From: Sedimentisphaerales bacterium
Lineage (GTDB): Bacteria > Planctomycetota > Phycisphaerae > Sedimentisphaerales > SM23-30
Length of the DNA: 64,000 nucleotides
Direction of reading: 5' to 3'
Assembly (NCBI GenBank): GCA_028281535.1
Contig: JANQJS010000032.1
Span: forward strand, 1 to 64,000
A program made the translations under genes and the position numbers. This document shows positions 1 to 64,000 of the stretch, piece after piece. Under the pieces are notes generated by a model. That model saw only the letters and a list, made by a program, of their open reading frames with translations. It was not told the origin of the DNA and made no database searches. Numbering within the stretch: position 1 is the stretch's first letter; every line of letters starts with the position of its first letter.

Positions 1-3000
1 ATTACGAGAACCTAACAATGTTTCAGTTTGCGTTTCATCATTGCTGATTAGATAGAAATCAACAGTAAATGCACCAGCAGCACTGGTACCTGAGTTGTAA
101 ACTTCATTATAGAAGGTAATATCTTCACCTGCGACAGCAAATGGAGGTACTTCCACAAAGCTGGCAACCAGATCAACATTAATCACATTACCAATGGCAA
201 CGGTATCGGTTGAAACAATGATATTATTTTCATCGTTTGATTCTGCAACAGTACCATCACTGTCAACAAGAATACCAATATAGAAATCACCATCTTCGCC
301 AAATGGATTTTCAGCTGGCAAAGTCAATACGGTCGACTGAATATTTTCTTTATTGGAATCCAGTTCACTAATGGTACGTGTGCCTAAGATATAGTCACGC
401 GTGGTAATTGATTTATTATCACTTAAGAAGAAAGTGACTTCAAATTCATCTGCTGAGGTGGTACCAATATTTTTAATCGTATTTTGAACAACAATGGTTT
501 CACCCCAATCGCTTTCTTCTACTGTCGATACAGCCGTTGGTTTCAGATCAGCAAAACCTTTACTCAAGATTTCGATTGGTGCGGTAGAGATATTATTTGA
601 CTGAGTTTCGCCATCTGCCACTAGATCTTCACCAGATTCAACGATGACATCAGCTTGATCAGCCACAGCGATGATGAAGTAATCACCTGCCGTACCTGTT
701 GCTGGTAACGTCACATCGGTTTGAGCACCATCAACAGCTTGTGATGCTAATGCCGTCACACTACGTGTGGTCAATAGGGTATCGGCACCATCAAAGACAT
801 TGTCACTTGAGAAATAATAGCTAATATCAAATGCCGCGGCGTCTGAAAGACCAACATTGAAGACTTCATCAGCAACGGTGATAACCTGACCAAAGTTACC
901 TGTGGCAGGAATATCATTAACCATCATCTGCAAATCAGGTGTACCTGAAATCGCAATGGTCTGACTGATTAAGTTATTGGTTTCATCGGTTTCAGCAACG
1001 GTTTCATCGCCATCGATGTTAATTAATAATTGATAGGAACCGTCACCATCTGGCAATGATTGTGGTAACAGCAGATCCAGATCCAATGTTTGGTCACCTG
1101 GCTCTAAACCAAAGATGACTTGACTGGTCAGATAGAAATCTGTCGGATCTAATTGACCATCTTGACTTAAGAAGACATCCATAAAGAATGGAGCAGACTC
1201 TTTAGTACCTGTATTTGACAAGGTTACATTAACATCAAGATTTTCTGCCCAGGTAGCCGTTGTTGGAGCATCGTTAATGGTTGCCGTCAAGTCCATATCA
1301 CCAGCACTTGCAACGATTGGTGTTGTAGAAACAATCAGGTTATTCAGCTCATCGGTTTCAACAAATCGATCATCCGCATCCACCAATGCTTTCACATAAT
1401 AATTTTCACCAGCTTCAACAATACCATGTGGCATAAATCCATTCAGATCAAATGACAAGGTTGAGGTCGCATCTAATGGTCCGTTGATTGAACCAAGGAA
1501 GAAACCTAAGAAACCGTCGGTATCTTGATTGTCACTGAGGAAGAATTCAACACGAACATCATCCACCGCATCATCGCTGGTATTTGAAATATCCAGGGTA
1601 AAGTCAAATTCTTCACCCACGGTGGCTTCTGAAGGAACGATCAAAGCATCTGCTGTCAGATCCAAAGTCACAGGAGCACCGACGAGGAAACGAGCAACAG
1701 CGGTATTGTTATCTTCAAAATCTTCATCAACCGCATTTGCTGAATCCGCTTGAACAATAATAAAATTCAAGCCATCTACAGCGGTTGCAGGTAATTCAAT
1801 CTGCAGTTGACCATCTTTTTCAGAGAGTGGACTTAAACCAGGCACTTCATTCGAACCTAATAGTAAGTCAGCGTCATCCAAAATATCGTCCGTTGAGAAG
1901 TAATAGCTAACGCCAAAGGCTCCCGCATCAGCTAAGCCACTGTTGCGAACACCAATTTCCATATCAAAGGTTGAACCTGCCAATACTTCTTCAGGTAAGA
2001 AGATTTCAGTAAAATGAATATCTGGTTTACCGATCGCTTCTGTTGAAATTTCAATAGAAGCGTTATTATCATTATTTTCAAAGTTGGTATCAAATGTACC
2101 GCCAGAAGCATTTACATTGACAACTAAGAATAATTCACCACCAAAACCAAATGGTGATTCTTGTGGCAAGGTAATATCAAAGGTTAATGTATTTGAACTG
2201 TTACCTTCAATTGCTTCTATTAAAGGCTGATTCAACAATGAGTAAACAAAGTTGTCTGCCGTATTATCAAGTGGACCGCCAGGTGTACCAGGATCACCTG
2301 CTACAGGAGGTGCACCTTCAGGTGAATTACTCAAGGCAATATCAATGAAGCCACCTTCAACTGAACCTGCATCCAGATTGTCAAGATTCACAGTAACTGA
2401 AATCGTATCGCCCCAATTAGCATCTTTATCAGTTGTAACAGACGAAACGGCTAAATCAACAGGTGCCGAAGCAACGTCAGCAAAAACATTAATAAATTCA
2501 CTGCTGCCATCAGCAGCTTTTACTTCAATATTACCCTGGAAGAATCCTTGTGTTGCTGGCGTAAAGACTACATTAAAGGTTAGCGAACCTTCTGGTGCAA
2601 TCGTTGCAGGTAATTGCCCGCCAGACACCACAAATTCGGTGGCGCTGCTGATCACTTCATTAATATCAAGAGAACCTTCACCATTATTGGTAATGGTAAA
2701 GCTATGTGTTAATGGATCACCACCCAAGAGCAATGTACCCATTTCGATCATGCGATCATTGGTATCATTTGAGGTATCTGTAATATCCATTTCACCTTTT
2801 AATGCTTCAATTCGAATTGGCATAAAGAAGGTGTTATTCTCTTCAATGGCTTCAGTAACCACATCACCAGAATCAACTTTCATTACCAGATCAAAACCAT
2901 TGGCTTGACCTGTAAGCAGTGAACTCGCTTCTGCTTCAGTTGGCATCGTCACGGTCAACTGCTGGAAGATTTCTTCATCTGGATCAAGATTTGCAATATT

Positions 3001-6000
3001 AGCGGTTCCAATGAGCAGACCTTGTTCTGCAGGTGTACCAGGCGTGGTTACATAGAAGCTCACATCAAAGTTTGACGCGGCTGAGATACCAAAGTTACCC
3101 AGTCCATAATTGATCGTAGCTTCTTGCCCCCAGGCAACATCAAATCCGGCATTGGCTTCAAAACCAACCAACTCCGCAGATGGGCTATCCGTAGTTAACC
3201 AGTCACCCATAAAATTATTGAATTCATCGAACTCGGTGACAGTATTATCAGCATCGATTTCAGCAATCACAAATACCGTTCCGGTACCAAGATCACCAGG
3301 ATCGGTTGGTAGTGTAATTGAAGTTAATACCGGCGTATTGCTATTTGCGGCAAGTGATGCTACATTTTGTGTGCCAACCAAGATATCATTACCATCAATC
3401 TCAGGATCATTTGAGAGATAGTATTTCACATCGAAAGCACCAGCATCGCTACCACCAAAGTTATCAATTTGACCGGTCAGGGTAATGGTATCACCCCAAA
3501 CAGCACTGGCGGTTGGATCAATATTGGTTTGTAGGAAACCGCCTAAATCAGCAGGCTTAGAACCAACAAAGATAGGAGACCAACCCACATTATCATTTTC
3601 ATCAAATTCATCGATATCATCATTGCCATCAGCCTTAGCTAAAAGATACCATTCATTTTGAGCACCCAAGCTGGTAGAAGGCAATGTCAATGCAACATTC
3701 TGATTGAGATTTTCAAATGGCGTCATGCCATCCACATTGAAGCTTCCTAATTCAGTATCAGCACCATCTAACTGTTCATCAGAGGATAAATAGTAGGTAA
3801 CTGAGAATGGATTAACGCTGACATTGCTGAAGTTATTGATGATACCATCCACATTCAGTGAATCACCCCAATCTACATTGTCTTCACCAGGATTAAAGAT
3901 AGGCACTGGGAAGGCAAGCAGGTTAGGTTGTTCAGGTGTACCAATAAAGACATCACGTGCCATGACGTTGTTTAATTCATCATCTTCTTCAATCGCATCT
4001 GAAGGATCAACCACAGCAATAATCGTAATAAACTGATCGCCTTCACCATCAGGCAAGGTAATCGTTGTCGTTGCTGTAAAGATTTCACCACCATTAATGG
4101 TAGGAATCGTTGTGGTGGCTAATAAGGTATCCGTTGCAGCATCAAAATTAAAGTCTGTTGATTGATAGAATGAAACATCAACATTGTCAGCTGAATTGGC
4201 ACCAAAGTTTTCAACCATTGCTTCTACATTGATCTCTTGACCCCACGCAGCATCAAATGGCATGATCACATCAAACAATTTCAAGTCAGAACCATCGCCT
4301 AATGCTTCGGTGAAACCAATACCCGTATTATTAAAAGTATCTTGTTCATCTAAGGTTTTTGCCATATCAGCGATTGCTACAACATGGTAGAAACCAAAGT
4401 TAATGTCATTGGGAATAGTTAGAGAAATATCATTTTCTGTAAAAGTTCCAGCTGCAATTGAATCAATAGTAGCAGTACCTAACAGTAACTCTGTGCTTAA
4501 AGGTACGCCCTGTTCATCAACATCAATCACCGGATCCTGTGAGAGATAGAAACTTACATCAAACGGTGAGTCAACAGCTGTTCCACCAAAGTTATCAACG
4601 CCATAAGTTACATCAATTTCCTGACCGGCACTGATAAATTGCGGAACATTCACATATGGCACAGCCACATCAACACCTGTAGGTGCAACAGCTTCAGCCA
4701 GTGTAATCGGTGTAATAAAGGTATTATTGGTTTCAGAAGTTTCATCAACACTATCAAAACCATCAACTTTTACACCAAGGAATAAGTTGGTAGATGTAAA
4801 CTGATCCTGTGGTGGAATATCAATCGAAATAAGGGTTTGTAAATCTTCCTGTGGAGCCAGTGAATTAAATGTCTTTTGACCAATGATAAAGTCGGTATCA
4901 TTAATGGTGTCATCTTCAGAGATAAAGACAGTGACATTGAATGGCTGATTCACAGGACCATTACCGATATTCTGAATTTGAGCATCAATTTCAATAAAAC
5001 TGCTGGCAAAGATCTCAGGTGGCAAGAAGACGGTACCAATCTTCAGATCAACTTCATTTTCACCAATAAAGACAGGTGTAAAACGAATGTTATTCAATTC
5101 ATCGATCTCTTCGATGCCATCGGCTGAATCCACTTTAGCAACGATATGATAACTACCATTTGCTAATTCACCTGCGGCAGGTAACGTCACACTGAAATCA
5201 TTTTTAGAGATACCAGCTGGATCCAACGATGCGATCGTGGTTTCAGCTAAAATAGTATCTGTTGAGTCAAATTCTGAATCTACGGAAAGCGCCACAGAAA
5301 TACTAAAGCTTCCTGCTGCCGTATCACCAAAGTTAACGACATCAGCAAAGAGATCTAAAGTATCGCCCCATCCAAATGATTCTGTAAAATCACCAGTAGT
5401 GCCATCGGCATTATTTTGTGCAGGCGCTCCAGCGGCATCTTCATCGTCATGATCAATTCCAAATTCAATCAGTGATAAATCAACACCAGCAATCAAATCT
5501 GGAGTTTCAACAATCTTAATCAATTCTGAGAAAATGTTATTTTGCTCATCAACTTCAGTAACTACTTCACCGCTATCAACAAAGATAATGATATTATAAT
5601 CGCCATCAGGTAATGTACCTGCTGCTGGCAATGTCACATCGACATCATTGATGGATTCAGCATTGGCAGCCAAATCAGTAATAGCTAAGCTTGCCAGTTC
5701 AGTATCCGTAGTATCGACGACATTATCAGTACTTAAAAAGATCTTGACATCAAACGGACCAGATGCAGCATTACCTTCATTGGTCAAGTCAATCGGCATA
5801 TCATATGTTTGACCCCAGATCAAATCAACTGGAGGCAGGAAGTGTTCGTTATCTGCAACCAGATCAACCCCTTCGATAGATCCATCACCAATTTGTAGCG
5901 GAGCAGAGAAGAAGTTATTGAATTCGTCGATTTCCTGGTTGGTATCTTCACTATCAACCACCAGAACAACATAGTATTCACCGTTTGGCATTTCACCTTC

Positions 6001-9000
6001 TGGTGGCAAGTTCACCGTCACATCTTTGGTGGTGGTTTCACCTTGAGCTAATGAGAAGATGGTAAAATTACCTAACAATTGACTATCAGGCGTTTGATTA
6101 GGCGTTTGGCTCAAATACATTTGAACGGTAAAACTGTTCGCATCTTGAGTACCCGTATTGCTCAAACTTGCTGTTAAATTCAATACATCGCCCCAGGTCG
6201 CAGGACCAGAGGTTGGATCTGAACCAAAGCTTAAACTGTCACCCACCAAATCAGGTGCATCGGTTGGTGCAGCAACATCTTGGCCAATAAAGATGGTTTC
6301 AAAACCACTATTATTGTCTTCGTTGATTTCCTGAACATCATCAGCCGAGTCAACGACCGTAATGATATTGTATGGCCCATCAGGTAATTCACCCACAGCT
6401 GGCAAGGAAATATTGACATCTTCATCAAAAACAGTTCCAGAAGCCAACGAAGGAACGGTCATTTCTGCCAATATGGTATCCGTAGCATCTAATTGACCAT
6501 CAATAGACAAAGCAACAGTCACCGTAAATGAGCCAGCATCCGTATCACCTTTATTAATAATCTGAGCAAATGTTTCTAACTGTTCTCCCCAGAAGAAAAC
6601 ATCACTGGTAGAATTTAAAACATTCTGAGTCGCAGGTTCAGGATCACCGATCACACCATCATTTGGAGGACCGAAATCACCTTCGTCATCATCTAAACCA
6701 AAGTCAAGTAATTCAAGATCAATACCGGCGGGCAAGGTTGATTGACTACCAATCGTTACCGTTTCCATATAGGTATTATTTAATTCATCTAATTCAACAA
6801 CCGCATCATCAGTATCCACTGCAAAGATCACAGTGTAAACACCGTCAGGTAATTCACCGGCAATTGGTAATGTAACATCTACATCATTCTCAGAATCACC
6901 AAATCCACCTATCGCTGGAACAGAGAAATCAGCTAAGACGGTATCGGCCGCATCCATAACAGCATCAGAACTTAACACGATCTTCACATTAAATGGACCA
7001 GCTGAATCTGAAGCTTCATTAACTATATCAACCGGCAGGGTGTATTGTTGTCCCCAAACCAAATCGACAGGTGGGAATAAGAATTCATCATCCGCCACAA
7101 GATCGACACCTTGAGGCCCACTACCAGGATCGCCACCCGGATCGGTTCCTGGATCACCTCCTGGATCTGGAGGTGAAGCTGTTTCGCCAATGGCAATCGG
7201 TGAAGAATGAATATTATTTGTTTCATCTGATTCGGAAATCACATCGCCCGTATCAGCTTTTATCACGATATAATAATTACCATCAGTTCCCGTTGCTGGT
7301 AACGTGACAGTGACAGAAGTTTCAAAGTCAGCATCAGAAGCTAAGGCTGGTACACTTAATGTTGTCAATAGGGTATCAGACGGATCGCCATCTGGACTTG
7401 AACTGAGATAGATTTCAGCATCAAACGCAGATGGTACGGCATCAAGACCATTGTTAAATATTTCAACAGCAAAGGTTACGGTATCACCCCATAGAGGCGC
7501 CGCGGCAGGTGGATTCAATGGATCAAAGACATCAAAGTGATCCACCATAATATCGACACCTTCGGTCAAAGGAGGATCTTCAGGATCTGTTCCTGGGTCA
7601 CCACCAGGGTCAGTTCCAGGATCGCCGCCCGGGTCACCACCGGGATCTGGAGGTTCAACGGTTGCACCAATCGCAATCGGTGAAGAGCTCACATTATTTT
7701 GTTCATCAGCTTCTGTAATGACTTCACCAGAGTCGGCTTTAGCAATGATATAGTAATTGCCATCAGTTCCCGTGGCTGGTAAGGTAATGGTAACAGGTGT
7801 GTGACTATCAGAACCTGCCGTGAGCGCTGCAACATTAAAGGTCGTTAATAAGGTATCTGAAACAGGATCTCCAGTTTGAGTAGAACTTAAGTAAAGTTCA
7901 ACATCAAAAGGAGCTGTTACATCTTGCGTACCATTATTAAAGATATCGACTTCAAAGCTTAATGTGTCACCCCAAAGTGGTGCAGTTGTAGGTGGATTCA
8001 CTGCATCAAAAATTTCCACTGGAGCCACACCAATATCAATACCTTCAACTGGCGGTTGATTACCAGGATCACCCCCTGGGTCTGTACCAGGGTCTCCACC
8101 CGGATCACCACCTGGATCTGGAGGGGTTACTGTAGCACCAATCGATAATGGTGCAGAAAAGATATTATTATTTTCATCAGCTTCTGTAACGACATCTCCA
8201 CTGTCAGCTTTCACAATTAAATGATAAGCACCATCAGTTCCACTAGCTGGCAACGTGACGGTTAATGGATTATCAAGCAAATCTGCTTCGGTAGGAATAT
8301 TAAATGTGGTTAATAATGTATCGGTCGCATCTAATGAAGCATCTGAACTTAACCAGACTTCTGCATCAAATGGAACTGTAATATTTGTATCACCAATATT
8401 TTTAAGATCAACGGTGAAGTTAAGTGTATCACCCCATAGCGGCGCTGTAGTTGTTCCAGCAGGCATAGGTTCAAATGGATCAACGATAATATCAATACCC
8501 GCGACTGGATCTGTACCAGGGTCTCCACCCGGATCGGTTCCTGGATCACCGCCTGGATCTGGAGGTGTTGCCGTGGCACCAATCGCTATAGGTGCAGCAA
8601 AAACATTGTTGTTTTCATCCGCTTCAAGTACCACATCAGCACTATCAGCTTTTGCAACGATATGATAATTACCATCGGTACCCGTTGCTGGCAACGTCAC
8701 TGTAATCGAATTATTGCTAACAGAACCAGCCGTTAAAGTAGCAACATTAAAAGTCGTTAATAAGGTATCAGTTCCATCAGCGGTAGCATCGCTACTCAAA
8801 TAAACTTCAACATCAAATGGTGAAACGGCATCAGCATCACCGGTATTTTTGATATCAATGGCCAACGTCAATGTTTCACCCCACAATGGTGCCGTTGTCG
8901 TTCCTTGTGGAACAGAATCAAAAGGATCGACTATCAGATCAATACCATTGACGGGTGCAGGTGGATCGCCACCACCTGGATCACCACCACCAGTTGCCCC

Positions 9001-11391
9001 GACTTGTACAGTTGCAGCAAAGACGTTGTTAGTTTCATCTGCTTCTGTAATCACTTCACCAGAATCAGCTTTAGCAATAATATGATAAGAACCATCGGTA
9101 CCTGTTGCTGGCAGCGTGATGGTGACAGCCTCAGTGTGAACCGCTCCCGAGGCCAATGTATTAACAGTAAATGTTCCTAATGATGTATCTGACGCATCAC
9201 TGGTAGCATCTGTACTTAAAATCAATTCAACATCAAAAGGACCTGAAGCAGCAGTATCACCCAGGTTTTTAACATCAACATTAAAACTTAAAATATCTCC
9301 CCAAGCTGGAGGAGCAGCGGGTAGTGTAATCGGATCAACAATAATATCAATACCAGTCACTGGATTTGTAGGAGGATCACCGCCACCACCAGTCGTATCA
9401 CCAATATTAAATGGAACAGAACCAAAGTTATTAGTTTCGTTAGTTTCGGTGTTCGTATCACCACTATCGATCACCATTAATAGATGATGGGCACCATCGG
9501 TACCACTTGCAGGAAGTGTCAAAATAACATCATTTTCACTGGTCGCACCCGCTAACATGGATGTCACAGTTAATGTATCAAGCAAGGTATCCCCGGCATC
9601 TTTAACACTATCCTGGCTTAAGTAAAATTCGACATCAAAACTTGTCGCGGCATCACTACCAATATTTTTGATATCCGCTGCAACATTGATCGTATCACCC
9701 CAAGTAAAAGGTCCAGGTGAATCTATATCAAAACCATTATTCGGTGCTATCTCTAAATCAATACCACTGGCTGGAGGATCACCACCACCGCCATTGGCAC
9801 CGATTGCAACAGGACCGGCAAAGATATTATTATTTTCATCTGTTTCTGTAATGGCCGCAGCACTATCCGCTTTAATAATAATATGGTACGGACCATCAGT
9901 TCCAGTTGCAGGTAAAGTAGCCGTCACAGCCTGATTACTTGTTCCACCTGCTGTTAAACTAGCAACATTAAACGTTGTTAAGACGGTATCACCAGCATCT
10001 GGAATCGCATCAGAACTTAAAATTACTTCAACATCGAAAGGACCTGAAACATCTGTGTCACCCGTATTTTTAAGGGTAACATTAAAGTTCATGGTATCGC
10101 CCCAAGCAGGTTGCCCCGCTGGTAAGGTGACTGGATCAACGGAGATATCTATACCACCTGCAGGTGGTGGAGAACCAGAACCTATCGAAATACCAGCAAC
10201 GTTAATCACATTATTGGTTTCATTGGATTCCGTCACACCATTGGAAGCATCAATTTCCATAATCAATTGATAATCACCATCAGTACCTGTTGCAGGTAAT
10301 GTCAAGCTTAATGGATTGGCGGACACGCCACCAGCAGCAATATCTGTAATATTGAGCGTATCAAGTAAAATATCACTAGCATCTGGTGTGGCATCCTGAC
10401 TTAACAAGATTTTCACATCAAAGGCACCTGATGCAGTATCACCTGAATTGCGAATATCCGCATTGATACTTATGCCATCACCCCAATTAAACGTGGTTGC
10501 ACCATTCACGATAAACTGATCGGGTACTAAATCAGCTCCTGCAGCAGGTGGCGGTGTATTATCATCAATCGTAATTGGGAAACCAAATGTGTTATTATTC
10601 TCATTGATTTCAGTGACGACTTCGCCACTATCAGCAACAGCACCAATATGGTAACTACCTGGAGCAACGCCAGCAGGAATGGTAATAGGTGTAGAACCAA
10701 TGTCATTGGCATTGCCACCAACGCCACCAACGGTTCGTGAACCAAGGATAATATCACCTAGATCTAAAGTGGCATCCGTAGATAACACATAGGTCACATC
10801 AAATCCAGGAGAAGTATTAGAAGTTGTATTATCGATTGTATCATTAAGGGTAATGTTATCACCGGGATGGTAAGGTCCGGTTTCAGAAATCGTAAATGAA
10901 CTCACCGTCAGGTCAGGGTCAGCCGGAGGTGGAGGTGCATCTGTTGCAATACTCAGTGGTACAGCTAACTGGTTATTGCCTTCATCGTTTTCTACAACGA
11001 CATCACCAGTATCAACTTGAAGGATAAGATGGTAAGCACCATCCGTACCACTGGCAGGCAGTGTTAGAGGTGGATTACCAGGCGCAGAGCCTCCGGCAAC
11101 AATACTCGCCTGGTTCATGGTTCCCAATTCAATATCACCTGCATCTGCAATCGCATCCTGACTAAGAATCATCTTCATATCAAAAGCGCCTGAATCAACA
11201 CTACCAATATTCTGTATGTTGGTTGTCAGGTTCAGGTTATCACCCCAATGATAAGGAGCAGCTGAATCGATACTAAATGCCGCAATATCTAAATCAGCAT
11301 TCAGTAGCAAACGGTTTTCCAATGGTTCCAAAGATATCTGGCTTTTACGATTCTGATCGAGCTGTTTACGAAACTTTCTCAATAATGACAT
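1..11391 (-). CDS. Giant LEPR-xLL / CARDB-repeat surface protein (3' end outside window)
   Basis: A single minus-strand frame stays open from an ATG at 11391 to the window edge, giving at least 3797 residues with no stop. I translated stretches at 1-60, 2461-2820, 5041-5100 and 8500-11391 and all stay in one frame. The N-terminus MSLLRKFRKQLDQ is followed by SLEPLENRLLLNAD, which resembles the LEPR-xLL motif at the start of giant planctomycete surface proteins. After it come about 28 repeats (counted by eye) of roughly 120-155 residues. Each has an N..WG(D/E) strand, DFYLS or VKI.LS with D.T.D. .LG, LP..GTDG.Y.., and a closing D..V.E.DE.NN. This is the CARDB (cell-adhesion-related) pattern. 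Repeats near the N-terminus are joined by Pro/Gly/Asp linkers, and one ASH-like domain interrupts the array at residues about 2875-2975. AAAGGG lies about 6 nt before the ATG. The likely role is an exported adhesin or cell-surface scaffold; ligand and anchoring are unknown because the C-terminus is missing. Confidence 0.9.
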   Translation of the reverse strand, partial: MSLLRKFRKQLDQNRKSQISLEPLENRLLLNADLDIAAFSIDSAAPYHWGDNLNLTTNIQNIGSVDSGAFDMKMILSQDAIADAGDIELGTMNQASIVAGGSAPGNPPLTLPASGTDGAYHLILQVDTGDVVVENDEGNNQLAVPLSIATDAPPPPADPDLTVSSFTISETGPYHPGDNITLNDTIDNTTSNTSPGFDVTYVLSTDATLDLGDIILGSRTVGGVGGNANDIGSTPITIPAGVAPGSYHIGAVADSGEVVTEINENNNTFGFPITIDDNTPPPAAGADLVPDQFIVNGATTFNWGDGISINADIRNSGDTASGAFDVKILLSQDATPDASDILLDTLNITDIAAGGVSANPLSLTLPATGTDGDYQLIMEIDASNGVTESNETNNVINVAGISIGSGSPPPAGGIDISVDPVTLPAGQPAWGDTMNFNVTLKNTGDTDVSGPFDVEVILSSDAIPDAGDTVLTTFNVASLTAGGTSNQAVTATLPATGTDGPYHIIIKADSAAAITETDENNNIFAGPVAIGANGGGGDPPASGIDLEIAPNNGFDIDSPGPFTWGDTINVAADIKNIGSDAATSFDVEFYLSQDSVKDAGDTLLDTLTVTSMLAGATSENDVILTLPASGTDGAHHLLMVIDSGDTNTETNETNNFGSVPFNIGDTTGGGGDPPTNPVTGIDIIVDPITLPAAPPAWGDILSFNVDVKNLGDTAASGPFDVELILSTDATSDASDTSLGTFTVNTLASGAVHTEAVTITLPATGTDGSYHIIAKADSGEVITEADETNNVFAATVQVGATGGGDPGGGDPPAPVNGIDLIVDPFDSVPQGTTTAPLWGETLTLAIDIKNTGDADAVSPFDVEVYLSSDATADGTDTLLTTFNVATLTAGSVSNNSITVTLPATGTDGNYHIVAKADSADVVLEADENNNVFAAPIAIGATATPPDPGGDPGTDPGGDPGTDPVAGIDIIVDPFEPMPAGTTTAPLWGDTLNFTVDLKNIGDTNITVPFDAEVWLSSDASLDATDTLLTTFNIPTEADLLDNPLTVTLPASGTDGAYHLIVKADSGDVVTEADENNNIFSAPLSIGATVTPPDPGGDPGGDPGTDPGGDPGNQPPVEGIDIGVAPVEIFDAVNPPTTAPLWGDTLSFEVDIFNNGTQDVTAPFDVELYLSSTQTGDPVSDTLLTTFNVAALTAGSDSHTPVTITLPATGTDGNYYIIAKADSGEVITEADEQNNVSSSPIAIGATVEPPDPGGDPGGDPGTDPGGDPGTDPEDPPLTEGVDIMVDHFDVFDPLNPPAAAPLWGDTVTFAVEIFNNGLDAVPSAFDAEIYLSSSPDGDPSDTLLTTLSVPALASDADFETSVTVTLPATGTDGNYYIVIKADTGDVISESDETNNIHSSPIAIGETASPPDPGGDPGTDPGGDPGSGPQGVDLVADDEFLFPPVDLVWGQQYTLPVDIVNEASDSAGPFNVKIVLSSDAVMDAADTVLADFSVPAIGGFGDSENDVDVTLPIAGELPDGVYTVIFAVDTDDAVVELDELNNTYMETVTIGSQSTLPAGIDLELLDFGLDDDEGDFGPPNDGVIGDPEPATQNVLNSTSDVFFWGEQLETFAQIINKGDTDAGSFTVTVALSIDGQLDATDTILAEMTVPSLASGTVFDEDVNISLPAVGELPDGPYNIITVVDSADDVQEINEDNNSGFETIFIGQDVAAPTDAPDLVGDSLSFGSDPTSGPATWGDVLNLTASLSNTGTQDANSFTVQMYLSQTPNQTPDSQLLGNFTIFSLAQGETTTKDVTVNLPPEGEMPNGEYYVVLVVDSEDTNQEIDEFNNFFSAPLQIGDGSIEGVDLVADNEHFLPPVDLIWGQTYDMPIDLTNEGNAASGPFDVKIFLSTDNVVDTTDTELASLAITDLAANAESINDVDVTLPAAGTLPDGDYNIIIFVDSGEVVTEVDEQNNIFSELIKIVETPDLIAGVDLSLIEFGIDHDDEDAAGAPAQNNADGTTGDFTESFGWGDTLDLFADVVNFGDTAAGSFSISVALSVDSEFDSTDTILAETTIASLDPAGISKNDFSVTLPAAGELANGSYHIVAKVDSADGIEEIDELNNIRFTPVFIGENEVDLKIGTVFLPPEIFASSFIEIDAQIQNIGNGPVNQPFNVTVFISEDDTINDTDFIIGQKTFNSLAPQEDLQTLISIDIPPQDQFTSTNLFLGVKVDGFDSVDETSETNNTFITPITLAEAVAPTGVDVAVPYVNVPQFISAGQEIDVTYGVDNFGGTAVDSPFDVSFYLSQDPVIDVDEQGVPLSTELLLGTATIDSIAAGTFTENDISLTIPNDINFGFYHVVAIADMAKTLDEQDTFNNTGIGFTEALGDGSDLKLFDVIMPFDAAWGQEINVEAMVENFGANSADNVDVSFYQSTDFNFDAATDTLLATTTIPTINGGEIFTATTTITLPDGEGDQFITIIAVVDPSDAIEEDDELNNVMARDVFIGTPEQPNLLAFPVPIFNPGEDNVDWGDSLNVDGIINNFSNVSVNPFSVTYYLSSDEQLDGADTELGSFNVDGMTPFENLNQNVALTLPSTSLGAQNEWYLLAKADGNDDIDEFDENDNVGWSPIFVGSKPADLGGFLQTNIDPTASAVWGDTITLTGQIDNFGGSDAGAFDVKYYLSNDPEIDGNDILVGTQNVASLAANSNTPVLTSITLPTDPGDLGTGTVFVIAEIDADNTVTEFDEFNNFMGDWLTTDSPSAELVGFEANAGFDVAWGQEATINYGLGNFGISAASNFDVSFYVTTPGTPAEQGLLIGTANIANLDPDEEIFQQLTVTMPTEAEASSLLTGQANGFDLVMKVDSGDVVTEAIEENNTFFMPIRIEALKGEMDITDTSNDTNDRMIEMGTLLLGGDPLTHSFTITNNGEGSLDINEVISSATEFVVSGGQLPATIAPEGSLTFNVVFTPATQGFFQGNIEVKAADGSSEFINVFADVASAPVDLAVSSVTTDKDANWGDTISVTVNLDNLDAGSVEGGFIDIALSNSPEGAPPVAGDPGTPGGPLDNTADNFVYSLLNQPLIEAIEGNSSNTLTFDITLPQESPFGFGGELFLVVNVNASGGTFDTNFENNDNNASIEISTEAIGKPDIHFTEIFLPEEVLAGSTFDMEIGVRNSGLADAGAFGVSYYFSTDDILDDADLLLGSNEVPGLSPLSEKDGQLQIELPATAVDGLNFIIVQADSANAVDEDFEDNNTAVARFLVGAPVTLDLTADALIVPSEATVGEEFDFTLDISNTSDDAVDDVRVEFFLSDNQDTDGFLGFFLGSINGPLDATSTLSFDLNGFMPHGIVEAGENYYVKALVDADDRFVETDELNNLIVSTTPIVASAGDMDLTATINDAPTTATWAENLDVNVTLSNTGTKESAPFFMDVFLSQDGQLDPTDFYLTSQVIFGLEPGDQTLDLDLLLPQSLPDGDGSYQLLINIDGDETVAETDETNNLISQTIAISGTPDLQMMVNDIPATGNFGQVITVADEVFNVGLSDAAAFDISYYFSSDNVFDGADTLLTTRSVTALASQAVDGAQTDVTLPATGTAGDYFIIAVADQADVIVESGEDLVADGETQSNNISTAPIEILSKGFADLKPTAVSTVEESDWGETIVVQNTIKNIGTTSADEFEVTFFLSDNKSITTRDYILGTRTISELDSNKENIQSTVLTLPAENPFGEDGDFYIGILVDSDGTVAESNDENNIIVSTDTVAIGNVINVDLVASFVEVPPFAVAGEDITFYNEVYNSGTSAAGAFTVDFYLISNDETQTETLLGSRN
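7120..9000 (-). repeat. Minisatellite-like Pro/Gly/Asp linkers between CARDB repeats
   Basis: Within the giant gene, inter-repeat linkers at about 7125-7171, 7582-7652, 8058-8125, 8509-8570 and 8953-8996 encode runs built from DPGGDP and DPGTDP units. At the DNA level they share near-identical blocks such as ccagggtctccacccggatc, present near 8090 and again near 8518. These are coding tandem repeats. Elsewhere in the array the linkers are short or absent. Confidence 0.8.
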
Positions 11392-12008
11392 GTTTTTACC
11401 CTTTTATTTTTTTACCCTTAGATTTCCTACTTTTAAGAAACGTCTTGCTAGTTATCGTCGGGGGGTTAACTTGACATTGGCTCTCTTTGGACAAAACATG
11501 TAACTACAATGATTCTTCAGCGCACTCAGAATAATCCTGATAACCTAACCTGAACGTTCGATAATTAAGTCTGAGAAAAGGTGCCGGTAAAAACATCTCT
11601 ACCAATATTGATATGCCTGTTTTTTGGTCTATTTGCAGCGTCGCAAACGTTGCAGATGTTCCATCTTAATGCCAGTAACCGTAAAGGTAATACAGAAACT
11701 TTTTTTAGTGAAATAAGTCGATTATTGACCTCGGGTCCGATAGGTACGCTGCCCAACAATTGTCAATTAAGACAAAAACTTGTAAGGGCATACCTGATAC
11801 CTGAAATAAAATATCATGAATAGATTGATAATTTGAAAGGAAATTATGAGATCAAATGATGATCTCGTCCCCCCATTTTCTCGACATTTTTAACACCGAA
11901 CGACTAATTTCATGCCCGATAACAATGCCCTGCCTATTGCACCTAGACCCGCAACAGGCAGGGCATAAAGTCTGCCAATCCCCCCAATAAAAAAGGAGAA
12001 ACTATGAA
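11392..12008. other. Intergenic region between the giant gene and a pseudopilin
   Basis: About 0.6 kb between two minus-strand genes, so it should hold the promoter of the giant gene and the end of the pilin transcript. I see a strong hairpin at 11925-11966 (listed separately) but no convincing -35/-10 pair. A GTG-initiated plus frame at 11581-11823 (80 codons) begins MPVKTSLPILICLFFGLFAAS, which looks like a signal peptide, but it has no proper ribosome site and overlaps an equally open minus frame. I leave it unannotated. Confidence 0.5.
11925..11966 (-). terminator. Strong hairpin, possible terminator of the pseudopilin transcript
   Basis: ATGCCCTGCCT (11925-11935) and AGGCAGGGCAT (11956-11966) form a perfect 11-bp GC-rich stem. 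The 20-nt loop can extend the stem by TTGC/GCAA. It lies 43 nt beyond the stop codon of the minus-strand pseudopilin. No clear U-run follows on either strand, so intrinsic termination is uncertain; an RNA-stabilising or other role is possible. Confidence 0.4.
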
Positions 12009-12863
12009 TTACTCATACCAATCGATTGTAACATCATAAACTAACTTATAATCTTTATGCCAGCGAAGCTCCCACAGGTTAGGCAATTTCACATTATCTA
12101 CATGACCATCCAGAAAAACCATGTTTACGCCATCACTGTGCCGCTGCATGGCGATGCGATTAATATGACCTAGCGCATCATTGGTTGTGTAGTCATATGT
12201 TTCTTTCCAAACTTGGTCCGCAGGATCATTCAAATCACCTATATCAACGAAGGCTTCACGATAGACACAATCCATAGCCATAGGAATTTCCGTTGGCAAA
12301 CCGCCTACAGAATCAACACTTCCGCCCCATAACTTTCCACGAAACATTGGATCACCGGAATTCCATACCTGACTTTCACCCGAAAATGACTGAGTCCAAC
12401 CATTTAAACCAAAGCTACTGGTATACACTTTTTCATCATTCTGGTTAGATGATTGTTGACTTATATTTGATTGTGGGTTTGTTTTGACATTTGCCCAGGA
12501 ATTAATGACAGAACCAAACTTAGAATATTGACTATTCAAATCTTGTTGAAAATCCTGTAAACCTTGCGTTTCCGCTTTAGGACAAAGAAACGCATCCTCC
12601 GCTTCAATATAACGACTCAAAGTATGAATCCATATGTCTTCATTATCAATGATAGGAATCATGCTATGGTTGTTATCTCCAGCATGAGCTAACAACGCAA
12701 CACCCAATCCTTTCAAATGCGCCTTACACTTTACCGACATCGCTTGCTCACGTGCTTTACCAAGTGCTGGCATCAAAATACTCACCAGCAATGCAATAAT
12801 TGAAATCACCACCAACAATTCAACCAGCGTAAATCCTTTTGCTTTATTTTTGCATACACACAT
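12009..12863 (-). CDS. Prepilin-type pseudopilin with H-X9-DG C-terminal motif
   Basis: A type II secretion/type IV pilin-like protein of 284 residues from the ATG at 12863. That ATG has GAGGAG 8 nt upstream; a TTG 15 nt further upstream would place the start codon before this site, so I reject it. The class III leader is [10 protein letters not shown] followed by FTLVELLVV, with the cleavage Gly before Phe and Glu at mature position 5, then a hydrophobic helix ending [12 protein letters not shown]. The C-terminal part has [14 protein letters not shown], i.e. His, nine residues, then Asp-Gly. That is the H-X9-DG motif found in large families of planctomycete prepilin-like proteins, whose role is poorly known. 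It should be cleaved by a prepilin peptidase and assembled at or exported through the inner membrane. No secretion genes adjoin it; pilT lies about 45 kb away. Confidence 0.88.
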
Positions 12864-13602
12864 AATAAGGCTCCTCAAAGTAAGATAATAAATAGTTAGT
12901 TATAAGCGCACACTCTCCGCTATGATCATGTTAGTTTTAATAACCATTTTAATTTTGGCAGGGGCAATACCAATGGTATAAGCGCAACGGTACCGCCAAG
13001 GTTTAGGTTGTTCTTAACTTCTCAGTATAGCCTGAAAACGCATACTTTCTTTATTGAGGATGAAAGTACCAGTCTATACTATTTTGCGATAATAAACGAC
13101 TCACATGTTTCGCTATTATCATTTTGGGCTAGTGTCTTGCATGCAATCAAGAGATGCAAAACAGGTCTTTTTGGTATTAACCATATAATTAATTCGGGGT
13201 AGTTAATGAATTAAATTACTACGTTGGTTAATATTGCTTAAGGTTAGCATTTAGTGCGGCGAGTAAAATACTCGTCAGTAATCCCACAATTACTAGTCAT
13301 ATTATAGCTTGGGAGTTAATGGATTTCAAGCCCAATTTCATTCAAATATGATGAAATTTCAAATCGGATTAACTAATAAATATCACCACCACTACAAGCT
13401 CTAGATAAACGCCATTTGGAGTCACAATCTATCTACATAACAATTAGCACTTTATATAGACCTACTTGACTTTTTTAATTCAAAATTCACGACTGAAACC
13501 ACGATTTCCAAATAGACGAATGCAATATTTTCGCTTATAATTCAATCTTATTATTCATAACACCCAGTGAGATTTTTGACACCATTCAAATGAGGAGTGT
13601 TA
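12864..13602. other. Divergent intergenic region between the pseudopilin and the pentose operon
   Basis: About 0.74 kb without a supported gene. The 10-mer TATAAGCGCA occurs at 12901-12910 and again at 12977-12986; on the minus strand this is TGCGCTTATA, upstream of the pseudopilin. TATAAT near 13536 could be a -10 for the pentose operon, but I see no good -35 at the right spacing. The 64-codon plus frame at 13008-13202 has no ribosome site and no coding character. Confidence 0.5.
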
Positions 13603-15288
13603 ATGCCTTACACAATCGGTTTAGACTACGGAACAAATTCAGTTCGTTGTATTATTGTTAATGTCGTCAATGGCCAGGAAATTGCAACGGCCATTCATGA
13701 ATATGAAACAGGTCAAGCTGGTATTATTCTCGACAAACATGATCACAATGTTGCACGCCAACATCCTGGCGATTATATCAAAGGCTTTGAGGTCACAGTA
13801 AAAGAAGCGATCTGCTCAGCACAAAAAGTAGACAAAGACTTTTTGCCTCAACATATTATTGGCATTGGGGTTGACACAACAGGCTCTACTCCCCTGCCAG
13901 TTAATGCACAAGGTGAGCCTCTTGGCATCCAGGAAAAATTCAAAAACAACCCGAATGCACAAGCCTGGCTTTGGAAAGATCATACCAGCTATGCTGAAGC
14001 AGCAGAAATTACAGAACTTGCTGAAAAAAATCGACCTGAATACCTTGCCAAATGCGGCGGCACCTACTCTTCAGAATGGTTCTTCAGCAAAATCTTACAT
14101 TGCCTGCGCATTGATCCTGAGGTCTTTGACGAGGCCTATACTTGGGTGGAATATTGCGACTACATCACAGGAATGATTACCGGAACCAGCCATCCTGACA
14201 ATCTAAAGCGGAGCCGATGTGCCGCAGGCCATAAAGCTATGTTTAACGAAGATTGGGGTGGCTATCCAGCCAGAGACTTTCTTGAAAAATTAGATCCAAA
14301 ACTAGCAGCTCTTCGAGACCGCCTTCCAGACAAAACCTATACCGTTTCAGAAATTGCTGGTAACCTTACAGAAGAATGGGCTAAAACACTTGGCTTACCC
14401 GCTGGTATTCCTGTTGCGATTAGTGCCTTTGACGCACACCTGGGTGCGATTGGTGCAGGCGTTAACCAGGGAAAATTGGTAAAAATTATTGGCACCAGCA
14501 CATGCGATATCATCGTTGCCTCTAAAGAAAATGAGTTGGCAGATATTCCAGGTGTATGTGGTATTGTCGATGGTTCCGTTTTACCTGACACATGGGGCTT
14601 GGAAGCAGGTCAATCAGCCGTTGGTGATATTTTTAATTGGTTTGTTAATGTTATCCAACCTGGCAAGACTGATGAAGCCAGCCATGAATATCTTAACGAT
14701 CAAGCGGCAAAACTAAAGCCTGGCCAATCAGGACTACTCGCACTTGATTGGAATAATGGTAACCGAACCATTTTAGTTGACCAAAGATTAACAGGATTAT
14801 TAATAGGCCAAACGCTTCATACCCGTCCAGAAGAAGTATACCGAGCCTTGATCGAAGCAACGGCTTTTGGTGCACTAGCGATCATTAATCGTTTTGAGGA
14901 ATATGGTGTAAAAATCAATGAAGTCATCAACTGCGGCGGTATTGCAGAAAAAAGCCCCTTACTTATGCAAATCTATGCAGACGTTACTGGTCGTGAGATG
15001 AAAATTTCGCAATCCTCACAAACGTGTGCTTTAGGTTCTGCCATTGCTGCAGCAGTTGTAGCTGGTAAATCAAATGGTGGATATGATTCTTTCACAGAAG
15101 CTCAATCAGTCATGGCTCATACAAAAGAAACGACTTACAAACCCATCACTGAGAATCACAAGATTTATAAACAGCTTTATAAACTTTATTCACAACTGCA
15201 TGATGCATTTGGTTTGGAAACTCAAGCAAAATCTATGCACAACATCATGAAGGAACTACTCGATATAAAAGAGAAGATGAATGCCTAA
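13603..15288 (+). CDS. araB: L-ribulokinase (FGGY family)
   Basis: Phosphorylates L-ribulose to L-ribulose 5-phosphate with ATP (EC 2.7.1.16), in the cytoplasm. It is 561 residues from the ATG at 13603, close to the usual size of about 565. GAGGAG lies 6 nt upstream; a GTG two codons earlier overlaps this site and is unlikely. The N-terminal phosphate-binding loop is IGLDYGTNSVRC. GVDTTGSTPLPV, NAQAWLWKDHTS and AISAFDAHLGAIGAGV match ribulokinase more closely than xylulokinase or glycerol kinase. IIGTSTCDII and CGGIAEKSPLLMQIYADV follow in the second actin-like domain. It is the first gene of a five-gene operon, with araD 31 nt downstream. No L-arabinose isomerase is visible here. Confidence 0.93.
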   Translation: MPYTIGLDYGTNSVRCIIVNVVNGQEIATAIHEYETGQAGIILDKHDHNVARQHPGDYIKGFEVTVKEAICSAQKVDKDFLPQHIIGIGVDTTGSTPLPVNAQGEPLGIQEKFKNNPNAQAWLWKDHTSYAEAAEITELAEKNRPEYLAKCGGTYSSEWFFSKILHCLRIDPEVFDEAYTWVEYCDYITGMITGTSHPDNLKRSRCAAGHKAMFNEDWGGYPARDFLEKLDPKLAALRDRLPDKTYTVSEIAGNLTEEWAKTLGLPAGIPVAISAFDAHLGAIGAGVNQGKLVKIIGTSTCDIIVASKENELADIPGVCGIVDGSVLPDTWGLEAGQSAVGDIFNWFVNVIQPGKTDEASHEYLNDQAAKLKPGQSGLLALDWNNGNRTILVDQRLTGLLIGQTLHTRPEEVYRALIEATAFGALAIINRFEEYGVKINEVINCGGIAEKSPLLMQIYADVTGREMKISQSSQTCALGSAIAAAVVAGKSNGGYDSFTEAQSVMAHTKETTYKPITENHKIYKQLYKLYSQLHDAFGLETQAKSMHNIMKELLDIKEKMNA

Positions 15289-15318
15289 CATGCCAAACCA
15301 GAGACCAAAGGAATCATC

Positions 15319-16008
15319 ATGAATAAACAAATAGCAACCGATGTTTGCCAGGCAAATATTGAATTGCAAAAACAGAAACTAGTCACGTTTAGCTGGGGCA
15401 ATGTCAGCGGCCTGGATGCTGATGAAAAAATCATGTATATAAAACCAAGTGGCGTACCTTATGACGAACTGACTCCCGAAATGATGGTCGGTGTTAACAT
15501 GGATGGTGATGTTGTTTATGGCAAATTAAAACCCTCTTCAGATACCCCCACTCATTTGGAACTCTATCGGAGCTTTGAAGTCATCGGAGGCGTATGCCAT
15601 ACCCATTCCCCTTATGCAACAATGTGGGCACAAGCTTGTAAAGATTTACCTTGTTTTGGAACAACTCATGCCGACTATTTCTATGGCAATGTTCCCGTTA
15701 CCCCTGTCATGACATCCGAAGAAATAAAATCTGACTATGAACTTAATACAGGTAAAGTCATTGTCCAACGATTTGAAAAAATCGATCCATTAGAAATGCC
15801 CGCCGTTCTGGTGGCAAACCATGCTCCTTTTACTTGGGGCCTGACACCACAAAAAGCGGTTGAAAATGCCGCAGTACTTGAACAATGCGCTTTCATGGCT
15901 TCTGGAACCATTTCAATTGATTCAAATCAGAAAGCTATTTCACAATCATTGCTTGATAAACATTATTTACGCAAACATGGAAAATCTGCCTATTATGGGC
16001 AATCTTAA
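15319..16008 (+). CDS. araD: L-ribulose-5-phosphate 4-epimerase
   Basis: Converts L-ribulose 5-phosphate to D-xylulose 5-phosphate (EC 5.1.3.4), feeding the pentose phosphate pathway. At 229 residues it matches the usual length of about 231. It is a class II aldolase/AraD-fold protein: FSWGNVSG and KPSGVPYDEL bind phosphate. HTHSPYATMWAQ carries two of the zinc-ligand histidines and VANHAPFTWG the third. THADYFYGNVPVT and YELNTGKVI are typical of AraD. It follows the ribulokinase directly and precedes the transporter genes, so kinase and epimerase supply consecutive steps for one imported sugar. Confidence 0.94.
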   Translation: MNKQIATDVCQANIELQKQKLVTFSWGNVSGLDADEKIMYIKPSGVPYDELTPEMMVGVNMDGDVVYGKLKPSSDTPTHLELYRSFEVIGGVCHTHSPYATMWAQACKDLPCFGTTHADYFYGNVPVTPVMTSEEIKSDYELNTGKVIVQRFEKIDPLEMPAVLVANHAPFTWGLTPQKAVENAAVLEQCAFMASGTISIDSNQKAISQSLLDKHYLRKHGKSAYYGQS

Positions 16009-16052
16009 AAATTATTAAGTCTATTTAGATTTCAAAAATTAGGAGTGTTGCT

Positions 16053-17081
16053 ATGAAAAGAGTCCAAAGTGTATTGGTACTCGAATTATTATGTATTACA
16101 ATCTTCTTAAGCTCATTAGGATGCAAAAAAGAATCTAAATCGTCCTCTTCCAGCGCGGTCAAAGCAGGTAAATACACTATCATTGACACAAGAACGGATC
16201 AAGCATCTCGCTCCCGTGCAAAACAAAATGTTGAAGATGCCCTAAACCGTTATTCTGATATTCACTGCATGACAGGTTTATGGAGTTATAACGCTCCTGC
16301 CATTTTATCTGCAGTAAAAGATGCAGGCAAAACAGGTCAAATTAAAATTATCGGTTTTGATGAAGAAGCTGATACCATCCAAGGGATTAAAGATGGCCAT
16401 ATCGAAGCTACCGTTGTCCAACAACCTTTTGAATTTGGGTATATTTCAGTAAAACTACTTGCCGCTCTCGCGCGCAATGACAACTCAATGATCCCGCCGA
16501 CAAAAATAATAGACGTACCTGTTAAAGTTGTCGATATAGATAACGTCAATGGATTCTGGACAGGCATCGAAAAGATGCTAAAAGAGAAAAATGTGTCACC
16601 TCCAGCAAATCCCCAGCAAGTTAATGTGGCACTAATCAGTAATGCAACGGCTGATTTCTGGAAAATCGCTCGAAAAGGTGTTAATAAAGCTGAAAAAGAA
16701 TTTAATGCCGCCTGTGATTTTTTAATGCCACCTAATGGCACCTCGGAAGAACAACAACGCATGCTGGAAAGTTTGATTGCCAAGGGCACCTCTGGATTAG
16801 CCATCAGCCTCGTTGATCCAGCCAACCAAACGCAGATGATCAACAATGCCGCAACACAAATGAATATCATCACCCAGGACAGCGACGCTCCCAACAGTAA
16901 TCGATTATGTTATGTTGGAACCAATAATTATCAAGCAGGTCGCGAAGCTGGAAAACTCATCAAAAAAGCCCTCCCTGAAGGCGGCAACATTATGCTCTTT
17001 GTTGGATCCATGGATGCACAAAATGCCATTGATCGGCGGCAGGGAATCATCGACGAACTCAGTGATAAACCGATGCCATAA
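16053..17081 (+). CDS. Sugar-binding lipoprotein of an ABC transporter, circularly permuted
   Basis: A substrate-binding lipoprotein of the Peripla_BP_4 type with its halves in reversed order. Residues 1-24 are a lipoprotein signal with lipobox SSLGC, then a Ser-rich stretch. Residues about 40-180 are what is normally the C-terminal half: YTIIDTRTDQASRSRAK, MTGLWSYNAPAILSAV, IIGFDEEADTIQGI, VVQQPFEFGYISVKLLAAL. After a linker of about 10 residues, residues 191-342 are what is normally the N-terminal half: VALISNATADFWKIARKGV, IAKGTSGLAISLVDPANQT, ITQDSDAP, YVGTNNYQAGREAGKLI, FVGSMDAQNAIDRRQGI. The protein ends exactly where the first half would normally continue. AGGAG lies 9 nt before the ATG. 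The ABC ATPase starts 27 nt downstream. The frame is intact, so I treat it as functional; mis-assembly or a duplication-deletion product are alternatives. Confidence 0.82.
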   Translation: MKRVQSVLVLELLCITIFLSSLGCKKESKSSSSSAVKAGKYTIIDTRTDQASRSRAKQNVEDALNRYSDIHCMTGLWSYNAPAILSAVKDAGKTGQIKIIGFDEEADTIQGIKDGHIEATVVQQPFEFGYISVKLLAALARNDNSMIPPTKIIDVPVKVVDIDNVNGFWTGIEKMLKEKNVSPPANPQQVNVALISNATADFWKIARKGVNKAEKEFNAACDFLMPPNGTSEEQQRMLESLIAKGTSGLAISLVDPANQTQMINNAATQMNIITQDSDAPNSNRLCYVGTNNYQAGREAGKLIKKALPEGGNIMLFVGSMDAQNAIDRRQGIIDELSDKPMP

Positions 17082-17108
17082 GTCATATCTAGCGTTTTTA
17101 TAAGTAAT

Positions 17109-18623
17109 ATGATTGCTCAAAATAAAACACCAATCTTACAAGCCATGGGTATTACCAAACAATTCCCTGGCGTCAAGGCTCTGGATAATGTTGACTTAAC
17201 CCTCTACCCAGGCACCATCCATGCCCTGATTGGCGAAAATGGTGCTGGCAAAAGTTCTCTAATGAAAATCCTTGCTGGTATTCAACCTGCCGACCAAGGT
17301 GAGATCCTACTCGAAGGTCAAAAGGTTGACATCAATCATGTCAACGACGCAACGAACCTAGGCATTGCCTTAATTCACCAGGAACTAAGTCTCTCGGACA
17401 ATCTTGATATTGCGGCCAATGTTTTTCTCGGACGAGAACATTTGAAATTTGGCCCGCTAAAAATCATTGATAAAAAATCACTTTTTGAGAATACAAAACA
17501 GATCCTCCAACAGCTGGATTTAAATGTTTCTCCAGACACGCTGGTCAAAGATTTATCGATCGGTCAGCAACAAATGGTCGAAATAGCCAGAGCCCTTTCG
17601 ATAAATACTAAAATATTGATCCTGGATGAACCGACCAGCAGCTTAACACTTAAAGAAACGCAAGTTCTATTTAATGTTCTTAATGATTTAAAAGCAAAAG
17701 GTGTTAGTATTGTTTATATTTCACATCGTTTGATGGAAATTGAACAGATCGCTGATAACGTCATAGGGCTTCGTGATGGTAAAAACTCAGACACACTCCA
17801 ACGAGAAGATATTAATCACAACAAAATGGTCAGCTTAATGGTAGGACGAGACATTGATAATTTCTACCAACATGCGAATCACACCCTCCAGCATCCTATT
17901 TTTGAAGTCAAAGAGTTTGTCACCCAATTGCACCCAGCACATAAAATCAATTTTTCTATACAAAAAGGTGAAATTGTCAGCATGGCAGGATTGATTGGTG
18001 CTGGTCGAAGCGAAATAGCTCGAGCCATCTTTGGTATTGATAAATTAGTTCAGGGGACCTTAGGAATAAATGGTAAAACAACGACCATAAAATCCCCCCA
18101 AGATGCCATCCGTGCTGGAATTGCTTTAATCCCCGAAGATAGAAAAAACCAGGGATTGGTTTTAGAAATGTCCGTAGAAAACAACATGACCCTCGCCACT
18201 CTCAAACAAAACCAAACAGCCAGCCTAATGCATTTAAATAAGATGCACTCGATCGCGAGAGATCTGGTCCAAAAATTAAATGTAAAAACCCCCAACCTTG
18301 ATCAACAAGTGCAATTTCTATCGGGTGGTAATCAACAAAAGATCGTCATTGGAAAATGGCTGACGCATAGCTTGAATCTTCTGATTTTAGATGAACCCAC
18401 CCGTGGCGTTGATGTCATGGCCAAAGAAGAAATTTATCGTCTCATGGAAAAATTTACCCAGCAAGGCATGGCCATTCTAATGATCTCTAGTGAACTGGAA
18501 GAAGTCATCGCCTTCTCTGACCGAGTTCTAGTTGTCCATGAAGGTCGGCTCGCAGGGGAATTGTCAGGTGAAGATATCACCGAAAAACAAATTATGCGAT
18601 TAGCAACAGGGAGTGCATCGTGA
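17109..18623 (+). CDS. Sugar ABC transporter ATP-binding protein, two fused ATPase domains
   Basis: The energising subunit of a CUT2-type (ribose/xylose/arabinose class) sugar importer, at the inner face of the membrane. At 504 residues it is the normal size for the RbsA/XylG/AraG family. The first nucleotide-binding domain has Walker A GENGAGKSS, signature LSIGQQQMVEIA and Walker B ILILDEPTSSL. The second has the naturally degenerate Walker A GLIGAGRSE, signature LSGGNQQKIVIGKWL and LLILDEPTRGVD. The Walker A lysine replaced by arginine in the second half is usual in this family. Its stop overlaps the permease start by 4 nt (GTGA), implying translational coupling. The ribosome site before the ATG is weak. 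The substrate is inferred from the linked araB and araD to be a pentose or pentulose. Confidence 0.93.
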   Translation: MIAQNKTPILQAMGITKQFPGVKALDNVDLTLYPGTIHALIGENGAGKSSLMKILAGIQPADQGEILLEGQKVDINHVNDATNLGIALIHQELSLSDNLDIAANVFLGREHLKFGPLKIIDKKSLFENTKQILQQLDLNVSPDTLVKDLSIGQQQMVEIARALSINTKILILDEPTSSLTLKETQVLFNVLNDLKAKGVSIVYISHRLMEIEQIADNVIGLRDGKNSDTLQREDINHNKMVSLMVGRDIDNFYQHANHTLQHPIFEVKEFVTQLHPAHKINFSIQKGEIVSMAGLIGAGRSEIARAIFGIDKLVQGTLGINGKTTTIKSPQDAIRAGIALIPEDRKNQGLVLEMSVENNMTLATLKQNQTASLMHLNKMHSIARDLVQKLNVKTPNLDQQVQFLSGGNQQKIVIGKWLTHSLNLLILDEPTRGVDVMAKEEIYRLMEKFTQQGMAILMISSELEEVIAFSDRVLVVHEGRLAGELSGEDITEKQIMRLATGSAS

Positions 18624-19588
18624 AAAAAGTAGCTGGTATTTTCATTGTTTTTATTTTATTGATGATCTTGACGACCATCGGTAACCCTGATTTTTTGTCA
18701 GAAAATAATCTTAGAAACATTGCACGCTGGACAGGTATGTATGGCATCATTACTATCGGTGTGGCTTTTGTGATTATCACGGGCGGGATCGACTTATCTA
18801 TTGGCGCCGTTGTTTGTCTGACAGGCACGTTACTACCTTTGTGGCTAACACATGAAAATATCCAAATGTCCGTTCCGCTCGCATTAATTCTTATCCTGAC
18901 TATTTCTGCAGCCATTGGCTGTTTACATGGACTTTTAATAACCAAACTTAAACTACAACCCTTTGTTGTTACACTATGCGGTCTTTTTGCCTATCGAGGC
19001 ATTGCACGATATATTACAGAAGATGCAACACAAGGTTTTGGAATTGGATTTCAATCCCTTAAGTTTTTAGCCAGTGGAAAAATCACACCACTAATGATCC
19101 CTTTCCCATTTGTTTTACTGATTGTTATTGGCATCATTGCAGCCATCTTTCTTAATCGAACGATATATGGAAGATATTTACTCGCTCTGGGAAACAATGA
19201 ACAAACGGCACGCTTCAGTGGCATCAACACTGATCGCATGATCATTTCTTCGTATGTTATTTCATCTGTTTTGGCTGGCATAGCCGGAATGATTTTTGCC
19301 TTGGATTTAAATTCAGTCCAACCCTCCAGTCATGGAAATTTCTTTGAACTTTATGCCATCGCTGGAGCGGTATTAGGCGGCTGTAGTTTACGTGGCGGCG
19401 AAGGAAGCATTCTAGGGGTCATTATCGGGACAGCTATCGTTAGAGTACTTTATAATGCCATCAACATTGTTGGTATTGCAACGCAATTGGAATATACCGT
19501 TATTGGCCTTGCTTTATTATTCGGGGTGATTATCGATGAAATGCTAAAACGGTATTCAGCAACTCGCATGCGATCTAAAGGGTCGTAA
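18620..19588 (+). CDS. Sugar ABC transporter permease (CUT2 / RbsC type)
   Basis: Integral membrane permease of 322 residues, typical of RbsC/XylH/AraH proteins. The GTG start at 18620 lies inside the ATPase stop. It has about eight to ten hydrophobic segments. FVIITGGIDLSIGAVVCLTG is the family hallmark near the N-terminus, and AIAGAVLGGCSLRGGEGSIL is the conserved coupling region that contacts the ATPase. NNEQTARFSGINTDR matches the usual N..AAR.SGI.... loop. It is the last gene of the pentose operon; a convergent minus-strand gene ends 36 nt further on, and I see no clear terminator between them. Confidence 0.93.
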   Translation: MKKVAGIFIVFILLMILTTIGNPDFLSENNLRNIARWTGMYGIITIGVAFVIITGGIDLSIGAVVCLTGTLLPLWLTHENIQMSVPLALILILTISAAIGCLHGLLITKLKLQPFVVTLCGLFAYRGIARYITEDATQGFGIGFQSLKFLASGKITPLMIPFPFVLLIVIGIIAAIFLNRTIYGRYLLALGNNEQTARFSGINTDRMIISSYVISSVLAGIAGMIFALDLNSVQPSSHGNFFELYAIAGAVLGGCSLRGGEGSILGVIIGTAIVRVLYNAINIVGIATQLEYTVIGLALLFGVIIDEMLKRYSATRMRSKGS

Positions 19589-19624
19589 ATCCAATACACA
19601 CAATCGAGAAAAACAGTAGAGTGA

Positions 19625-21061
19625 TTATCGCAATCGATTCAATGTATAATAGCCTATCCGGTTCTTTAATTCGCTATTATCATCGGCCTTGACACGACAC
19701 TCAATATGATACACACGGTCGGTTACCAAAGGTAGTTCCAGCTCCACCGTCTTACTATTAACGACATTGATCTTTTTAATATCAACCGAAGTAATATTCA
19801 TTTTATCCGAACCATAGTGACTATCATACTTGTACCCCCAGTGTTTAATGGTATAAGATGATAAGTCTTTGAGTTCAGACTCACGCATCGGCTTAGTAAA
19901 AGTAATTTTAAAACCCTGATCCGTCAATGAAATCGCATGCATTTCAGTCGGAATGGTTTTGCCATCCCAAACAATTTTTTGAATACCAAAAGGTTTAGGA
20001 CCGACAGAATTCCATCCCCGAGCCCCCTGTCCTAGCCAAAGCGATCCATCCTTGTCGAAACGATTTCGAATGACTCCGCATTGTAAACCATTAACAAAAT
20101 TAAATACAACACCTTGATATTCCCCCTGAACTTTTTCCAAAACCACACGCATTACATTGGCAAGCGTTTGATCACCGATAAATATTTGATCCTCGAAGGG
20201 ACCAAATTTACCCTGAGTCTCATTAAATGCCAAATTTCCCGGTGAATTAGCTAACTCCCCGTATGGAATCCACACGATTGGTTTTGTTCGAAGTGTGTCA
20301 TATTTTTCTACGGTGATGGCATTCAAATCCTTACCAAGAAAATCAGGATGATCCTCTAGCGATGCCGGGTGACCATAAAAACGCCCCTTGACAACATGAT
20401 GTAATGTCGATGTCGGCACCCAGTCACCTTGATTATCGGTGTAAAATAATTCGTCATCCTTATTAATACCGACACCACATGGCGAGCGTAAACCACTTGC
20501 CCAGGGTACAAACTCACCTGTTGTATTAATTTGAAAAAACCAGCCTCGATATTTAGCCGAACGGTTCATAATGCTGTCATGAACGAGGTTGCCTGATTCC
20601 TCGTCATGCCCTAAGTTTAACGCACCGTAAAAATTCCCTTTAGAATCACGCACAGGGCCATAGGCATATTCATGATAGTTATTTGAAATTCCCCATCCCT
20701 GGCCAACCGTTTTATAATAATCCGCTTTGCCATCATGATCAGTATCGATGAGCTGTGTTAATTCAGGGCGCTGCACGACAAAAATATCATCGGTCTTTGG
20801 ATCAACATATAAACCTAAAGGCTCATATAACCCATCGGCAAATAATGACCATTGTTTATTTTTATATTGCCATACCTGACCTTCGCGACTACAAAACATG
20901 ACACTACCATCTTGAAGAAACCCAATCCCCCCTACTTCTAAAAAGACATCCTCTGGTGTCGAGATTGTTTCAACACGGTACCCATCTGGAACAACACCAC
21001 CGTATAGTACCCGCACCATCATCAGAATAGAAATAAAGAAACAATACGTGAGATATTTCAT
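19625..21061 (-). CDS. Secreted beta-propeller protein (PQQ-dehydrogenase-like / DUF7133-like)
   Basis: A 478-residue exported protein. The signal peptide is about residues 1-21 (MKYLTYCFFISILMMVRVLYGG). Most of the chain (about 25-380) has the blade repeats of soluble PQQ/glucose-sorbosone dehydrogenase-like propellers, seen as LQDGSVMFCSREGQVWQY, LGLYVDPKTDDIFVVQRPE, ASGLRSPCGVGINKDDELF and DKDGSLWLGQGARGW. DTDHDGKADYYKT looks like a calcium loop. The last roughly 100 residues form a separate Ig-like domain (FKITFTKPMRESEL). Planctomycetes carry many such propellers, often in carbohydrate-oxidation clusters; whether this one binds PQQ or is catalytic cannot be told. It is the last gene of a four-gene minus-strand operon. 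AGGGA precedes the ATG. Confidence 0.75.
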   Translation of the reverse strand: MKYLTYCFFISILMMVRVLYGGVVPDGYRVETISTPEDVFLEVGGIGFLQDGSVMFCSREGQVWQYKNKQWSLFADGLYEPLGLYVDPKTDDIFVVQRPELTQLIDTDHDGKADYYKTVGQGWGISNNYHEYAYGPVRDSKGNFYGALNLGHDEESGNLVHDSIMNRSAKYRGWFFQINTTGEFVPWASGLRSPCGVGINKDDELFYTDNQGDWVPTSTLHHVVKGRFYGHPASLEDHPDFLGKDLNAITVEKYDTLRTKPIVWIPYGELANSPGNLAFNETQGKFGPFEDQIFIGDQTLANVMRVVLEKVQGEYQGVVFNFVNGLQCGVIRNRFDKDGSLWLGQGARGWNSVGPKPFGIQKIVWDGKTIPTEMHAISLTDQGFKITFTKPMRESELKDLSSYTIKHWGYKYDSHYGSDKMNITSVDIKKINVVNSKTVELELPLVTDRVYHIECRVKADDNSELKNRIGYYTLNRLR

Positions 21062-21105
21062 GATGTAAATTCCCTATCAATATAATTAAAAACATCTCGA
21101 ACCAT

Positions 21106-22224
21106 CTATAGCAATGGTGTCACATCTATTGTAAAACTACTGGCTTTATCTTTAGGAATCATTAAGGCACCAGATTGGAATAATCCAACATCACTTTTTA
21201 ATTTAACTTTGGAAGTATCTAGTTTAAAGTATAAATCTTCCGTAGCACCTTCGACCTCGTAATAGTAAATTAAACCGTGTCTGCTCTGATCAGATATGAT
21301 CGTTTGAGAAACAGTTAAATCATCCACACGAAAATCAAAACGAGGAAATCCCTCTCGTTGATATCCGATAAATTTAATCTGTGGTTGTTGATCAATCGTT
21401 CCAATATGAAATGGACAACCATTGGCACCGACAGAAAAACGTACGCCTAATGTATGACAAGGCTGACCACCTCGATCTAATGACCAACCTCTATCAGGAC
21501 CAACATCGAGAAAATCACCACGCCAGCCATAAAGTACCTGTCCATTATCTGGATCAAAAACATAATGCACTCTGCTGGGCAACCCCACCGCAATACAATT
21601 AGATGGTGTGTTCTCAACACCTGCACGAATTACCATTGCCTGATCTTTCGGCTTCAAAATATACTTCTTTTTAACTTCATCAGGAATTTCCAGCTCTTCA
21701 CCATCATGATCTTCTTCTCGCTCAGCATGGTCAATTTTGTCAGTCACCCATAAAATGCCTTTCATGGTCTGAGCATGACCTGGAAATGTACAGACATAAG
21801 GGTAATCACCCAATTCTGTCGGTGCTGTAAATGTAAATTCATCTTGCTGGCCGGGATAAACTAATTTCGTGTGATAAAGAACTTTTTCACTATCCGGAAC
21901 ATACTGTTTGGCCATCCCTTCCGCACCCAGTGCAAGAGCTAGCCGCCCCACTTCACCGGGCACATTTTCTCCGGGCTCACAGAGCAATAAATTATGAATC
22001 ATCTCATCACTATTTTTTAAGATGATAGTGACCTGACTTCCCGGCGTGACAATCAATAACGTTTTATCAAACGCCAACCGCCCTTTAACCGTCCCAACAA
22101 TAAATTCAAAAAAACCTTTATCTTCAGAGGGTTGAAGTGTTGAGTCATCGACAGAATTCTGCGCAATAAGTAAGATCGGACATAACAACACAGACATACA
22201 GACAGTGGTTAATGTCTTTACCAT
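21106..22224 (-). CDS. Secreted cupredoxin-domain (azurin/plastocyanin-like) protein
   Basis: An exported 372-residue protein. The signal peptide is about residues 1-21. Residues 42-160 are a type 1 copper domain: His77 in EMIHNLLL, then Cys145, His150 and Met154 in YVCTFPGHAQTMKG, the expected set of four ligands. GDYPYVCTFPGH is characteristic of azurin/auracyanin-like domains. A charged linker (about 165-180) leads to a second domain (about 190-372) that I do not recognise. It resembles the c-type or DUF-type modules attached to such domains in planctomycete propeller proteins (YVFDPDNGQVLYGWRGDF). A redox or electron-acceptor role for the neighbouring dehydrogenase-like proteins is an inference. 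GGAGA lies 6 nt before the ATG. Confidence 0.8.
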   Translation of the reverse strand: MVKTLTTVCMSVLLCPILLIAQNSVDDSTLQPSEDKGFFEFIVGTVKGRLAFDKTLLIVTPGSQVTIILKNSDEMIHNLLLCEPGENVPGEVGRLALALGAEGMAKQYVPDSEKVLYHTKLVYPGQQDEFTFTAPTELGDYPYVCTFPGHAQTMKGILWVTDKIDHAEREEDHDGEELEIPDEVKKKYILKPKDQAMVIRAGVENTPSNCIAVGLPSRVHYVFDPDNGQVLYGWRGDFLDVGPDRGWSLDRGGQPCHTLGVRFSVGANGCPFHIGTIDQQPQIKFIGYQREGFPRFDFRVDDLTVSQTIISDQSRHGLIYYYEVEGATEDLYFKLDTSKVKLKSDVGLFQSGALMIPKDKASSFTIDVTPLL

Positions 22225-22256
22225 GACAGATCTCCATATTTTTTATCTGTTATATG

Positions 22257-23249
22257 CTAGTTAGAAAATGCCTCATCAAACACTTGACCTGACGATTCAA
22301 AATCAAGTTTTTTGACATATTCGCAAGATTCTTTTGCACCATGAAAACGATCCATACGAGCATCTTCCCATTCAACTGACAAAGGCCCTTGATAATTCAT
22401 GTCATTGAGTACACGGATAATTTCTTCAAAGTTAACATGACCCCTTCCGACGCTACGAAAATCCCATCCACGCATTGGATGACCAAAATTAAAATGAGAT
22501 GCCAAAATTCCCGTTTCACCATCAAGCTGTAGCGCGGCATCTTTCATATGAACATGATAAATACGATTAGAAAATAGTCGTAAAAACCTAACCGGATCAA
22601 TTTGCTGCCAAATTAAATGGCTAGGGTCAAAGTTGAATCCAAACGCTTCACGATGATCGATCGCTTCTAAGGCTTTTTTCGCCGTATAGATATCATAGGC
22701 TATTTCAGTCGGATGCACTTCGAGAGCAAACCGTACGCCGCATTCATCAAAGACATCTAATATTGGATTCCACAGATCAGCAAATTGCTTGTACCCATCT
22801 TCAATCATTTCAGGTGAAACAGGTGGAAAGCTATAAAGCAGATGCCAGATCGATGATCCTGTAAAACCATTGACGACTTTAACACCAAGATTTTTTGCTG
22901 TCCGTGCAGTATTCTTCATTGCCTCAACAGCCCAGGCCCGTTTCTTTTCAGCATCACCATGCGTCTCTTCTGGCGCAAACAAATCACTGCGACTGTCATT
23001 ATTTAAATCACAAACTAATTGACCAGCCAGGTGCGCACTGATGGAATAACATTTCAAATTATTCTTTTCAAGGATCGCCAATTGACCTTTGCAATAATCC
23101 ACATCAACGGCGCCCTTATCTACGTCAATATGATCTCCCCAGCAAGCAAGTTCCAAACCATCAAAACCACTGGCAGCCATCTTAGGTGCCAATTCAGCCA
23201 ATGGAATATCAGCCCACTGTCCAGTAAACATCGTTACAGGTCTTGCCAT
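22257..23249 (-). CDS. Sugar phosphate isomerase/epimerase (xylose-isomerase-like TIM barrel)
   Basis: A 330-residue protein of the AP-endonuclease-2/xylose-isomerase-like TIM-barrel superfamily. Likely metal ligands lie in [31 protein letters not shown] and SVEWED at the ends of successive strands. The start [17 protein letters not shown] shows the typical first strand. In planctomycetes such proteins are often encoded beside Gfo/Idh/MocA oxidoreductases and act on keto-sugars or inositol-type substrates. The gene directly upstream is such an oxidoreductase (50 nt). The exact substrate is unknown. AGGAG lies 7 nt before the ATG. Confidence 0.88.
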
Positions 23250-23299
23250 TATATTCTCCTATCAAAAAGTCTGATATGATCAAATGATCCTACAGAAAA

Positions 23300-24472
23300 T
23301 TATTTTTTCATCTTAGTCCACTTTTGCTTACTTTTTGCACTGGCAACCAGTGTTTCAAGAAACAACATGCCACGTAAACCATCATTGACATTTGGAAAAT
23401 CCAACATCAACGGATCTGGTTTTTTGCGGGCTTGCTTAGCACGTATAGTATCAGCAAAATTGACGTAGTTATTAGCAAACGCTTCAAAGAACGCTTCAGG
23501 ATGACCAAATGGCAAACGCGTATGACGAGCAGCAGCATCGCTATAATTGGCAACATAATCATTACCTCGACGCCAGACTTCACTCGCTTTACCCAATCGC
23601 TTGACCAATAATTCATTGGGATGTTCCTGATGCCATTCCAAACCACCCTTTTCGCCATAGACCCAAATTGCCAGGTTGTTTTCTTCCCCCACAGCAATCT
23701 GGCTGGCATGCAACAAACCACGAGCACCATTATTGAATTTAAGCAGGCAATTCACATCATCATCCAAACGACGCCCTTTTACAAAAGTGGTAAATTCTGC
23801 ACACAATTCGGTAATCTTAAGGCCGGTGACATATTCAGATAAATTAGCAGCATGCGTACCAATATCACCGCCACAACCTGAAGCACCACTTTGCTTAGGA
23901 TCGGTTCGCCATGAAGCTTGCTGTGAACCTGTTTTTTCTACCGCTGTTGCGAGCCAACCCTGTGGGTACTGGACAATAATTTTTCGAATTTTTCCAAACT
24001 CATCATTTTTGACCATATCACGAGCAAGCTTGACCATAGGGTATCCGGTGTAATTATGCATTAAGCCAAACACACGTTTGGTCTTTTTTACGACGGTTAC
24101 CATTTTACGAGCTTCTGCCACAGTTATCGTCATAGGCTTTTCACACATAACGTGAAAACCTGCTTCCATGCAAGCTTTGGCGATAGGAAAATGCCAGTTA
24201 TTTGGCGTGGTCACTGAAATAAAATCCATTCTTTCGCCTTCTGGCAACGCACTTTCTTTCTCGAGCATTTCTTCAAATGTGCCATAGCATCGTTTTGGAT
24301 TAAGATCCAACTCTTTGGCCATTTGCTTTGATTCCCGAGGCTTAATGCTAAACGCCCCACCCACGATTTCGATTCCACCATCCAGACTAGCCGCTTTACG
24401 ATGAACTTCACCGATAAAAGCACCTGGACCTCCACCAACCATACCCATTTTCAATCTTTTAAAATTTGCCAT
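23300..24472 (-). CDS. Gfo/Idh/MocA-family NAD(P)-dependent oxidoreductase
   Basis: A cytoplasmic sugar or polyol dehydrogenase of 390 residues, first gene of the four-gene minus operon. The N-terminal Rossmann fold has MGMVGGGPGAFIGEVH, followed by ISVTTPNNWHFPIAKACMEAG. The family hallmark EKP is present in HVMCEKPMTITVAEA. The C-terminal alpha/beta domain contains GCGGDIGTHAANLSEYV with the catalytic-region D...H pair, and NNGARGLLHASQIA. No export signal is visible. Together with the adjacent isomerase it suggests an oxidation-isomerisation route such as 3-keto-sugar or inositol-like metabolism; this is inference from gene pairing. AAGGA lies about 8 nt before the ATG. Confidence 0.9.
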   Translation of the reverse strand: MANFKRLKMGMVGGGPGAFIGEVHRKAASLDGGIEIVGGAFSIKPRESKQMAKELDLNPKRCYGTFEEMLEKESALPEGERMDFISVTTPNNWHFPIAKACMEAGFHVMCEKPMTITVAEARKMVTVVKKTKRVFGLMHNYTGYPMVKLARDMVKNDEFGKIRKIIVQYPQGWLATAVEKTGSQQASWRTDPKQSGASGCGGDIGTHAANLSEYVTGLKITELCAEFTTFVKGRRLDDDVNCLLKFNNGARGLLHASQIAVGEENNLAIWVYGEKGGLEWHQEHPNELLVKRLGKASEVWRRGNDYVANYSDAAARHTRLPFGHPEAFFEAFANNYVNFADTIRAKQARKKPDPLMLDFPNVNDGLRGMLFLETLVASAKSKQKWTKMKK

Positions 24473-24672
24473 GCCATATCCTTAAAAAATGATAAATTTA
24501 ATATATGATAAAAAGAGTTACGCCCTCCAAATACTAGAACGCCCCATAACCTAATGTATTAAAAAAGGTTACCTGCCTTCTTGCATAAAAGGGTGCATTT
24601 TGATATTATAATTAAGTGGAATAATAAATCTTCTAAAATATACCAGTGGTAAATATTTTACATCCAAACACC

Positions 24673-25695
24673 ATGGCCAAAAAAGAACATCAACCTGAAC
24701 CGGCAATTTTTTATGACGTGAACGGCACCATAAGGGCAGACACGTGTGAGCCATTAAAAGAAGCCGGTGAAAAAGGCGATCTCGATCTTGTAGCGATGGG
24801 ACGAGGTTGCTATCCGGGCAGACCACTTCCTCCCAAAATGATGCCGGAACTTTGCACTTATACTCTCTGGGATGCCAAACATGACCAATCCTGGGGGCTT
24901 GCACCACATCGCAATGAAGGAATTGAACTAGGTTTTTTAGCGAGAGGTTCGCTTGATTTCCATGTAAATGATCAGTGCTATAATCTCACTAGTGGCAATT
25001 TAACCGTAACGCGTCCCTGGCAACTCCATCAAGTAGGTTCACCAAATGTAACCGCAAGCCGGATGCACTGGCTCATCATCGATTTCAAAGTACGCAGGCC
25101 AAACGATCCATGGACTTGGCCGGAGATGCTAAATTTTTCATTGCAAGATCAGACCTCACTGATAGAGCTGCTCCGCTTCAACGAGCAACCCGTCTGGAAA
25201 GGTAATAATCAAATCGAAAAATGCTTTGAAAATATTGCTGAACTGACAAAAGCCTCTGACCTGACAAAATCGCAAACAAGAATCCAGCACTACATCAATG
25301 CCCTACTTATTGAAGTATACGAGATGCTGCAAATGCAGAATATCCATTTAGATGAAAATTTAGGTAGCACAAAACGGAGTGTAGAAATGTTCCTAGACGC
25401 TCTGCCTCAACATATTGAATATCCCTGGACACTCGAGTCGATGGCCAGACACTGCAATCTTGGCCGCAGTCGATTTACTCAGTACTGCAAACAAATCACC
25501 AACCAAACCCCCATGGATTATTTAATTAATTGCAGGCTCGAACAAGCAAAACGATTAATGCAACAATCCAAGGAATTAAGTATTACCAATATTGCTTTCA
25601 ATTGCGGTTTCGAATCAAGTCAATACTTTGCGACAGCCTTTAAAAAACGCATAGGGGTCTCTCCCAGCGAATATAGAGCATCGAAAGCTTCCTAA
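24673..25695 (+). CDS. AraC-family transcriptional regulator
   Basis: A 340-residue regulator. The N-terminal part (about 60-150) is a cupin-like ligand domain (ELGFLARGSLDFHVNDQC, LTVTRPWQLHQVGSP). The C-terminal 100 residues carry two helix-turn-helix motifs, LESMARHCNLGRSRFTQYCK and ITNIAFNCGFESSQYFATAF, ending with KRIGVSPSEYRA, the AraC signature. It is transcribed divergently from the oxidoreductase operon with about 200 nt between them, so I infer that it controls that operon in response to a sugar. The start is ambiguous: a GTG at 24646 and this ATG are both in frame and neither has a clear Shine-Dalgarno site; I chose the ATG. Confidence 0.88.
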   Translation: MAKKEHQPEPAIFYDVNGTIRADTCEPLKEAGEKGDLDLVAMGRGCYPGRPLPPKMMPELCTYTLWDAKHDQSWGLAPHRNEGIELGFLARGSLDFHVNDQCYNLTSGNLTVTRPWQLHQVGSPNVTASRMHWLIIDFKVRRPNDPWTWPEMLNFSLQDQTSLIELLRFNEQPVWKGNNQIEKCFENIAELTKASDLTKSQTRIQHYINALLIEVYEMLQMQNIHLDENLGSTKRSVEMFLDALPQHIEYPWTLESMARHCNLGRSRFTQYCKQITNQTPMDYLINCRLEQAKRLMQQSKELSITNIAFNCGFESSQYFATAFKKRIGVSPSEYRASKAS

Positions 25696-25796
25696 GTTTT
25701 TATCAACATTAAGAAAAGATTTGGGAATCTAATAAACCCGCCCATTTTTAATAAAAAAGATTCCTCGATGCCCAGCTTACGTTTGACCTCAGAAAC

Positions 25797-26318
25797 TTAC
25801 CCAATAACTTTGGACAAATGTAAACGAATCAATATAAGATTGCTGTGTAGGCTTAAGATTGATAGTGACTCACTGGACACCGAGGATATCTTATTTACCT
25901 TCAAAAAGAGTGCAGGTCTTCGTAAAAAGGAGGAAACGAGCCTGCATAGGACCATACGATTAATATGGGTGGTAAGACTGTCAACGAGTTTGGTAAAAGC
26001 GCCTTTTAGAATTTCTTCTACTTTTACCTGATTGACATGAGGATTAATCACATCATCCATAAATCTTTTTTTGAAGGAAACCGTCGCTTCATTAATAATG
26101 AAACAACATTTTTTTGTCGCCCTTGGGCGTATATACCCCAAAGGATACACACTAATATTCCACTGACTGAATTGTTTAACTTTATCTGAACCTGATGAAA
26201 GAATTTTTTGATGATTAATAGAGGCGAAGGGATCATTTGCAATACCACTTACTGGTACATTATTAACATGATCGTTGTACAATGAATTTATCAGTTTATC
26301 TGCTGATTGCCTTACCAT
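25797..26318 (-). CDS. Hypothetical protein, 173 residues, possibly real
   Basis: I do not recognise this protein. It is supported by its length and by AAGAGG placed 6 nt before the ATG. The first 120 residues (SADKLINSLYNDHVNN, NVSVYPLGYIRPRATKK-like stretch, VNQVKVEEILKGAFTKLVDSL) look like a soluble protein. The last 50 residues are rich in Leu, Ser and Ile and could be read-through of a decayed end. No signal peptide or membrane helix is evident. It lies alone between the AraC gene and the sigma-factor gene. A shadow frame on the plus strand (25768-26031) overlaps its end. It could be an orphan gene, a degraded one, or chance. Confidence 0.35.
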   Translation of the reverse strand: MVRQSADKLINSLYNDHVNNVPVSGIANDPFASINHQKILSSGSDKVKQFSQWNISVYPLGYIRPRATKKCCFIINEATVSFKKRFMDDVINPHVNQVKVEEILKGAFTKLVDSLTTHINRMVLCRLVSSFLRRPALFLKVNKISSVSSESLSILSLHSNLILIRLHLSKVIG

Positions 26319-26756
26319 GTATCGCCTCTTGAAGCAGAAATTACTCGCAACCGCGTAGGGTTACTTCACTCACTTACTATGCCAGATATGATTTATTTTA
26401 ACTTGCTGGCTCTTGCTCTCTCTCGCCCTCACCAGGGTCTTCATTTAATTAGTGGAATCGACCATAAAAAATGTTACCGTTTTTTTTATCTTTTTTATCT
26501 TTTATCTCAGATCTAAATTGTCACAAATAGCCCATAGCAATATGTTTACGTACTATTTCATCAAGAATAACGACATAATCTCCTAAAGAGCATGATAAAA
26601 GAGACTCTTTTTACCTATTTTAATGGCGATAACACACCCATAAGTCCAGGTTATTTCACTACCTACGCTATAATCATTACAAATGGCTTACAAGGGCAAC
26701 ATCCAGTAGATTTGCTTGAACAAAATGACTATTTTGTCAAATTTCTCAGAAAATTC

Positions 26757-26765
26757 TGTTATAAT
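26757..26765 (+). promoter_or_regulatory. Extended -10 promoter for the sigma-factor fusion
   Basis: TGTTATAAT (TG, one base, then a perfect TATAAT at 26760-26765) is an extended -10 element. The start codon of the sigma-factor gene lies 39 nt downstream, leaving a leader of about 30 nt. There is no well-spaced -35, which extended -10 promoters do not strictly need. Confidence 0.45.
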
Positions 26766-26803
26766 ATTGGTGTCAAAGAACACTTATATAAGAAGAACCA
26801 CAG

Positions 26804-28693
26804 TTGAATCAAACAGGCATAAAAGTTGATCTTGAGCTCGTAGAGCAGGCAAGACAAGGTAACAAAGATAGCATCAACCAGTTACTAGAAACCATTTACC
26901 CACAACTGGCCAGTTATGTCTATCGAACCACTTTAGATCATGATCTCAAAGATGAGGTCGTCCAGGAAACTATTCTTGAAGCCTATAAAGATATTAATAA
27001 GCTAAGGCAGCAAGATAGATTCTGGCCCTGGATTCGTGGCATAGCTTATCATAAGCTTTGCCAATTTTACAAAATGGAGAAAAGACAAAGGGACATCCTT
27101 GAACCAACATTGGCGCATACTTATATGAAAAAACGAAACAACAATATTCATCAACCGGATCATTTGGGTAAATTAATTTCTGAAGAACAAAAAGCATTTA
27201 TCATGAATTCCATGAAAAAGCTTAAACCAAAACATCGGCAAATTATCAACTTAAGATGCTTTGAAGGGATGGATTATTCTGAAATCGCTGAAATGACTGA
27301 CAGCAGTGCTTTCAGTGCTCGCGTAGCATTTTTTAGAGCAAAAAAAGAATTGCAGAAAATTTTCACTTCCAATGGCATGGCAAATGTTTCTCTTTTGTCA
27401 GCACTCATTGCTTTTGCAAAAATGACGTCAGAATCATCGGCAGCAACCCTTTCACAACATGCCATCACCAATCAGACATTGCATGTCGGCTTACCTGCTA
27501 CAATAGCTGGGTATATGGGAACAAAAACCACGATGACCGCTGCAACCATTGCGTTAGTAGGTGGCATCTCAGGAAGTGTCGCTGTCAAATCTATTGCAAA
27601 TACACCTGAAGTGAATCCATCAGCTCAGGTAGCTCAGATGATGACAAAGCAAACGGTAATAAATTCTGGAAACAAAGAACGCTGGTTCTATTATCCTGAA
27701 GGCCCCGACAAACCTGTCATGATTCGAACCATGAAGGTCATTGAAAATAGCAAAAATACAACCCCGTATTCTTTACAAAATGAACAAGGAAATTTTCTAT
27801 TCACAAATGGTGCTATCCAAATCAATAATTTCCGTTTGTGGAATTCAGATTTCAGTGTACAGCGACTTCCTACAGACAGTCCAGAATTAACCTACTTCTT
27901 GAATAAAGTAGAAGGCCGCAGTGTACATATGGAACCAATGACAGATTCATTTGACGATCTTCTCGTCATTAACCAATACAACCAACAAAACGAGGTTGTT
28001 AGCTCTGAAGTGAATTACCTTCCCGATGCCACCAAAGAACTCTATTATCTTTACGATAAACCGTCTGGTAACACTTTTATTGATAATCGTGACGCCATGC
28101 ATCAACGAGGATGGACAGGTTTCAGAATCAATGGTCAGCTAAATGGTATTGATATTCAAGGGAAAGGACAAATTCCATTTACATTTAGTCACATGAAAAA
28201 TCATACACCATGGATGCAAATCGATAGCCGAAATGATACACTGGCAATTGACCACGTTTCTGGATCCGCTTTTCTGGATTCTCAGGAAAACGTGGTCGCT
28301 TCCTTACCTAACTTATCGCTTTTTAAAGGCATGTCGCGTCCCTGGACCGGAATTCATACATTGGACGTGATCCGAAGAGATGCAGCGATGCAACAATTAT
28401 GGTTTAACACCGAAATCGACACAACCACCTTAAAATCAATAATTAGTGTTGATTTTAGTCACCAGGGTATTCGAGGTAATATTGAATATCACGTTGATTT
28501 GGAAAAAGATCTTCTTGATAAAATTGTCATTATAAGCGATAGTTTGTCAGGCGAAATAATGTTTGAATACTTACAAGATATGCCCGGAAATGACTTTAAC
28601 TCGCCGCAATTAGTGGTAGATTCTCAGGGATTCAATGATGAATCACACTATGGGGTTTTATGGCCAATAGAATTGGCTAATCTTGTAAAATAA
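26804..28693 (+). CDS. ECF-type sigma factor fused to a membrane segment and large C-terminal domain
   Basis: A 629-residue fusion starting at TTG 26804, the only start near a weak AAGAAG site. Residues about 15-87 are sigma region 2 (LASYVYRTTLDHDLKDEVVQ, FWPWIRGIAYHKLCQFYK). Residues about 130-182 are region 4 with a helix-turn-helix (LKPKHRQIINLRCFEGMDYS, SAFSARVAFFRAKKELQKIF). Hydrophobic stretches follow at about 193-210 and 243-261 (TMTAATIALVGGISGSVAV), probably one membrane span. The remaining 360 or so residues have no recognised domain and would lie outside the cytoplasm if the span is real. Planctomycetes are known to have many ECF factors with C-terminal extensions; the likely logic is that the extension senses something and holds or releases the sigma part. 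The next genes on the same strand encode a dockerin-like beta-helix protein and a pseudopilin, which may be its targets. Confidence 0.83.
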   Translation: MNQTGIKVDLELVEQARQGNKDSINQLLETIYPQLASYVYRTTLDHDLKDEVVQETILEAYKDINKLRQQDRFWPWIRGIAYHKLCQFYKMEKRQRDILEPTLAHTYMKKRNNNIHQPDHLGKLISEEQKAFIMNSMKKLKPKHRQIINLRCFEGMDYSEIAEMTDSSAFSARVAFFRAKKELQKIFTSNGMANVSLLSALIAFAKMTSESSAATLSQHAITNQTLHVGLPATIAGYMGTKTTMTAATIALVGGISGSVAVKSIANTPEVNPSAQVAQMMTKQTVINSGNKERWFYYPEGPDKPVMIRTMKVIENSKNTTPYSLQNEQGNFLFTNGAIQINNFRLWNSDFSVQRLPTDSPELTYFLNKVEGRSVHMEPMTDSFDDLLVINQYNQQNEVVSSEVNYLPDATKELYYLYDKPSGNTFIDNRDAMHQRGWTGFRINGQLNGIDIQGKGQIPFTFSHMKNHTPWMQIDSRNDTLAIDHVSGSAFLDSQENVVASLPNLSLFKGMSRPWTGIHTLDVIRRDAAMQQLWFNTEIDTTTLKSIISVDFSHQGIRGNIEYHVDLEKDLLDKIVIISDSLSGEIMFEYLQDMPGNDFNSPQLVVDSQGFNDESHYGVLWPIELANLVK

Positions 28694-28744
28694 ATACTGA
28701 TCGATGTTTGCATGAGCATCAACCTTTAGTTCGTGAGTTGGAAA

Positions 28745-29788
28745 ATGTGTAGACTTACCACTATCGTCGTAGCTCTCACAGCATGCGCAATCTCCCTTTG
28801 TGCGTGGCCGCAATTTGTCTGCGCAATTGATGAAGAATATCATGTAAATATCGATAATGATTTTGATGTCTGCCAAGAGTTTTCAGGGCTTTCGCGCGAA
28901 GACGGATTCCCCTCTATTCAGTGTGCTATCGATGAAGCAGGCGATTATGATACGATCTTCGTTTGGCCAGGTGTTTACCATGAAGAATTAGATTTTCAAG
29001 GTAAAAAGATCAGAATCACAAGTGGTTCAGCTCCCCCAATCATTGCAGCTCCAGACCCTAATGCCATTGGTGTCACTTTTTTCACTGGTGAAAATAATGA
29101 ATGCGTCTTATCCCATGTCATCCTAGCAGGTTTTGAAACAGCGATTCTTTGCGTTGGCACATCACCTCTGATTGAGCATGTCACCGTCGCTGAAAACAAC
29201 GTAGGGTTGAACTCACAATTTGGTTCATCGCCATATGTTCGTAACAGTATCTTTTGGTTCAACGGTAGTGATGATATTTTTGGCATTGGCCCAGTTGTTG
29301 AATATAGCTGCATTGAAAACGGATACGCAGGCACTGGCAACATTACGGATGATCCATTAATGGAAAATCCTTTTGCTGGCGAATATCAACTATTATCCGA
29401 AGAAGGGCGAGCTATATTAATCGATGATTTTGATGAGTTAATTATTGAATATGAATTCGACCAGGATACAAGTCCATGCATTGATGCTGGTGACCCATTT
29501 GATAATCCAACTGATGAATGGCAACCCAGCGGCGGCCGTGTGAACATGGGAGCCTATGGTAATACCCCACTCGCTAGCCTCTCATTAAACCCCTGGCCAA
29601 ATCCTGCTGATATCAGTTTTGATGGTACTGTTGATTTAGATGATTATTACATTTTGGTTGAAAGTTGGTTGGCAGGTTATTGCTTTGAAGAAGGATGTGA
29701 AGCAGATATCAACAAAGATGATTTTGTAAATATGTTAGATTTTTCCATACTCATGGATGAATGGCTATGGGAGGCGATATGGTTTTAA
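28745..29788 (+). CDS. Secreted right-handed beta-helix protein with dockerin-like tail
   Basis: A 347-residue exported protein starting at ATG 28745; an in-frame GTG 12 nt earlier is less likely. The signal peptide is about residues 1-27. Residues 50-200 resemble DUF1565/parallel beta-helix proteins: SIQCAIDEAGDYDTIFVWPG, HEELDFQGKKIRITSG, SHVILAGFETAILCVGTSP, PYVRNSIFWFNGSDD. DTSPCIDAGDP and GRVNMGAYGNT are common at the end of such helices. The last 60 residues carry two calcium-binding dockerin-type loops, ADISFDGTVDLDDYYIL and ADINKDDFVNMLDFSIL, each followed by a W-L helix. Dockerins bind cohesins, but in planctomycetes such tails are widespread and their partner is usually unknown. The stop overlaps the next gene by 10 nt. 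Confidence 0.82.
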   Translation: MCRLTTIVVALTACAISLCAWPQFVCAIDEEYHVNIDNDFDVCQEFSGLSREDGFPSIQCAIDEAGDYDTIFVWPGVYHEELDFQGKKIRITSGSAPPIIAAPDPNAIGVTFFTGENNECVLSHVILAGFETAILCVGTSPLIEHVTVAENNVGLNSQFGSSPYVRNSIFWFNGSDDIFGIGPVVEYSCIENGYAGTGNITDDPLMENPFAGEYQLLSEEGRAILIDDFDELIIEYEFDQDTSPCIDAGDPFDNPTDEWQPSGGRVNMGAYGNTPLASLSLNPWPNPADISFDGTVDLDDYYILVESWLAGYCFEEGCEADINKDDFVNMLDFSILMDEWLWEAIWF

Positions 29789-30690
29789 TTAAAACAATCG
29801 CCTGTAGAATTCGGAGAGGATTCACTCTTGTTGAAATGATGGTGGTCATTTCAATTCTTGGCCTGGTTTTAGCTATCTTACTGCCCGCTCTAGGTGCCGC
29901 ACGAACAAAAGCTCGGGATGTCATCAATACTGTAAATCAGCGAGATATTGCAAATGATGTCACTTCATTTAGCTTTGATAATAATGATTTTTATCCTGAA
30001 TCTGTCGCCACCATCGGCTTAGATGACAACTGGCGTTGGCAAGAACCAAGATTAATCATTGGATTTGAACGTCGAACGGCTCAAACCCATCGTGCGATGA
30101 GCGAATATTTATCTGATTATTCAGACAACCCTGATAAATTTCAAAGCCCTAATATTCCTTATAAATTTAAACAGCTTGAACAGGCATGGGCCGCAGGTGA
30201 TCAATGGGATAATCCACTCACACCCATGTCAACAGATCCTATGCTGGGTACCTATAATTACCTATGGAATTACAAAGGGTATTTGCCCGAATTTGACAAT
30301 GTCTTTAATGGCCCTAGAGGTTCTAGTAATCCATCAGGTCATAGCGATTTATTGATTACCGATTACTTCGGATATGATCACTGGTTGAATCCTACCGCAT
30401 TCAGCAGTTGCAAAAAAATCCCAAATGGCTCCCCAGAGCCGGAAACGTGGGTTGCTCCATCTTACTGGTCAAAGCCTGTTCCAATTGATGAAGAAACACT
30501 TGAACCTCTACAGCCGATTGAATTGCCAGAAATGAAGTTTACGGCAACGTTTATTGATACGCACGTTGAAAAATTCTCTCTAACAGAAGCAACCTCACTT
30601 CAGGTATCGATCACACCTGATGGCAGCACCCCCTACCCAGAAGGTTTAGGTGTTGGTGATATCATCTTACCTCGTGAAGGTCTTCGCTAA
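29779..30690 (+). CDS. Prepilin-type pseudopilin, overlapping the dockerin gene
   Basis: A 303-residue prepilin-like protein. I chose the ATG at 29779 because GGGAGG lies 5 nt upstream; an in-frame ATG at 29761 has no such site. The leader ends RIRRG, then FTLVEMMVVISILGLVLAI with Glu at mature position 5, and LLPALGAARTKARDV ends the helix. The rest is soluble with many aromatic and Pro residues. Near the C-terminus, FTATFIDTHVEKFS resembles the end of the H-X9-DG motif but with Thr in place of Gly, so it is a diverged version. Its start lies inside the preceding dockerin gene, so the two are translated together, suggesting the beta-helix protein and the pseudopilin act together at the cell surface. 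Confidence 0.85.
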   Translation: MVLIKTIACRIRRGFTLVEMMVVISILGLVLAILLPALGAARTKARDVINTVNQRDIANDVTSFSFDNNDFYPESVATIGLDDNWRWQEPRLIIGFERRTAQTHRAMSEYLSDYSDNPDKFQSPNIPYKFKQLEQAWAAGDQWDNPLTPMSTDPMLGTYNYLWNYKGYLPEFDNVFNGPRGSSNPSGHSDLLITDYFGYDHWLNPTAFSSCKKIPNGSPEPETWVAPSYWSKPVPIDEETLEPLQPIELPEMKFTATFIDTHVEKFSLTEATSLQVSITPDGSTPYPEGLGVGDIILPREGLR

Positions 30691-30753
30691 ATATCTATTT
30701 GAAACTATCAAGTATAATTAGTTCCGTTTTTTCATATTGAAATTTATGCTGGT

Positions 30754-30894
30754 ATGAAAAATAAAAACACAGAGAACGCAATGTTCAATGAGGCGTGTGT
30801 AGTAGGATGGGTTCAAAATCAGCTAATGAAAGCACTGCATCCTCTGCGAATTAATCATGTAAAAAAGCATGTTATTTTTGTGGGAGATTTTTAG
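30754..30894 (+). CDS. Possible 46-residue small protein ending at a terminator
   Basis: ATG 30754 opens 46 codons (MKNKNTENAMFNEACVVGW to VIFVGDF) and ends at TAG 30892-30894, only 9 nt before a strong terminator hairpin. There is no good Shine-Dalgarno site. It could be a small gene, or the region could be a trailer or small RNA that ends at the terminator. I do not recognise the product. Confidence 0.2.
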   Translation: MKNKNTENAMFNEACVVGWVQNQLMKALHPLRINHVKKHVIFVGDF

Positions 30895-30903
30895 AATAAA
30901 AGA

Positions 30904-30930
30904 CGCAGTGTTAACCACTGCGCCTTTTTT
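30904..30930 (+). terminator. Rho-independent terminator
   Basis: CGCAGTG (30904-30910), loop TTAAC, CACTGCG (30916-30922), then CC and six T. It ends transcription from the pseudopilin gene or from the short frame just upstream. Confidence 0.85.
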
Positions 30931-31113
30931 GTAAGTAACATTTCATTTCACCCAAACCATTTCCCGATCTCCCAACCGCTGTTTTCCCACATTCTTAGTT
31001 CAGCTTATAAATGAAATTAATACTTACATCATCCTGGTGTGTAGCTCCAGAATGTTTGCTGGTGAAAAGAATCCAACCAGACCAACTTCCCCTGGCCTTC
31101 TCCCATATTCCGT

Positions 31114-31137
31114 TACCATTAGAATTCTCTAATGGTA
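31114..31137. repeat. Perfect 24-bp inverted repeat
   Basis: TACCATTAGA (31114-31123), ATTC spacer, TCTAATGGTA (31128-31137). The arms are exact reverse complements and the centre contains GAATTC. No U-run follows, so it is not a typical terminator. It could be a protein-binding site in the convergent intergenic region; its role is unknown. Confidence 0.6.
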
Positions 31138-31447
31138 TCTCGACCGGCCCGGGACCTTTTTTACTTATCAATGGATATAAGATTTCCTGGAGAGAATACT
31201 CTATACCCGACCTTTAGTGCAAGCTATTGCTTACACTATTTTTATCGGCGAGTTCGAGCATCAGTTTAAGAAGATAATTTATTTTTATAACAACATGAAT
31301 AACTGTAGCAACAATGGTTTATAAGCATATTATAACAATGTCTTTAACTCAACTTTTTGAAACAAATGCGCCATTTGAGCTAGCCCTCTTTTTAACCCCA
31401 CAGTAAATAGTTCCGATAATTAATTGGACGCTTGTTTCATCTACCAC

Positions 31448-31482
31448 AAAAAAAGGCTGCCAACCTAAAAGTTAACAGCCTT
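31448..31482 (-). terminator. Rho-independent terminator of clpC
   Basis: Read on the minus strand, AAGGCTG (31482-31476) and CAGCCTT (31459-31453) form a stem around a 16-nt loop, followed by a T-run to 31448. It starts 30 nt beyond the clpC stop codon. Confidence 0.8.
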
Positions 31483-31511
31483 ATCTTTATAAGTTCTTAT
31501 TCAGACGAATA

Positions 31512-34046
31512 TCAGGTTGACTGGGATACCTCAGCAGGCTCACCAGTTTGTTCACCACTATCATCTGACTTAGGTACAAATGAAGGTTCAAAACCAAGCT
31601 TGTCGCCATCGACAACAACTTTCACATGGTTCATGTCCTGGAATTTTCCGCGAAGGATATCTTCACTTAATGGATCTTCCACAAAACGTTCAATCGCACG
31701 TCGAAGTGGTCTGGCACCATAATCAGGATCAAAGCCTTTTTCGATCAAGAAATCTTTTGCCTCTTGCGTGATTTCAACATCAAGCCCTTTCTGACTTACT
31801 CGCTTAAAGACTTTAGATAGCTCAAGCTCGATAATGCCAGTAAGGTCTTCACGTGTCAATGACTTGAAGACAATCAGATCATCCAGACGGTTAATAAATT
31901 CTGGACGGAAATGGCGTTCAACTTCTTTCTTGAGAAGCTCCTGCATTTTCTCGTAATTGGCTTCTTCGGTTCGTTTACCAAACCCAAAACCAGATTCGCT
32001 TTTAATATATTCTGCACCAATATTACTGGTCATAATTAAAATAACATTTCTGAAATCAACATGACGACCATAACTATCCGTCAAACGCCCTTCTTCCATA
32101 ATCTGAAGGAGCATGTTGTTCACATCGGGGTGAGCTTTTTCAATCTCATCTAAAAGAACAACCGCATAAGGACGACGACGAATCTGTTCGGTCAATTGGC
32201 CACCCTCTTCATACCCAACATATCCTGGAGGGGCACCAATCAAACGTGACACATTATGTTTCTCCATGTATTCACTCATGTCCATTTGGATAAGAGCGTC
32301 ATCATCACCAAACATAAATTCCGCCAGTGCACGAGCCAATAAAGTTTTACCAACACCAGAAGGCCCCAGGAAGATAAAACTACCCATAGGACGATTGGGG
32401 TCTTTCAACCCACTACGACTACGTCGTACACTTTTTGATATCGCAGTAATCGCCGTGTTTTGGCTAACCACACGTTTGTGCAATTCATCTTCAATTTCAA
32501 GTAGACGTGCCATTTCTTCTTTTTCTAGTCGCGTCAATGGAATACCTGTGATATTACTGACCACTTCAGCAATCACTTCTTCATCAACAACACCATCCAC
32601 TTCATTGGACTTTTCACGCCAATCTGATTGCAGCTCATTTTTCTCCTGTGATAATGTTTGAGCTTTATCACGCAAATCAGCAGCACGTTCATAATCAGCG
32701 TTTTTAACAGCTTCATCTTTCTCTACTTGCAAGCGTTCGATTTCCAATTCCAACTCAGTTAAATCTGGTGGCTTGGTCATACTTTTTAATCGTATGCGAG
32801 CTCCAGCCTCATCAATCACATCAATCGCTTTGTCAGGAAGACAACGCCCGGTGATATAGCGACTAGACAACTCAACAGCTTGACGTAATGCTTCATCCAC
32901 CATGCGAACACGATGGTGAGCTTCGTAACGATCACGAAGTCCTTTAAGAATTTCAAATGCTTCAGATTTGTTTGGCGGTTCAACCAAAATCGTTTGGAAT
33001 CGTCGCTCTAAAGCACTGTCTTTTTCAATATATTTTCGATACTCATCTAATGTGGTTGCACCAATACATTGGATTTCGCCACGAGACAAGGCAGGTTTCA
33101 ATACATTTGATGCATCGATAGCACCTTCAGCACCACCAGCACCGACCAATGTATGCAATTCGTCAATGAAAAGAATAACATTCTTTGCACGACGAACTTC
33201 ATTCATTACGGCTTTAATGCGTTCTTCAAATTGTCCACGATATTTTGTACCCGCTACCATCATAGCAAGATCTAAAACGACCAAGCGTTTACCGCTAAGA
33301 ATTTCAGGTACTTCATATTTAACAATATTCTGTGCCAAACCTTCAACGATCGCCGTTTTACCAACACCTGCTTCACCTAAAAGAACAGGATTGTTTTTGG
33401 TACGACGACATAAAATCTGAATCACACGTTCAATTTCTTCAGCACGACCAATCACAGGATCTAACTGACCTTGTGAAGCGAGCTCAGTCAAATCACGACC
33501 AAAGCTATCCAATGCAGGGGTTTTACTTTTGGCATTTTTATTTCCATTAGCACCACGTTCTCCACGTTGCGAAGAAGAACTACCACCTACGCCATCTTCA
33601 GCTTCAAGCCCTGCACCTAGAAGGTTCAAGACTTCTTCGCGAACTTCTTCGAGCTTTAGACCCAAGTTCATTAAAACCTGAGCAGCAACGCCATCTTGCT
33701 CACGTAATAATCCTAATAGCAAATGCTCTGTCCCCACATAATTGTGATTCAAAGCACGTGCTTCTTCAATTGCATATTCAATGACTTTCTTTGCACGCGG
33801 GGTCTGCGGCAGCTTGCCCATCGTAACCATATCCGGGCCACTTTTTACAAGCTTTTCAACTTCCAGACGGACTTTACGCAAATCAACATCTAGATTTTTT
33901 AAGACATTTGCCCCTACGCCACTGCCTTCTTTTACCAGTCCCAACAATATATGTTCTGTACCAATATATTCATGGTTAAAACGTTGGGCTTCCTGGTTAG
34001 CCAGTGCCATGACTTTACGGGCTCGATCAGTAAATCTTTCAAACAT
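31512..34046 (-). CDS. clpC: ATP-dependent Clp protease ATP-binding subunit ClpC
   Basis: A AAA+ unfoldase of 844 residues (usual 810-850) that delivers damaged or adaptor-bound proteins to ClpP. The N-terminal domain has two Clp-N repeats ([48 protein letters not shown]). The first AAA domain has Walker A GEAGVGKT at about residue 229 and [20 protein letters not shown]/middle region ([20 protein letters not shown]) marks it as ClpC rather than ClpB or ClpA. The second AAA domain has [14 protein letters not shown] at about 565. [20 protein letters not shown] is the conserved C-terminal sensor region. The chain ends in a short acidic, Ser-rich tail. GGAG lies about 8 nt before the ATG. No mcsA/mcsB or ctsR genes adjoin it. 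Confidence 0.97.
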
Positions 34047-34092
34047 GAAGAATCTCCGCTACCAAATTAGCTATTTTATTATCCATAATGTT

Positions 34093-34121
34093 ATTCTATT
34101 CAGGCTAATCTGAAAGATCAA
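34093..34121 (-). promoter_or_regulatory. Promoter of clpC
   Basis: On the minus strand, TTGATC (34121-34116), a 17-nt spacer and TAGAAT (34098-34093). Both boxes match the sigma-70-type consensus at four to five of six positions with ideal spacing. The clpC ATG is 47 nt downstream of the -10. Confidence 0.5.
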
Positions 34122-34301
34122 GTTGAATTGAATTCCAGACCTCATCTTGTGATAAAATTTTCTAGCGCAATTATTGCGCTATTCCCTGTCGCCTTAACGA
34201 CTTGGGATATATAACCTATCGGCTCAGATCTCGACAGAGATTCGTGCAAAACCAGTGAAAACAGAAAAAAAAGTCTGAATCTATTTGTCCGACCTATAGT
34301 T

Positions 34302-34333
34302 AAGGGCAGACACGATTAACACGCGTCTGCCCT
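34302..34333. repeat. Hairpin between hppA and clpC
   Basis: AAGGGCAGAC (34302-34311) and GTCTGCCCTT (34324-34333) are exact reverse complements around 12 nt; the stem can extend with one mismatch (ACG/CGC). It may end the hppA transcript, but no T-run follows on the minus strand. Confidence 0.5.
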
Positions 34334-34444
34334 TCATTTGTCTATCCAGAAACTAACAGTTCACTAAAAAATCAGTTATTTGGACTTTCTAATAAAAGAT
34401 CATCCTAACGATTTTTTAGAAATATCAGGTTTAGTCTGATAATC

Positions 34445-37135
34445 TTAACCACCTAAATGTAACATTTCGGCTATGACTGGTGAATATTTGACCACCAAAC
34501 CAGCAAAAACCACCGAGACCATACTCATCAATTTAATGAGAATATTCAGGCTTGGTCCGGATGTATCTTTAAATGGATCACCCACTGTATCACCAACAAC
34601 CGTGGCTTTGTGATTATCGCTCCCTTTACCATCTAGCTCACCTGTTTCAATATACTTCTTGGCGTTATCCCAAGCACCACCTGCATTGGCCATAAAGATA
34701 GCGACAGCAAAGCCACTGGTTAATCCACCGGCTAATAACCCCATCACGCCCGGGACACCTAATACCAGGCCAACCAGAATAGGAATAGCAATAGCTAATA
34801 AAGAAGGAACAACCATTTCTTTTTGTGCGCCTGATGTTGAAATCGCGACACAGTTTGCGTAATCAGGCAAATCTTTTCCTTCAAATTGAACTGGTTCTCG
34901 AGGCCAATTTTCACAATCATCAGCATACGCTTGATCGTGACCTTGACTCTTGAGATACTCTTTCATCTTTTCAAACTGACGACGACATTCAAGCATCATG
35001 CTATAGGCGGCACGACCAACAGCCTGCATGGTCAAGCTACAAAATAGAAACGCAAGTAGTACACCTGCAAACATCCCACATAACACTTTAGGGTTCATCA
35101 ATGTTACGTTGTAGTAACTCATATTTTGAGCAACACTGGCCTTCTTACTCGAAACCAAACTCAAATGATTTCCATCGATCACCATATTTTGCACCCATGC
35201 GCTATCTTTCATGCCAGGTGTGAGCAACGATGAAACTTTATCACCAGGTTGAAGTTCAACTTTGCCTGCCAGATCATCTCTATTCAACCAAAGCAAGGAT
35301 TGAAAATCTGCTTCAGATGTGCCTTCATTGGTTTTCTGTGCAAACATGCCATGGCCCATATAATACATTTCGCCAACGCCAACCGCGGCATCGGTTCCAG
35401 CATCCACGCGCTGTTCGATCACATAACTCATGGCATGACGATTTTGACCGACACGCACCTGATCAACATAAGCAGCTAACAATGCGAGTGCTGTTAATGC
35501 AGCAGAACCAATCGCAAAACCTTTACCAGTCGCAGCAGTGGTATTTCCTAAGGAATCTAATGCATCGGTACGTTCTCGAACTTGAGGTTCCAGCCCTGAC
35601 ATTTCAGCATTACCACCTGCATTATCAGCAATCGGTCCATAAGCATCCGTTGCCAGTGTAATCCCTAATGTCGCCAACATACCAATCGCGGCAATACCAA
35701 TTCCATAAAGTCCCATCATGAATTCCTGGCCACCGCCAGCTAAGGTAAATGAGCCCATAATCGCAATGATAATAATTATCAAGGATGCCCAGGTGGATTT
35801 CATACCTTCGGCAATCCCTGCAATAATCACAGTCGCGGCACCCGTTCGAGCTTGTTCAGCAATCGACTGTGTCGGTTTGTATTCATAACTTGTGTAATAT
35901 TCTGTAAATTTACCAATCGCAATCCCACCTGCCAAACCAACAACAACGGCCCCGGCAACACCCCACCAGCGAATGGCTTCAACATCACCTAGAACCATTT
36001 TGCAAACCACAAACGCTGCAATCGCAATACAAAAAGAGGCAAACCACACCCCTTTTTCAAGAGCAACCATTAACTGGCTCATATTGGCACCTTCTTTAGT
36101 TTTCACCACAAAGACACCAAGAATAGATAAGATAATCCCAATCCCTGCCATGATCATTGGAACGGATAATAACTTCAACGCCATGCTGTCATCTTGACCA
36201 CCCGCAATTGTCGTTGAAGCAGCAACACCTAAAGCAATCGTTGCAAGAATTGAGCCATAATATGATTCATATAAATCGGCCCCCATACCAGCAACATCAC
36301 CGACATTATCTCCAACGTTATCAGCAATAGCAGCAGGATTACGAGGATCATCTTCAGGAATACCCGCTTCTACTTTACCTACCAAATCAGCTCCGACATC
36401 AGCTGCTTTTGTATAAATTCCACCACCTACACGAGCAAACAATGCTTGTGTACTTGCCCCCATACCGAAGGTTAACATCACTGCAGATAATTCACTCAAT
36501 GACATGGAAAAACCTTCAACTATACTTGGAGCCAAATACCGTAAGACTAAAAACCAACATGAGACATCCAGAAGGGCAAAACCAACAACAACCAGCCCCA
36601 TGACTGCTCCTGCACGGAAAGCAACAATCAAACCATCGTTTAAACTTTTACGTGCACCAGCAGCGGTCCTGTGAGCCGCTTGAGTCGCTATTTTCATTCC
36701 AAACCAGCCACTTAGCCCACTTAGTAATCCAGCAGATAGAAACGCAAATGGCACTAATTTGTGCTGCACCTTAAGTCCAAATGACAAGATCATCAATAAA
36801 ACACAAATAATGACAAAAACGACTGCGACCACTTTATATTGTTGTTTTAAGTACGCCATTGCGCCTGTACGTACATAACTAGCAATCTGCTGCATTAGTG
36901 GCTCACCTTCATCTGCTTTCATCACACCAGTATAGAAATTACGAGCCATGATTAAAGCACACACCGCCCCAATTGGCGCAATCCACCATAATATAGGTAA
37001 CTTAGCATCTCCACTGCCTGCTTCTGCTAATAGAGCAGAGAAAGCAAGTGCCGCTTCCTGTCCAGCCAATAGACACTGGCTACTGAATAGCATGATACCT
37101 GTAGCAAACAATCCACTAAGAATCCTAACCTTCAT
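34445..37135 (-). CDS. hppA: Membrane-bound pyrophosphatase, K+-dependent type, with large insertion
   Basis: Couples hydrolysis of pyrophosphate to pumping of H+ or Na+ (EC 7.1.3.1/7.2.3.1). I start it at ATG 37135, preceded by GGAAGGCGGG; an ATG at 37186 has no ribosome site. That gives 896 residues against the usual 660-800. Active-site motifs are intact: [21 protein letters not shown] with the DNVGDVAG run (about residue 280), [17 protein letters not shown], and [19 protein letters not shown] near the end. [14 protein letters not shown] has Ala where K+-independent enzymes have Lys, so it should need K+. About 120 residues are inserted near 557-680, between two membrane spans, and about 20 more lie in a later loop. 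The N-terminus has an extra hydrophobic, signal-like segment. Which ion is pumped cannot be read by eye. Confidence 0.95.
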
Positions 37136-37382
37136 TTGCGCAACCCGCCTTCCAAAATGAAAATAATTTTGATGTAATTCTACCATTAAAATTCATGGAA
37201 AAATTAAAAGAAATGGTACGACCGACCTGATCAATCGTCATTGGGACAGGGTCATACACCCCGTTATCATGGTATGAATTATTAAACTCAGACTTAATCA
37301 AACCTCGTTAACCCTTAACAAATAATACTTTAAGGCAAATTGCCCTATAGCTAAATATTAAGCGTTTAATTGAGATGCCGGG

Positions 37383-37547
37383 TTAGCCAGTGGTTCGACG
37401 TGCACGACGACGACGCTTTTCCGATGGCTTTTCATAGTAGCTCTGACGCTTGATATCTTTGATCAGACCTTCTTTTTCACACATCTTCTTAAAACGCTTC
37501 ATCATCTGCTGGATCGACTCGCCGCTACGAGCTTTGACTTTAATCAT
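37383..37547 (-). CDS. rpsU: Small ribosomal subunit protein S21
   Basis: A 54-residue basic protein of the 30S subunit, starting MIKVKARSGESIQQMMKRF. It continues with KKMCEKEGLIKDIKRQSYYE and ends in an Arg-rich tail (KRRRRARRTTG), the S21 pattern. GGAG lies 5 nt before the ATG at 37547. It is of normal length. It precedes hppA on the same strand, but a gap of about 250 nt makes a shared transcript uncertain. Confidence 0.95.
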   Translation of the reverse strand: MIKVKARSGESIQQMMKRFKKMCEKEGLIKDIKRQSYYEKPSEKRRRRARRTTG

Positions 37548-37998
37548 TCTGTCTCCAATTGTTTCCTAAAACACATTCTGTCATATAGTAAAGTTTAGTA
37601 GTGTATTGAATATTCTACCAACTTCAAGGAAAACCAGCAGATAATTTTCACTTTTTTTCGCCAAATAGATTACAGAGAAACACCTATTTTCTTGACCAGT
37701 TTATCATATTTATAATGCGTTTCAAACAAAAAGTTTATAAATCAGGGCTCTAAAGCGGTATTTCCACTTAAACCCACAACTCTATTACCATCGGCATATC
37801 GCCTAACTTAATCTGAATCCAATTACGCCAACGACAACAAATTATTGAAAATGCTGGGTTTCTTAATGTTGGTAAAACTCTTTATCGTCCAACCAGGGAG
37901 AATATATTATTAAAACAATGGCAAAAATCACTAATTCACTAGATTTTTCCAAATTCTGGAGCTAAGGTGATGTTGTCGTAAATGTTAAGGATAACGAC
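37548..37998. other. Intergenic region between rpsU and an acetyltransferase gene
   Basis: About 0.45 kb between divergent genes, so promoters of both should lie here, but no clear boxes are visible. It contains a short open stretch that looks like the end of a lost gene (37817-37942, listed). Confidence 0.5.
37817..37942 (+). pseudogene. Possible remnant of a gene's 3' end
   Basis: A 41-codon open stretch after an in-frame TGA reads IQLRQRQQIIENAGFLNVGK and then TLYRPTRENILLKQWQKSLIH before TAG. It has no start codon, yet its composition looks protein-like. The codons just before the TGA (IGISPNL) also look coding. It may be a decayed gene; the original family is not recognised. It could equally be chance. 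Confidence 0.2.
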
Positions 37999-38454
37999 AT
38001 GGTGATTTTGATGAGCGAAATACAAGCAAACCCAATTGAAGTCAGGCCGGCCAACTTCTCAGACGCCCAACCAATTATTGATTTATACCCAGAAATCGAC
38101 CGAAAAATGTTTAATTTCATCCAAAGGGCTGTCTCCTCGAGAAACTGCTATGTCGGGTTAATCAACAAACAACAACATGCCTTTGGCATCATGGAATACG
38201 ACTTCTTTGATTTCGCCTTTATCCACTCACTGTATGTCGCACCAGATGCTCGCCGCCAAGGACTGGCTACCGCTCTAATTCGTTTTATGGAATTAAATTG
38301 CAAGTCGGGCAAATTATTTACACGTATCAGCCAGTCAAATTTACCTGGCCATACGCTTTTAAAAAAGATGAATTATTTGGAGGCTGGAGAGATTTCTAAT
38401 CTCTATGACAACGCTAACAAAAAGGATCTTTTTTATTATAAACCACTGAATTAA
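37999..38454 (+). CDS. GNAT-family N-acetyltransferase
   Basis: A 151-residue protein with the acetyl-CoA-binding pattern of GNAT enzymes. EVRPANFSDAQPIIDLYPEI is the first strand and helix. FAFIHSLYVAPDARRQGLAT holds the R-x-x-G-x-A loop that binds the pyrophosphate of acetyl-CoA. LFTRISQSNLPGHTLLKKMNY is the usual C-terminal strand and helix. The substrate cannot be told; the protein is short and single-domain. AAGGA lies 7-8 nt before this ATG; another in-frame ATG is 12 nt downstream. It is not closely linked to its neighbours. Confidence 0.85.
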   Translation: MVILMSEIQANPIEVRPANFSDAQPIIDLYPEIDRKMFNFIQRAVSSRNCYVGLINKQQHAFGIMEYDFFDFAFIHSLYVAPDARRQGLATALIRFMELNCKSGKLFTRISQSNLPGHTLLKKMNYLEAGEISNLYDNANKKDLFYYKPLN

Positions 38455-38483
38455 CCCCTCGAGCCATGCTTACAGAACAACAT

Positions 38484-38512
38484 ATTGACGAATGCTTGAA
38501 AAAATATTAGTA
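38484..38512 (+). promoter_or_regulatory. Possible promoter of the hexose-6-phosphate epimerase gene
   Basis: TTGACG (38484-38489), a 17-nt spacer and TAGTAT (38507-38512), 55 nt before the ATG. The -35 matches five of six positions and the -10 four of six. Confidence 0.35.
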
Positions 38513-38566
38513 TCGATACTCTGTAGAAAATTGATACGACAGGACGAATCAGGCAGGATTAGATAG

Positions 38567-39472
38567 ATGGATATTGAAGCTTTAAACAACGAATTCGCAA
38601 TCGAAAACCATATCAGCTTTAGTAACGGTCCGGGTAATTTACCTATTGCAACAATCTCAAACCCTCATGCCGAAGCAACCATTTCTCTGCAAGGTGCACA
38701 TGTCACCTCCTTCACACCTAAAGGCCATGAACCGATACTCTGGGTAAGTGATAATGCTCTATTTGAAAACGAAAAAGCTATTCGCGGCGGCATCCCATTG
38801 TGCTGGCCCTGGTTTGCATACGAAACAGAAAATTCAGATAAAAAGCCATCGCATGGGTTCATTCGAAATGTCATGTGGAACGTCTTGGGCACCTCCATCG
38901 TTGGCGATAAAACTCAGCTAAAATTAGGCTTGAGCGATACACCTGAAACGCATTCCATGTTTCCAAGTACGTTTGATCTCATTGTGAATATCACTGTCGG
39001 CGAAGCGTTAAAAGTGGAATTAAAATCCTGTAACAATTCCGATCAACCCTTTACCTATAGCGGTGCTTTACACAGTTATTTAGCCATTAGCGATATCAAC
39101 AAAATAAAAATTACAGGGCTTGAGGATGTCTCATTCATAGATAAAACGGATAGCGACAAAAAGAAAAAACAGAACGGGCCGATCGCGATCGATTCCGAAA
39201 CAGATCGCATCTACGATAAACCTAATGCCGAGTGTATCATCGAAGATCCCGGCATGAATCGAAAAATTGTCATCACCAATAAAGGGGCAAGTTCGGCGGT
39301 CGTCTGGAACCCATGGCAAGATCGCGCCAAAGAAATTACCGATTTTGGTGACGAAGAATACACCAACATGGTTTGCGTGGAAGCGGCCATCGCGGGCGGA
39401 AACACTGCCCAGGTCAACCCATTTGGGATGCACAGCCTGCGAACCTATATTTACGCTGAGCCATTAGACTAA
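38567..39472 (+). CDS. D-hexose-6-phosphate mutarotase (YeaD-like aldose 1-epimerase)
   Basis: Interconverts the alpha and beta anomers of glucose 6-phosphate or a related sugar phosphate (EC 5.1.3.15). At 301 residues it has the usual size. It has the galactose-mutarotase-like fold: ATISLQGAHVTSFTPKG, ILWVSDNALFENEKAIRGGI, PLCWPWFA, KPSHGFIRN. The catalytic histidine is likely that of LHSYLAI, with Glu in VCVEAAIAG near the end. VVWNPWQDRAKEITDFGDEE is strongly typical of the YeaD family. The reaction follows from the family and was not tested against relatives. It stands alone, with VWA and two-component genes downstream. Confidence 0.9.
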   Translation: MDIEALNNEFAIENHISFSNGPGNLPIATISNPHAEATISLQGAHVTSFTPKGHEPILWVSDNALFENEKAIRGGIPLCWPWFAYETENSDKKPSHGFIRNVMWNVLGTSIVGDKTQLKLGLSDTPETHSMFPSTFDLIVNITVGEALKVELKSCNNSDQPFTYSGALHSYLAISDINKIKITGLEDVSFIDKTDSDKKKKQNGPIAIDSETDRIYDKPNAECIIEDPGMNRKIVITNKGASSAVVWNPWQDRAKEITDFGDEEYTNMVCVEAAIAGGNTAQVNPFGMHSLRTYIYAEPLD

Positions 39473-39622
39473 TGCTTCAGTGCCTGGCTGGCAGATTTTA
39501 CAATTATTTTACAAACACCTTACGAGTGTCTGACCACTTCTTTTCTCTTATATTCGATAATAGTGATAGACAGGTTGGTGAATACCTGCAAGAAAGAACC
39601 TCTATCATATAGGAGAACTCTG

Positions 39623-40990
39623 ATGAAAAAACGGTTGATCTATCTTTTAAGCACATTTGTCTTATTTGCTCTAAACACATCTCACCTTAAAGCGGAAATC
39701 AACAGTGAAAGCTTGCAGCTAAATACTGCCATGAATCAATCCATACTCAAAGCAGATGAAAAACATACAGCCTATATTAGAGTAGGTTTAACGGGCTTAT
39801 CAATTGAGAACCCTAGTGATCGTGCCCCACTCAACATTGCCATTGTAATTGACAAATCTGGTTCCATGAGTGGTGACAAAATGCATAAAGCACTAGATGC
39901 TGCCATCATGGCCATCGATAAACTCAGCAGCAAAGATATCGTATCGATCATTGCCTATGATTCAACCGTACAGGTCATTGTGCCGGCCACAAAAGTTTCA
40001 GATAAAGATTTTATCTTTAACCAAATTCGCCAAATTTCAGCTAGTGGTAACACAGCGCTTTTTGCTGGTGTTAGCAAAGGGGCTCATGAAATGCGAAAAT
40101 TTCTCGCAGAGAACATGGTTAATCGCCTAGTATTATTGTCTGATGGTTTGGCGAATGTTGGACCATCATCGACGAGTGAACTAGGCAAATTAGGTTCTTC
40201 ACTCGTCAAAGAAGGTATCTCTGTTACAACAATAGGTCTTGGCATGGGGTACAATGAAGATCTAATGACACAGTTAGCCTTTAATTCAGATGGCAGTCAT
40301 TATTTTGCAGAACAGGCCTCAGATTTGGCACGTGTGTTTGAAGATGAATTTGGACGTGCTCTTTCCGTCGTTGCCCAGGAGATTCATGCAGAAATTAAGT
40401 GCCATCCGGGAATTCGCCCTATTAGAGTCTTAGGTCGTGACGCTGAGATCACAGGACAACATGTTCGCGTTTTTATTAATCACCTCTATGACCAAGATGA
40501 AAAATATGTTTTACTGGAAGTTGAAATTCCGGCCGGTCGAGATAACCAAAGCCAAAAAATCGCAGACATCACAGTTGATTATGATAATCTAAAAGCGAAT
40601 TCTCGAAACAAACGCCAAAGCCAAGTTCGAATAATGTACTCAAAAAACTCACAAAAAGTCGAAAATAGTATTAGTAGAGATGTTATGATTAATGTTATTG
40701 AGCAGATTGCCGTTGAAAGAAATAAACGCGCATTAAAACTACGCGACGCTGGCCAAATCGCTCCGGCAAAGAAAATATTAATTGAAAATAAACAGTTCCT
40801 ATATGAATCCGGAGGAACTTATAACTCACCAGCATTAATTGGCTATTCTCAAGCCCAAGAAGAAGATGCGCAAAACATTGATGGTGAAGACTGGGATCGA
40901 CAAAGAAAAGTCATGCGAAAAGAGCAATTCCAACGCTCAACTCAACAAAAGAGTAAATCATCTATAAAAAAGAGGAAATCCAAAAAATAA
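39623..40990 (+). CDS. Secreted von Willebrand factor A domain protein
   Basis: A 455-residue exported protein. AGGAG lies 7 nt before the ATG at 39623; an upstream in-frame start would add an unlikely N-terminus. The signal peptide is about residues 1-24 (KRLIYLLSTFVLFALNTSHL). The VWA domain spans about 70-255 with a complete metal site: IVIDKSGSMSG (D-x-S-x-S at about 77), GNTALFAGVSKGAHEM (the T), and RLVLLSDGLANVG (the D). The arrangement resembles YfbK-like and calcium-activated-channel-like VWA proteins. The C-terminal 120 residues end in a Lys-rich, low-complexity tail. It lies 18 nt before a histidine kinase gene, so VWA protein and two-component system are probably co-transcribed. 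Confidence 0.87.
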   Translation: MKKRLIYLLSTFVLFALNTSHLKAEINSESLQLNTAMNQSILKADEKHTAYIRVGLTGLSIENPSDRAPLNIAIVIDKSGSMSGDKMHKALDAAIMAIDKLSSKDIVSIIAYDSTVQVIVPATKVSDKDFIFNQIRQISASGNTALFAGVSKGAHEMRKFLAENMVNRLVLLSDGLANVGPSSTSELGKLGSSLVKEGISVTTIGLGMGYNEDLMTQLAFNSDGSHYFAEQASDLARVFEDEFGRALSVVAQEIHAEIKCHPGIRPIRVLGRDAEITGQHVRVFINHLYDQDEKYVLLEVEIPAGRDNQSQKIADITVDYDNLKANSRNKRQSQVRIMYSKNSQKVENSISRDVMINVIEQIAVERNKRALKLRDAGQIAPAKKILIENKQFLYESGGTYNSPALIGYSQAQEEDAQNIDGEDWDRQRKVMRKEQFQRSTQQKSKSSIKKRKSKK

Positions 40991-41008
40991 GCTTAAGGAC
41001 ATCATGAA

Positions 41009-42748
41009 TTGAAACCCAAGTTGATTATTATCTTTCTGCTCATAGTGCTATTACCTTTGGCCTTGTTGGTTTGGCTGGGGTTGCGCGTGGCAAACTATGA
41101 GCAGAAAGAAACTCAACGTCAATTTGAGCAGCTTTTACAAAATCGCCTTTCAGATATTGATCAAAATATCATAAACTTTTTAGAACAGCGGCAACGCGAA
41201 CTACAACAACTGACAAAAACATCAAACTACGACATCGCTTCTTTACGAAATATTGTTCGCGATAATCCAATCATCACTCAAATGTTTTATTTAGACCAAG
41301 AGGGTAACTTGCAATACCCAACACAAACAAACACGCTCAACAAAGCTGAAACAACATTCCTTGAAAGAGCCAGAGAGATTTTTGCTAGTAATAAACTCAT
41401 GGAACAATCCATCGTCAATGATAATGACAATCCCACCCTCTCTGATTCATCCAGTTATATGGTTGCAAAAAAGCGTGCACCGCAAAAACCTCAGACAAGA
41501 TTTTTTTATGCAGAAAGCCAGAAAGATGAAACTGAAAATACAGAAGAATCTTATAGCCTTGGCTTTAGCAATCAAATGCCAAATCGCCAAAAGATGGCCA
41601 CATTAGATCAGTCGCAAGGATGGTATGTGTGGTATTGGTCTACGGCACTTCATTTAATGTACTGGCAAAAATTACCATCAGGTCAGATTATCGGTGCGGA
41701 ACTCGATAATGTACGATTGGCATCAGATATTATAGGGATCTTACCAGCTACTCAATCATCTGCCAAAAGTACCATTGAAGGCTGCATCCGTTTAACCAAC
41801 CCATTAGGCGACTCACTCTATCAATGGGGCCCCCACAATCCTGAAATTTATGAACAACCCCTAACGTCAAAAACGTTAAGTTATCCACTCAATCTATGGC
41901 AACTGGATTACTATTTCCCTATTGCACAATTACTCGGCACACAAAAATCTTTGGCCTTTAATATTATTGCCGCCTTGGCAGTATTAACGATTGCCTTAAT
42001 AAGTCTGGCTATCTTTTTCTACCGCGAAAGTTGTCGTGATATTCGTCAAGCGAGTCAACGTGTCAGCTTTGTCAATCAAGTATCTCACGAACTCAAAACC
42101 CCTCTTACCAATATTCGTATGTATGCAGAATTGATGGAAGGTACACTGAGTGATGAAGATGAAAAATCAAAAAAACATCTCAATATCGTCGTATCAGAAA
42201 GCCAGCGACTCAGTCGTCTCATTGGAAACATTTTAAATTTCAGTCGCAAAGAACGAAATAAACTAACAATTCATCGCAGCAACGGCACTATCGATGATGT
42301 TATCAAAGTTGTGATGGATCATTTTAAGCCAAGTTTTGATACACATGACATAGAGATTCATGCCGATCTCAATGCAACTCAACTCGTAAGCTTTGACCAT
42401 GATGCCTTGGAGCAAATATTGGGCAACCTTTTTAACAACGTTGAAAAGTACGCTAAGCAAGGTAAAGTAATGCATATATCCAGCAGGCAAGATCATGAGT
42501 CAACAACGATGAAAATTTGGGACCATGGCCCTGGTATACCGTCCAGAAAAGCAGAGAAAATTTTCGCTCCCTTCTTTCGCATCAGCGACAAAATCCAAGA
42601 AGGGGCTTCAGGAACAGGTATTGGCCTAACCATCGCTCAAGAACTAGCTCGAATGCATTCGGGTGATCTAAAACTTCTTGAGAGCAAAACGGGTGCCCTA
42701 TTTCAAGTAACGCTAAAAACACCCATAGCGAAGGAAAAACAATTATGA
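41009..42748 (+). CDS. Membrane sensor histidine kinase
   Basis: A 579-residue kinase that should phosphorylate the response regulator encoded next. The start is TTG 41009, with AAGGA 9 nt upstream; the nearby ATG at 41004 is out of frame and stops at once. A membrane segment (residues about 4-25) and a second one (about 312-333) enclose a roughly 285-residue sensor region that begins with a coiled coil and has no recognised domain. The kinase core follows: FVNQVSHELKTPLTNIRMYA with the phospho-accepting His at about 360, the N box LEQILGNLFNNVEKYA, the G1 box IWDHGPGIP, the F box FAPFFRISD, and G2 GTGIGLTIAQELARMH. The stop overlaps the regulator start by 4 nt. Confidence 0.93.
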   Translation: MKPKLIIIFLLIVLLPLALLVWLGLRVANYEQKETQRQFEQLLQNRLSDIDQNIINFLEQRQRELQQLTKTSNYDIASLRNIVRDNPIITQMFYLDQEGNLQYPTQTNTLNKAETTFLERAREIFASNKLMEQSIVNDNDNPTLSDSSSYMVAKKRAPQKPQTRFFYAESQKDETENTEESYSLGFSNQMPNRQKMATLDQSQGWYVWYWSTALHLMYWQKLPSGQIIGAELDNVRLASDIIGILPATQSSAKSTIEGCIRLTNPLGDSLYQWGPHNPEIYEQPLTSKTLSYPLNLWQLDYYFPIAQLLGTQKSLAFNIIAALAVLTIALISLAIFFYRESCRDIRQASQRVSFVNQVSHELKTPLTNIRMYAELMEGTLSDEDEKSKKHLNIVVSESQRLSRLIGNILNFSRKERNKLTIHRSNGTIDDVIKVVMDHFKPSFDTHDIEIHADLNATQLVSFDHDALEQILGNLFNNVEKYAKQGKVMHISSRQDHESTTMKIWDHGPGIPSRKAEKIFAPFFRISDKIQEGASGTGIGLTIAQELARMHSGDLKLLESKTGALFQVTLKTPIAKEKQL

Positions 42749-43431
42749 AAATTCTCATCGCCGAAGATGACCCACATATTCTCGAAGGGCTTGCCGAAAT
42801 CTTTCAATCGGAAGGCTATACAACCATTACCGCCGGTAATGGCGCAGATGCATTAAATCTATATGCTCAAGAAAGTCCTGATTTCATCTGTCTTGATGTG
42901 ATGATGCCAGAAAAAAGCGGTTATGATGTGTGCCGCGAAATACGAAAAACCAATCAGAAAATCCCTGTTATTTTCATCAGTGCCAAATCAGAAGAAATCG
43001 ATAAAGTCGTTGGCCTGGAATTGGGTGCCGATGATTACATCACCAAACCCTTCGGCGTCAAAGAAGTCGCGGCACGTATTCGATCAGTGACAAGACGGTA
43101 TTTGGCGACAAGCAAAGCAGAGGAATCAGATACATCGTTTGTAATGCAGGATTTGGAAATATTTCCCAATAAATTGCGAGCTCAAAGAAAAGATGATTCC
43201 ATTGATCTAAGCCTGCGGGATATACAAATCCTAATAATCCTGCATCAACATCAAGGACAAGTCATTGACCGCAACACACTCTTTAACAAAATCTGGGGCC
43301 TGGATCATATGCCTAACAGTCGAACTCTCGACCAACACATATCACAACTTAGAAAAAAAATAGAACTCGACCCCAAGAACCCAACCATCATCCAAACCGT
43401 CCATGGTGCAGGCTATCGCTATGAAAATTAA
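42745..43431 (+). CDS. OmpR-family response regulator
   Basis: A 228-residue DNA-binding response regulator. The receiver domain (about 1-118) has the acidic pair in LIAEDDPH, the phosphorylated Asp51 in ICLDVMMPEKSG, the conserved Ser in VIFISAKSEE and Lys in YITKPFGVKE. The C-terminal winged helix (about 130-227) has the OmpR pattern: LSLRDIQILIILHQHQGQVI, RTLDQHISQLRKKI and TVHGAGYRYEN. Its ATG lies within the kinase stop (ATGA), so the two are translationally coupled. The targets are unknown; the upstream VWA gene and downstream lipoprotein are candidates. Confidence 0.95.
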   Translation: MKILIAEDDPHILEGLAEIFQSEGYTTITAGNGADALNLYAQESPDFICLDVMMPEKSGYDVCREIRKTNQKIPVIFISAKSEEIDKVVGLELGADDYITKPFGVKEVAARIRSVTRRYLATSKAEESDTSFVMQDLEIFPNKLRAQRKDDSIDLSLRDIQILIILHQHQGQVIDRNTLFNKIWGLDHMPNSRTLDQHISQLRKKIELDPKNPTIIQTVHGAGYRYEN

Positions 43432-43786
43432 TTACATTCTAATATTGATATTTTTCATAGGATTTAACACGGGATGCATTAACTACCACGATGCAGAATT
43501 AATGAATAAAAAAGTCAATTCAAATCTACTTGGTGGCCCACTTAAACCATTTAAAGCTAAAACCCGCATAGCATACCAGCCATATCTAAATTCAAATAAT
43601 TATGTGACTTGGTATATCAAAGGAACGCCATGGCGACCAAGTCTTTTACCTCTCCGATACCAACTAAGCTTGGATACAAATTACGAATACTTAATAGAAG
43701 GTGATTTCATTGAACAAAATTACGGCTCAATTACCATATTTTTACATAATCCCCCAATAAAGCTAAATAATAAACCAAAAAGTTAA
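43421..43786 (+). CDS. Small lipoprotein of unknown function
   Basis: A 121-residue protein starting at ATG 43421, inside the last 11 nt of the response regulator gene. The signal peptide is MKINYILILIFFIGFNTGC, with a lipobox ending at Cys19. The mature part is about 100 residues, beta-rich with many aromatic residues (YQPYLNSNNYVTWYIKG, RYQLSLDTNYEYLIEGDF). I do not recognise a family. The overlap with the regulator suggests it belongs to the same signalling unit, perhaps as an envelope component that is sensed or regulated. Its stop meets the convergent MerR gene end to end. Confidence 0.65.
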   Translation: MKINYILILIFFIGFNTGCINYHDAELMNKKVNSNLLGGPLKPFKAKTRIAYQPYLNSNNYVTWYIKGTPWRPSLLPLRYQLSLDTNYEYLIEGDFIEQNYGSITIFLHNPPIKLNNKPKS

Positions 43787-44050
43787 TTACTCTTTTTTAT
43801 CACGCTGAAGGAAGATTTCTCGAATTTCGCGTAGAGGATACCCCGTATCGTTTAATTTTTTGATCAGCTTGACCCGCTCGATCACTTCCCCACCAAATAA
43901 TTGCTGTCCACTATCACTACGTTTTGTGGGCTCAATCAGCCCGACCAATAAATAATATTGTAAAGATTGCTTGGAGACTCCGGCAAGCTCTGCCGCTTCA
44001 CTGATGCGAACAAGGCTTTCAGAGTCATTTTGTTTTTCGTTATTGTCCAC
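43787..44050 (-). CDS. Small MerR-family regulator
   Basis: An 87-residue protein consisting almost only of a MerR-type winged helix-turn-helix: VRISEAAELAGVSKQSLQYY, then LVGLIEPTKRSDSGQQLFGG and VERVKLIKKLNDTGYPLREI with REIFLQ. It lacks the long C-terminal coiled coil and the effector domain of classic MerR proteins, and is close to the minimal DNA-binding size. It starts one base into the stop of the lipoprotein gene upstream, so the two are co-translated. Partner and target are unknown. Confidence 0.85.
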   Translation of the reverse strand: MDNNEKQNDSESLVRISEAAELAGVSKQSLQYYLLVGLIEPTKRSDSGQQLFGGEVIERVKLIKKLNDTGYPLREIREIFLQRDKKE

Positions 44051-44934
44051 TAAAAATCAAACAGAGATTTTTTCTCAATCTGAATATTCGCCTGATACGA
44101 TTTATATTCCAATCGTAGAATCTCACTTTCACTAAATTGCTGATATTCATCACAACGTACCAGCCCGATATAATGCGGCAACATTAAACCACAAGCATCT
44201 TTCTGGTAGTTTTTCACATTTGCACCCAAATAAGTATATTGACGATGTCCGTTAACCGTAGACATCCAAAACTTTAACCAAACACGATCAACCAGATTGG
44301 TTTCCGAATCCACCCAAACAACCATTTCATCGATTTCATTAAAAATGGATCGAGGCACAGGCCGATTAAGAATTTTTCCGCTCATGACAATTTTGTGTGA
44401 AACACGCCCACCTCGTCGCTCAAGCCCAGCATAAGATAAATCCCATCCATCGCGCAATAGACCAAAACATTGGCTGACACTTTGCGAGATCAACGCTAAC
44501 TTAATCCCAGCTCCATATAAAACATCTTTATCCTGTTCTGGCTGATCTTCTTTATGTTCCACATACATTTGAACCTGAGACTCCGGGGTTAGATTTTCAA
44601 CCCAATTCCCATCAGGCGACTGAGTCACAGAAATCATCGAAGGAGAAATTTTTGGTGTATAAATATGTCTCTGATTTAAAAAGGTTTCACCGCCATCTAT
44701 ATCCTGCGTCGTTGCCAATATTCTGGCTTCCAATGAAGCGACCTTTGACCAGGTCGAAAACCCTCCACTGCTTTCAATATTTGATCGAATGACATCATGA
44801 AGCTCACGATCACCAATGAGTCCCAGCCCTAATGCTTTGGAAAACTCCTTACCACAGCCAGGTAAAATGGCAACCATTGCTACAAGCAATAAAATCTTTA
44901 ACTTCATACTATCAAAAGAAATACGCTGATTCAT
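44050..44934 (-). CDS. Lipoprotein of unknown function, coupled to a MerR gene
   Basis: A 294-residue exported lipoprotein. The signal is residues 1-27, with the lipobox ILPGC. GGAG lies 8 nt before the ATG. The mature domain includes IESSGGFSTWSKVASLEARI, RHIYTPKISPSMISVTQSPD and VWVDSETNLVDRVWLKF, a pattern of beta strands that recalls LolA/DUF-type outer-membrane lipoproteins binding a hydrophobic ligand, but I cannot place it in a family. The stop overlaps the MerR gene by one base, so an envelope protein and a small regulator are made together. This is a guess at function from structure-like features only. Confidence 0.7.
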   Translation of the reverse strand: MNQRISFDSMKLKILLLVAMVAILPGCGKEFSKALGLGLIGDRELHDVIRSNIESSGGFSTWSKVASLEARILATTQDIDGGETFLNQRHIYTPKISPSMISVTQSPDGNWVENLTPESQVQMYVEHKEDQPEQDKDVLYGAGIKLALISQSVSQCFGLLRDGWDLSYAGLERRGGRVSHKIVMSGKILNRPVPRSIFNEIDEMVVWVDSETNLVDRVWLKFWMSTVNGHRQYTYLGANVKNYQKDACGLMLPHYIGLVRCDEYQQFSESEILRLEYKSYQANIQIEKKSLFDF

Positions 44935-45066
44935 ACTTATATCTCCGAAGGTAAATTAATCGCCGTTGAGGTCAAGTAACGGCTTTAGGTCTAATAGTGT
45001 ACTCTAAATAGGTAAATTATGCAAAAACGAATTGAGATGGTCCTAAATGGAAATTAAGTAGAAAAA

Positions 45067-45639
45067 TCAGCCTTCTTTAAGCTCTTTTTCGCCAAAGACA
45101 TCTGCAGTAAATAATAAAACATCCGTATCAGCCTCTTTCCAGGCATCCGGACTTAAAAAAGCTTTATCGGCGCAACATCTAGTCAAAAATTCCTCTTTGG
45201 ACCAACCTGTTTCAGTAGCAACCTGGGGCAAAAAACACCCGCTATTATTTCCTTTAATAATGTATATACCATGTACCCCCAACTCTAAACTCAAAGGATC
45301 ATCCGTCTTGACCAATGGACTCAACACGGATATTTCCAAATCGATCTCAGCCAGTTCGTTTACCGTCACAGGATTCATTCGAAATCTATGATCCTGAGTA
45401 GATGCAATGGCCATGTCTCGGACAGTTTTCAAGAGCCCCTGGCTGGATTGAAAATTTCCAATACAGCCTCGCAAATGACCATGATTATGCATCGTAACAA
45501 AACAGCCTCGCTTTTCATTAAAGACAGGATCTTCTGATGTAAATTCACTAACAGGCTCCCCTTTAACTGCCATCTCTACAACCCGCCGAGCAACCTCCAA
45601 TAATGAGGTCTTTTGATCATCTGAAAGCTGGTCTGCCAC
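45067..45639 (-). CDS. AMMECR1-domain protein
   Basis: A 190-residue single-domain AMMECR1 protein (AmmeMemoRadiSam system protein A family). The family hallmark LRGCIG is in GHLRGCIGNFQSSQGLLKTV. Other family signs are KRGCFVTMHNHG, AIASTQDHRFRMNPVTVNEL, EISVLSPLVKTDDPL and GCFLPQVATETGWSKEEFLT. The start is GTG 45639, with GGAGA 6 nt upstream. In many bacteria this domain is encoded beside a Memo protein and a radical SAM enzyme; neither is visible here. The function is not established. It lies 17 nt downstream of the YqaA-like gene, probably in one transcript. Confidence 0.93.
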   Translation of the reverse strand: MADQLSDDQKTSLLEVARRVVEMAVKGEPVSEFTSEDPVFNEKRGCFVTMHNHGHLRGCIGNFQSSQGLLKTVRDMAIASTQDHRFRMNPVTVNELAEIDLEISVLSPLVKTDDPLSLELGVHGIYIIKGNNSGCFLPQVATETGWSKEEFLTRCCADKAFLSPDAWKEADTDVLLFTADVFGEKELKEG

Positions 45640-45656
45640 TTAGTCTCTCCTGTCGT

Positions 45657-46328
45657 TTATAAAAGATATTTTACTATAACGAAACCACCAACTAACAGTA
45701 TCACAAATAATAAACTTAGCAAATTAAAATACTTGTTAACAAATGGTTCTATCTTATGGCCAAATATCCCGAATAAACCAGCAACTAGAAAAAAGCGTGC
45801 TGCCCGCCCCACAGCTGAAGCAATAACAAACATTGGAAAATTAATCATGAATGCCCCCGCAGTAATCGTAATAATTTTATAGGGGATTGGCGTAAAGCCG
45901 GCTGTGAATACGATCCAGAAAGACCAGGTTTCATAGACGTTTTTCATTTCCATGAAGCTTGCTTCATTAAATTTTGGAATATATTTAAAGAAGAATTGTG
46001 CAAAAGCAGTAAAATCTTGCCCTTGGCCTTGCCACCAAAGAAAATATCCGATGCAATACCCAGCAATACCCCCCAAAATTGAAGCAATAGAACAATTCGT
46101 CGCAAAAACCCACCACCTCTTGCGATCACCTAATGATAATGGCGCTAAAAGAACATCTGGAGGTATTGGGAAAAATGATGATTCCGCAAAAGAAAGAATA
46201 AACAGAGCTAATGCGCCATAAGGTGTGTGTGCCCATGCCAAGACCCAGTCATACATCCGCCGATGTATATGCCAGAAAGGCACTTTATCTACTTGTTGTG
46301 GTGTATCTGATTGTTGATTAGTCTCCAT
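45657..46328 (-). CDS. YqaA/DedA-like membrane protein (VTT domain)
   Basis: A 223-residue membrane protein of the SNARE-associated/VTT (DedA-like) family, closest in look to the YqaA branch. After a hydrophilic N-terminal 40 residues come about four to five membrane segments. SFAESSFFPIPPDVLLAPLS contains the conserved E.(S/T).(L/F)P.P motif. GGIAGYCIGYFLWWQG and FTPIPYKIITITAGAFMINF hold the conserved G-x-x-x-G and the P-x-P-x-K re-entrant region. Family members are thought to scramble or flip phospholipids or undecaprenyl phosphate. It is the first gene of a minus-strand pair with the AMMECR1 gene. Confidence 0.9.
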   Translation of the reverse strand: METNQQSDTPQQVDKVPFWHIHRRMYDWVLAWAHTPYGALALFILSFAESSFFPIPPDVLLAPLSLGDRKRWWVFATNCSIASILGGIAGYCIGYFLWWQGQGQDFTAFAQFFFKYIPKFNEASFMEMKNVYETWSFWIVFTAGFTPIPYKIITITAGAFMINFPMFVIASAVGRAARFFLVAGLFGIFGHKIEPFVNKYFNLLSLLFVILLVGGFVIVKYLL

Positions 46329-46410
46329 ATGTCCTTCTTCTACTTTGTTATGAACTTGAAAATCGACTCAACTTCTCTTATCGTCAAAAGTTAGAATAAT
46401 AATTAGATCC

Positions 46411-46439
46411 TTGACCCAAACGAAAAATTAATTTATAAT
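46411..46439 (+). promoter_or_regulatory. Promoter of ispE-spoVG
   Basis: TTGACC (46411-46416), a 17-nt spacer and TATAAT (46434-46439). This is a near-consensus sigma-70-type promoter, 122 nt before the ispE start. Confidence 0.7.
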
Positions 46440-46561
46440 AGAAAATTACATAACAATTAGCCTGTAACTCTAAATAGTCCATTCGGGCTATAGGCCTTGT
46501 ATCTTATCGTAAATGTCTTAATTTAAAAGTGTTATGCAATAATGGAAACTGAGGAGTATTG

Positions 46562-47503
46562 GTGAGTAGTTCCATTCTGAAAACACTGGATCAAACTGAA
46601 AAGTCTAGTAAAATTCAGTTTAAATCCCCAGCTAAAGTTAATTTGAGCCTGATTGTCAAAGATAAACTAGACACTGGTTATCATGAACTATCTTCGATCA
46701 TGGCGACAATTGACCTATATGACGATCTTCGCATCGCACGCGCATCCCGTCAGGGAATCCATCTGAAATGCAGCGGAATTCACAGCCCAGCTGATCAAAC
46801 GAATTTAGTTTATAAGGCTGCCAACCTCATTTGTCAATACACAGAAATCTCACCTGGCATAGAAATTACACTCCATAAGCGTATCCCAATTGGTGCAGGC
46901 CTGGGTGGCGGCAGTTCAAACGCAGCATTTACTCTCATTGGGATTAACCAATTATTCGAGCTAGGACTAACCAACCAGGAGTTAATGCAATTAGCTTCAC
47001 AACTGGGCAGTGACGTTCCTTTTTTCCTTAAAGGCCCTGTTGCATTATGTGAAGGTCGTGGCGAAATTGTCACCCAACTTTCGCAACGTTGCACGAGTAG
47101 CCTTCTGCTTGTTTTTCCAGATATTCATTGTTCAACAGGTGATGTCTACCAAAACTTCAAGCATGACAAACAACAAACCCAACAAATGACAAACAAAGTA
47201 ACTTCCTGCCTAGATGCAGGCGATCTTAACCAACTTGTACGACTTGGACTTAACAACCTTGAGACTTCTTGCTTCGAACTGTTCAATCAACTAACTCAAC
47301 TCAAAGATCAATTAAAGGAATTTCAGCCAAATCCCGTATGTCTTTCAGGCAGCGGCTCAACGCTATTTATTCCCTATGACGACAAAGACATTGCTCAATC
47401 ATGGGCAACCAAAATTGAACATGAATTACATGTCAAAACTAAAGTTGTTAGTTTTGAAAAGCAGATAGAACCCTACCGGGAGGTACTCAATGCAAATTTC
47501 TGA
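46562..47503 (+). CDS. ispE: 4-diphosphocytidyl-2-C-methyl-D-erythritol kinase
   Basis: Phosphorylates 4-diphosphocytidyl-methylerythritol in the non-mevalonate isoprenoid pathway (EC 2.7.1.148). It is 313 residues long (usual about 285-300) with a short N-terminal extension. I chose GTG 46562 because GAGGAG lies 5 nt upstream; the adjacent TTG is too close. It is a GHMP kinase: FKSPAKVNLSLIVKDKLDTG YHEL at the start, the ATP loop PIGAGLGGGSSNAAFTL at about 109, LGSDVPFFLKGPVALCEGRG with the catalytic-region Asp, and CLSGSGSTLFIPY near the end. It overlaps spoVG by 14 nt, a common pairing. Confidence 0.95.
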   Translation: MSSSILKTLDQTEKSSKIQFKSPAKVNLSLIVKDKLDTGYHELSSIMATIDLYDDLRIARASRQGIHLKCSGIHSPADQTNLVYKAANLICQYTEISPGIEITLHKRIPIGAGLGGGSSNAAFTLIGINQLFELGLTNQELMQLASQLGSDVPFFLKGPVALCEGRGEIVTQLSQRCTSSLLLVFPDIHCSTGDVYQNFKHDKQQTQQMTNKVTSCLDAGDLNQLVRLGLNNLETSCFELFNQLTQLKDQLKEFQPNPVCLSGSGSTLFIPYDDKDIAQSWATKIEHELHVKTKVVSFEKQIEPYREVLNANF

Positions 47504-48005
47504 GACTCGAATCAAGCTGGTTGATAACCGTAATGATCGCTTAAAGGCATTTTGCAGCGTAACATTTGATAATTCTTTTGTCATTCGCGACTTGAAGATT
47601 ATTGAGGGATCTAATGGATATTTTGTGGCCATGCCCTCACGCAAACTGACAACACGTTGCCACAGCTGTGGAACGAAAAACCACCTTAAGGCTAGATTTT
47701 GTAATGAATGTGGCGCCAAACTAGATGAGAAAAAAGATATGATAAGTGAGCAACAAAAAGCAAAACTCCATGCCGACATTGCTCATCCGGTCAACACCGA
47801 AACACGTCAGTACATTCAATCAGAATTGGTCAATGCTTTTCAACAGGAATTAGAAAAATCGAAATCACCAGATTATCAACCACCAGATCTTGATGACTTT
47901 GATATGGATGACTCTGGCTCACATGTTCCTATTACAGGACATCATTCTTCTAAACAAGATAAGAACAACGAAGATAATCAAGGGTTTAAGGAAGGAATTC
48001 TTTAA
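47490..48005 (+). CDS. spoVG: SpoVG-family regulator with inserted zinc ribbon
   Basis: A 171-residue SpoVG-like protein; the usual length is 85-100. ISETRIKLVDNRNDRLKAFC, SVTFDNSFVIRDLKIIEG and GYFVAMPSRKLT are the classic SpoVG core. A zinc ribbon, CHSCGTKNHLKARFCNECG (two CxxC pairs), is inserted just before IAHPVNTETRQYIQSELV, the conserved end. The last 50 residues are acidic and disordered-looking. SpoVG proteins bind nucleic acid and affect gene expression and division in Firmicutes. From family knowledge, planctomycete forms can carry this ribbon. It starts inside ispE, so the two are coupled. No terminator is clear before the convergent lipoprotein gene. Confidence 0.92.
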   Translation: MQISETRIKLVDNRNDRLKAFCSVTFDNSFVIRDLKIIEGSNGYFVAMPSRKLTTRCHSCGTKNHLKARFCNECGAKLDEKKDMISEQQKAKLHADIAHPVNTETRQYIQSELVNAFQQELEKSKSPDYQPPDLDDFDMDDSGSHVPITGHHSSKQDKNNEDNQGFKEGIL

Positions 48006-48041
48006 CGCTTATTGTAAGCAGACTTGATAGAATTAAACTAA

Positions 48042-49784
48042 TTATTTCACTTCGAATTGTTTTCTAGCAGGAAGCGCGGTTTTACCAGCCACTTTATCTT
48101 CTACATTGACCACAAACTCATAACGGCCTGGATGAAGCGATGGCAACTTGAGTGACCCACTAAAAAAGAAATCTTTTCTAGGCTTATGTGATGGCTTATC
48201 CTGAATGCTCGTTTTTGGCAACTGATAAATCACACGATAATTCTCATCATATAAAATAATTTCAGCAGATAACTCAGAAACATGTTTTCCATTTTTATCT
48301 ATTTTACTCTGAAAATTTTGTAATTCACAATAAATTTGGACGGAACCGATCTTACCAGAACTTAATTGACTATCATCCAAAAGCTCGTACTGACCAAATC
48401 CCTTCACCGACTTATCTTTACAAATAGCCATTGTCGAAATAATCAAATCCGCTTTTTTGATAACATCCAAACGTAATTGATCAAGAACCTCAAGTGCATC
48501 ATTTGCAATTTTGGGATTATTTTTATTTTCTGGATCGTTCACTTTTGCCGCCATCATTGCTGCTCGAACAATCCGTATCGCTTCCCCTTGAATATCCGCT
48601 GGGACATCAGCCATCAGTCCAAGGGCATCTTGCTGACGACCATGTGTTAAATACATAAAACGCAAAGCAAGTTGAGTTTGTAAATTCCTAGGCTCCTTCT
48701 TAATCAATTGCTGCAACTCAACCATAACTTGCTTATCACTATTGACTGATGCAGGTGTCACTCTTTGCACCTGATTGACTGCTGGCTGCAATTCAGTCAC
48801 CCCTAAAGACGGTGTTTGTTGCTGTGGAACAACTTTAATTGAATTACTCGCTGAATTGTTCAACCCAATTGTCGATGAAACGGCAGGCTCCAATGCCTGA
48901 ACTTGGCCAGTCATTGATCCAGTCCCCAATTGTGACATTTGCGAATTATTCTGACGAACAACCGTATCCTCTAAAGTAGGGATCGGCTGTACCTGACTAT
49001 ATTGTTGGGCTGTAACTGCAGGATCATATGCTTCTACTGTCGTCATCACATTCTGTTGATTTACGGGGGGATCATATTGTATTTGCTTGACAGGCTCGAC
49101 AGGCTCAATGCCTGTGACAGACACCTGTGAAATCGTTGGCTTTGCCGACACTGGCGCTATGTTAGTGGTTTGAGTAACAGATGAAACAGGCGGCGACGAG
49201 TTAATAACCGAGTTGATATTCTGCTTGGTATTAACCGCAGGCCTACTCGAAGGGCTTTGAGGTACAGCAATTTTGACATACCCCAACTCATCGGCATAAG
49301 GGTGGTTGGGAGCATAAATCCGGTCACTAATCTGCGGTGATGGCTGAACAGGATTTAATACATTTGCCCCAGTCGTTTGTTGATGATTCGCTGGAGAAGA
49401 GGAATAAGTATTTACTGGTTGCTGCGTTCCCCCCTGAGATTGAAATCTCGAAGGAGTTTGCTGCTGCATTGGCATGGCTTGCTGATTATTCTGTTGAACC
49501 CAAGAGGTCGTATTCGATGCAGGAACTTGCAATGCACCTTGTTGGCCCTTTTGTGATTGAGGCAAATGACCCGCTTGCATAGGAACATCCTGCACATAAC
49601 CAGGTGGTGTTCGATATGGGGGATGTTCAGAGGCATCAATGATCGTTGGTGAAATTAAATAATCATTTAATTGATTACAACCTACCAGGAAGCTGACTAA
49701 ACCAATCAACAGACACTGAATAAAGCCAAAAACGGTTTTATTCATCGGTATCGCGAGAGAATGTCTGCTTTTGTTAAGTGCCAT
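48042..49784 (-). CDS. Lipoprotein with long Gln/Pro/Ser-rich region
   Basis: A 580-residue exported protein. The signal ends at lipobox FLVGC (Cys36). GGAGG lies 10 nt before the ATG at 49784; an internal ATG at 49745 has no such site. Residues about 50-330 are a low-complexity region rich in Gln, Pro, Ser, Thr and Val, probably a flexible spacer. Residues about 345-460 may be helical (LQLIKKEPRNLQTQLALRFM-like), perhaps TPR-related. The last 110 residues form a beta domain (VQIYCELQNFQSKID, LPSLHPGRYEFVVNVED) that I do not recognise. It is the last gene of the eight-gene minus-strand block, 37 nt after holA. A role as an envelope protein spanning the cell wall is inference. Confidence 0.75.
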   Translation of the reverse strand: MALNKSRHSLAIPMNKTVFGFIQCLLIGLVSFLVGCNQLNDYLISPTIIDASEHPPYRTPPGYVQDVPMQAGHLPQSQKGQQGALQVPASNTTSWVQQNNQQAMPMQQQTPSRFQSQGGTQQPVNTYSSSPANHQQTTGANVLNPVQPSPQISDRIYAPNHPYADELGYVKIAVPQSPSSRPAVNTKQNINSVINSSPPVSSVTQTTNIAPVSAKPTISQVSVTGIEPVEPVKQIQYDPPVNQQNVMTTVEAYDPAVTAQQYSQVQPIPTLEDTVVRQNNSQMSQLGTGSMTGQVQALEPAVSSTIGLNNSASNSIKVVPQQQTPSLGVTELQPAVNQVQRVTPASVNSDKQVMVELQQLIKKEPRNLQTQLALRFMYLTHGRQQDALGLMADVPADIQGEAIRIVRAAMMAAKVNDPENKNNPKIANDALEVLDQLRLDVIKKADLIISTMAICKDKSVKGFGQYELLDDSQLSSGKIGSVQIYCELQNFQSKIDKNGKHVSELSAEIILYDENYRVIYQLPKTSIQDKPSHKPRKDFFFSGSLKLPSLHPGRYEFVVNVEDKVAGKTALPARKQFEVK

Positions 49785-49821
49785 ACGACGATCGCCTCCT
49801 TGCTGAGCGCCATTTATTTAT

Positions 49822-50829
49822 CTATGCAACATACCGCTTTATATTTTTTTGCGATATGATCAATTTTTCTAGAACCATTTTAACTTCAACCGCAGATACT
49901 TTTGTTTGTAAGTCACTGTCAGCGAAGTAAGTTAATATATCAGCTAAATCTATTAATCTCAACCTCTTTAATTGTGAAATAAATTTTTCCTGGTTCGACC
50001 ATATCCGCAGTGACTTAATAATCATTTGGGAACTTTGCCCCTGATCCATCATGACTTTTGCCTGATAGAGACGGCGAAAATGCCAGGTAAACGCACCAAT
50101 TGCAGTATAAGGCGCTTCTTTATCCTGGCTGAACATCAAATCAAGTCGCTTTAAAGCAACAGCCGTATCTTCATGCACCATGGCATCAATGACATTAAAC
50201 ACATTGAATTGACGACTTTGCCCAGCTAAGATTTCGACTTGGCCCACTGTTATTTCATCCGAGCTTGCCCCTTCAGATTGTACATAAATGGCCATTTTGT
50301 CCACTTCATTGACTAACTGGCCAGCATCATCGCCACAGGTTTCAATCAAATACAATGCGACATCTCGTTTTAGAGTTAATTTGTAAGTTTGTTTTGCATA
50401 ATTAGCCAAATACGCAGGCAAATCCTTTGGCTTTACGGGATCGCATTGAATAATTTGCCCGATTTTGGCAACAGATTTTGCCAATTTAGTATTTGATGGA
50501 AAGCTATCTGGCAGAAGTATCAAAATACCAGTTTCACTTGGTGACTGCACATATGTCTCTAGTTGAGATCGATAATTTTTAATAAAATCCCCAGCATCTT
50601 TTATCACAACCAGCCTGTAGGATGATAAAAAAGGTACCGTTTTTAATTCATCAAGCACAGAGGCAATTTCAACCGAAGCGTTAAATTGACTTAAGCAACA
50701 CTGTGGATCATCATCACCAACAATTTTATCAACCAATGCATTCAGTTGATCTATCGCTTGCCGCCGATCTTTTCCACTAATGACATATATTGGACTAAAT
50801 GCGTCTTTATTTGATGTGCTTTTCGCCAT
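49822..50829 (-). CDS. holA: DNA polymerase III delta subunit
   Basis: The clamp-loader wrench subunit that opens the beta sliding clamp; 335 residues, normal for HolA. The fold begins PIYVISGKDRRQAIDQLNAL. LDELKTVPFLSSYRLVVIKD is the conserved region facing the clamp. ALYLIETCGDDAGQLVNEVDK and FNVFNVIDAMVHEDTAVALK are family hallmarks of the later domains, and AIGAFTWHFRRLYQA closes the collar-like part. There is no Walker motif, as expected for delta. The start is ATG 50829. It lies 94 nt downstream of the TPR gene and 37 nt upstream of a lipoprotein gene. Confidence 0.88.
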   Translation of the reverse strand: MAKSTSNKDAFSPIYVISGKDRRQAIDQLNALVDKIVGDDDPQCCLSQFNASVEIASVLDELKTVPFLSSYRLVVIKDAGDFIKNYRSQLETYVQSPSETGILILLPDSFPSNTKLAKSVAKIGQIIQCDPVKPKDLPAYLANYAKQTYKLTLKRDVALYLIETCGDDAGQLVNEVDKMAIYVQSEGASSDEITVGQVEILAGQSRQFNVFNVIDAMVHEDTAVALKRLDLMFSQDKEAPYTAIGAFTWHFRRLYQAKVMMDQGQSSQMIIKSLRIWSNQEKFISQLKRLRLIDLADILTYFADSDLQTKVSAVEVKMVLEKLIISQKNIKRYVA

Positions 50830-50923
50830 AGGCCTTGCTACTATAAAAATTCACAGAAACCATGAATTAACAATTCTTTACCAAGAATGTATTATGGCTA
50901 AAACGAGATCGAAATCAAGCAAC

Positions 50924-52300
50924 TTATTGCCCAAGCAATTCTAATTGCTTTTGAGCCATGCGCCTAACTGGCAAATAATTACTGTTGGCGACCGTTTCCC
51001 AACTTGATTTAGCCAAAGCAAGATCACCAATTTGTTTTGCTGCTTCTGCTTGCATTTGCCATGCTTGCCAATCTTTTCGATCCTGTTTGAGCAATTTATC
51101 TAACGAAGCCAGTGCTTTTTCATGCTGATTTAATGCCATTTGTGTTTGAGCCAATCCAAAAAGGGCATTTGTTCGCTTAGGTTGTTTCTGCAAAACAACC
51201 TCAAAATGCTCCAATGCTTTCTCAAATTTCCCTGTGCGAAAATAGACATTCGCAAGATTCACCCTCGGCTCAACCGCTTCAGGATCTAGTGAGATAGATT
51301 CGTGATATGCTTTAATAGCCAATAACCACTCTTCACGCTGAGAATGCAAACACCCTCGTCGAAATGCATCTTTAGCCTGCTTAACTTTTTCAAGGCTCAC
51401 AAATTCAGGGATCACTTCCTTTTTAACCTTAGGTACCTGCAAAATCGTTGGCGTAGTATCAGGAAGCTGTGATTTAAAAATTTCATGATCAAGTTGAACT
51501 GGTTTTTCTACTTTTGGTGCTACAGATGGTATGACTTCACTGGTTGTTTTGGTAGGCTGAATAAATATACGCCCAGAATATTGAACATCTAAATTACCAG
51601 CAGAGTCTTGCAATGCGACCTTTAATTGTATCGAACCTGATAATCTTGAAGGGAATGTCCAATTAAAATCTCCTTGCACCGGCAAGGACTCACCAATCTG
51701 TATCCATTGTTTTATGCCATCTTTTCTAAAATACACTTTAACTGGGCGTTCAGGCAAATTGGCATCAAAGCCACGCCACCTGACTTTCACGGAGTCCCCC
51801 TGCTGAAGAACTAACTCAGCCCGTGGATTGTATAGATATAATTTCGGAGGCGTGTAATCTATAAAAACAATTTGATGCGACTGAGTATCCACTGGCGGAA
51901 TCAATGAGGTACTATAGGCTTGAGCCTGATTCCCAGAAGCATAGGATCGACGCCCCCATTGATCAACGGCTACCACTAAAAATCGATATAATCCCTCATT
52001 TTGTGCAGTATAAACAATGGGACTTTTCATATCGAGATCATAGTCATAGAGCTGCCATGAGCCATCTAATCCATGAGCATACCATAATTCCACACGAGAC
52101 AATTCCATCGAATGATCAATTTGATAATTGATCTTCATTTTTTTACTTCGAATAACTGGATAATTGGGTGCAATTCTCTCCGCAGCCGCTGAAATGCCGG
52201 ACATCCGTGAAATCTCCTGTGCATCCAACTGAGCACTAAGCGAGAGAATCAGGATGACCCCTCCCATAAGTACGCTAAAATGGGCTGTTTTTCTATTCAT
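50924..52300 (-). CDS. Secreted TPR protein with an Ig-like N-terminal part
   Basis: A 458-residue exported protein. The signal peptide is MNRKTAHFSVLMGGVILILSLS to LDAQ. Residues about 35-270 are beta-rich, with repeats resembling fibronectin/Ig modules (YDYDLDMKSPIVYTAQNEGLY, VKVRWRGFDANLPERPVKVYF). Residues about 310-455 contain four to five tetratricopeptide repeats (AIKAYHESISLDPEAVEPRV, ANVYFRTGKFEKALEHFEVV, ALFGLAQTQMALNQHEKALA). The start is uncertain: ATGs at 52306 and 52300 and a TTG at 52342 are all in frame and none has a strong ribosome site; I took the one giving the best signal peptide. It follows PBP2 in the same direction and may be a periplasmic scaffold for wall synthesis; that is a guess. 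Confidence 0.78.
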   Translation of the reverse strand: MNRKTAHFSVLMGGVILILSLSAQLDAQEISRMSGISAAAERIAPNYPVIRSKKMKINYQIDHSMELSRVELWYAHGLDGSWQLYDYDLDMKSPIVYTAQNEGLYRFLVVAVDQWGRRSYASGNQAQAYSTSLIPPVDTQSHQIVFIDYTPPKLYLYNPRAELVLQQGDSVKVRWRGFDANLPERPVKVYFRKDGIKQWIQIGESLPVQGDFNWTFPSRLSGSIQLKVALQDSAGNLDVQYSGRIFIQPTKTTSEVIPSVAPKVEKPVQLDHEIFKSQLPDTTPTILQVPKVKKEVIPEFVSLEKVKQAKDAFRRGCLHSQREEWLLAIKAYHESISLDPEAVEPRVNLANVYFRTGKFEKALEHFEVVLQKQPKRTNALFGLAQTQMALNQHEKALASLDKLLKQDRKDWQAWQMQAEAAKQIGDLALAKSSWETVANSNYLPVRRMAQKQLELLGQ

Positions 52301-52504
52301 GTGCATAATTCTTAAACTATTACAAGTTATGAAGTTATACAATTAACATATCACATTTTTATCACAACACTGAACCTATATACACCTATAGCTTGAGCGC
52401 TTATCGGACTCATCGGATTATCGGTCTGTAATTCTTTAATTTGAACCGAGTTTTATAAAAAGAATACACCCTCCCCATTTCTTTGGTATCTACCGAAACG
52501 ACAA

Positions 52505-54583
52505 TTAGTTAAAGTTAAACTCAGTGATGTACACATTTGGCTCTGGCAAATAACCTAAATCGCCGCACAACGCTAAAATTTTTCTCGCCATCGGAGCAGC
52601 GACTTCCCCTCCACCAGCATCTTTTTGTTCAACCAAAAGCCCCAAAGCGATACATTTCCCATCAGCCGCTTTGACAAAACAAGAAAACAAAGCGTAATCA
52701 GTGGACCCTGTTTTTCCATAAATAACGGCTTCTTCAGGCTCCCAAAGAACATCAGGATAAAACGCCTTGTGAGCAGTCCCACGCACATGATTCACCACTT
52801 CATACATCCCTTTAACCACAGTCCTAGCCTGACGAACAGATGCAACACGCACAGTTTTTTGCTGTGGGTCAGGATACTTTACGATCGTTGGCGACATAAA
52901 TACTCCATTCCTTGCAATGGTTGCAGCATCATTGGCAACATGCAATATTGAGCCATCTAAAGCACCACGACCAATACTGCTAAAACGCGATTCCGGGACC
53001 GACATCACTTGACTTCGAACAGGTTTGAGGTTCCCACGGGTCTCCTGAAACCCATAAGATTCATCCTTAAATAACATAGGCCAAGCCAGAATCTTTCTAC
53101 CTCGACCAATATTATCTAACCAAGCCGATAATCGCTTAGGCCCCATTCGCTGACTTAATTTAATAAAATAAAAATTGCAACTCTCCCGCAAGGCCGCGAC
53201 TTCATCAAGTAAGCCATGATTTTTAATCTCCTTAGGGTAGCCACGCCAATCTTTTAGACGAGCATGACACTCGATGCTCTCTCCAGAATGAGCAACCCCC
53301 ATACTCAAAGCTCCTAAAAGTATCATGGGTTTTACGGTTGAGCCTGGTTGGTAATTTTTACTAATAGCGCGATTCATAATGCGTTTCCCTGGATCTTTTG
53401 GATCGTTTATAGCCTTATAATTTTTATGCGCATAATAGGTATTTAAATCATACGTCGGCACCGAAACCATGGACCGAACATATCCGGTAGGCACATCAAT
53501 AACAACCGCTGCACCAATATAATTTTCGGCTTCAAATAATTCCTGGATCGCTTTTTGAAGTTCAATATCAATCGTCAAAATAACATCTTTACCCAACTCT
53601 CGCGCAACAGGCTCAATAATATGATTACCTTGAATATCTTTATACTCCCAGCCTCGACGACCTCGTAGCATGGGTTCAAACATTTTTTCAATCCCCCAGT
53701 CTCCTTTACGATCAGACAAATGATAGGCTTGAAAATCTTTCTCTGCCGGCGGATGACTCCCTGACAATTCAGATACAGAAGAAGGCCCCACTTGCCCTAG
53801 CAGATGGCAGGCAACATCCCCATAAGGATAGACTCTTTTTTTAACCGGCTGAATCGAGACAGGTTGTATGCTACCAACTTTGCTTAAGCTGTAAACCTCC
53901 TCAACTCTCAATGCGACATCTTTCGACACAGAATTTAAAACGGTGTGCTCCTGATTCATTTCCATAATTTTTTCTTTGCCAATCAAATAGGCTCTCTCAA
54001 TATCATCAGGCACAAGCCGCTTAAAGTCTTGACGAATAGATTCGATACCTGGCATTGAAATATATTTCATATCGTTTTTGTTGCAATAAACACGACGAGC
54101 CCGCACCATTTTAAGGTCATTGATTTTATTATTTAGCTGATGGATAGACTGATGAAATGATTTAAGATCAACGTTACATAAATCCGTTAGGTCAGCCAAT
54201 ATTTTGTCGGCTTCCCGACGACTTTCCCCATATTTCTCTTCAAGAATCTCTTTGAGCTGATCTTCCGTTTTACCTTCATGTTTTTTGAGGCGACGCAAAC
54301 ACTCATGTTGATATTCCCAGAACCTCTCATCATACAAACGCGTCAGCTCATAATGCAAGCAGAGATCAAAGCTCGCTTCCATCACTGCTAATCCTCTGTT
54401 ATTGCAATCTAAAATACTCCCTCGAACGGTATCTATCCACTGTGCAGGGAGTTTAAAGGAATCTAAGGTCGTATCAAGATATTTTTGACCTTGCATGATT
54501 TGAAGCCAGGCCAATCGTGAGACCAACACACTCATCACCAACACAAGCAACAAGATTAATACTATAAGCCTGCGATGAAACAT
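52505..54583 (-). CDS. mrdA: Penicillin-binding protein 2 (transpeptidase)
   Basis: A 692-residue class B PBP that cross-links peptidoglycan during elongation. One N-terminal membrane segment (about 8-26) anchors it in the inner membrane. The dimerisation domain includes LYELTRLY and RVYPYGDVACHLLGQVG. The transpeptidase domain has all three motifs: S-x-x-K in QPGSTVKPMILLGAL (catalytic Ser about 415), S-x-N in RESCNFYFIKLSQ, and K-T-G in YGKTGSTDYALF (about 623). The middle region has an unusually long helical insert (about 90-220). It sits between a CvpA-like gene and the TPR gene. Its presence shows that this planctomycete makes peptidoglycan. mreC/mreD and rodA are not in the window. Confidence 0.93.
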   Translation of the reverse strand: MFHRRLIVLILLLVLVMSVLVSRLAWLQIMQGQKYLDTTLDSFKLPAQWIDTVRGSILDCNNRGLAVMEASFDLCLHYELTRLYDERFWEYQHECLRRLKKHEGKTEDQLKEILEEKYGESRREADKILADLTDLCNVDLKSFHQSIHQLNNKINDLKMVRARRVYCNKNDMKYISMPGIESIRQDFKRLVPDDIERAYLIGKEKIMEMNQEHTVLNSVSKDVALRVEEVYSLSKVGSIQPVSIQPVKKRVYPYGDVACHLLGQVGPSSVSELSGSHPPAEKDFQAYHLSDRKGDWGIEKMFEPMLRGRRGWEYKDIQGNHIIEPVARELGKDVILTIDIELQKAIQELFEAENYIGAAVVIDVPTGYVRSMVSVPTYDLNTYYAHKNYKAINDPKDPGKRIMNRAISKNYQPGSTVKPMILLGALSMGVAHSGESIECHARLKDWRGYPKEIKNHGLLDEVAALRESCNFYFIKLSQRMGPKRLSAWLDNIGRGRKILAWPMLFKDESYGFQETRGNLKPVRSQVMSVPESRFSSIGRGALDGSILHVANDAATIARNGVFMSPTIVKYPDPQQKTVRVASVRQARTVVKGMYEVVNHVRGTAHKAFYPDVLWEPEEAVIYGKTGSTDYALFSCFVKAADGKCIALGLLVEQKDAGGGEVAAPMARKILALCGDLGYLPEPNVYITEFNFN

Positions 54584-54608
54584 CGGCCCATTCCAATTAT
54601 CTAATCAT

Positions 54609-56339
54609 TTAAAAACTAGTCGGTACGACAATGTCTACATTGTCTTCATAACCCCAGAATTCTGACATCGTACGGTTTTTCATCAATTTCACACCCAAAA
54701 TACCAACAAAATTCTTGGTTTTTGGCACGAGGAAATAATACGTAATCTTCTGGATTTCAGCTTTTTTCTTAAGCGATTTAATCTGTTTAGGAAAACGGCC
54801 AGGCATTTTGTTATTTTCTAACAAATTTCCTTCCAAATCATAAGCATTATATGCAAATTCAGCAATAGATGATTCAGCAATGTTTCCTCGTAAAGAAAAA
54901 CCGACACTGGGATAGCTCTTATCATTGGTATCAACCAAAATTGGAGACATAAACCTACCCGCTTCAACACCAGATCGATTCGACACCCCAGTAACAGCAT
55001 AGAGATAATAACCATCAGGTACAACTAAAGGTAAAGACGTACTGTCGGTATCATTACCACCCATCTTCAGGATGCTTGTATGGGCCATATAATATTCACC
55101 CTCTCTGCCATCCAAATCAGTGGTCGATTTCTCTAACACGCTAGGCGCTGGGATCATCAGCTTTTGAATCGTTGTCGGATCGGTTTGCGAAACGACAAAT
55201 AGTTCACTGAAGACTACTTTTGAAATCGTTTCAGCGGGGAACTTCATACTAGCGGTCACTGCGGTGAGACCAACGATTTCATCAGAGTCAATTATTTCTA
55301 AATTGCTATAACTCGATACATCAGGAAAATCTTTTTTAGCGGAGCGTTTAAACTCTATATATTTAGGAGGAATTTGTTTTAATTTTTTATCCCAATCAAA
55401 CAACAACTCTATCTTATTATTTTTACCAGTTAAAATTTTTCCCGACTCCAAACTCACTTGATCAACGACAGTACCGCCCGGTTTTAAAAATCCAACTGGA
55501 TACTGCGAAACGACTTCATTATCTTGGCTGAACCCCACTGCTCTAAATGACCCTAATGCAACGCGTACATTGCCGTCAACATCACCCGCACCAGGGTTTT
55601 CTTTTGAATTGCTTGCTTTTAATTCAAGTCTTACTGCTAGAAATTCTCCTTTAGGTTTAATCATTTCACCCGTATTTAGATTCCTGACAGGTTTTTTTAC
55701 AATCCAAGGTTTCAAGCTAACAATAGAGTCTTTGCTTGATTCTCTACGGCTACCTTCATGATTTTTTGGAACCAGTCGATTCAAATACAATTCGCGCAAA
55801 AATTCGGGATGGTTTTGTGCGAAATTATTCTGACCCGAAAACCCATAAGCACTGGTAATATTAACCATGGAAACAACAAAATTATCCGCGGCAGGAATCA
55901 ATGTTTTGTCATTCAACGAATTCTCTAATTCCGGGCATCGATCAAACCCTAACAGTTTAGCAGGTAAAGCCAAATGTTGTAATCCCAGAAAAATGACACC
56001 AACAACAATCATGCTGGAAACGAAACCAAACATCAATGCGCCAATGCGATCTACCAATGGAGGAAAATTCATATTCCCACTCACTAACTTATCTGTAATG
56101 AGCCTTAAGATGATGAGTGAAATAATAAATATCCCCATCAACGCAATGGTCTGTGGGCCATATAAGCCTAATCCCAAATCGATTAACTTCGCACTCAGCA
56201 TTTCATAGTAGTTAAAGGCCAACATCAAAGCAATCAAACAATCACCAGCCATGATGATTGAACTGAAAAAACCTTGTGTATGCATTTGATAGTAGGTTAA
56301 TACCGCAACAAGTAAACAAGCTATTATAATGGCCACCAT
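54609..56339 (-). CDS. CvpA-family membrane protein with long C-terminal domain
   Basis: A 576-residue protein from ATG 56339, which has GGAGG 8 nt upstream; a GTG 15 nt earlier has none. The first 150 residues are four hydrophobic segments with the CvpA (colicin V production-like) pattern: TQGFFSSIIMAGDCLIALML, QTIALMGIFIISLIILRLIT, VDRIGALMFGFVSSMIVVGV. The remaining 420 residues are mostly extracytoplasmic, of unknown fold, and are absent from ordinary CvpA proteins (about 160-180 residues). They include beta-rich stretches (FLAVRLELKASNSKENPGAG, KNFVGILGVKLMKNRTMSEF). It lies 25 nt upstream of the PBP2 gene and 43 nt after the PilB-like gene, so an envelope role is plausible. Confidence 0.8.
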   Translation of the reverse strand: MVAIIIACLLVAVLTYYQMHTQGFFSSIIMAGDCLIALMLAFNYYEMLSAKLIDLGLGLYGPQTIALMGIFIISLIILRLITDKLVSGNMNFPPLVDRIGALMFGFVSSMIVVGVIFLGLQHLALPAKLLGFDRCPELENSLNDKTLIPAADNFVVSMVNITSAYGFSGQNNFAQNHPEFLRELYLNRLVPKNHEGSRRESSKDSIVSLKPWIVKKPVRNLNTGEMIKPKGEFLAVRLELKASNSKENPGAGDVDGNVRVALGSFRAVGFSQDNEVVSQYPVGFLKPGGTVVDQVSLESGKILTGKNNKIELLFDWDKKLKQIPPKYIEFKRSAKKDFPDVSSYSNLEIIDSDEIVGLTAVTASMKFPAETISKVVFSELFVVSQTDPTTIQKLMIPAPSVLEKSTTDLDGREGEYYMAHTSILKMGGNDTDSTSLPLVVPDGYYLYAVTGVSNRSGVEAGRFMSPILVDTNDKSYPSVGFSLRGNIAESSIAEFAYNAYDLEGNLLENNKMPGRFPKQIKSLKKKAEIQKITYYFLVPKTKNFVGILGVKLMKNRTMSEFWGYEDNVDIVVPTSF

Positions 56340-56397
56340 AGGCCCTACCTCCACGTATCAGAGATGTTAATATTTAATATTTCCACAGCGTTCTTTT

Positions 56398-58032
56398 TTA
56401 TCCAGCCGGAGTCGTTATACGTTTGACTTCTTGAATACTGGTAACACCATCGATCACTTTGCGTAATGCCTGCTCTTGCAGGTACATCATTTTTTCTTTT
56501 CGACAACGAGCACGAATCGTATTAAATGGTGCTCCTTCGCGAATGAGCTCTCTTATTGAGTCTGAAATAAACAATGTTTCAAATACAGCGGTCATACCGA
56601 CATAGCCAGTCCCTTGGCAGGTTTCACACAAAATTGGATTTCCATGCTTATCATATTCCAATTCTTTGGGTGGTCGATAAAATCGTTTAATTTTATCCGC
56701 TGGTAAATTCAATTTTTTCAACAAACCAGGATCTGGAGCGTAAGCTTGACGACAAGTCGGACATAATTTACGCGTCAGTTTTTGATTGGTTATGGCCTTG
56801 AGAGTATCTGCCACTTTTTGGTTATCGTCAACCATTTTCATCCACTCCTGAAGGGCATGAAAACCGCTGGGAGCATCAAAACCAAAATACAACTTTTTAC
56901 CATCCAACGCCGCTTTAGTACCAATCGTTGTCATCTCGGCTTCATCACAAAACCCAACCATAACTGCATCAGGATCACTCAACAAAACACTTTGCAACCG
57001 CCTGGAAGAGGTTGCACTGTTGTCCTGACTATCAATCACATTCTGAGTAATATTATCTAATTCACATAATGCATCTTTTTCCAAAGAACAGAGGTTTTGA
57101 ATAAAGGCATCATGACAACGAATCAAACTATACAACGTCGATGTCACACCGGTGCCAGCTTGTCCACTGACCAAAACAACACCACTGGGTTGATCGATGA
57201 TTTCTTTTAAACGAGATAATTGATCTGGATTGAATCCTAAGTTACCAATTGCCATGGTTTCAAATTCTTCGATCCGTTCAAATTCGATTTTCTCTCCAAT
57301 CGTACTACCTGATGTCTTAACACGCCAATCAAACTTTTCGCCACTGATTTCAACAGTGAAACTCCCTGTTTGCGGTCGACGCTTGTCCGCAACATCCAGG
57401 TCCGCGACTGCTTTGACATAACCAATGGCCAAGTCAATATCTTCTTTGCTTTTTTCTCCACCCATCGTTGGAACACCATCAATAATATATTTTAATGTTA
57501 CAACATCGCCAGGTATCCACTCTGCAGAGCTGGACCGACGTGAGGTCAAATCATAAACCAATTCTTCAGCCAGGGTATACCCATCAAACTCTTTGTCTTG
57601 TCGATGCGGTACAGGTAATTTGTTTCCATTTGCGGAAAAAAAGATCATACGCAACTTTGTTTCCTTTGGCGTCGTATCCTTTGAAAAGATATGTCGAATA
57701 TGGTCTGGTGTTAATATACGTTCAACGGCAGGCATACGAGCATTACGATGCAGAATATACACAATCGTTAATGTGCCCCAAGCAACAAGAAACAATAAGG
57801 ACCCCACAAAAAAGGGAGCAGGCAATATCACCCACAACACAATGGCCCCTACACCAATTCCAGCATAAAGGTAACACCAAAATAACTTATTGGTTCTTAC
57901 CAAAATCGTATCTTTATCAAGCCACTGTCCTACCCAGGCCCAACTAATAAAGAATATGGCGAACAGAATAATTTTCCAAATAGCAAAATAATTTCCCAGA
58001 TATTGAGACTGGGCGATTAGCAATTGACTCAT
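56398..58032 (-). CDS. Degenerate, membrane-anchored PilB/GspE-like ATPase homologue
   Basis: A 544-residue protein of the secretion/pilus ATPase family with damaged ATP-binding motifs. The start is ATG 58032 (GGAG 6 nt upstream); a TTG slightly upstream overlaps that site. Two or three hydrophobic segments (about 15-80) anchor it, which is unusual for this family. The ATPase-like part (about 200-540) aligns by eye with GspE/PilB. Walker A, however, reads GQAGTGVTST (about 290), with Val for the essential Lys, and the Walker B region reads SDPDAVMVGFCDEAEM instead of DPDVIMIGEIRD. The zinc site is intact: CPTCRQAY and CETCQGTGYVGMTAVFE. It follows pilT by 20 nt. It may be an inactive partner or regulator of a true ATPase elsewhere; that is inference. 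Confidence 0.85.
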   Translation of the reverse strand: MSQLLIAQSQYLGNYFAIWKIILFAIFFISWAWVGQWLDKDTILVRTNKLFWCYLYAGIGVGAIVLWVILPAPFFVGSLLFLVAWGTLTIVYILHRNARMPAVERILTPDHIRHIFSKDTTPKETKLRMIFFSANGNKLPVPHRQDKEFDGYTLAEELVYDLTSRRSSSAEWIPGDVVTLKYIIDGVPTMGGEKSKEDIDLAIGYVKAVADLDVADKRRPQTGSFTVEISGEKFDWRVKTSGSTIGEKIEFERIEEFETMAIGNLGFNPDQLSRLKEIIDQPSGVVLVSGQAGTGVTSTLYSLIRCHDAFIQNLCSLEKDALCELDNITQNVIDSQDNSATSSRRLQSVLLSDPDAVMVGFCDEAEMTTIGTKAALDGKKLYFGFDAPSGFHALQEWMKMVDDNQKVADTLKAITNQKLTRKLCPTCRQAYAPDPGLLKKLNLPADKIKRFYRPPKELEYDKHGNPILCETCQGTGYVGMTAVFETLFISDSIRELIREGAPFNTIRARCRKEKMMYLQEQALRKVIDGVTSIQEVKRITTPAG

Positions 58033-58052
58033 TAAACTCTCCAAATGTTGGT

Positions 58053-59198
58053 TTATCCTAAAATACCACCAGATGTACCGCGAATACCTTTAATAGCCAT
58101 CTTCAGTTCATCTGGATTGGATGCATATTTATATGCTGTTTTTAAATCGATAAATTCTTTTTCAACCAATTGGCGAAGGGATTCAGTATAATCAATCATT
58201 CCGTCAGCATACGAACTTTTGATCACTGTGCCAACCTCAATTTCTCGTTCATCAGCAATTAGTTTTTTGACTGACGAGTTACAAATCAAAATTTCAACCG
58301 CAGGAACACGTTTAGGCACATCACAAATCGTGGGCAGCAACCTTTGTGAAATAATCGCATTCAAGTTACCAACAATCGCTTGACGCATACTATGCCGCTC
58401 TTCCTGTGGGGTTAAGTCCATGATACGCTGGATTGTCAAATAGGCATCGGTACTGTGCAATGTCGCAAAAACCAAGTGACCGGTTTCTGCCGCCTGCACA
58501 CCAGCAGCCAGGGTTGTAAAGTCACGCATCTCACCAATCAGGATCACGTCTGGATCTTCACGCATCATTCCACGCAATGCTTCTGAGAAAGAAGGACAAT
58601 CAATCCCAATTTCCCGCTGATTGACCAACGACTTTTTATCTTCATACACATATTCGATCGGATCTTCAATGGTAATGATATGCACCGCTTTTTTACGGTT
58701 AATGAAATCAAGCATCGAAGCAATCGTTGTACTTTTACCTGACCCTGTCACACCTGTTACCAAAACCATGCCTTGATGATAGTCTGCTATATTTTCTACC
58801 ACGGGTGGCAGATGCAATCCTTCAAATGGTGGAATATTACTGGTCACGTGACGAGCCGCCATGGATGTTTTGCCACGCTGGCGAAAGACATTCACACGAA
58901 AACGATCTTTCTCGCCAATATTGTAAGCAAAGTCAATCGCTCCATGCTCCAAAAAAAAGTCCTTTTGTTCAGGCGTAATAATCTCCCAAACCATTTTCTG
59001 GAAATCGACTTCCGTTAAAATATCGCCACCCATTTTTTTCAAATGGCCACCGGCTCGCATACGGCCGACATGGTCACCTTTTAAATGCAAATCAGAGGCT
59101 CCCGCTTTAATCGCAGCCCTAAAATACTTTTCAATGGCAGGCTTCTGAGTGCTTTTACCATTCGTCTCTAGATGTTTATCTATGGGTTGATCTTCCAA
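58053..59198 (-). CDS. pilT: Type IV pilus retraction ATPase PilT-like
   Basis: A 381-residue AAA-like ATPase of the PilT family, which normally powers pilus disassembly. The start is TTG 59198 with AAGGAG 9 nt upstream; no ATG or GTG is available in frame nearby. The PAS-like N-terminal domain has AIKAGASDLHLKGDHVGRMR. The ATPase core is complete: Walker A GVTGSGKSTTIASML (about 150), Asp box IITIEDPIEYVYED, Walker B REDPDVILIGEMRD, and His box TGHLVFATLHSTDA. PilT proteins are usually about 345-380 residues. In planctomycetes the partner pilin system is often incomplete. It lies 19 nt after hisF and 20 nt before the PilB-like gene. Confidence 0.93.
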   Translation of the reverse strand: MEDQPIDKHLETNGKSTQKPAIEKYFRAAIKAGASDLHLKGDHVGRMRAGGHLKKMGGDILTEVDFQKMVWEIITPEQKDFFLEHGAIDFAYNIGEKDRFRVNVFRQRGKTSMAARHVTSNIPPFEGLHLPPVVENIADYHQGMVLVTGVTGSGKSTTIASMLDFINRKKAVHIITIEDPIEYVYEDKKSLVNQREIGIDCPSFSEALRGMMREDPDVILIGEMRDFTTLAAGVQAAETGHLVFATLHSTDAYLTIQRIMDLTPQEERHSMRQAIVGNLNAIISQRLLPTICDVPKRVPAVEILICNSSVKKLIADEREIEVGTVIKSSYADGMIDYTESLRQLVEKEFIDLKTAYKYASNPDELKMAIKGIRGTSGGILG

Positions 59199-59217
59199 TT
59201 CACCACGCTCCTTAAAA

Positions 59218-60030
59218 TCACACTGCCTGACCAGGTGTCGTTAACGTTGAGTTATCTTGTTTATCCATGCGAACCGTGATGCCATTATCATGTAAATATT
59301 GTTTTACATCCATGACAGTATATTCGCCAAAATGAAAAATGCTCGCCGCGAGGGCTGCATCTGCTTTACCTTTTGTTAAAACTTCAAACATGTCTTCTTT
59401 ACTGCCCGCACCACCACTAGCCACAACGGGAATGCCAACCATTTCACTGACAGCCGCTGTCATTTCTAAATCAAATCCAGCTTTGGTGCCATCGGCATTC
59501 ATGACGTTAAGAACGATTTCACCTGCTCCATCATCAAAACCTTTTTGAGCCCACTCCATCACATCAATGCCAGTACCTTTGCGTCCGCCATTAATGAAGA
59601 CTTCCCAAAATTCTTTGCCATCTTTTTCTACACGATTGGCATCAATGGCCAGCACGATACATTGACTACCAAATTTCAATGCAGCGTTTTTTATAAGATC
59701 TTGATCCAATACCGCAGCTGAATTAATACTGACTTTATCCGCTCCGCTATTGAGCATCAGTCGAATATCATCAAGGGTTCGTACGCCACCACCAACAGTC
59801 AAGGGCATAAAGACTCGCTCACTGCAATCTTTGAGAACATCGACAATCAGATCTCTGGCTTCATGACTCGCAGAGATATCGTAAAAGACCAGCTCATCCG
59901 CCCCCTGTTGCTCGTATCGCATGGCACATTCAGCCACACCGCCAGCGTCTCGGTGTTCAAAAAATTTGACACCTTTGACTACACGGCCCTTATCAACATC
60001 CAAACATGGGATAATTCGCTTAGCTAACAT
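59218..60030 (-). CDS. hisF: Imidazole glycerol phosphate synthase cyclase subunit
   Basis: The synthase subunit that closes the imidazole ring in histidine biosynthesis (EC 4.3.2.10), pairing with HisH. At 270 residues it is slightly longer than the usual 250-258 because of a short C-terminal tail ([12 protein letters not shown]). It has the (beta/alpha)8 barrel: [17 protein letters not shown] with the first catalytic Asp, [40 protein letters not shown] (the second catalytic Asp lies in NADG; family members often read MDRDG, so one Asp is Asn here), and [15 protein letters not shown]. It is the first gene of the eight-gene minus-strand block, but its neighbours are not histidine genes. Confidence 0.95.
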
Positions 60031-60085
60031 ATATAAGTAAGTCTCTGATTGTCGTTAAAAGTCGCTCTTCCGCTGGAAAACACTG

Positions 60086-60109
60086 CTTTATTTCTGGGAA
60101 GAAATAAAG
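60086..60109. repeat. Perfect hairpin in the hisF leader region
   Basis: CTTTATTTCT (60086-60095), GGGA loop, AGAAATAAAG (60100-60109). The arms are exact reverse complements. It lies 56 nt upstream of the hisF start on the minus strand, so it could shape a hisF leader; role unknown. Confidence 0.45.
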
Positions 60110-60377
60110 AGAATCCACGACTTTTGGGGTTCTGGATTGCTATAAACTCTTGGCGTTTAAATTCTTAGCCTCCGGATTGACACTTATGAACTCTGCCACC
60201 CACCCCAGTGTTGGCAGGTCATACTCCAGTACTATTCTAGTCACACCCTGATTCATAAGCAACTATTTTTTCAAACCTTGCAAGCATTATAGGACCAGAC
60301 CAGACAGGTTACATTTGCATAGTTTCTACAATTCCCCTATGACGACACAACAACTTGATAACAAAGTGAAAGATGCG

Positions 60378-60414
60378 CAGGTAGAATCGGTAAGCTAGTT
60401 GCCGACTCTACCTG
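60378..60414. repeat. Long hairpin upstream of hisF and the PEP-CTERM genes
   Basis: CAGGTAGAATCGG (60378-60390) pairs with CCGACTCTACCTG (60402-60414) at 12 of 13 positions around an 11-nt loop. No U-run follows on either strand. It could be part of an untranslated leader, a small RNA, or a binding site. Confidence 0.5.
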
Positions 60415-60554
60415 GCTATTTACTTGTTTACCATCGCCAAACTTCGTTTGACGGTGCCACACTCTCTCTTTATTTCACCGAGAAATTTAGGCAACGCCTG
60501 ACTTGACGACAGAAAACTGTCACTCGTAGCCTGAGCCACCCTCAAAATTAACGA

Positions 60555-60582
60555 TTGACAAATACTGACAATTCAATAGACT
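60555..60582 (+). promoter_or_regulatory. Promoter of the PEP-CTERM gene trio
   Basis: TTGACA (60555-60560), a 16-nt spacer and TAGACT (60577-60582). The -35 is perfect and the -10 matches four of six. It predicts a leader of about 120 nt that contains the terminator at 60636-60686. Confidence 0.5.
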
Positions 60583-60635
60583 ATATTGTGTCGAGGTGAT
60601 TTAACTCCCTCAAAAATCGAGAAAATTCAAAATAT

Positions 60636-60686
60636 AACGCAGAGAGAGAACCAGCGTAATAGCTGTTTGTCTCTCTGCGTTTTTTT
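60636..60686 (+). terminator. Leader terminator/attenuator before the PEP-CTERM genes
   Basis: AACGCAGAGAGA (60636-60647) and TCTCTCTGCGTT (60670-60681) form a perfect 12-bp stem, followed by an unbroken T-run to 60686. The 22-nt loop can pair internally (CAGC/GCTG). It has full rho-independent form, yet sits 27 nt before a start codon and downstream of a promoter, so it could control read-through into the genes or end a small RNA of about 100 nt. Confidence 0.75.
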
Positions 60687-60712
60687 ATGTCTAAACCAAA
60701 CAGGAGGATATC

Positions 60713-61807
60713 ATGAAAAAACAGTGGTTAACGTTACTATTGGTCGGGTTGTTGGGACATTCAAATATAGTTCTGTCGCAATATCTTTTTACAGACCTTG
60801 GAGACCTGCCAGGCGGAAGCAATTCCAGTCTAGCCAATGGAATTAATAATTCAGGTATCGTAACTGGTATTGGTCGGACAAATGTAGGTAATCGTGGTTT
60901 TGCCTGGTTAGATGGGTTTATGCTCGATATTGGGGCTTTTCAAGGTGGCAACAATACCAGCAGCGCATTTGATATTAATGATTCTGGCCAAATTGTTGGA
61001 ACAAGCAACCAAACAACAAACCACGGATTTATTTGGGATTCTGGTATTATGACCATGCTGCCAGGCCTACCTGGCGGGAATAACCGTAGTGAAGCCGAAG
61101 CCATCAATAACTCAGGACAAATTGCAGGATTTAGCGTTACTTTCGGAAATAGCACACAAGCTGTGATGTGGGACTCTGGCACAGTTACTGAGCTCAGTAA
61201 TCTTGGGGGCAGTTTTAGCCAGGCATTTGACATCAATGATTCCGCCAAAGTTGTTGGGACAAGATCTGCAGGAATTAGCATACCATCGCTAGCTTTTCTA
61301 TGGGACGCAGGCCAGGTAACCCACCTAGGAGACTTTGCTGGCGGACAACACACCAGCAGAGCAAATGGCATAAATAACTTAGATCAAATTGTCGGTTGGG
61401 GTTCAAGTTCAACCGGAACAAGAGCCGCACTTTGGCAAAATGACACAATGACAAACTTAGGCGATCTACCAGGTGGATTTGATGCAAGTGAAGCATTTGA
61501 CATTAATGATTCTGGTCAAGTCGTCGGCTTAAGCTATGCGTCAAATGGCAAGAACGCTTTTATCTGGGATCAAGTCAACGGCATGCAGAATTTAAATGAT
61601 TTATTAGTACCAGGTGAAGGTATCGGATGGACACTTACTGAAGCAAAAAGTATCAATAACTCCGGTCAAATTGTCGGTCGTGCCACTTTTTTAGATGGCA
61701 CCACTCACGGTTTCTTACTAACCCCCATTCCTGAACCAATGACAATCGGTCTGTTGGGATTGGGGGCTATGACATTGATTCAACGACGACGTAACATCAA
61801 CAAATAA
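60713..61807 (+). CDS. HAF-repeat PEP-CTERM protein, first of three
   Basis: A 364-residue exported protein. The signal peptide is about residues 1-23. The body is about seven HAF repeats of roughly 45 residues, each with LGDLPGG..S.A..INNSGQ.VG and AF.WD.G.MT: e.g. FTDLGDLPGGSNSS, AFDINDSGQIVGTS, WDSGTVTELSNLGG. The C-terminus is a PEP-CTERM sorting signal: IPEPMTIGLLGLGAMTLIQ then RRRN. PEP-CTERM proteins are processed by an exosortase, which is not in the window, and commonly end up on the cell surface or in extracellular matrix. AGGAGG lies 6 nt before the ATG. The next paralogue begins 13 nt downstream. Confidence 0.9.
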   Translation: MKKQWLTLLLVGLLGHSNIVLSQYLFTDLGDLPGGSNSSLANGINNSGIVTGIGRTNVGNRGFAWLDGFMLDIGAFQGGNNTSSAFDINDSGQIVGTSNQTTNHGFIWDSGIMTMLPGLPGGNNRSEAEAINNSGQIAGFSVTFGNSTQAVMWDSGTVTELSNLGGSFSQAFDINDSAKVVGTRSAGISIPSLAFLWDAGQVTHLGDFAGGQHTSRANGINNLDQIVGWGSSSTGTRAALWQNDTMTNLGDLPGGFDASEAFDINDSGQVVGLSYASNGKNAFIWDQVNGMQNLNDLLVPGEGIGWTLTEAKSINNSGQIVGRATFLDGTTHGFLLTPIPEPMTIGLLGLGAMTLIQRRRNINK

Positions 61808-61820
61808 TCAGGATGGTAGT

Positions 61821-62957
61821 ATGAAAATTAAAAAGTACTTAGTAACATTCTCAATAATCCTTTTTAACACTTTAGCTGCAGCTCCAATCTTCGCACAACC
61901 TCTCTACTCGCTTACGAGCCTGGGAATTTTACCTGGAGATCCCGTATTCAGCGCGCCTACTCACATTAACAATCAAAACCAAGTCACTGGCAAAAGCGTT
62001 ATTACAACAGGTACGCGAGCTTTCCTCTGGGATACAAGCAATGGCATGACGGACCTGGGGGTTCTTTCACCAGGTCAAAATTACAGCGAAGCCCAATCCA
62101 TCAATGACAGCGGACAAGTCGTTGGTCTCAGCAGGCAAAGTACCTCGTTAAATTCAAGTCAACGCGCTTTTATCTGGGACTCAACAAATGGCATGATCGA
62201 TCTAGGTATTCTACCTGGCGGATTTGTTTTTAGCGAAGCAACGGATATCAATAATAATGGGCAGGTGGTCGGTATTAGTGGCAAATTCACCAGCGGCAGC
62301 CGTGCGTTTCTTTGGGAGTCAACAACTGGCATGACCAGTTTGGGTGATTTGCCAGGAGGTATAGATCACAGCAAAGCGTTTGCTATCAATGAGCATACGC
62401 AGGTGGTTGGTATCAGTGGTGCCACCTCAGGCCAACGCGCTTTTCTCTGGGATTCCGGCACAATGATTGATTTAGGTGATCTACCAGGCGGGGCAAATTC
62501 CAGCCGGGCGTTTGATATTAATAATAACGGACAGGTAGTAGGACAAAGTGGTGCTGCAACAGGTACACATGCGTTCCTCTGGGATTCACTCAATGGTATG
62601 ACAGATTTGGGGGATCTGCCAGGAGGTAGCGATATCAGCATCGCCTACGGCATCAATGATCATGGACAAGTGGTAGGTGTGAGTGGTGTCGCCACAGGCA
62701 CACATGCATTTATTTGGGACTCACTTAATGGCATGCAAGATCTAAATAGTTTATTAGATCTCAGCGGAACAGGCTGGACAATCACAGGAGCCAATGCGAT
62801 CAACAACAGCGGGCAGATTGTTGCCACAGGGATTGGTCCCAATGGATATACGGAGGCCGTTCTATTAACGGTTATCCCAGAACCAGCGACAATGAGTTTA
62901 CTTGGCTTGGGAGCTATGACATTAATCAAACGACGCAAATCAACTTGTAACTCATAA
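61821..62957 (+). CDS. HAF-repeat PEP-CTERM protein, second of three
   Basis: A 378-residue paralogue of the preceding protein. The signal peptide is about residues 1-25 (YLVTFSIILFNTLAAAPIFA). About seven HAF repeats follow, cleaner than in the first copy: TDLGVLSPGQNYSEAQSIND, SLGDLPGGIDHSKAFAINEH, DLGDLPGGANSSRAFDINNN, each closing AFLWDS. The PEP-CTERM signal is IPEPATMSLLGLGAMTLIKR then RKS. It lies 13 nt after the first copy and 27 nt before the third, so one transcript is likely. AGGATGG precedes the ATG. Neighbouring repeats are similar in DNA sequence (dispersed blocks such as gatctaccaggcgg), pointing to recent internal duplication. Confidence 0.9.
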   Translation: MKIKKYLVTFSIILFNTLAAAPIFAQPLYSLTSLGILPGDPVFSAPTHINNQNQVTGKSVITTGTRAFLWDTSNGMTDLGVLSPGQNYSEAQSINDSGQVVGLSRQSTSLNSSQRAFIWDSTNGMIDLGILPGGFVFSEATDINNNGQVVGISGKFTSGSRAFLWESTTGMTSLGDLPGGIDHSKAFAINEHTQVVGISGATSGQRAFLWDSGTMIDLGDLPGGANSSRAFDINNNGQVVGQSGAATGTHAFLWDSLNGMTDLGDLPGGSDISIAYGINDHGQVVGVSGVATGTHAFIWDSLNGMQDLNSLLDLSGTGWTITGANAINNSGQIVATGIGPNGYTEAVLLTVIPEPATMSLLGLGAMTLIKRRKSTCNS

Positions 62958-62984
62958 AAAATCATAATAGGACAAATAGAAAAA

Positions 62985-63443
62985 ATGAAAAACAGACAAA
63001 ATATCATCCTAACATTACTTGCAACTTTTCTAACAACACTGCCACTGCATGCTCAACCGTTATATAGCATCACAGGACTCGGCGATTTACCTGGAAGTAG
63101 CTTCAATAGTAACGCGACTGATATTAATGACCAAGGCCAAGTCGTTGGCCATAGCCACACAAGTGTTACTCATACAATCTCAAGCGATCGTGCATTTATT
63201 TGGGATTCCACGCATGGTATGGTCGACCTGAATAATTTAATAATAGATGACAGCAATCAGGGCTGGGAACTCATAACGGCAAGAGATATCAATAATCATA
63301 ATCAAATTGTTGGCTGGGGTACAAATCCAAACGGTGATCGCGAAGGATTTATACTCACGCCCATTCCAGAACCGGCAACAATGAGCCTACTGGGTTTTGG
63401 AGCAATATCGTTAATCAAACGACGACGAACCGCTAAACAATAA
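62985..63443 (+). CDS. Short HAF PEP-CTERM protein, third of three
   Basis: A 152-residue protein with a signal peptide (about residues 1-22), one clear HAF unit (YSITGLGDLPGSSFNSNATD, INDQGQVVGHS, AFIWDSTHGMVDLNNLI), a diverged second unit (ARDINNHNQIVGWGTNPNGD), and a PEP-CTERM signal (IPEPATMSLLGFGAISLIKR then RRTA). It is less than half the size of its two neighbours and seems to be a shortened copy that kept both ends, i.e. export and sorting signals with little in between. AGGAC lies 10 nt before the ATG. The reading frame is intact. Confidence 0.85.
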   Translation: MKNRQNIILTLLATFLTTLPLHAQPLYSITGLGDLPGSSFNSNATDINDQGQVVGHSHTSVTHTISSDRAFIWDSTHGMVDLNNLIIDDSNQGWELITARDINNHNQIVGWGTNPNGDREGFILTPIPEPATMSLLGFGAISLIKRRRTAKQ

Positions 63444-63509
63444 TTGTCGCCTTTTAGCTCAATCGCCTTGGGTACAGTCCCACCCTACCGAATAGGTACA
63501 AATGCCCCT

Positions 63510-63629
63510 AAGTCATTTCGACCGGAGCGACGTGATGAGCGAGCTGAGAAATCTTACGACCTTTTTGTATAATAAATTCTATCTTCCTATAGATCTCCTC
63601 ATGCAGCTTCGCCTGCGTCGAGATGACTT
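63510..63629. repeat. REP-like imperfect inverted repeat
   Basis: AAGTCATTTCGAC (63510-63522) and GTCGAGATGACTT (63617-63629) are inverted copies with one mismatch, and the inner flanks (GGAGCGACGTGATGAGCGAG against GCAGGCGAAGCTGCATGAGG) continue the similarity. The motif tcatttcgacc.gagc....tgagaaatct resembles dispersed intergenic elements common in bacteria. Whether it recurs elsewhere in this genome cannot be seen here. Confidence 0.55.
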
Positions 63630-63774
63630 AAGGGAGTTGCTATGTCGTTATAACGATATAAGAGAAAGAATACATCCTTTCACTCTTGCTTATCATGACA
63701 TTTGTAAACACCCCTCAAAATTATCCCAACGGGCTCGTAACCGGCTCTATTTTGGTTATTTGTGGGTTTTTTGA

Positions 63775-63802
63775 TTGACCTGCTACGCAAACGTGTTATA
63801 TT
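63775..63802 (+). promoter_or_regulatory. Promoter of ppdK
   Basis: TTGACC (63775-63780), a 16-nt spacer and TATATT (63797-63802), about 105 nt before the ppdK start. Each box matches the consensus at five of six positions. Confidence 0.55.
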
Positions 63803-63906
63803 CACCAGTTTCACTCGTATTCATTGGGTCTCAGGGTCCATTTAAGCGAATAAACTACGTTTTTTAGGTCTTAACGTTAATTTTTGGAGCTAAGTAGGAA
63901 GAAATA

Positions 63907-64000
63907 ATGAGTAACAAAATGGTTTACTTCTTCGGCGGCAAAAAGTCCGAAGGCAAAGCGACAATGAAGCAACTCCTTGGTGGCAAGGGTGCAAATCTGG
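63907..64000 (+). CDS. ppdK: Pyruvate, phosphate dikinase (N-terminal fragment)
   Basis: The first 31 codons of a gene that continues beyond the window. MSNKMVYFFGGKKSEGKATM and KQLLGGKGANL match the start of pyruvate phosphate dikinase, where VYFFGGG.AEG...MK.LLGGKGANL forms the first strand and loop of the nucleotide-binding domain. The enzyme interconverts pyruvate and phosphoenolpyruvate, using ATP and phosphate and releasing pyrophosphate (EC 2.7.9.1). AGGAAGA precedes the ATG. Pyrophosphate made here could feed the membrane pyrophosphatase encoded at 34445-37135. Confidence 0.85.
   Translation, partial: MSNKMVYFFGGKKSEGKATMKQLLGGKGANL

Follow-up and report, generated by a model that had tools for sequence, protein, structure and literature searches.

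A circularly permuted sugar-binding lipoprotein in a Sedimentisphaerales operon, and repeated changes of block order in its family

The window analysed here is a stretch of 64,000 nucleotides from contig JANQJS010000032.1 of a Sedimentisphaerales bacterium. It contains an intact operon, araB-araD-SBP-ATPase-permease, centred on the gene of a solute-binding protein (SBP), a 342-aa ORF with an intact frame at 16053-17081 (+). The original prediction had described the surrounding kinase, epimerase, ATPase and permease as intact, and all four are recovered by profile searches: araB, an L-ribulokinase of the FGGY type, at 13597-15288 (+) (TIGR01234, 615 bits, cut-off 583); araD, an L-ribulose-5-phosphate 4-epimerase, at 15319-16008 (+) (NF006047, 336 bits, cut-off 257); the ATPase of a sugar ABC transporter, with two ABC domains, at 17109-18623 (+) (PF00005, two stretches); and its permease at 18620-19588 (+) (PF02653). 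As the SBP gene directly follows araB and araD, the substrate is probably a pentose. A search of the organism's own genome (99% complete) with PF02610 gave no match for AraA, so L-arabinose is just one option for this substrate. The combination of araB and araD (13597-16008) with no AraA match in the same genome may point to an unusual isomerase or to an unusual imported sugar. Near the operon, a giant protein is encoded on the minus strand (window positions 1-11391) by a frame that stays open for at least 3797 aa and runs off the window start.

With regard to the SBP gene itself, several parts can be distinguished, all on the plus strand. A lipoprotein signal peptide (residues 1-23, 16053-16121) consists of a hydrophobic stretch followed by the lipobox SSLGC, which bears out the intact lipoprotein signal that had been predicted. 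It is followed by the lipid-anchor Cys24, invariant in the alignment of proteins with the same block order (type A, defined below), and by a mature N-terminal spacer (residues 24-36, 16122-16160) that has low confidence in the structure model. Block HMMs then delimit block B2, with which the canonical C-half opens (YTIIDTRTD...AVKDAGK, residues 37-92, 16161-16328), and block B3, the remainder of that half (IKIIGFDEEADTI..., residues 95-175, 16335-16577). A new linker between the old C- and N-termini corresponds to the gap separating the block HMM matches (residues 176-188, 16578-16616); a linker had been foreseen at about 10 residues, whereas the HMM blocks leave 13 between them. Block B1, the canonical N-half (VALISN...IIDEL), closes the protein (residues 189-339, 16617-17069; Peripla_BP_4 profile positions 6-149), and the sequence ends with the new C-terminus and the stop codon (17070-17081). 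The stop lies three residues past the N-half block, immediately after IIDELSDKPMP, in keeping with the expectation that it would fall at the new break.

The Pfam profile Peripla_BP_4 matches this ORF in two stretches (189 bits, cut-off 35.1, E 1.2e-55), and residues 196-338 correspond to profile positions 6-149. The protein also has the export signal and the adjoining cognate ATPase and permease expected of the sugar SBP of an ABC importer, and its araB/araD context suggests that it would bind a sugar. The canonical arrangement, with the N-half segment ahead of the C-half, is absent from the window protein, whose block order is B2-B3-B1. The original prediction, that the second set of segments comes first and the first set after it, came with several proposed checks, among them a domain-order alignment, a structure model and a search of related genomes. 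In the first of these three, a whole-genome profile scan, profile positions 150-256 lie at 16164-16478, ahead of positions 6-159 at 16638-17096, so that the C-half precedes the N-half. The same swapped order is obtained with phmmer against the Thermotoga maritima glucose-binding protein (2qvc), in which window residues 191-339 correspond to residues 4-153 and residues 34-155 to residues 148-272, and with the block HMMs, which place the C-half at 37-92 and 95-175, followed by the N-half at 189-339. Profile, PDB and block-HMM alignments thus agree on a circularly permuted type I fold, and the E-values of the matches exclude chance by a wide margin.

The second check, a structure model, gave a confidently predicted two-lobed binding protein (AF2, pLDDT 90.2, pTM 0.83). 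Over residues 36-342 the window protein is collinear with PDB 5er3, an ABC transporter solute-binding protein from Rhodopirellula baltica SH 1 (phmmer, E 3.5e-79), and a Foldseek search with the model ranked 5er3 first (314 columns, TM 0.77/0.83). Both the model and the similarity to 5er3 suggest that the window protein would fold into the same two lobes. Canonical glucose-binding proteins align with the model over only about 150 columns, which would be expected when a sequential aligner is given a permuted chain. The closest relatives do not exceed about 56% identity over the blocks. Among the 107 canonical relatives, 36 positions reach a conservation of at least 95%, and the window protein retains the same residue at 35 of them.

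The third check was extended into a survey of relatives, of the phylum, of the class and of named genomes, which yielded 138 family ORFs among the fetched loci. Block order was scored with three block HMMs, with canonical defined as B1-B2-B3, type A as B2-B3-B1 and type B as B3-B1-B2. The census comprises 107 canonical, 26 type A, 3 type B and 2 truncated members; these counts refer to ORFs rather than species, as the records of a few organisms were fetched twice (e.g. L038/L092). The window's order therefore recurs in 25 other family ORFs, as well as in a crystal structure, in line with the predicted natural circular permutant. Type A is found in Planctomycetota, Poribacteria and Verrucomicrobiota, including two single-contig genomes (G470 and G428) and an isolate, Blastopirellula marina DSM 3645 (L159). 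Several key permutants of the family (L085, type B L098 and those of the Poribacteria) come from MAGs. Based on these results, we consider it highly probable that the window gene encodes the sugar-binding lipoprotein of an ABC importer in the form of a naturally permuted type I fold, in a family in which the order has changed repeatedly.

Type B is a second permutation, absent from the original prediction and cut one strand/helix unit past the type A cut; it is found at L039:1375-2517 (G279), L082:1264-2406 (minus strand; G453, a single-contig genome) and L098:5860-6963 (uncultured Pirellula). These proteins start with VKVIAFDEND or a similar sequence past the lipobox and end with EALDRAGRLGK or a similar sequence. 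According to the secondary structure of the model, the cuts of both types lie between a helix and the next strand in the C-lobe. The type A cut falls in a loop of varying length among canonical members, and the type B cut in a tight turn whose length does not vary; the structure model of type B is poor (alignment of three rows). In the family of G453, 62 further genomes contain a relative; all of the matches in them start beyond block B3, so that none has the order of G453. When genome contigs were scanned with a single protein no match was obtained, whereas an alignment of the permuted proteins used as query did match.

To count the permutations, the blocks were rotated to one order, giving an SBP alignment of 96 rows and 289 columns. 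The resulting tree needs 7 changes of order, and a tree of the partner ATPase and permease, which is free of permuted sequence, also needs 7, with the same pattern. In AU tests, type A as a single clade was rejected (p 1.7e-48), as was type B (p 0.011), whose members are split between two lineages in the trees. On the SBP tree, L085 lies within canonical sequences, and it ends with their loop (LDRSHDPTRYDEPGSH), so that it represents a separate permutation event. On the partner tree, Pirellulaceae type A and Poribacteria/Verrucomicrobia type A form two well-supported clades, each with canonical operons, and the linkers of the two groups differ in length and sequence. On these sequence trees, at least four independent permutations are needed (main type A, L085, and type B twice), and five or six are likely.

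The position of the window gene is less clear-cut. Its placement on the SBP tree is weak (79/46), and the partner tree groups it with canonical Spirochaetota operons (97/82). AU tests gave p 0.043 for the window and the Pirellulaceae as one clade, p 0.019 for the window with all main type A and L105, and p 0.155 when canonical L040 was added to the latter; since the census preceded the naming of the groups, p-values near 0.05 carry little weight. The permutation of the window gene may be an event of its own or one shared with the Poribacteria and Verrucomicrobia. A single origin of type A (L085 perhaps excepted), by one ancient permutation spread by horizontal transfer, with canonical L040, L105 and L107 as reversions, is possible and has some points in common with the data: main type A without the window and L085, and with L105, is not rejected as one clade (p 0.088), nor is this clade when extended by the window and L040 (p 0.155), and the window, Poribacteria and Pirellulaceae proteins share a motif at each of the new termini, AGKY at the N-terminal and DKPxP at the C-terminal one. 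We regard it as rather unlikely, because the partner tree splits Pirellulaceae type A from Poribacteria/Verrucomicrobia type A, with canonical operons in each, and the linkers vary between the groups; moreover, L085 and both type B lineages stay separate regardless. If it were true, the window protein would still be a permutant and the recurrence would be smaller.

Within the Poribacteria, canonical L105:1386-2495 and L107:5869-6957 sit among permuted members. Their halves show about 75-77% DNA identity to those of permuted L084, in swapped positions, with the ATPase next in both. Since the permuted Poribacteria and Verrucomicrobia linkers look homologous (LGETAK..., AGEEGK...), the simplest reading is that the permutation was gained once and later reversed. 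The nesting of L105/L107 is not forced by the SBP tree (p 0.092) and is supported by the partner tree (p 0.008). L105/L107 would thus be a probable reversion, and two or more separate gains in Poribacteria/Verrucomicrobia are a possible alternative. Two of these Poribacteria contigs, L110 (about 4449-5041 and elsewhere) and L083 (about 1080-1124), also contain many copies of a sequence of about 43-45 bp, some of them spaced 137 bases apart.

Among the permuted loci with flanks, the majority, and all of those with an identified ATPase, have the SBP gene directly ahead of the ATPase gene and usually of a permease gene too; canonical operons are alike. The permuted loci L090/L168, L091, L092/L169 and L094 have no close ATPase or permease match. 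The use of the same slot where partners are present suggests that the rearrangement occurred in place, within the gene. The trees show recurrence of types A and B in one SBP family, apparently in place inside the operon. On balance we favour the view that this family is a permutation hot spot, with repeated in-place switches at two C-lobe loops and at least one return to canonical order (Poribacteria L105/L107).

Each change of order most likely began with tandem duplication in place and fusion, after which the redundant ends were lost; this is the usual route of permutation (PMC3320104). In the window protein, the old termini are joined by the 13-residue linker, and the loop that precedes the C-lobe strand TIIDTRTD holds the new termini. 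Among the ORFs of 207 loci, no fused, partly trimmed or split-half intermediates were found in the family, apart from truncations at contig ends and repeats in L110. The L110 repeat (L110:6859-7325) is a tandem array of 2.8 copies with a period of 167, made up of the 3' end of a permuted SBP gene and the bases that follow it; this 167-bp repeat shows that local duplication happens and nothing further. The function of the window SBP would be ordinary, namely the capture of a sugar by closure between the two lobes and its delivery to the adjoining permease.

As a result of the permutation, the lipid anchor would now be on the C-lobe. For Tp0684 of Treponema pallidum, membrane anchoring has been suggested as the adaptive reason for the permutation (PMC4990184), and a similar adaptation, in which the tether is moved to the other lobe, could be considered here in place of a near-neutral rearrangement. 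All 29 permuted ORFs are apparently lipoproteins (25 by lipobox filter, the other 4 by eye) and some canonical members carry ordinary cleavable signals, a bias which hints that anchoring may bear on permutation, in counts that ignore descent. However, lipoproteins also predominate among the canonical members (the strict filter accepts 71 of 107, and inspection by eye adds more), so the permutation cannot be put down to anchoring alone, and as the permuted and canonical counts are not corrected for descent, we consider this adaptive reading doubtful.

Two further readings were considered and rejected. The single-copy state of the gene and the lack of a close relative would suit a decaying gene, a rearranged and non-functional remnant inside an otherwise intact operon, but the retention of 35 of the 36 near-invariant positions, the confident AF2 model and the preservation of the arrangement in distant lineages, next to ATPase and permease genes that are intact, make this very improbable. 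The collapse or mis-joining of two tandem canonical genes, conceivable in that draft assemblies underlie the window and several of its relatives, is ruled out in practice by the single copy in the genome, by a frame that is intact and includes signal, linker and stop, and by the identical order in 25 other ORFs, in single-contig genomes and isolates, and in 5er3.

Among solved proteins, 5er3 has the same block order, cut site and fold as the window protein, at 43% identity. Its closest resemblance is to type A proteins of the Pirellulaceae, a group set apart from the window on the partner tree. The nearest canonical solved proteins are structures of the T. maritima glucose-binding protein (2h3h, 2qvc, 3c6q), in which both halves align, separately and in swapped order relative to the window protein. 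Tp0684/TpMglB-2 ("Type Ic"/"Cluster Bc"; 5jx2, 6bgc) is, like the window protein, a type I sugar-binding lipoprotein with a naturally permuted chain; it was described in 2016, binds D-glucose and changes conformation (PMC4990184). In Tp0684 the cut is in the N-lobe, with the first three strands moved to the C-terminus (PMC4990184), whereas types A and B are cut in the C-lobe and the whole N-half is moved in the window protein; the structure of Tp0684 matches the window model partially (Foldseek, TM about 0.4). The permutant had been predicted to be unusual, which has to be tempered in view of this publication (PMC4990184) and of 5er3, released in 2015. No paper on the topology of 5er3 was found in the open-access literature searched, which is not proof of absence. 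The window gene alone is thus a further member of a rare, already described kind.

In nature, circular permutation is usually encountered as an isolated pair of proteins of ancient origin. Its recurrence in one family, at two cut sites, appears to be new, as no description of it was found in the open-access literature searched. The family represents a rare natural experiment in protein rearrangement, with several independent events, two cut sites and some changes between fairly close relatives, and it allows tests of which loops tolerate new termini, of the survival of intermediates, of the role of the lipid anchor and of reversibility. For annotation, single-span alignments catch just half of permuted proteins. 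For biosensor design, the family reveals termini that nature has accepted in periplasmic binding proteins.

The canonical members L040 (G161), L105/L107 (Poribacteria) and L176 (G045) have the same operon partners as the window SBP and differ in having the N-half before the C-half; L040 shows about 50-60% identity to the window protein in each half. Among loci with flanks, only L176 also has close araB and araD genes (72% and 63% relative to those of the window), with a canonical SBP. In L176, these genes stand beside a canonical transporter from another branch, and the catabolic and transport parts have apparently recombined.
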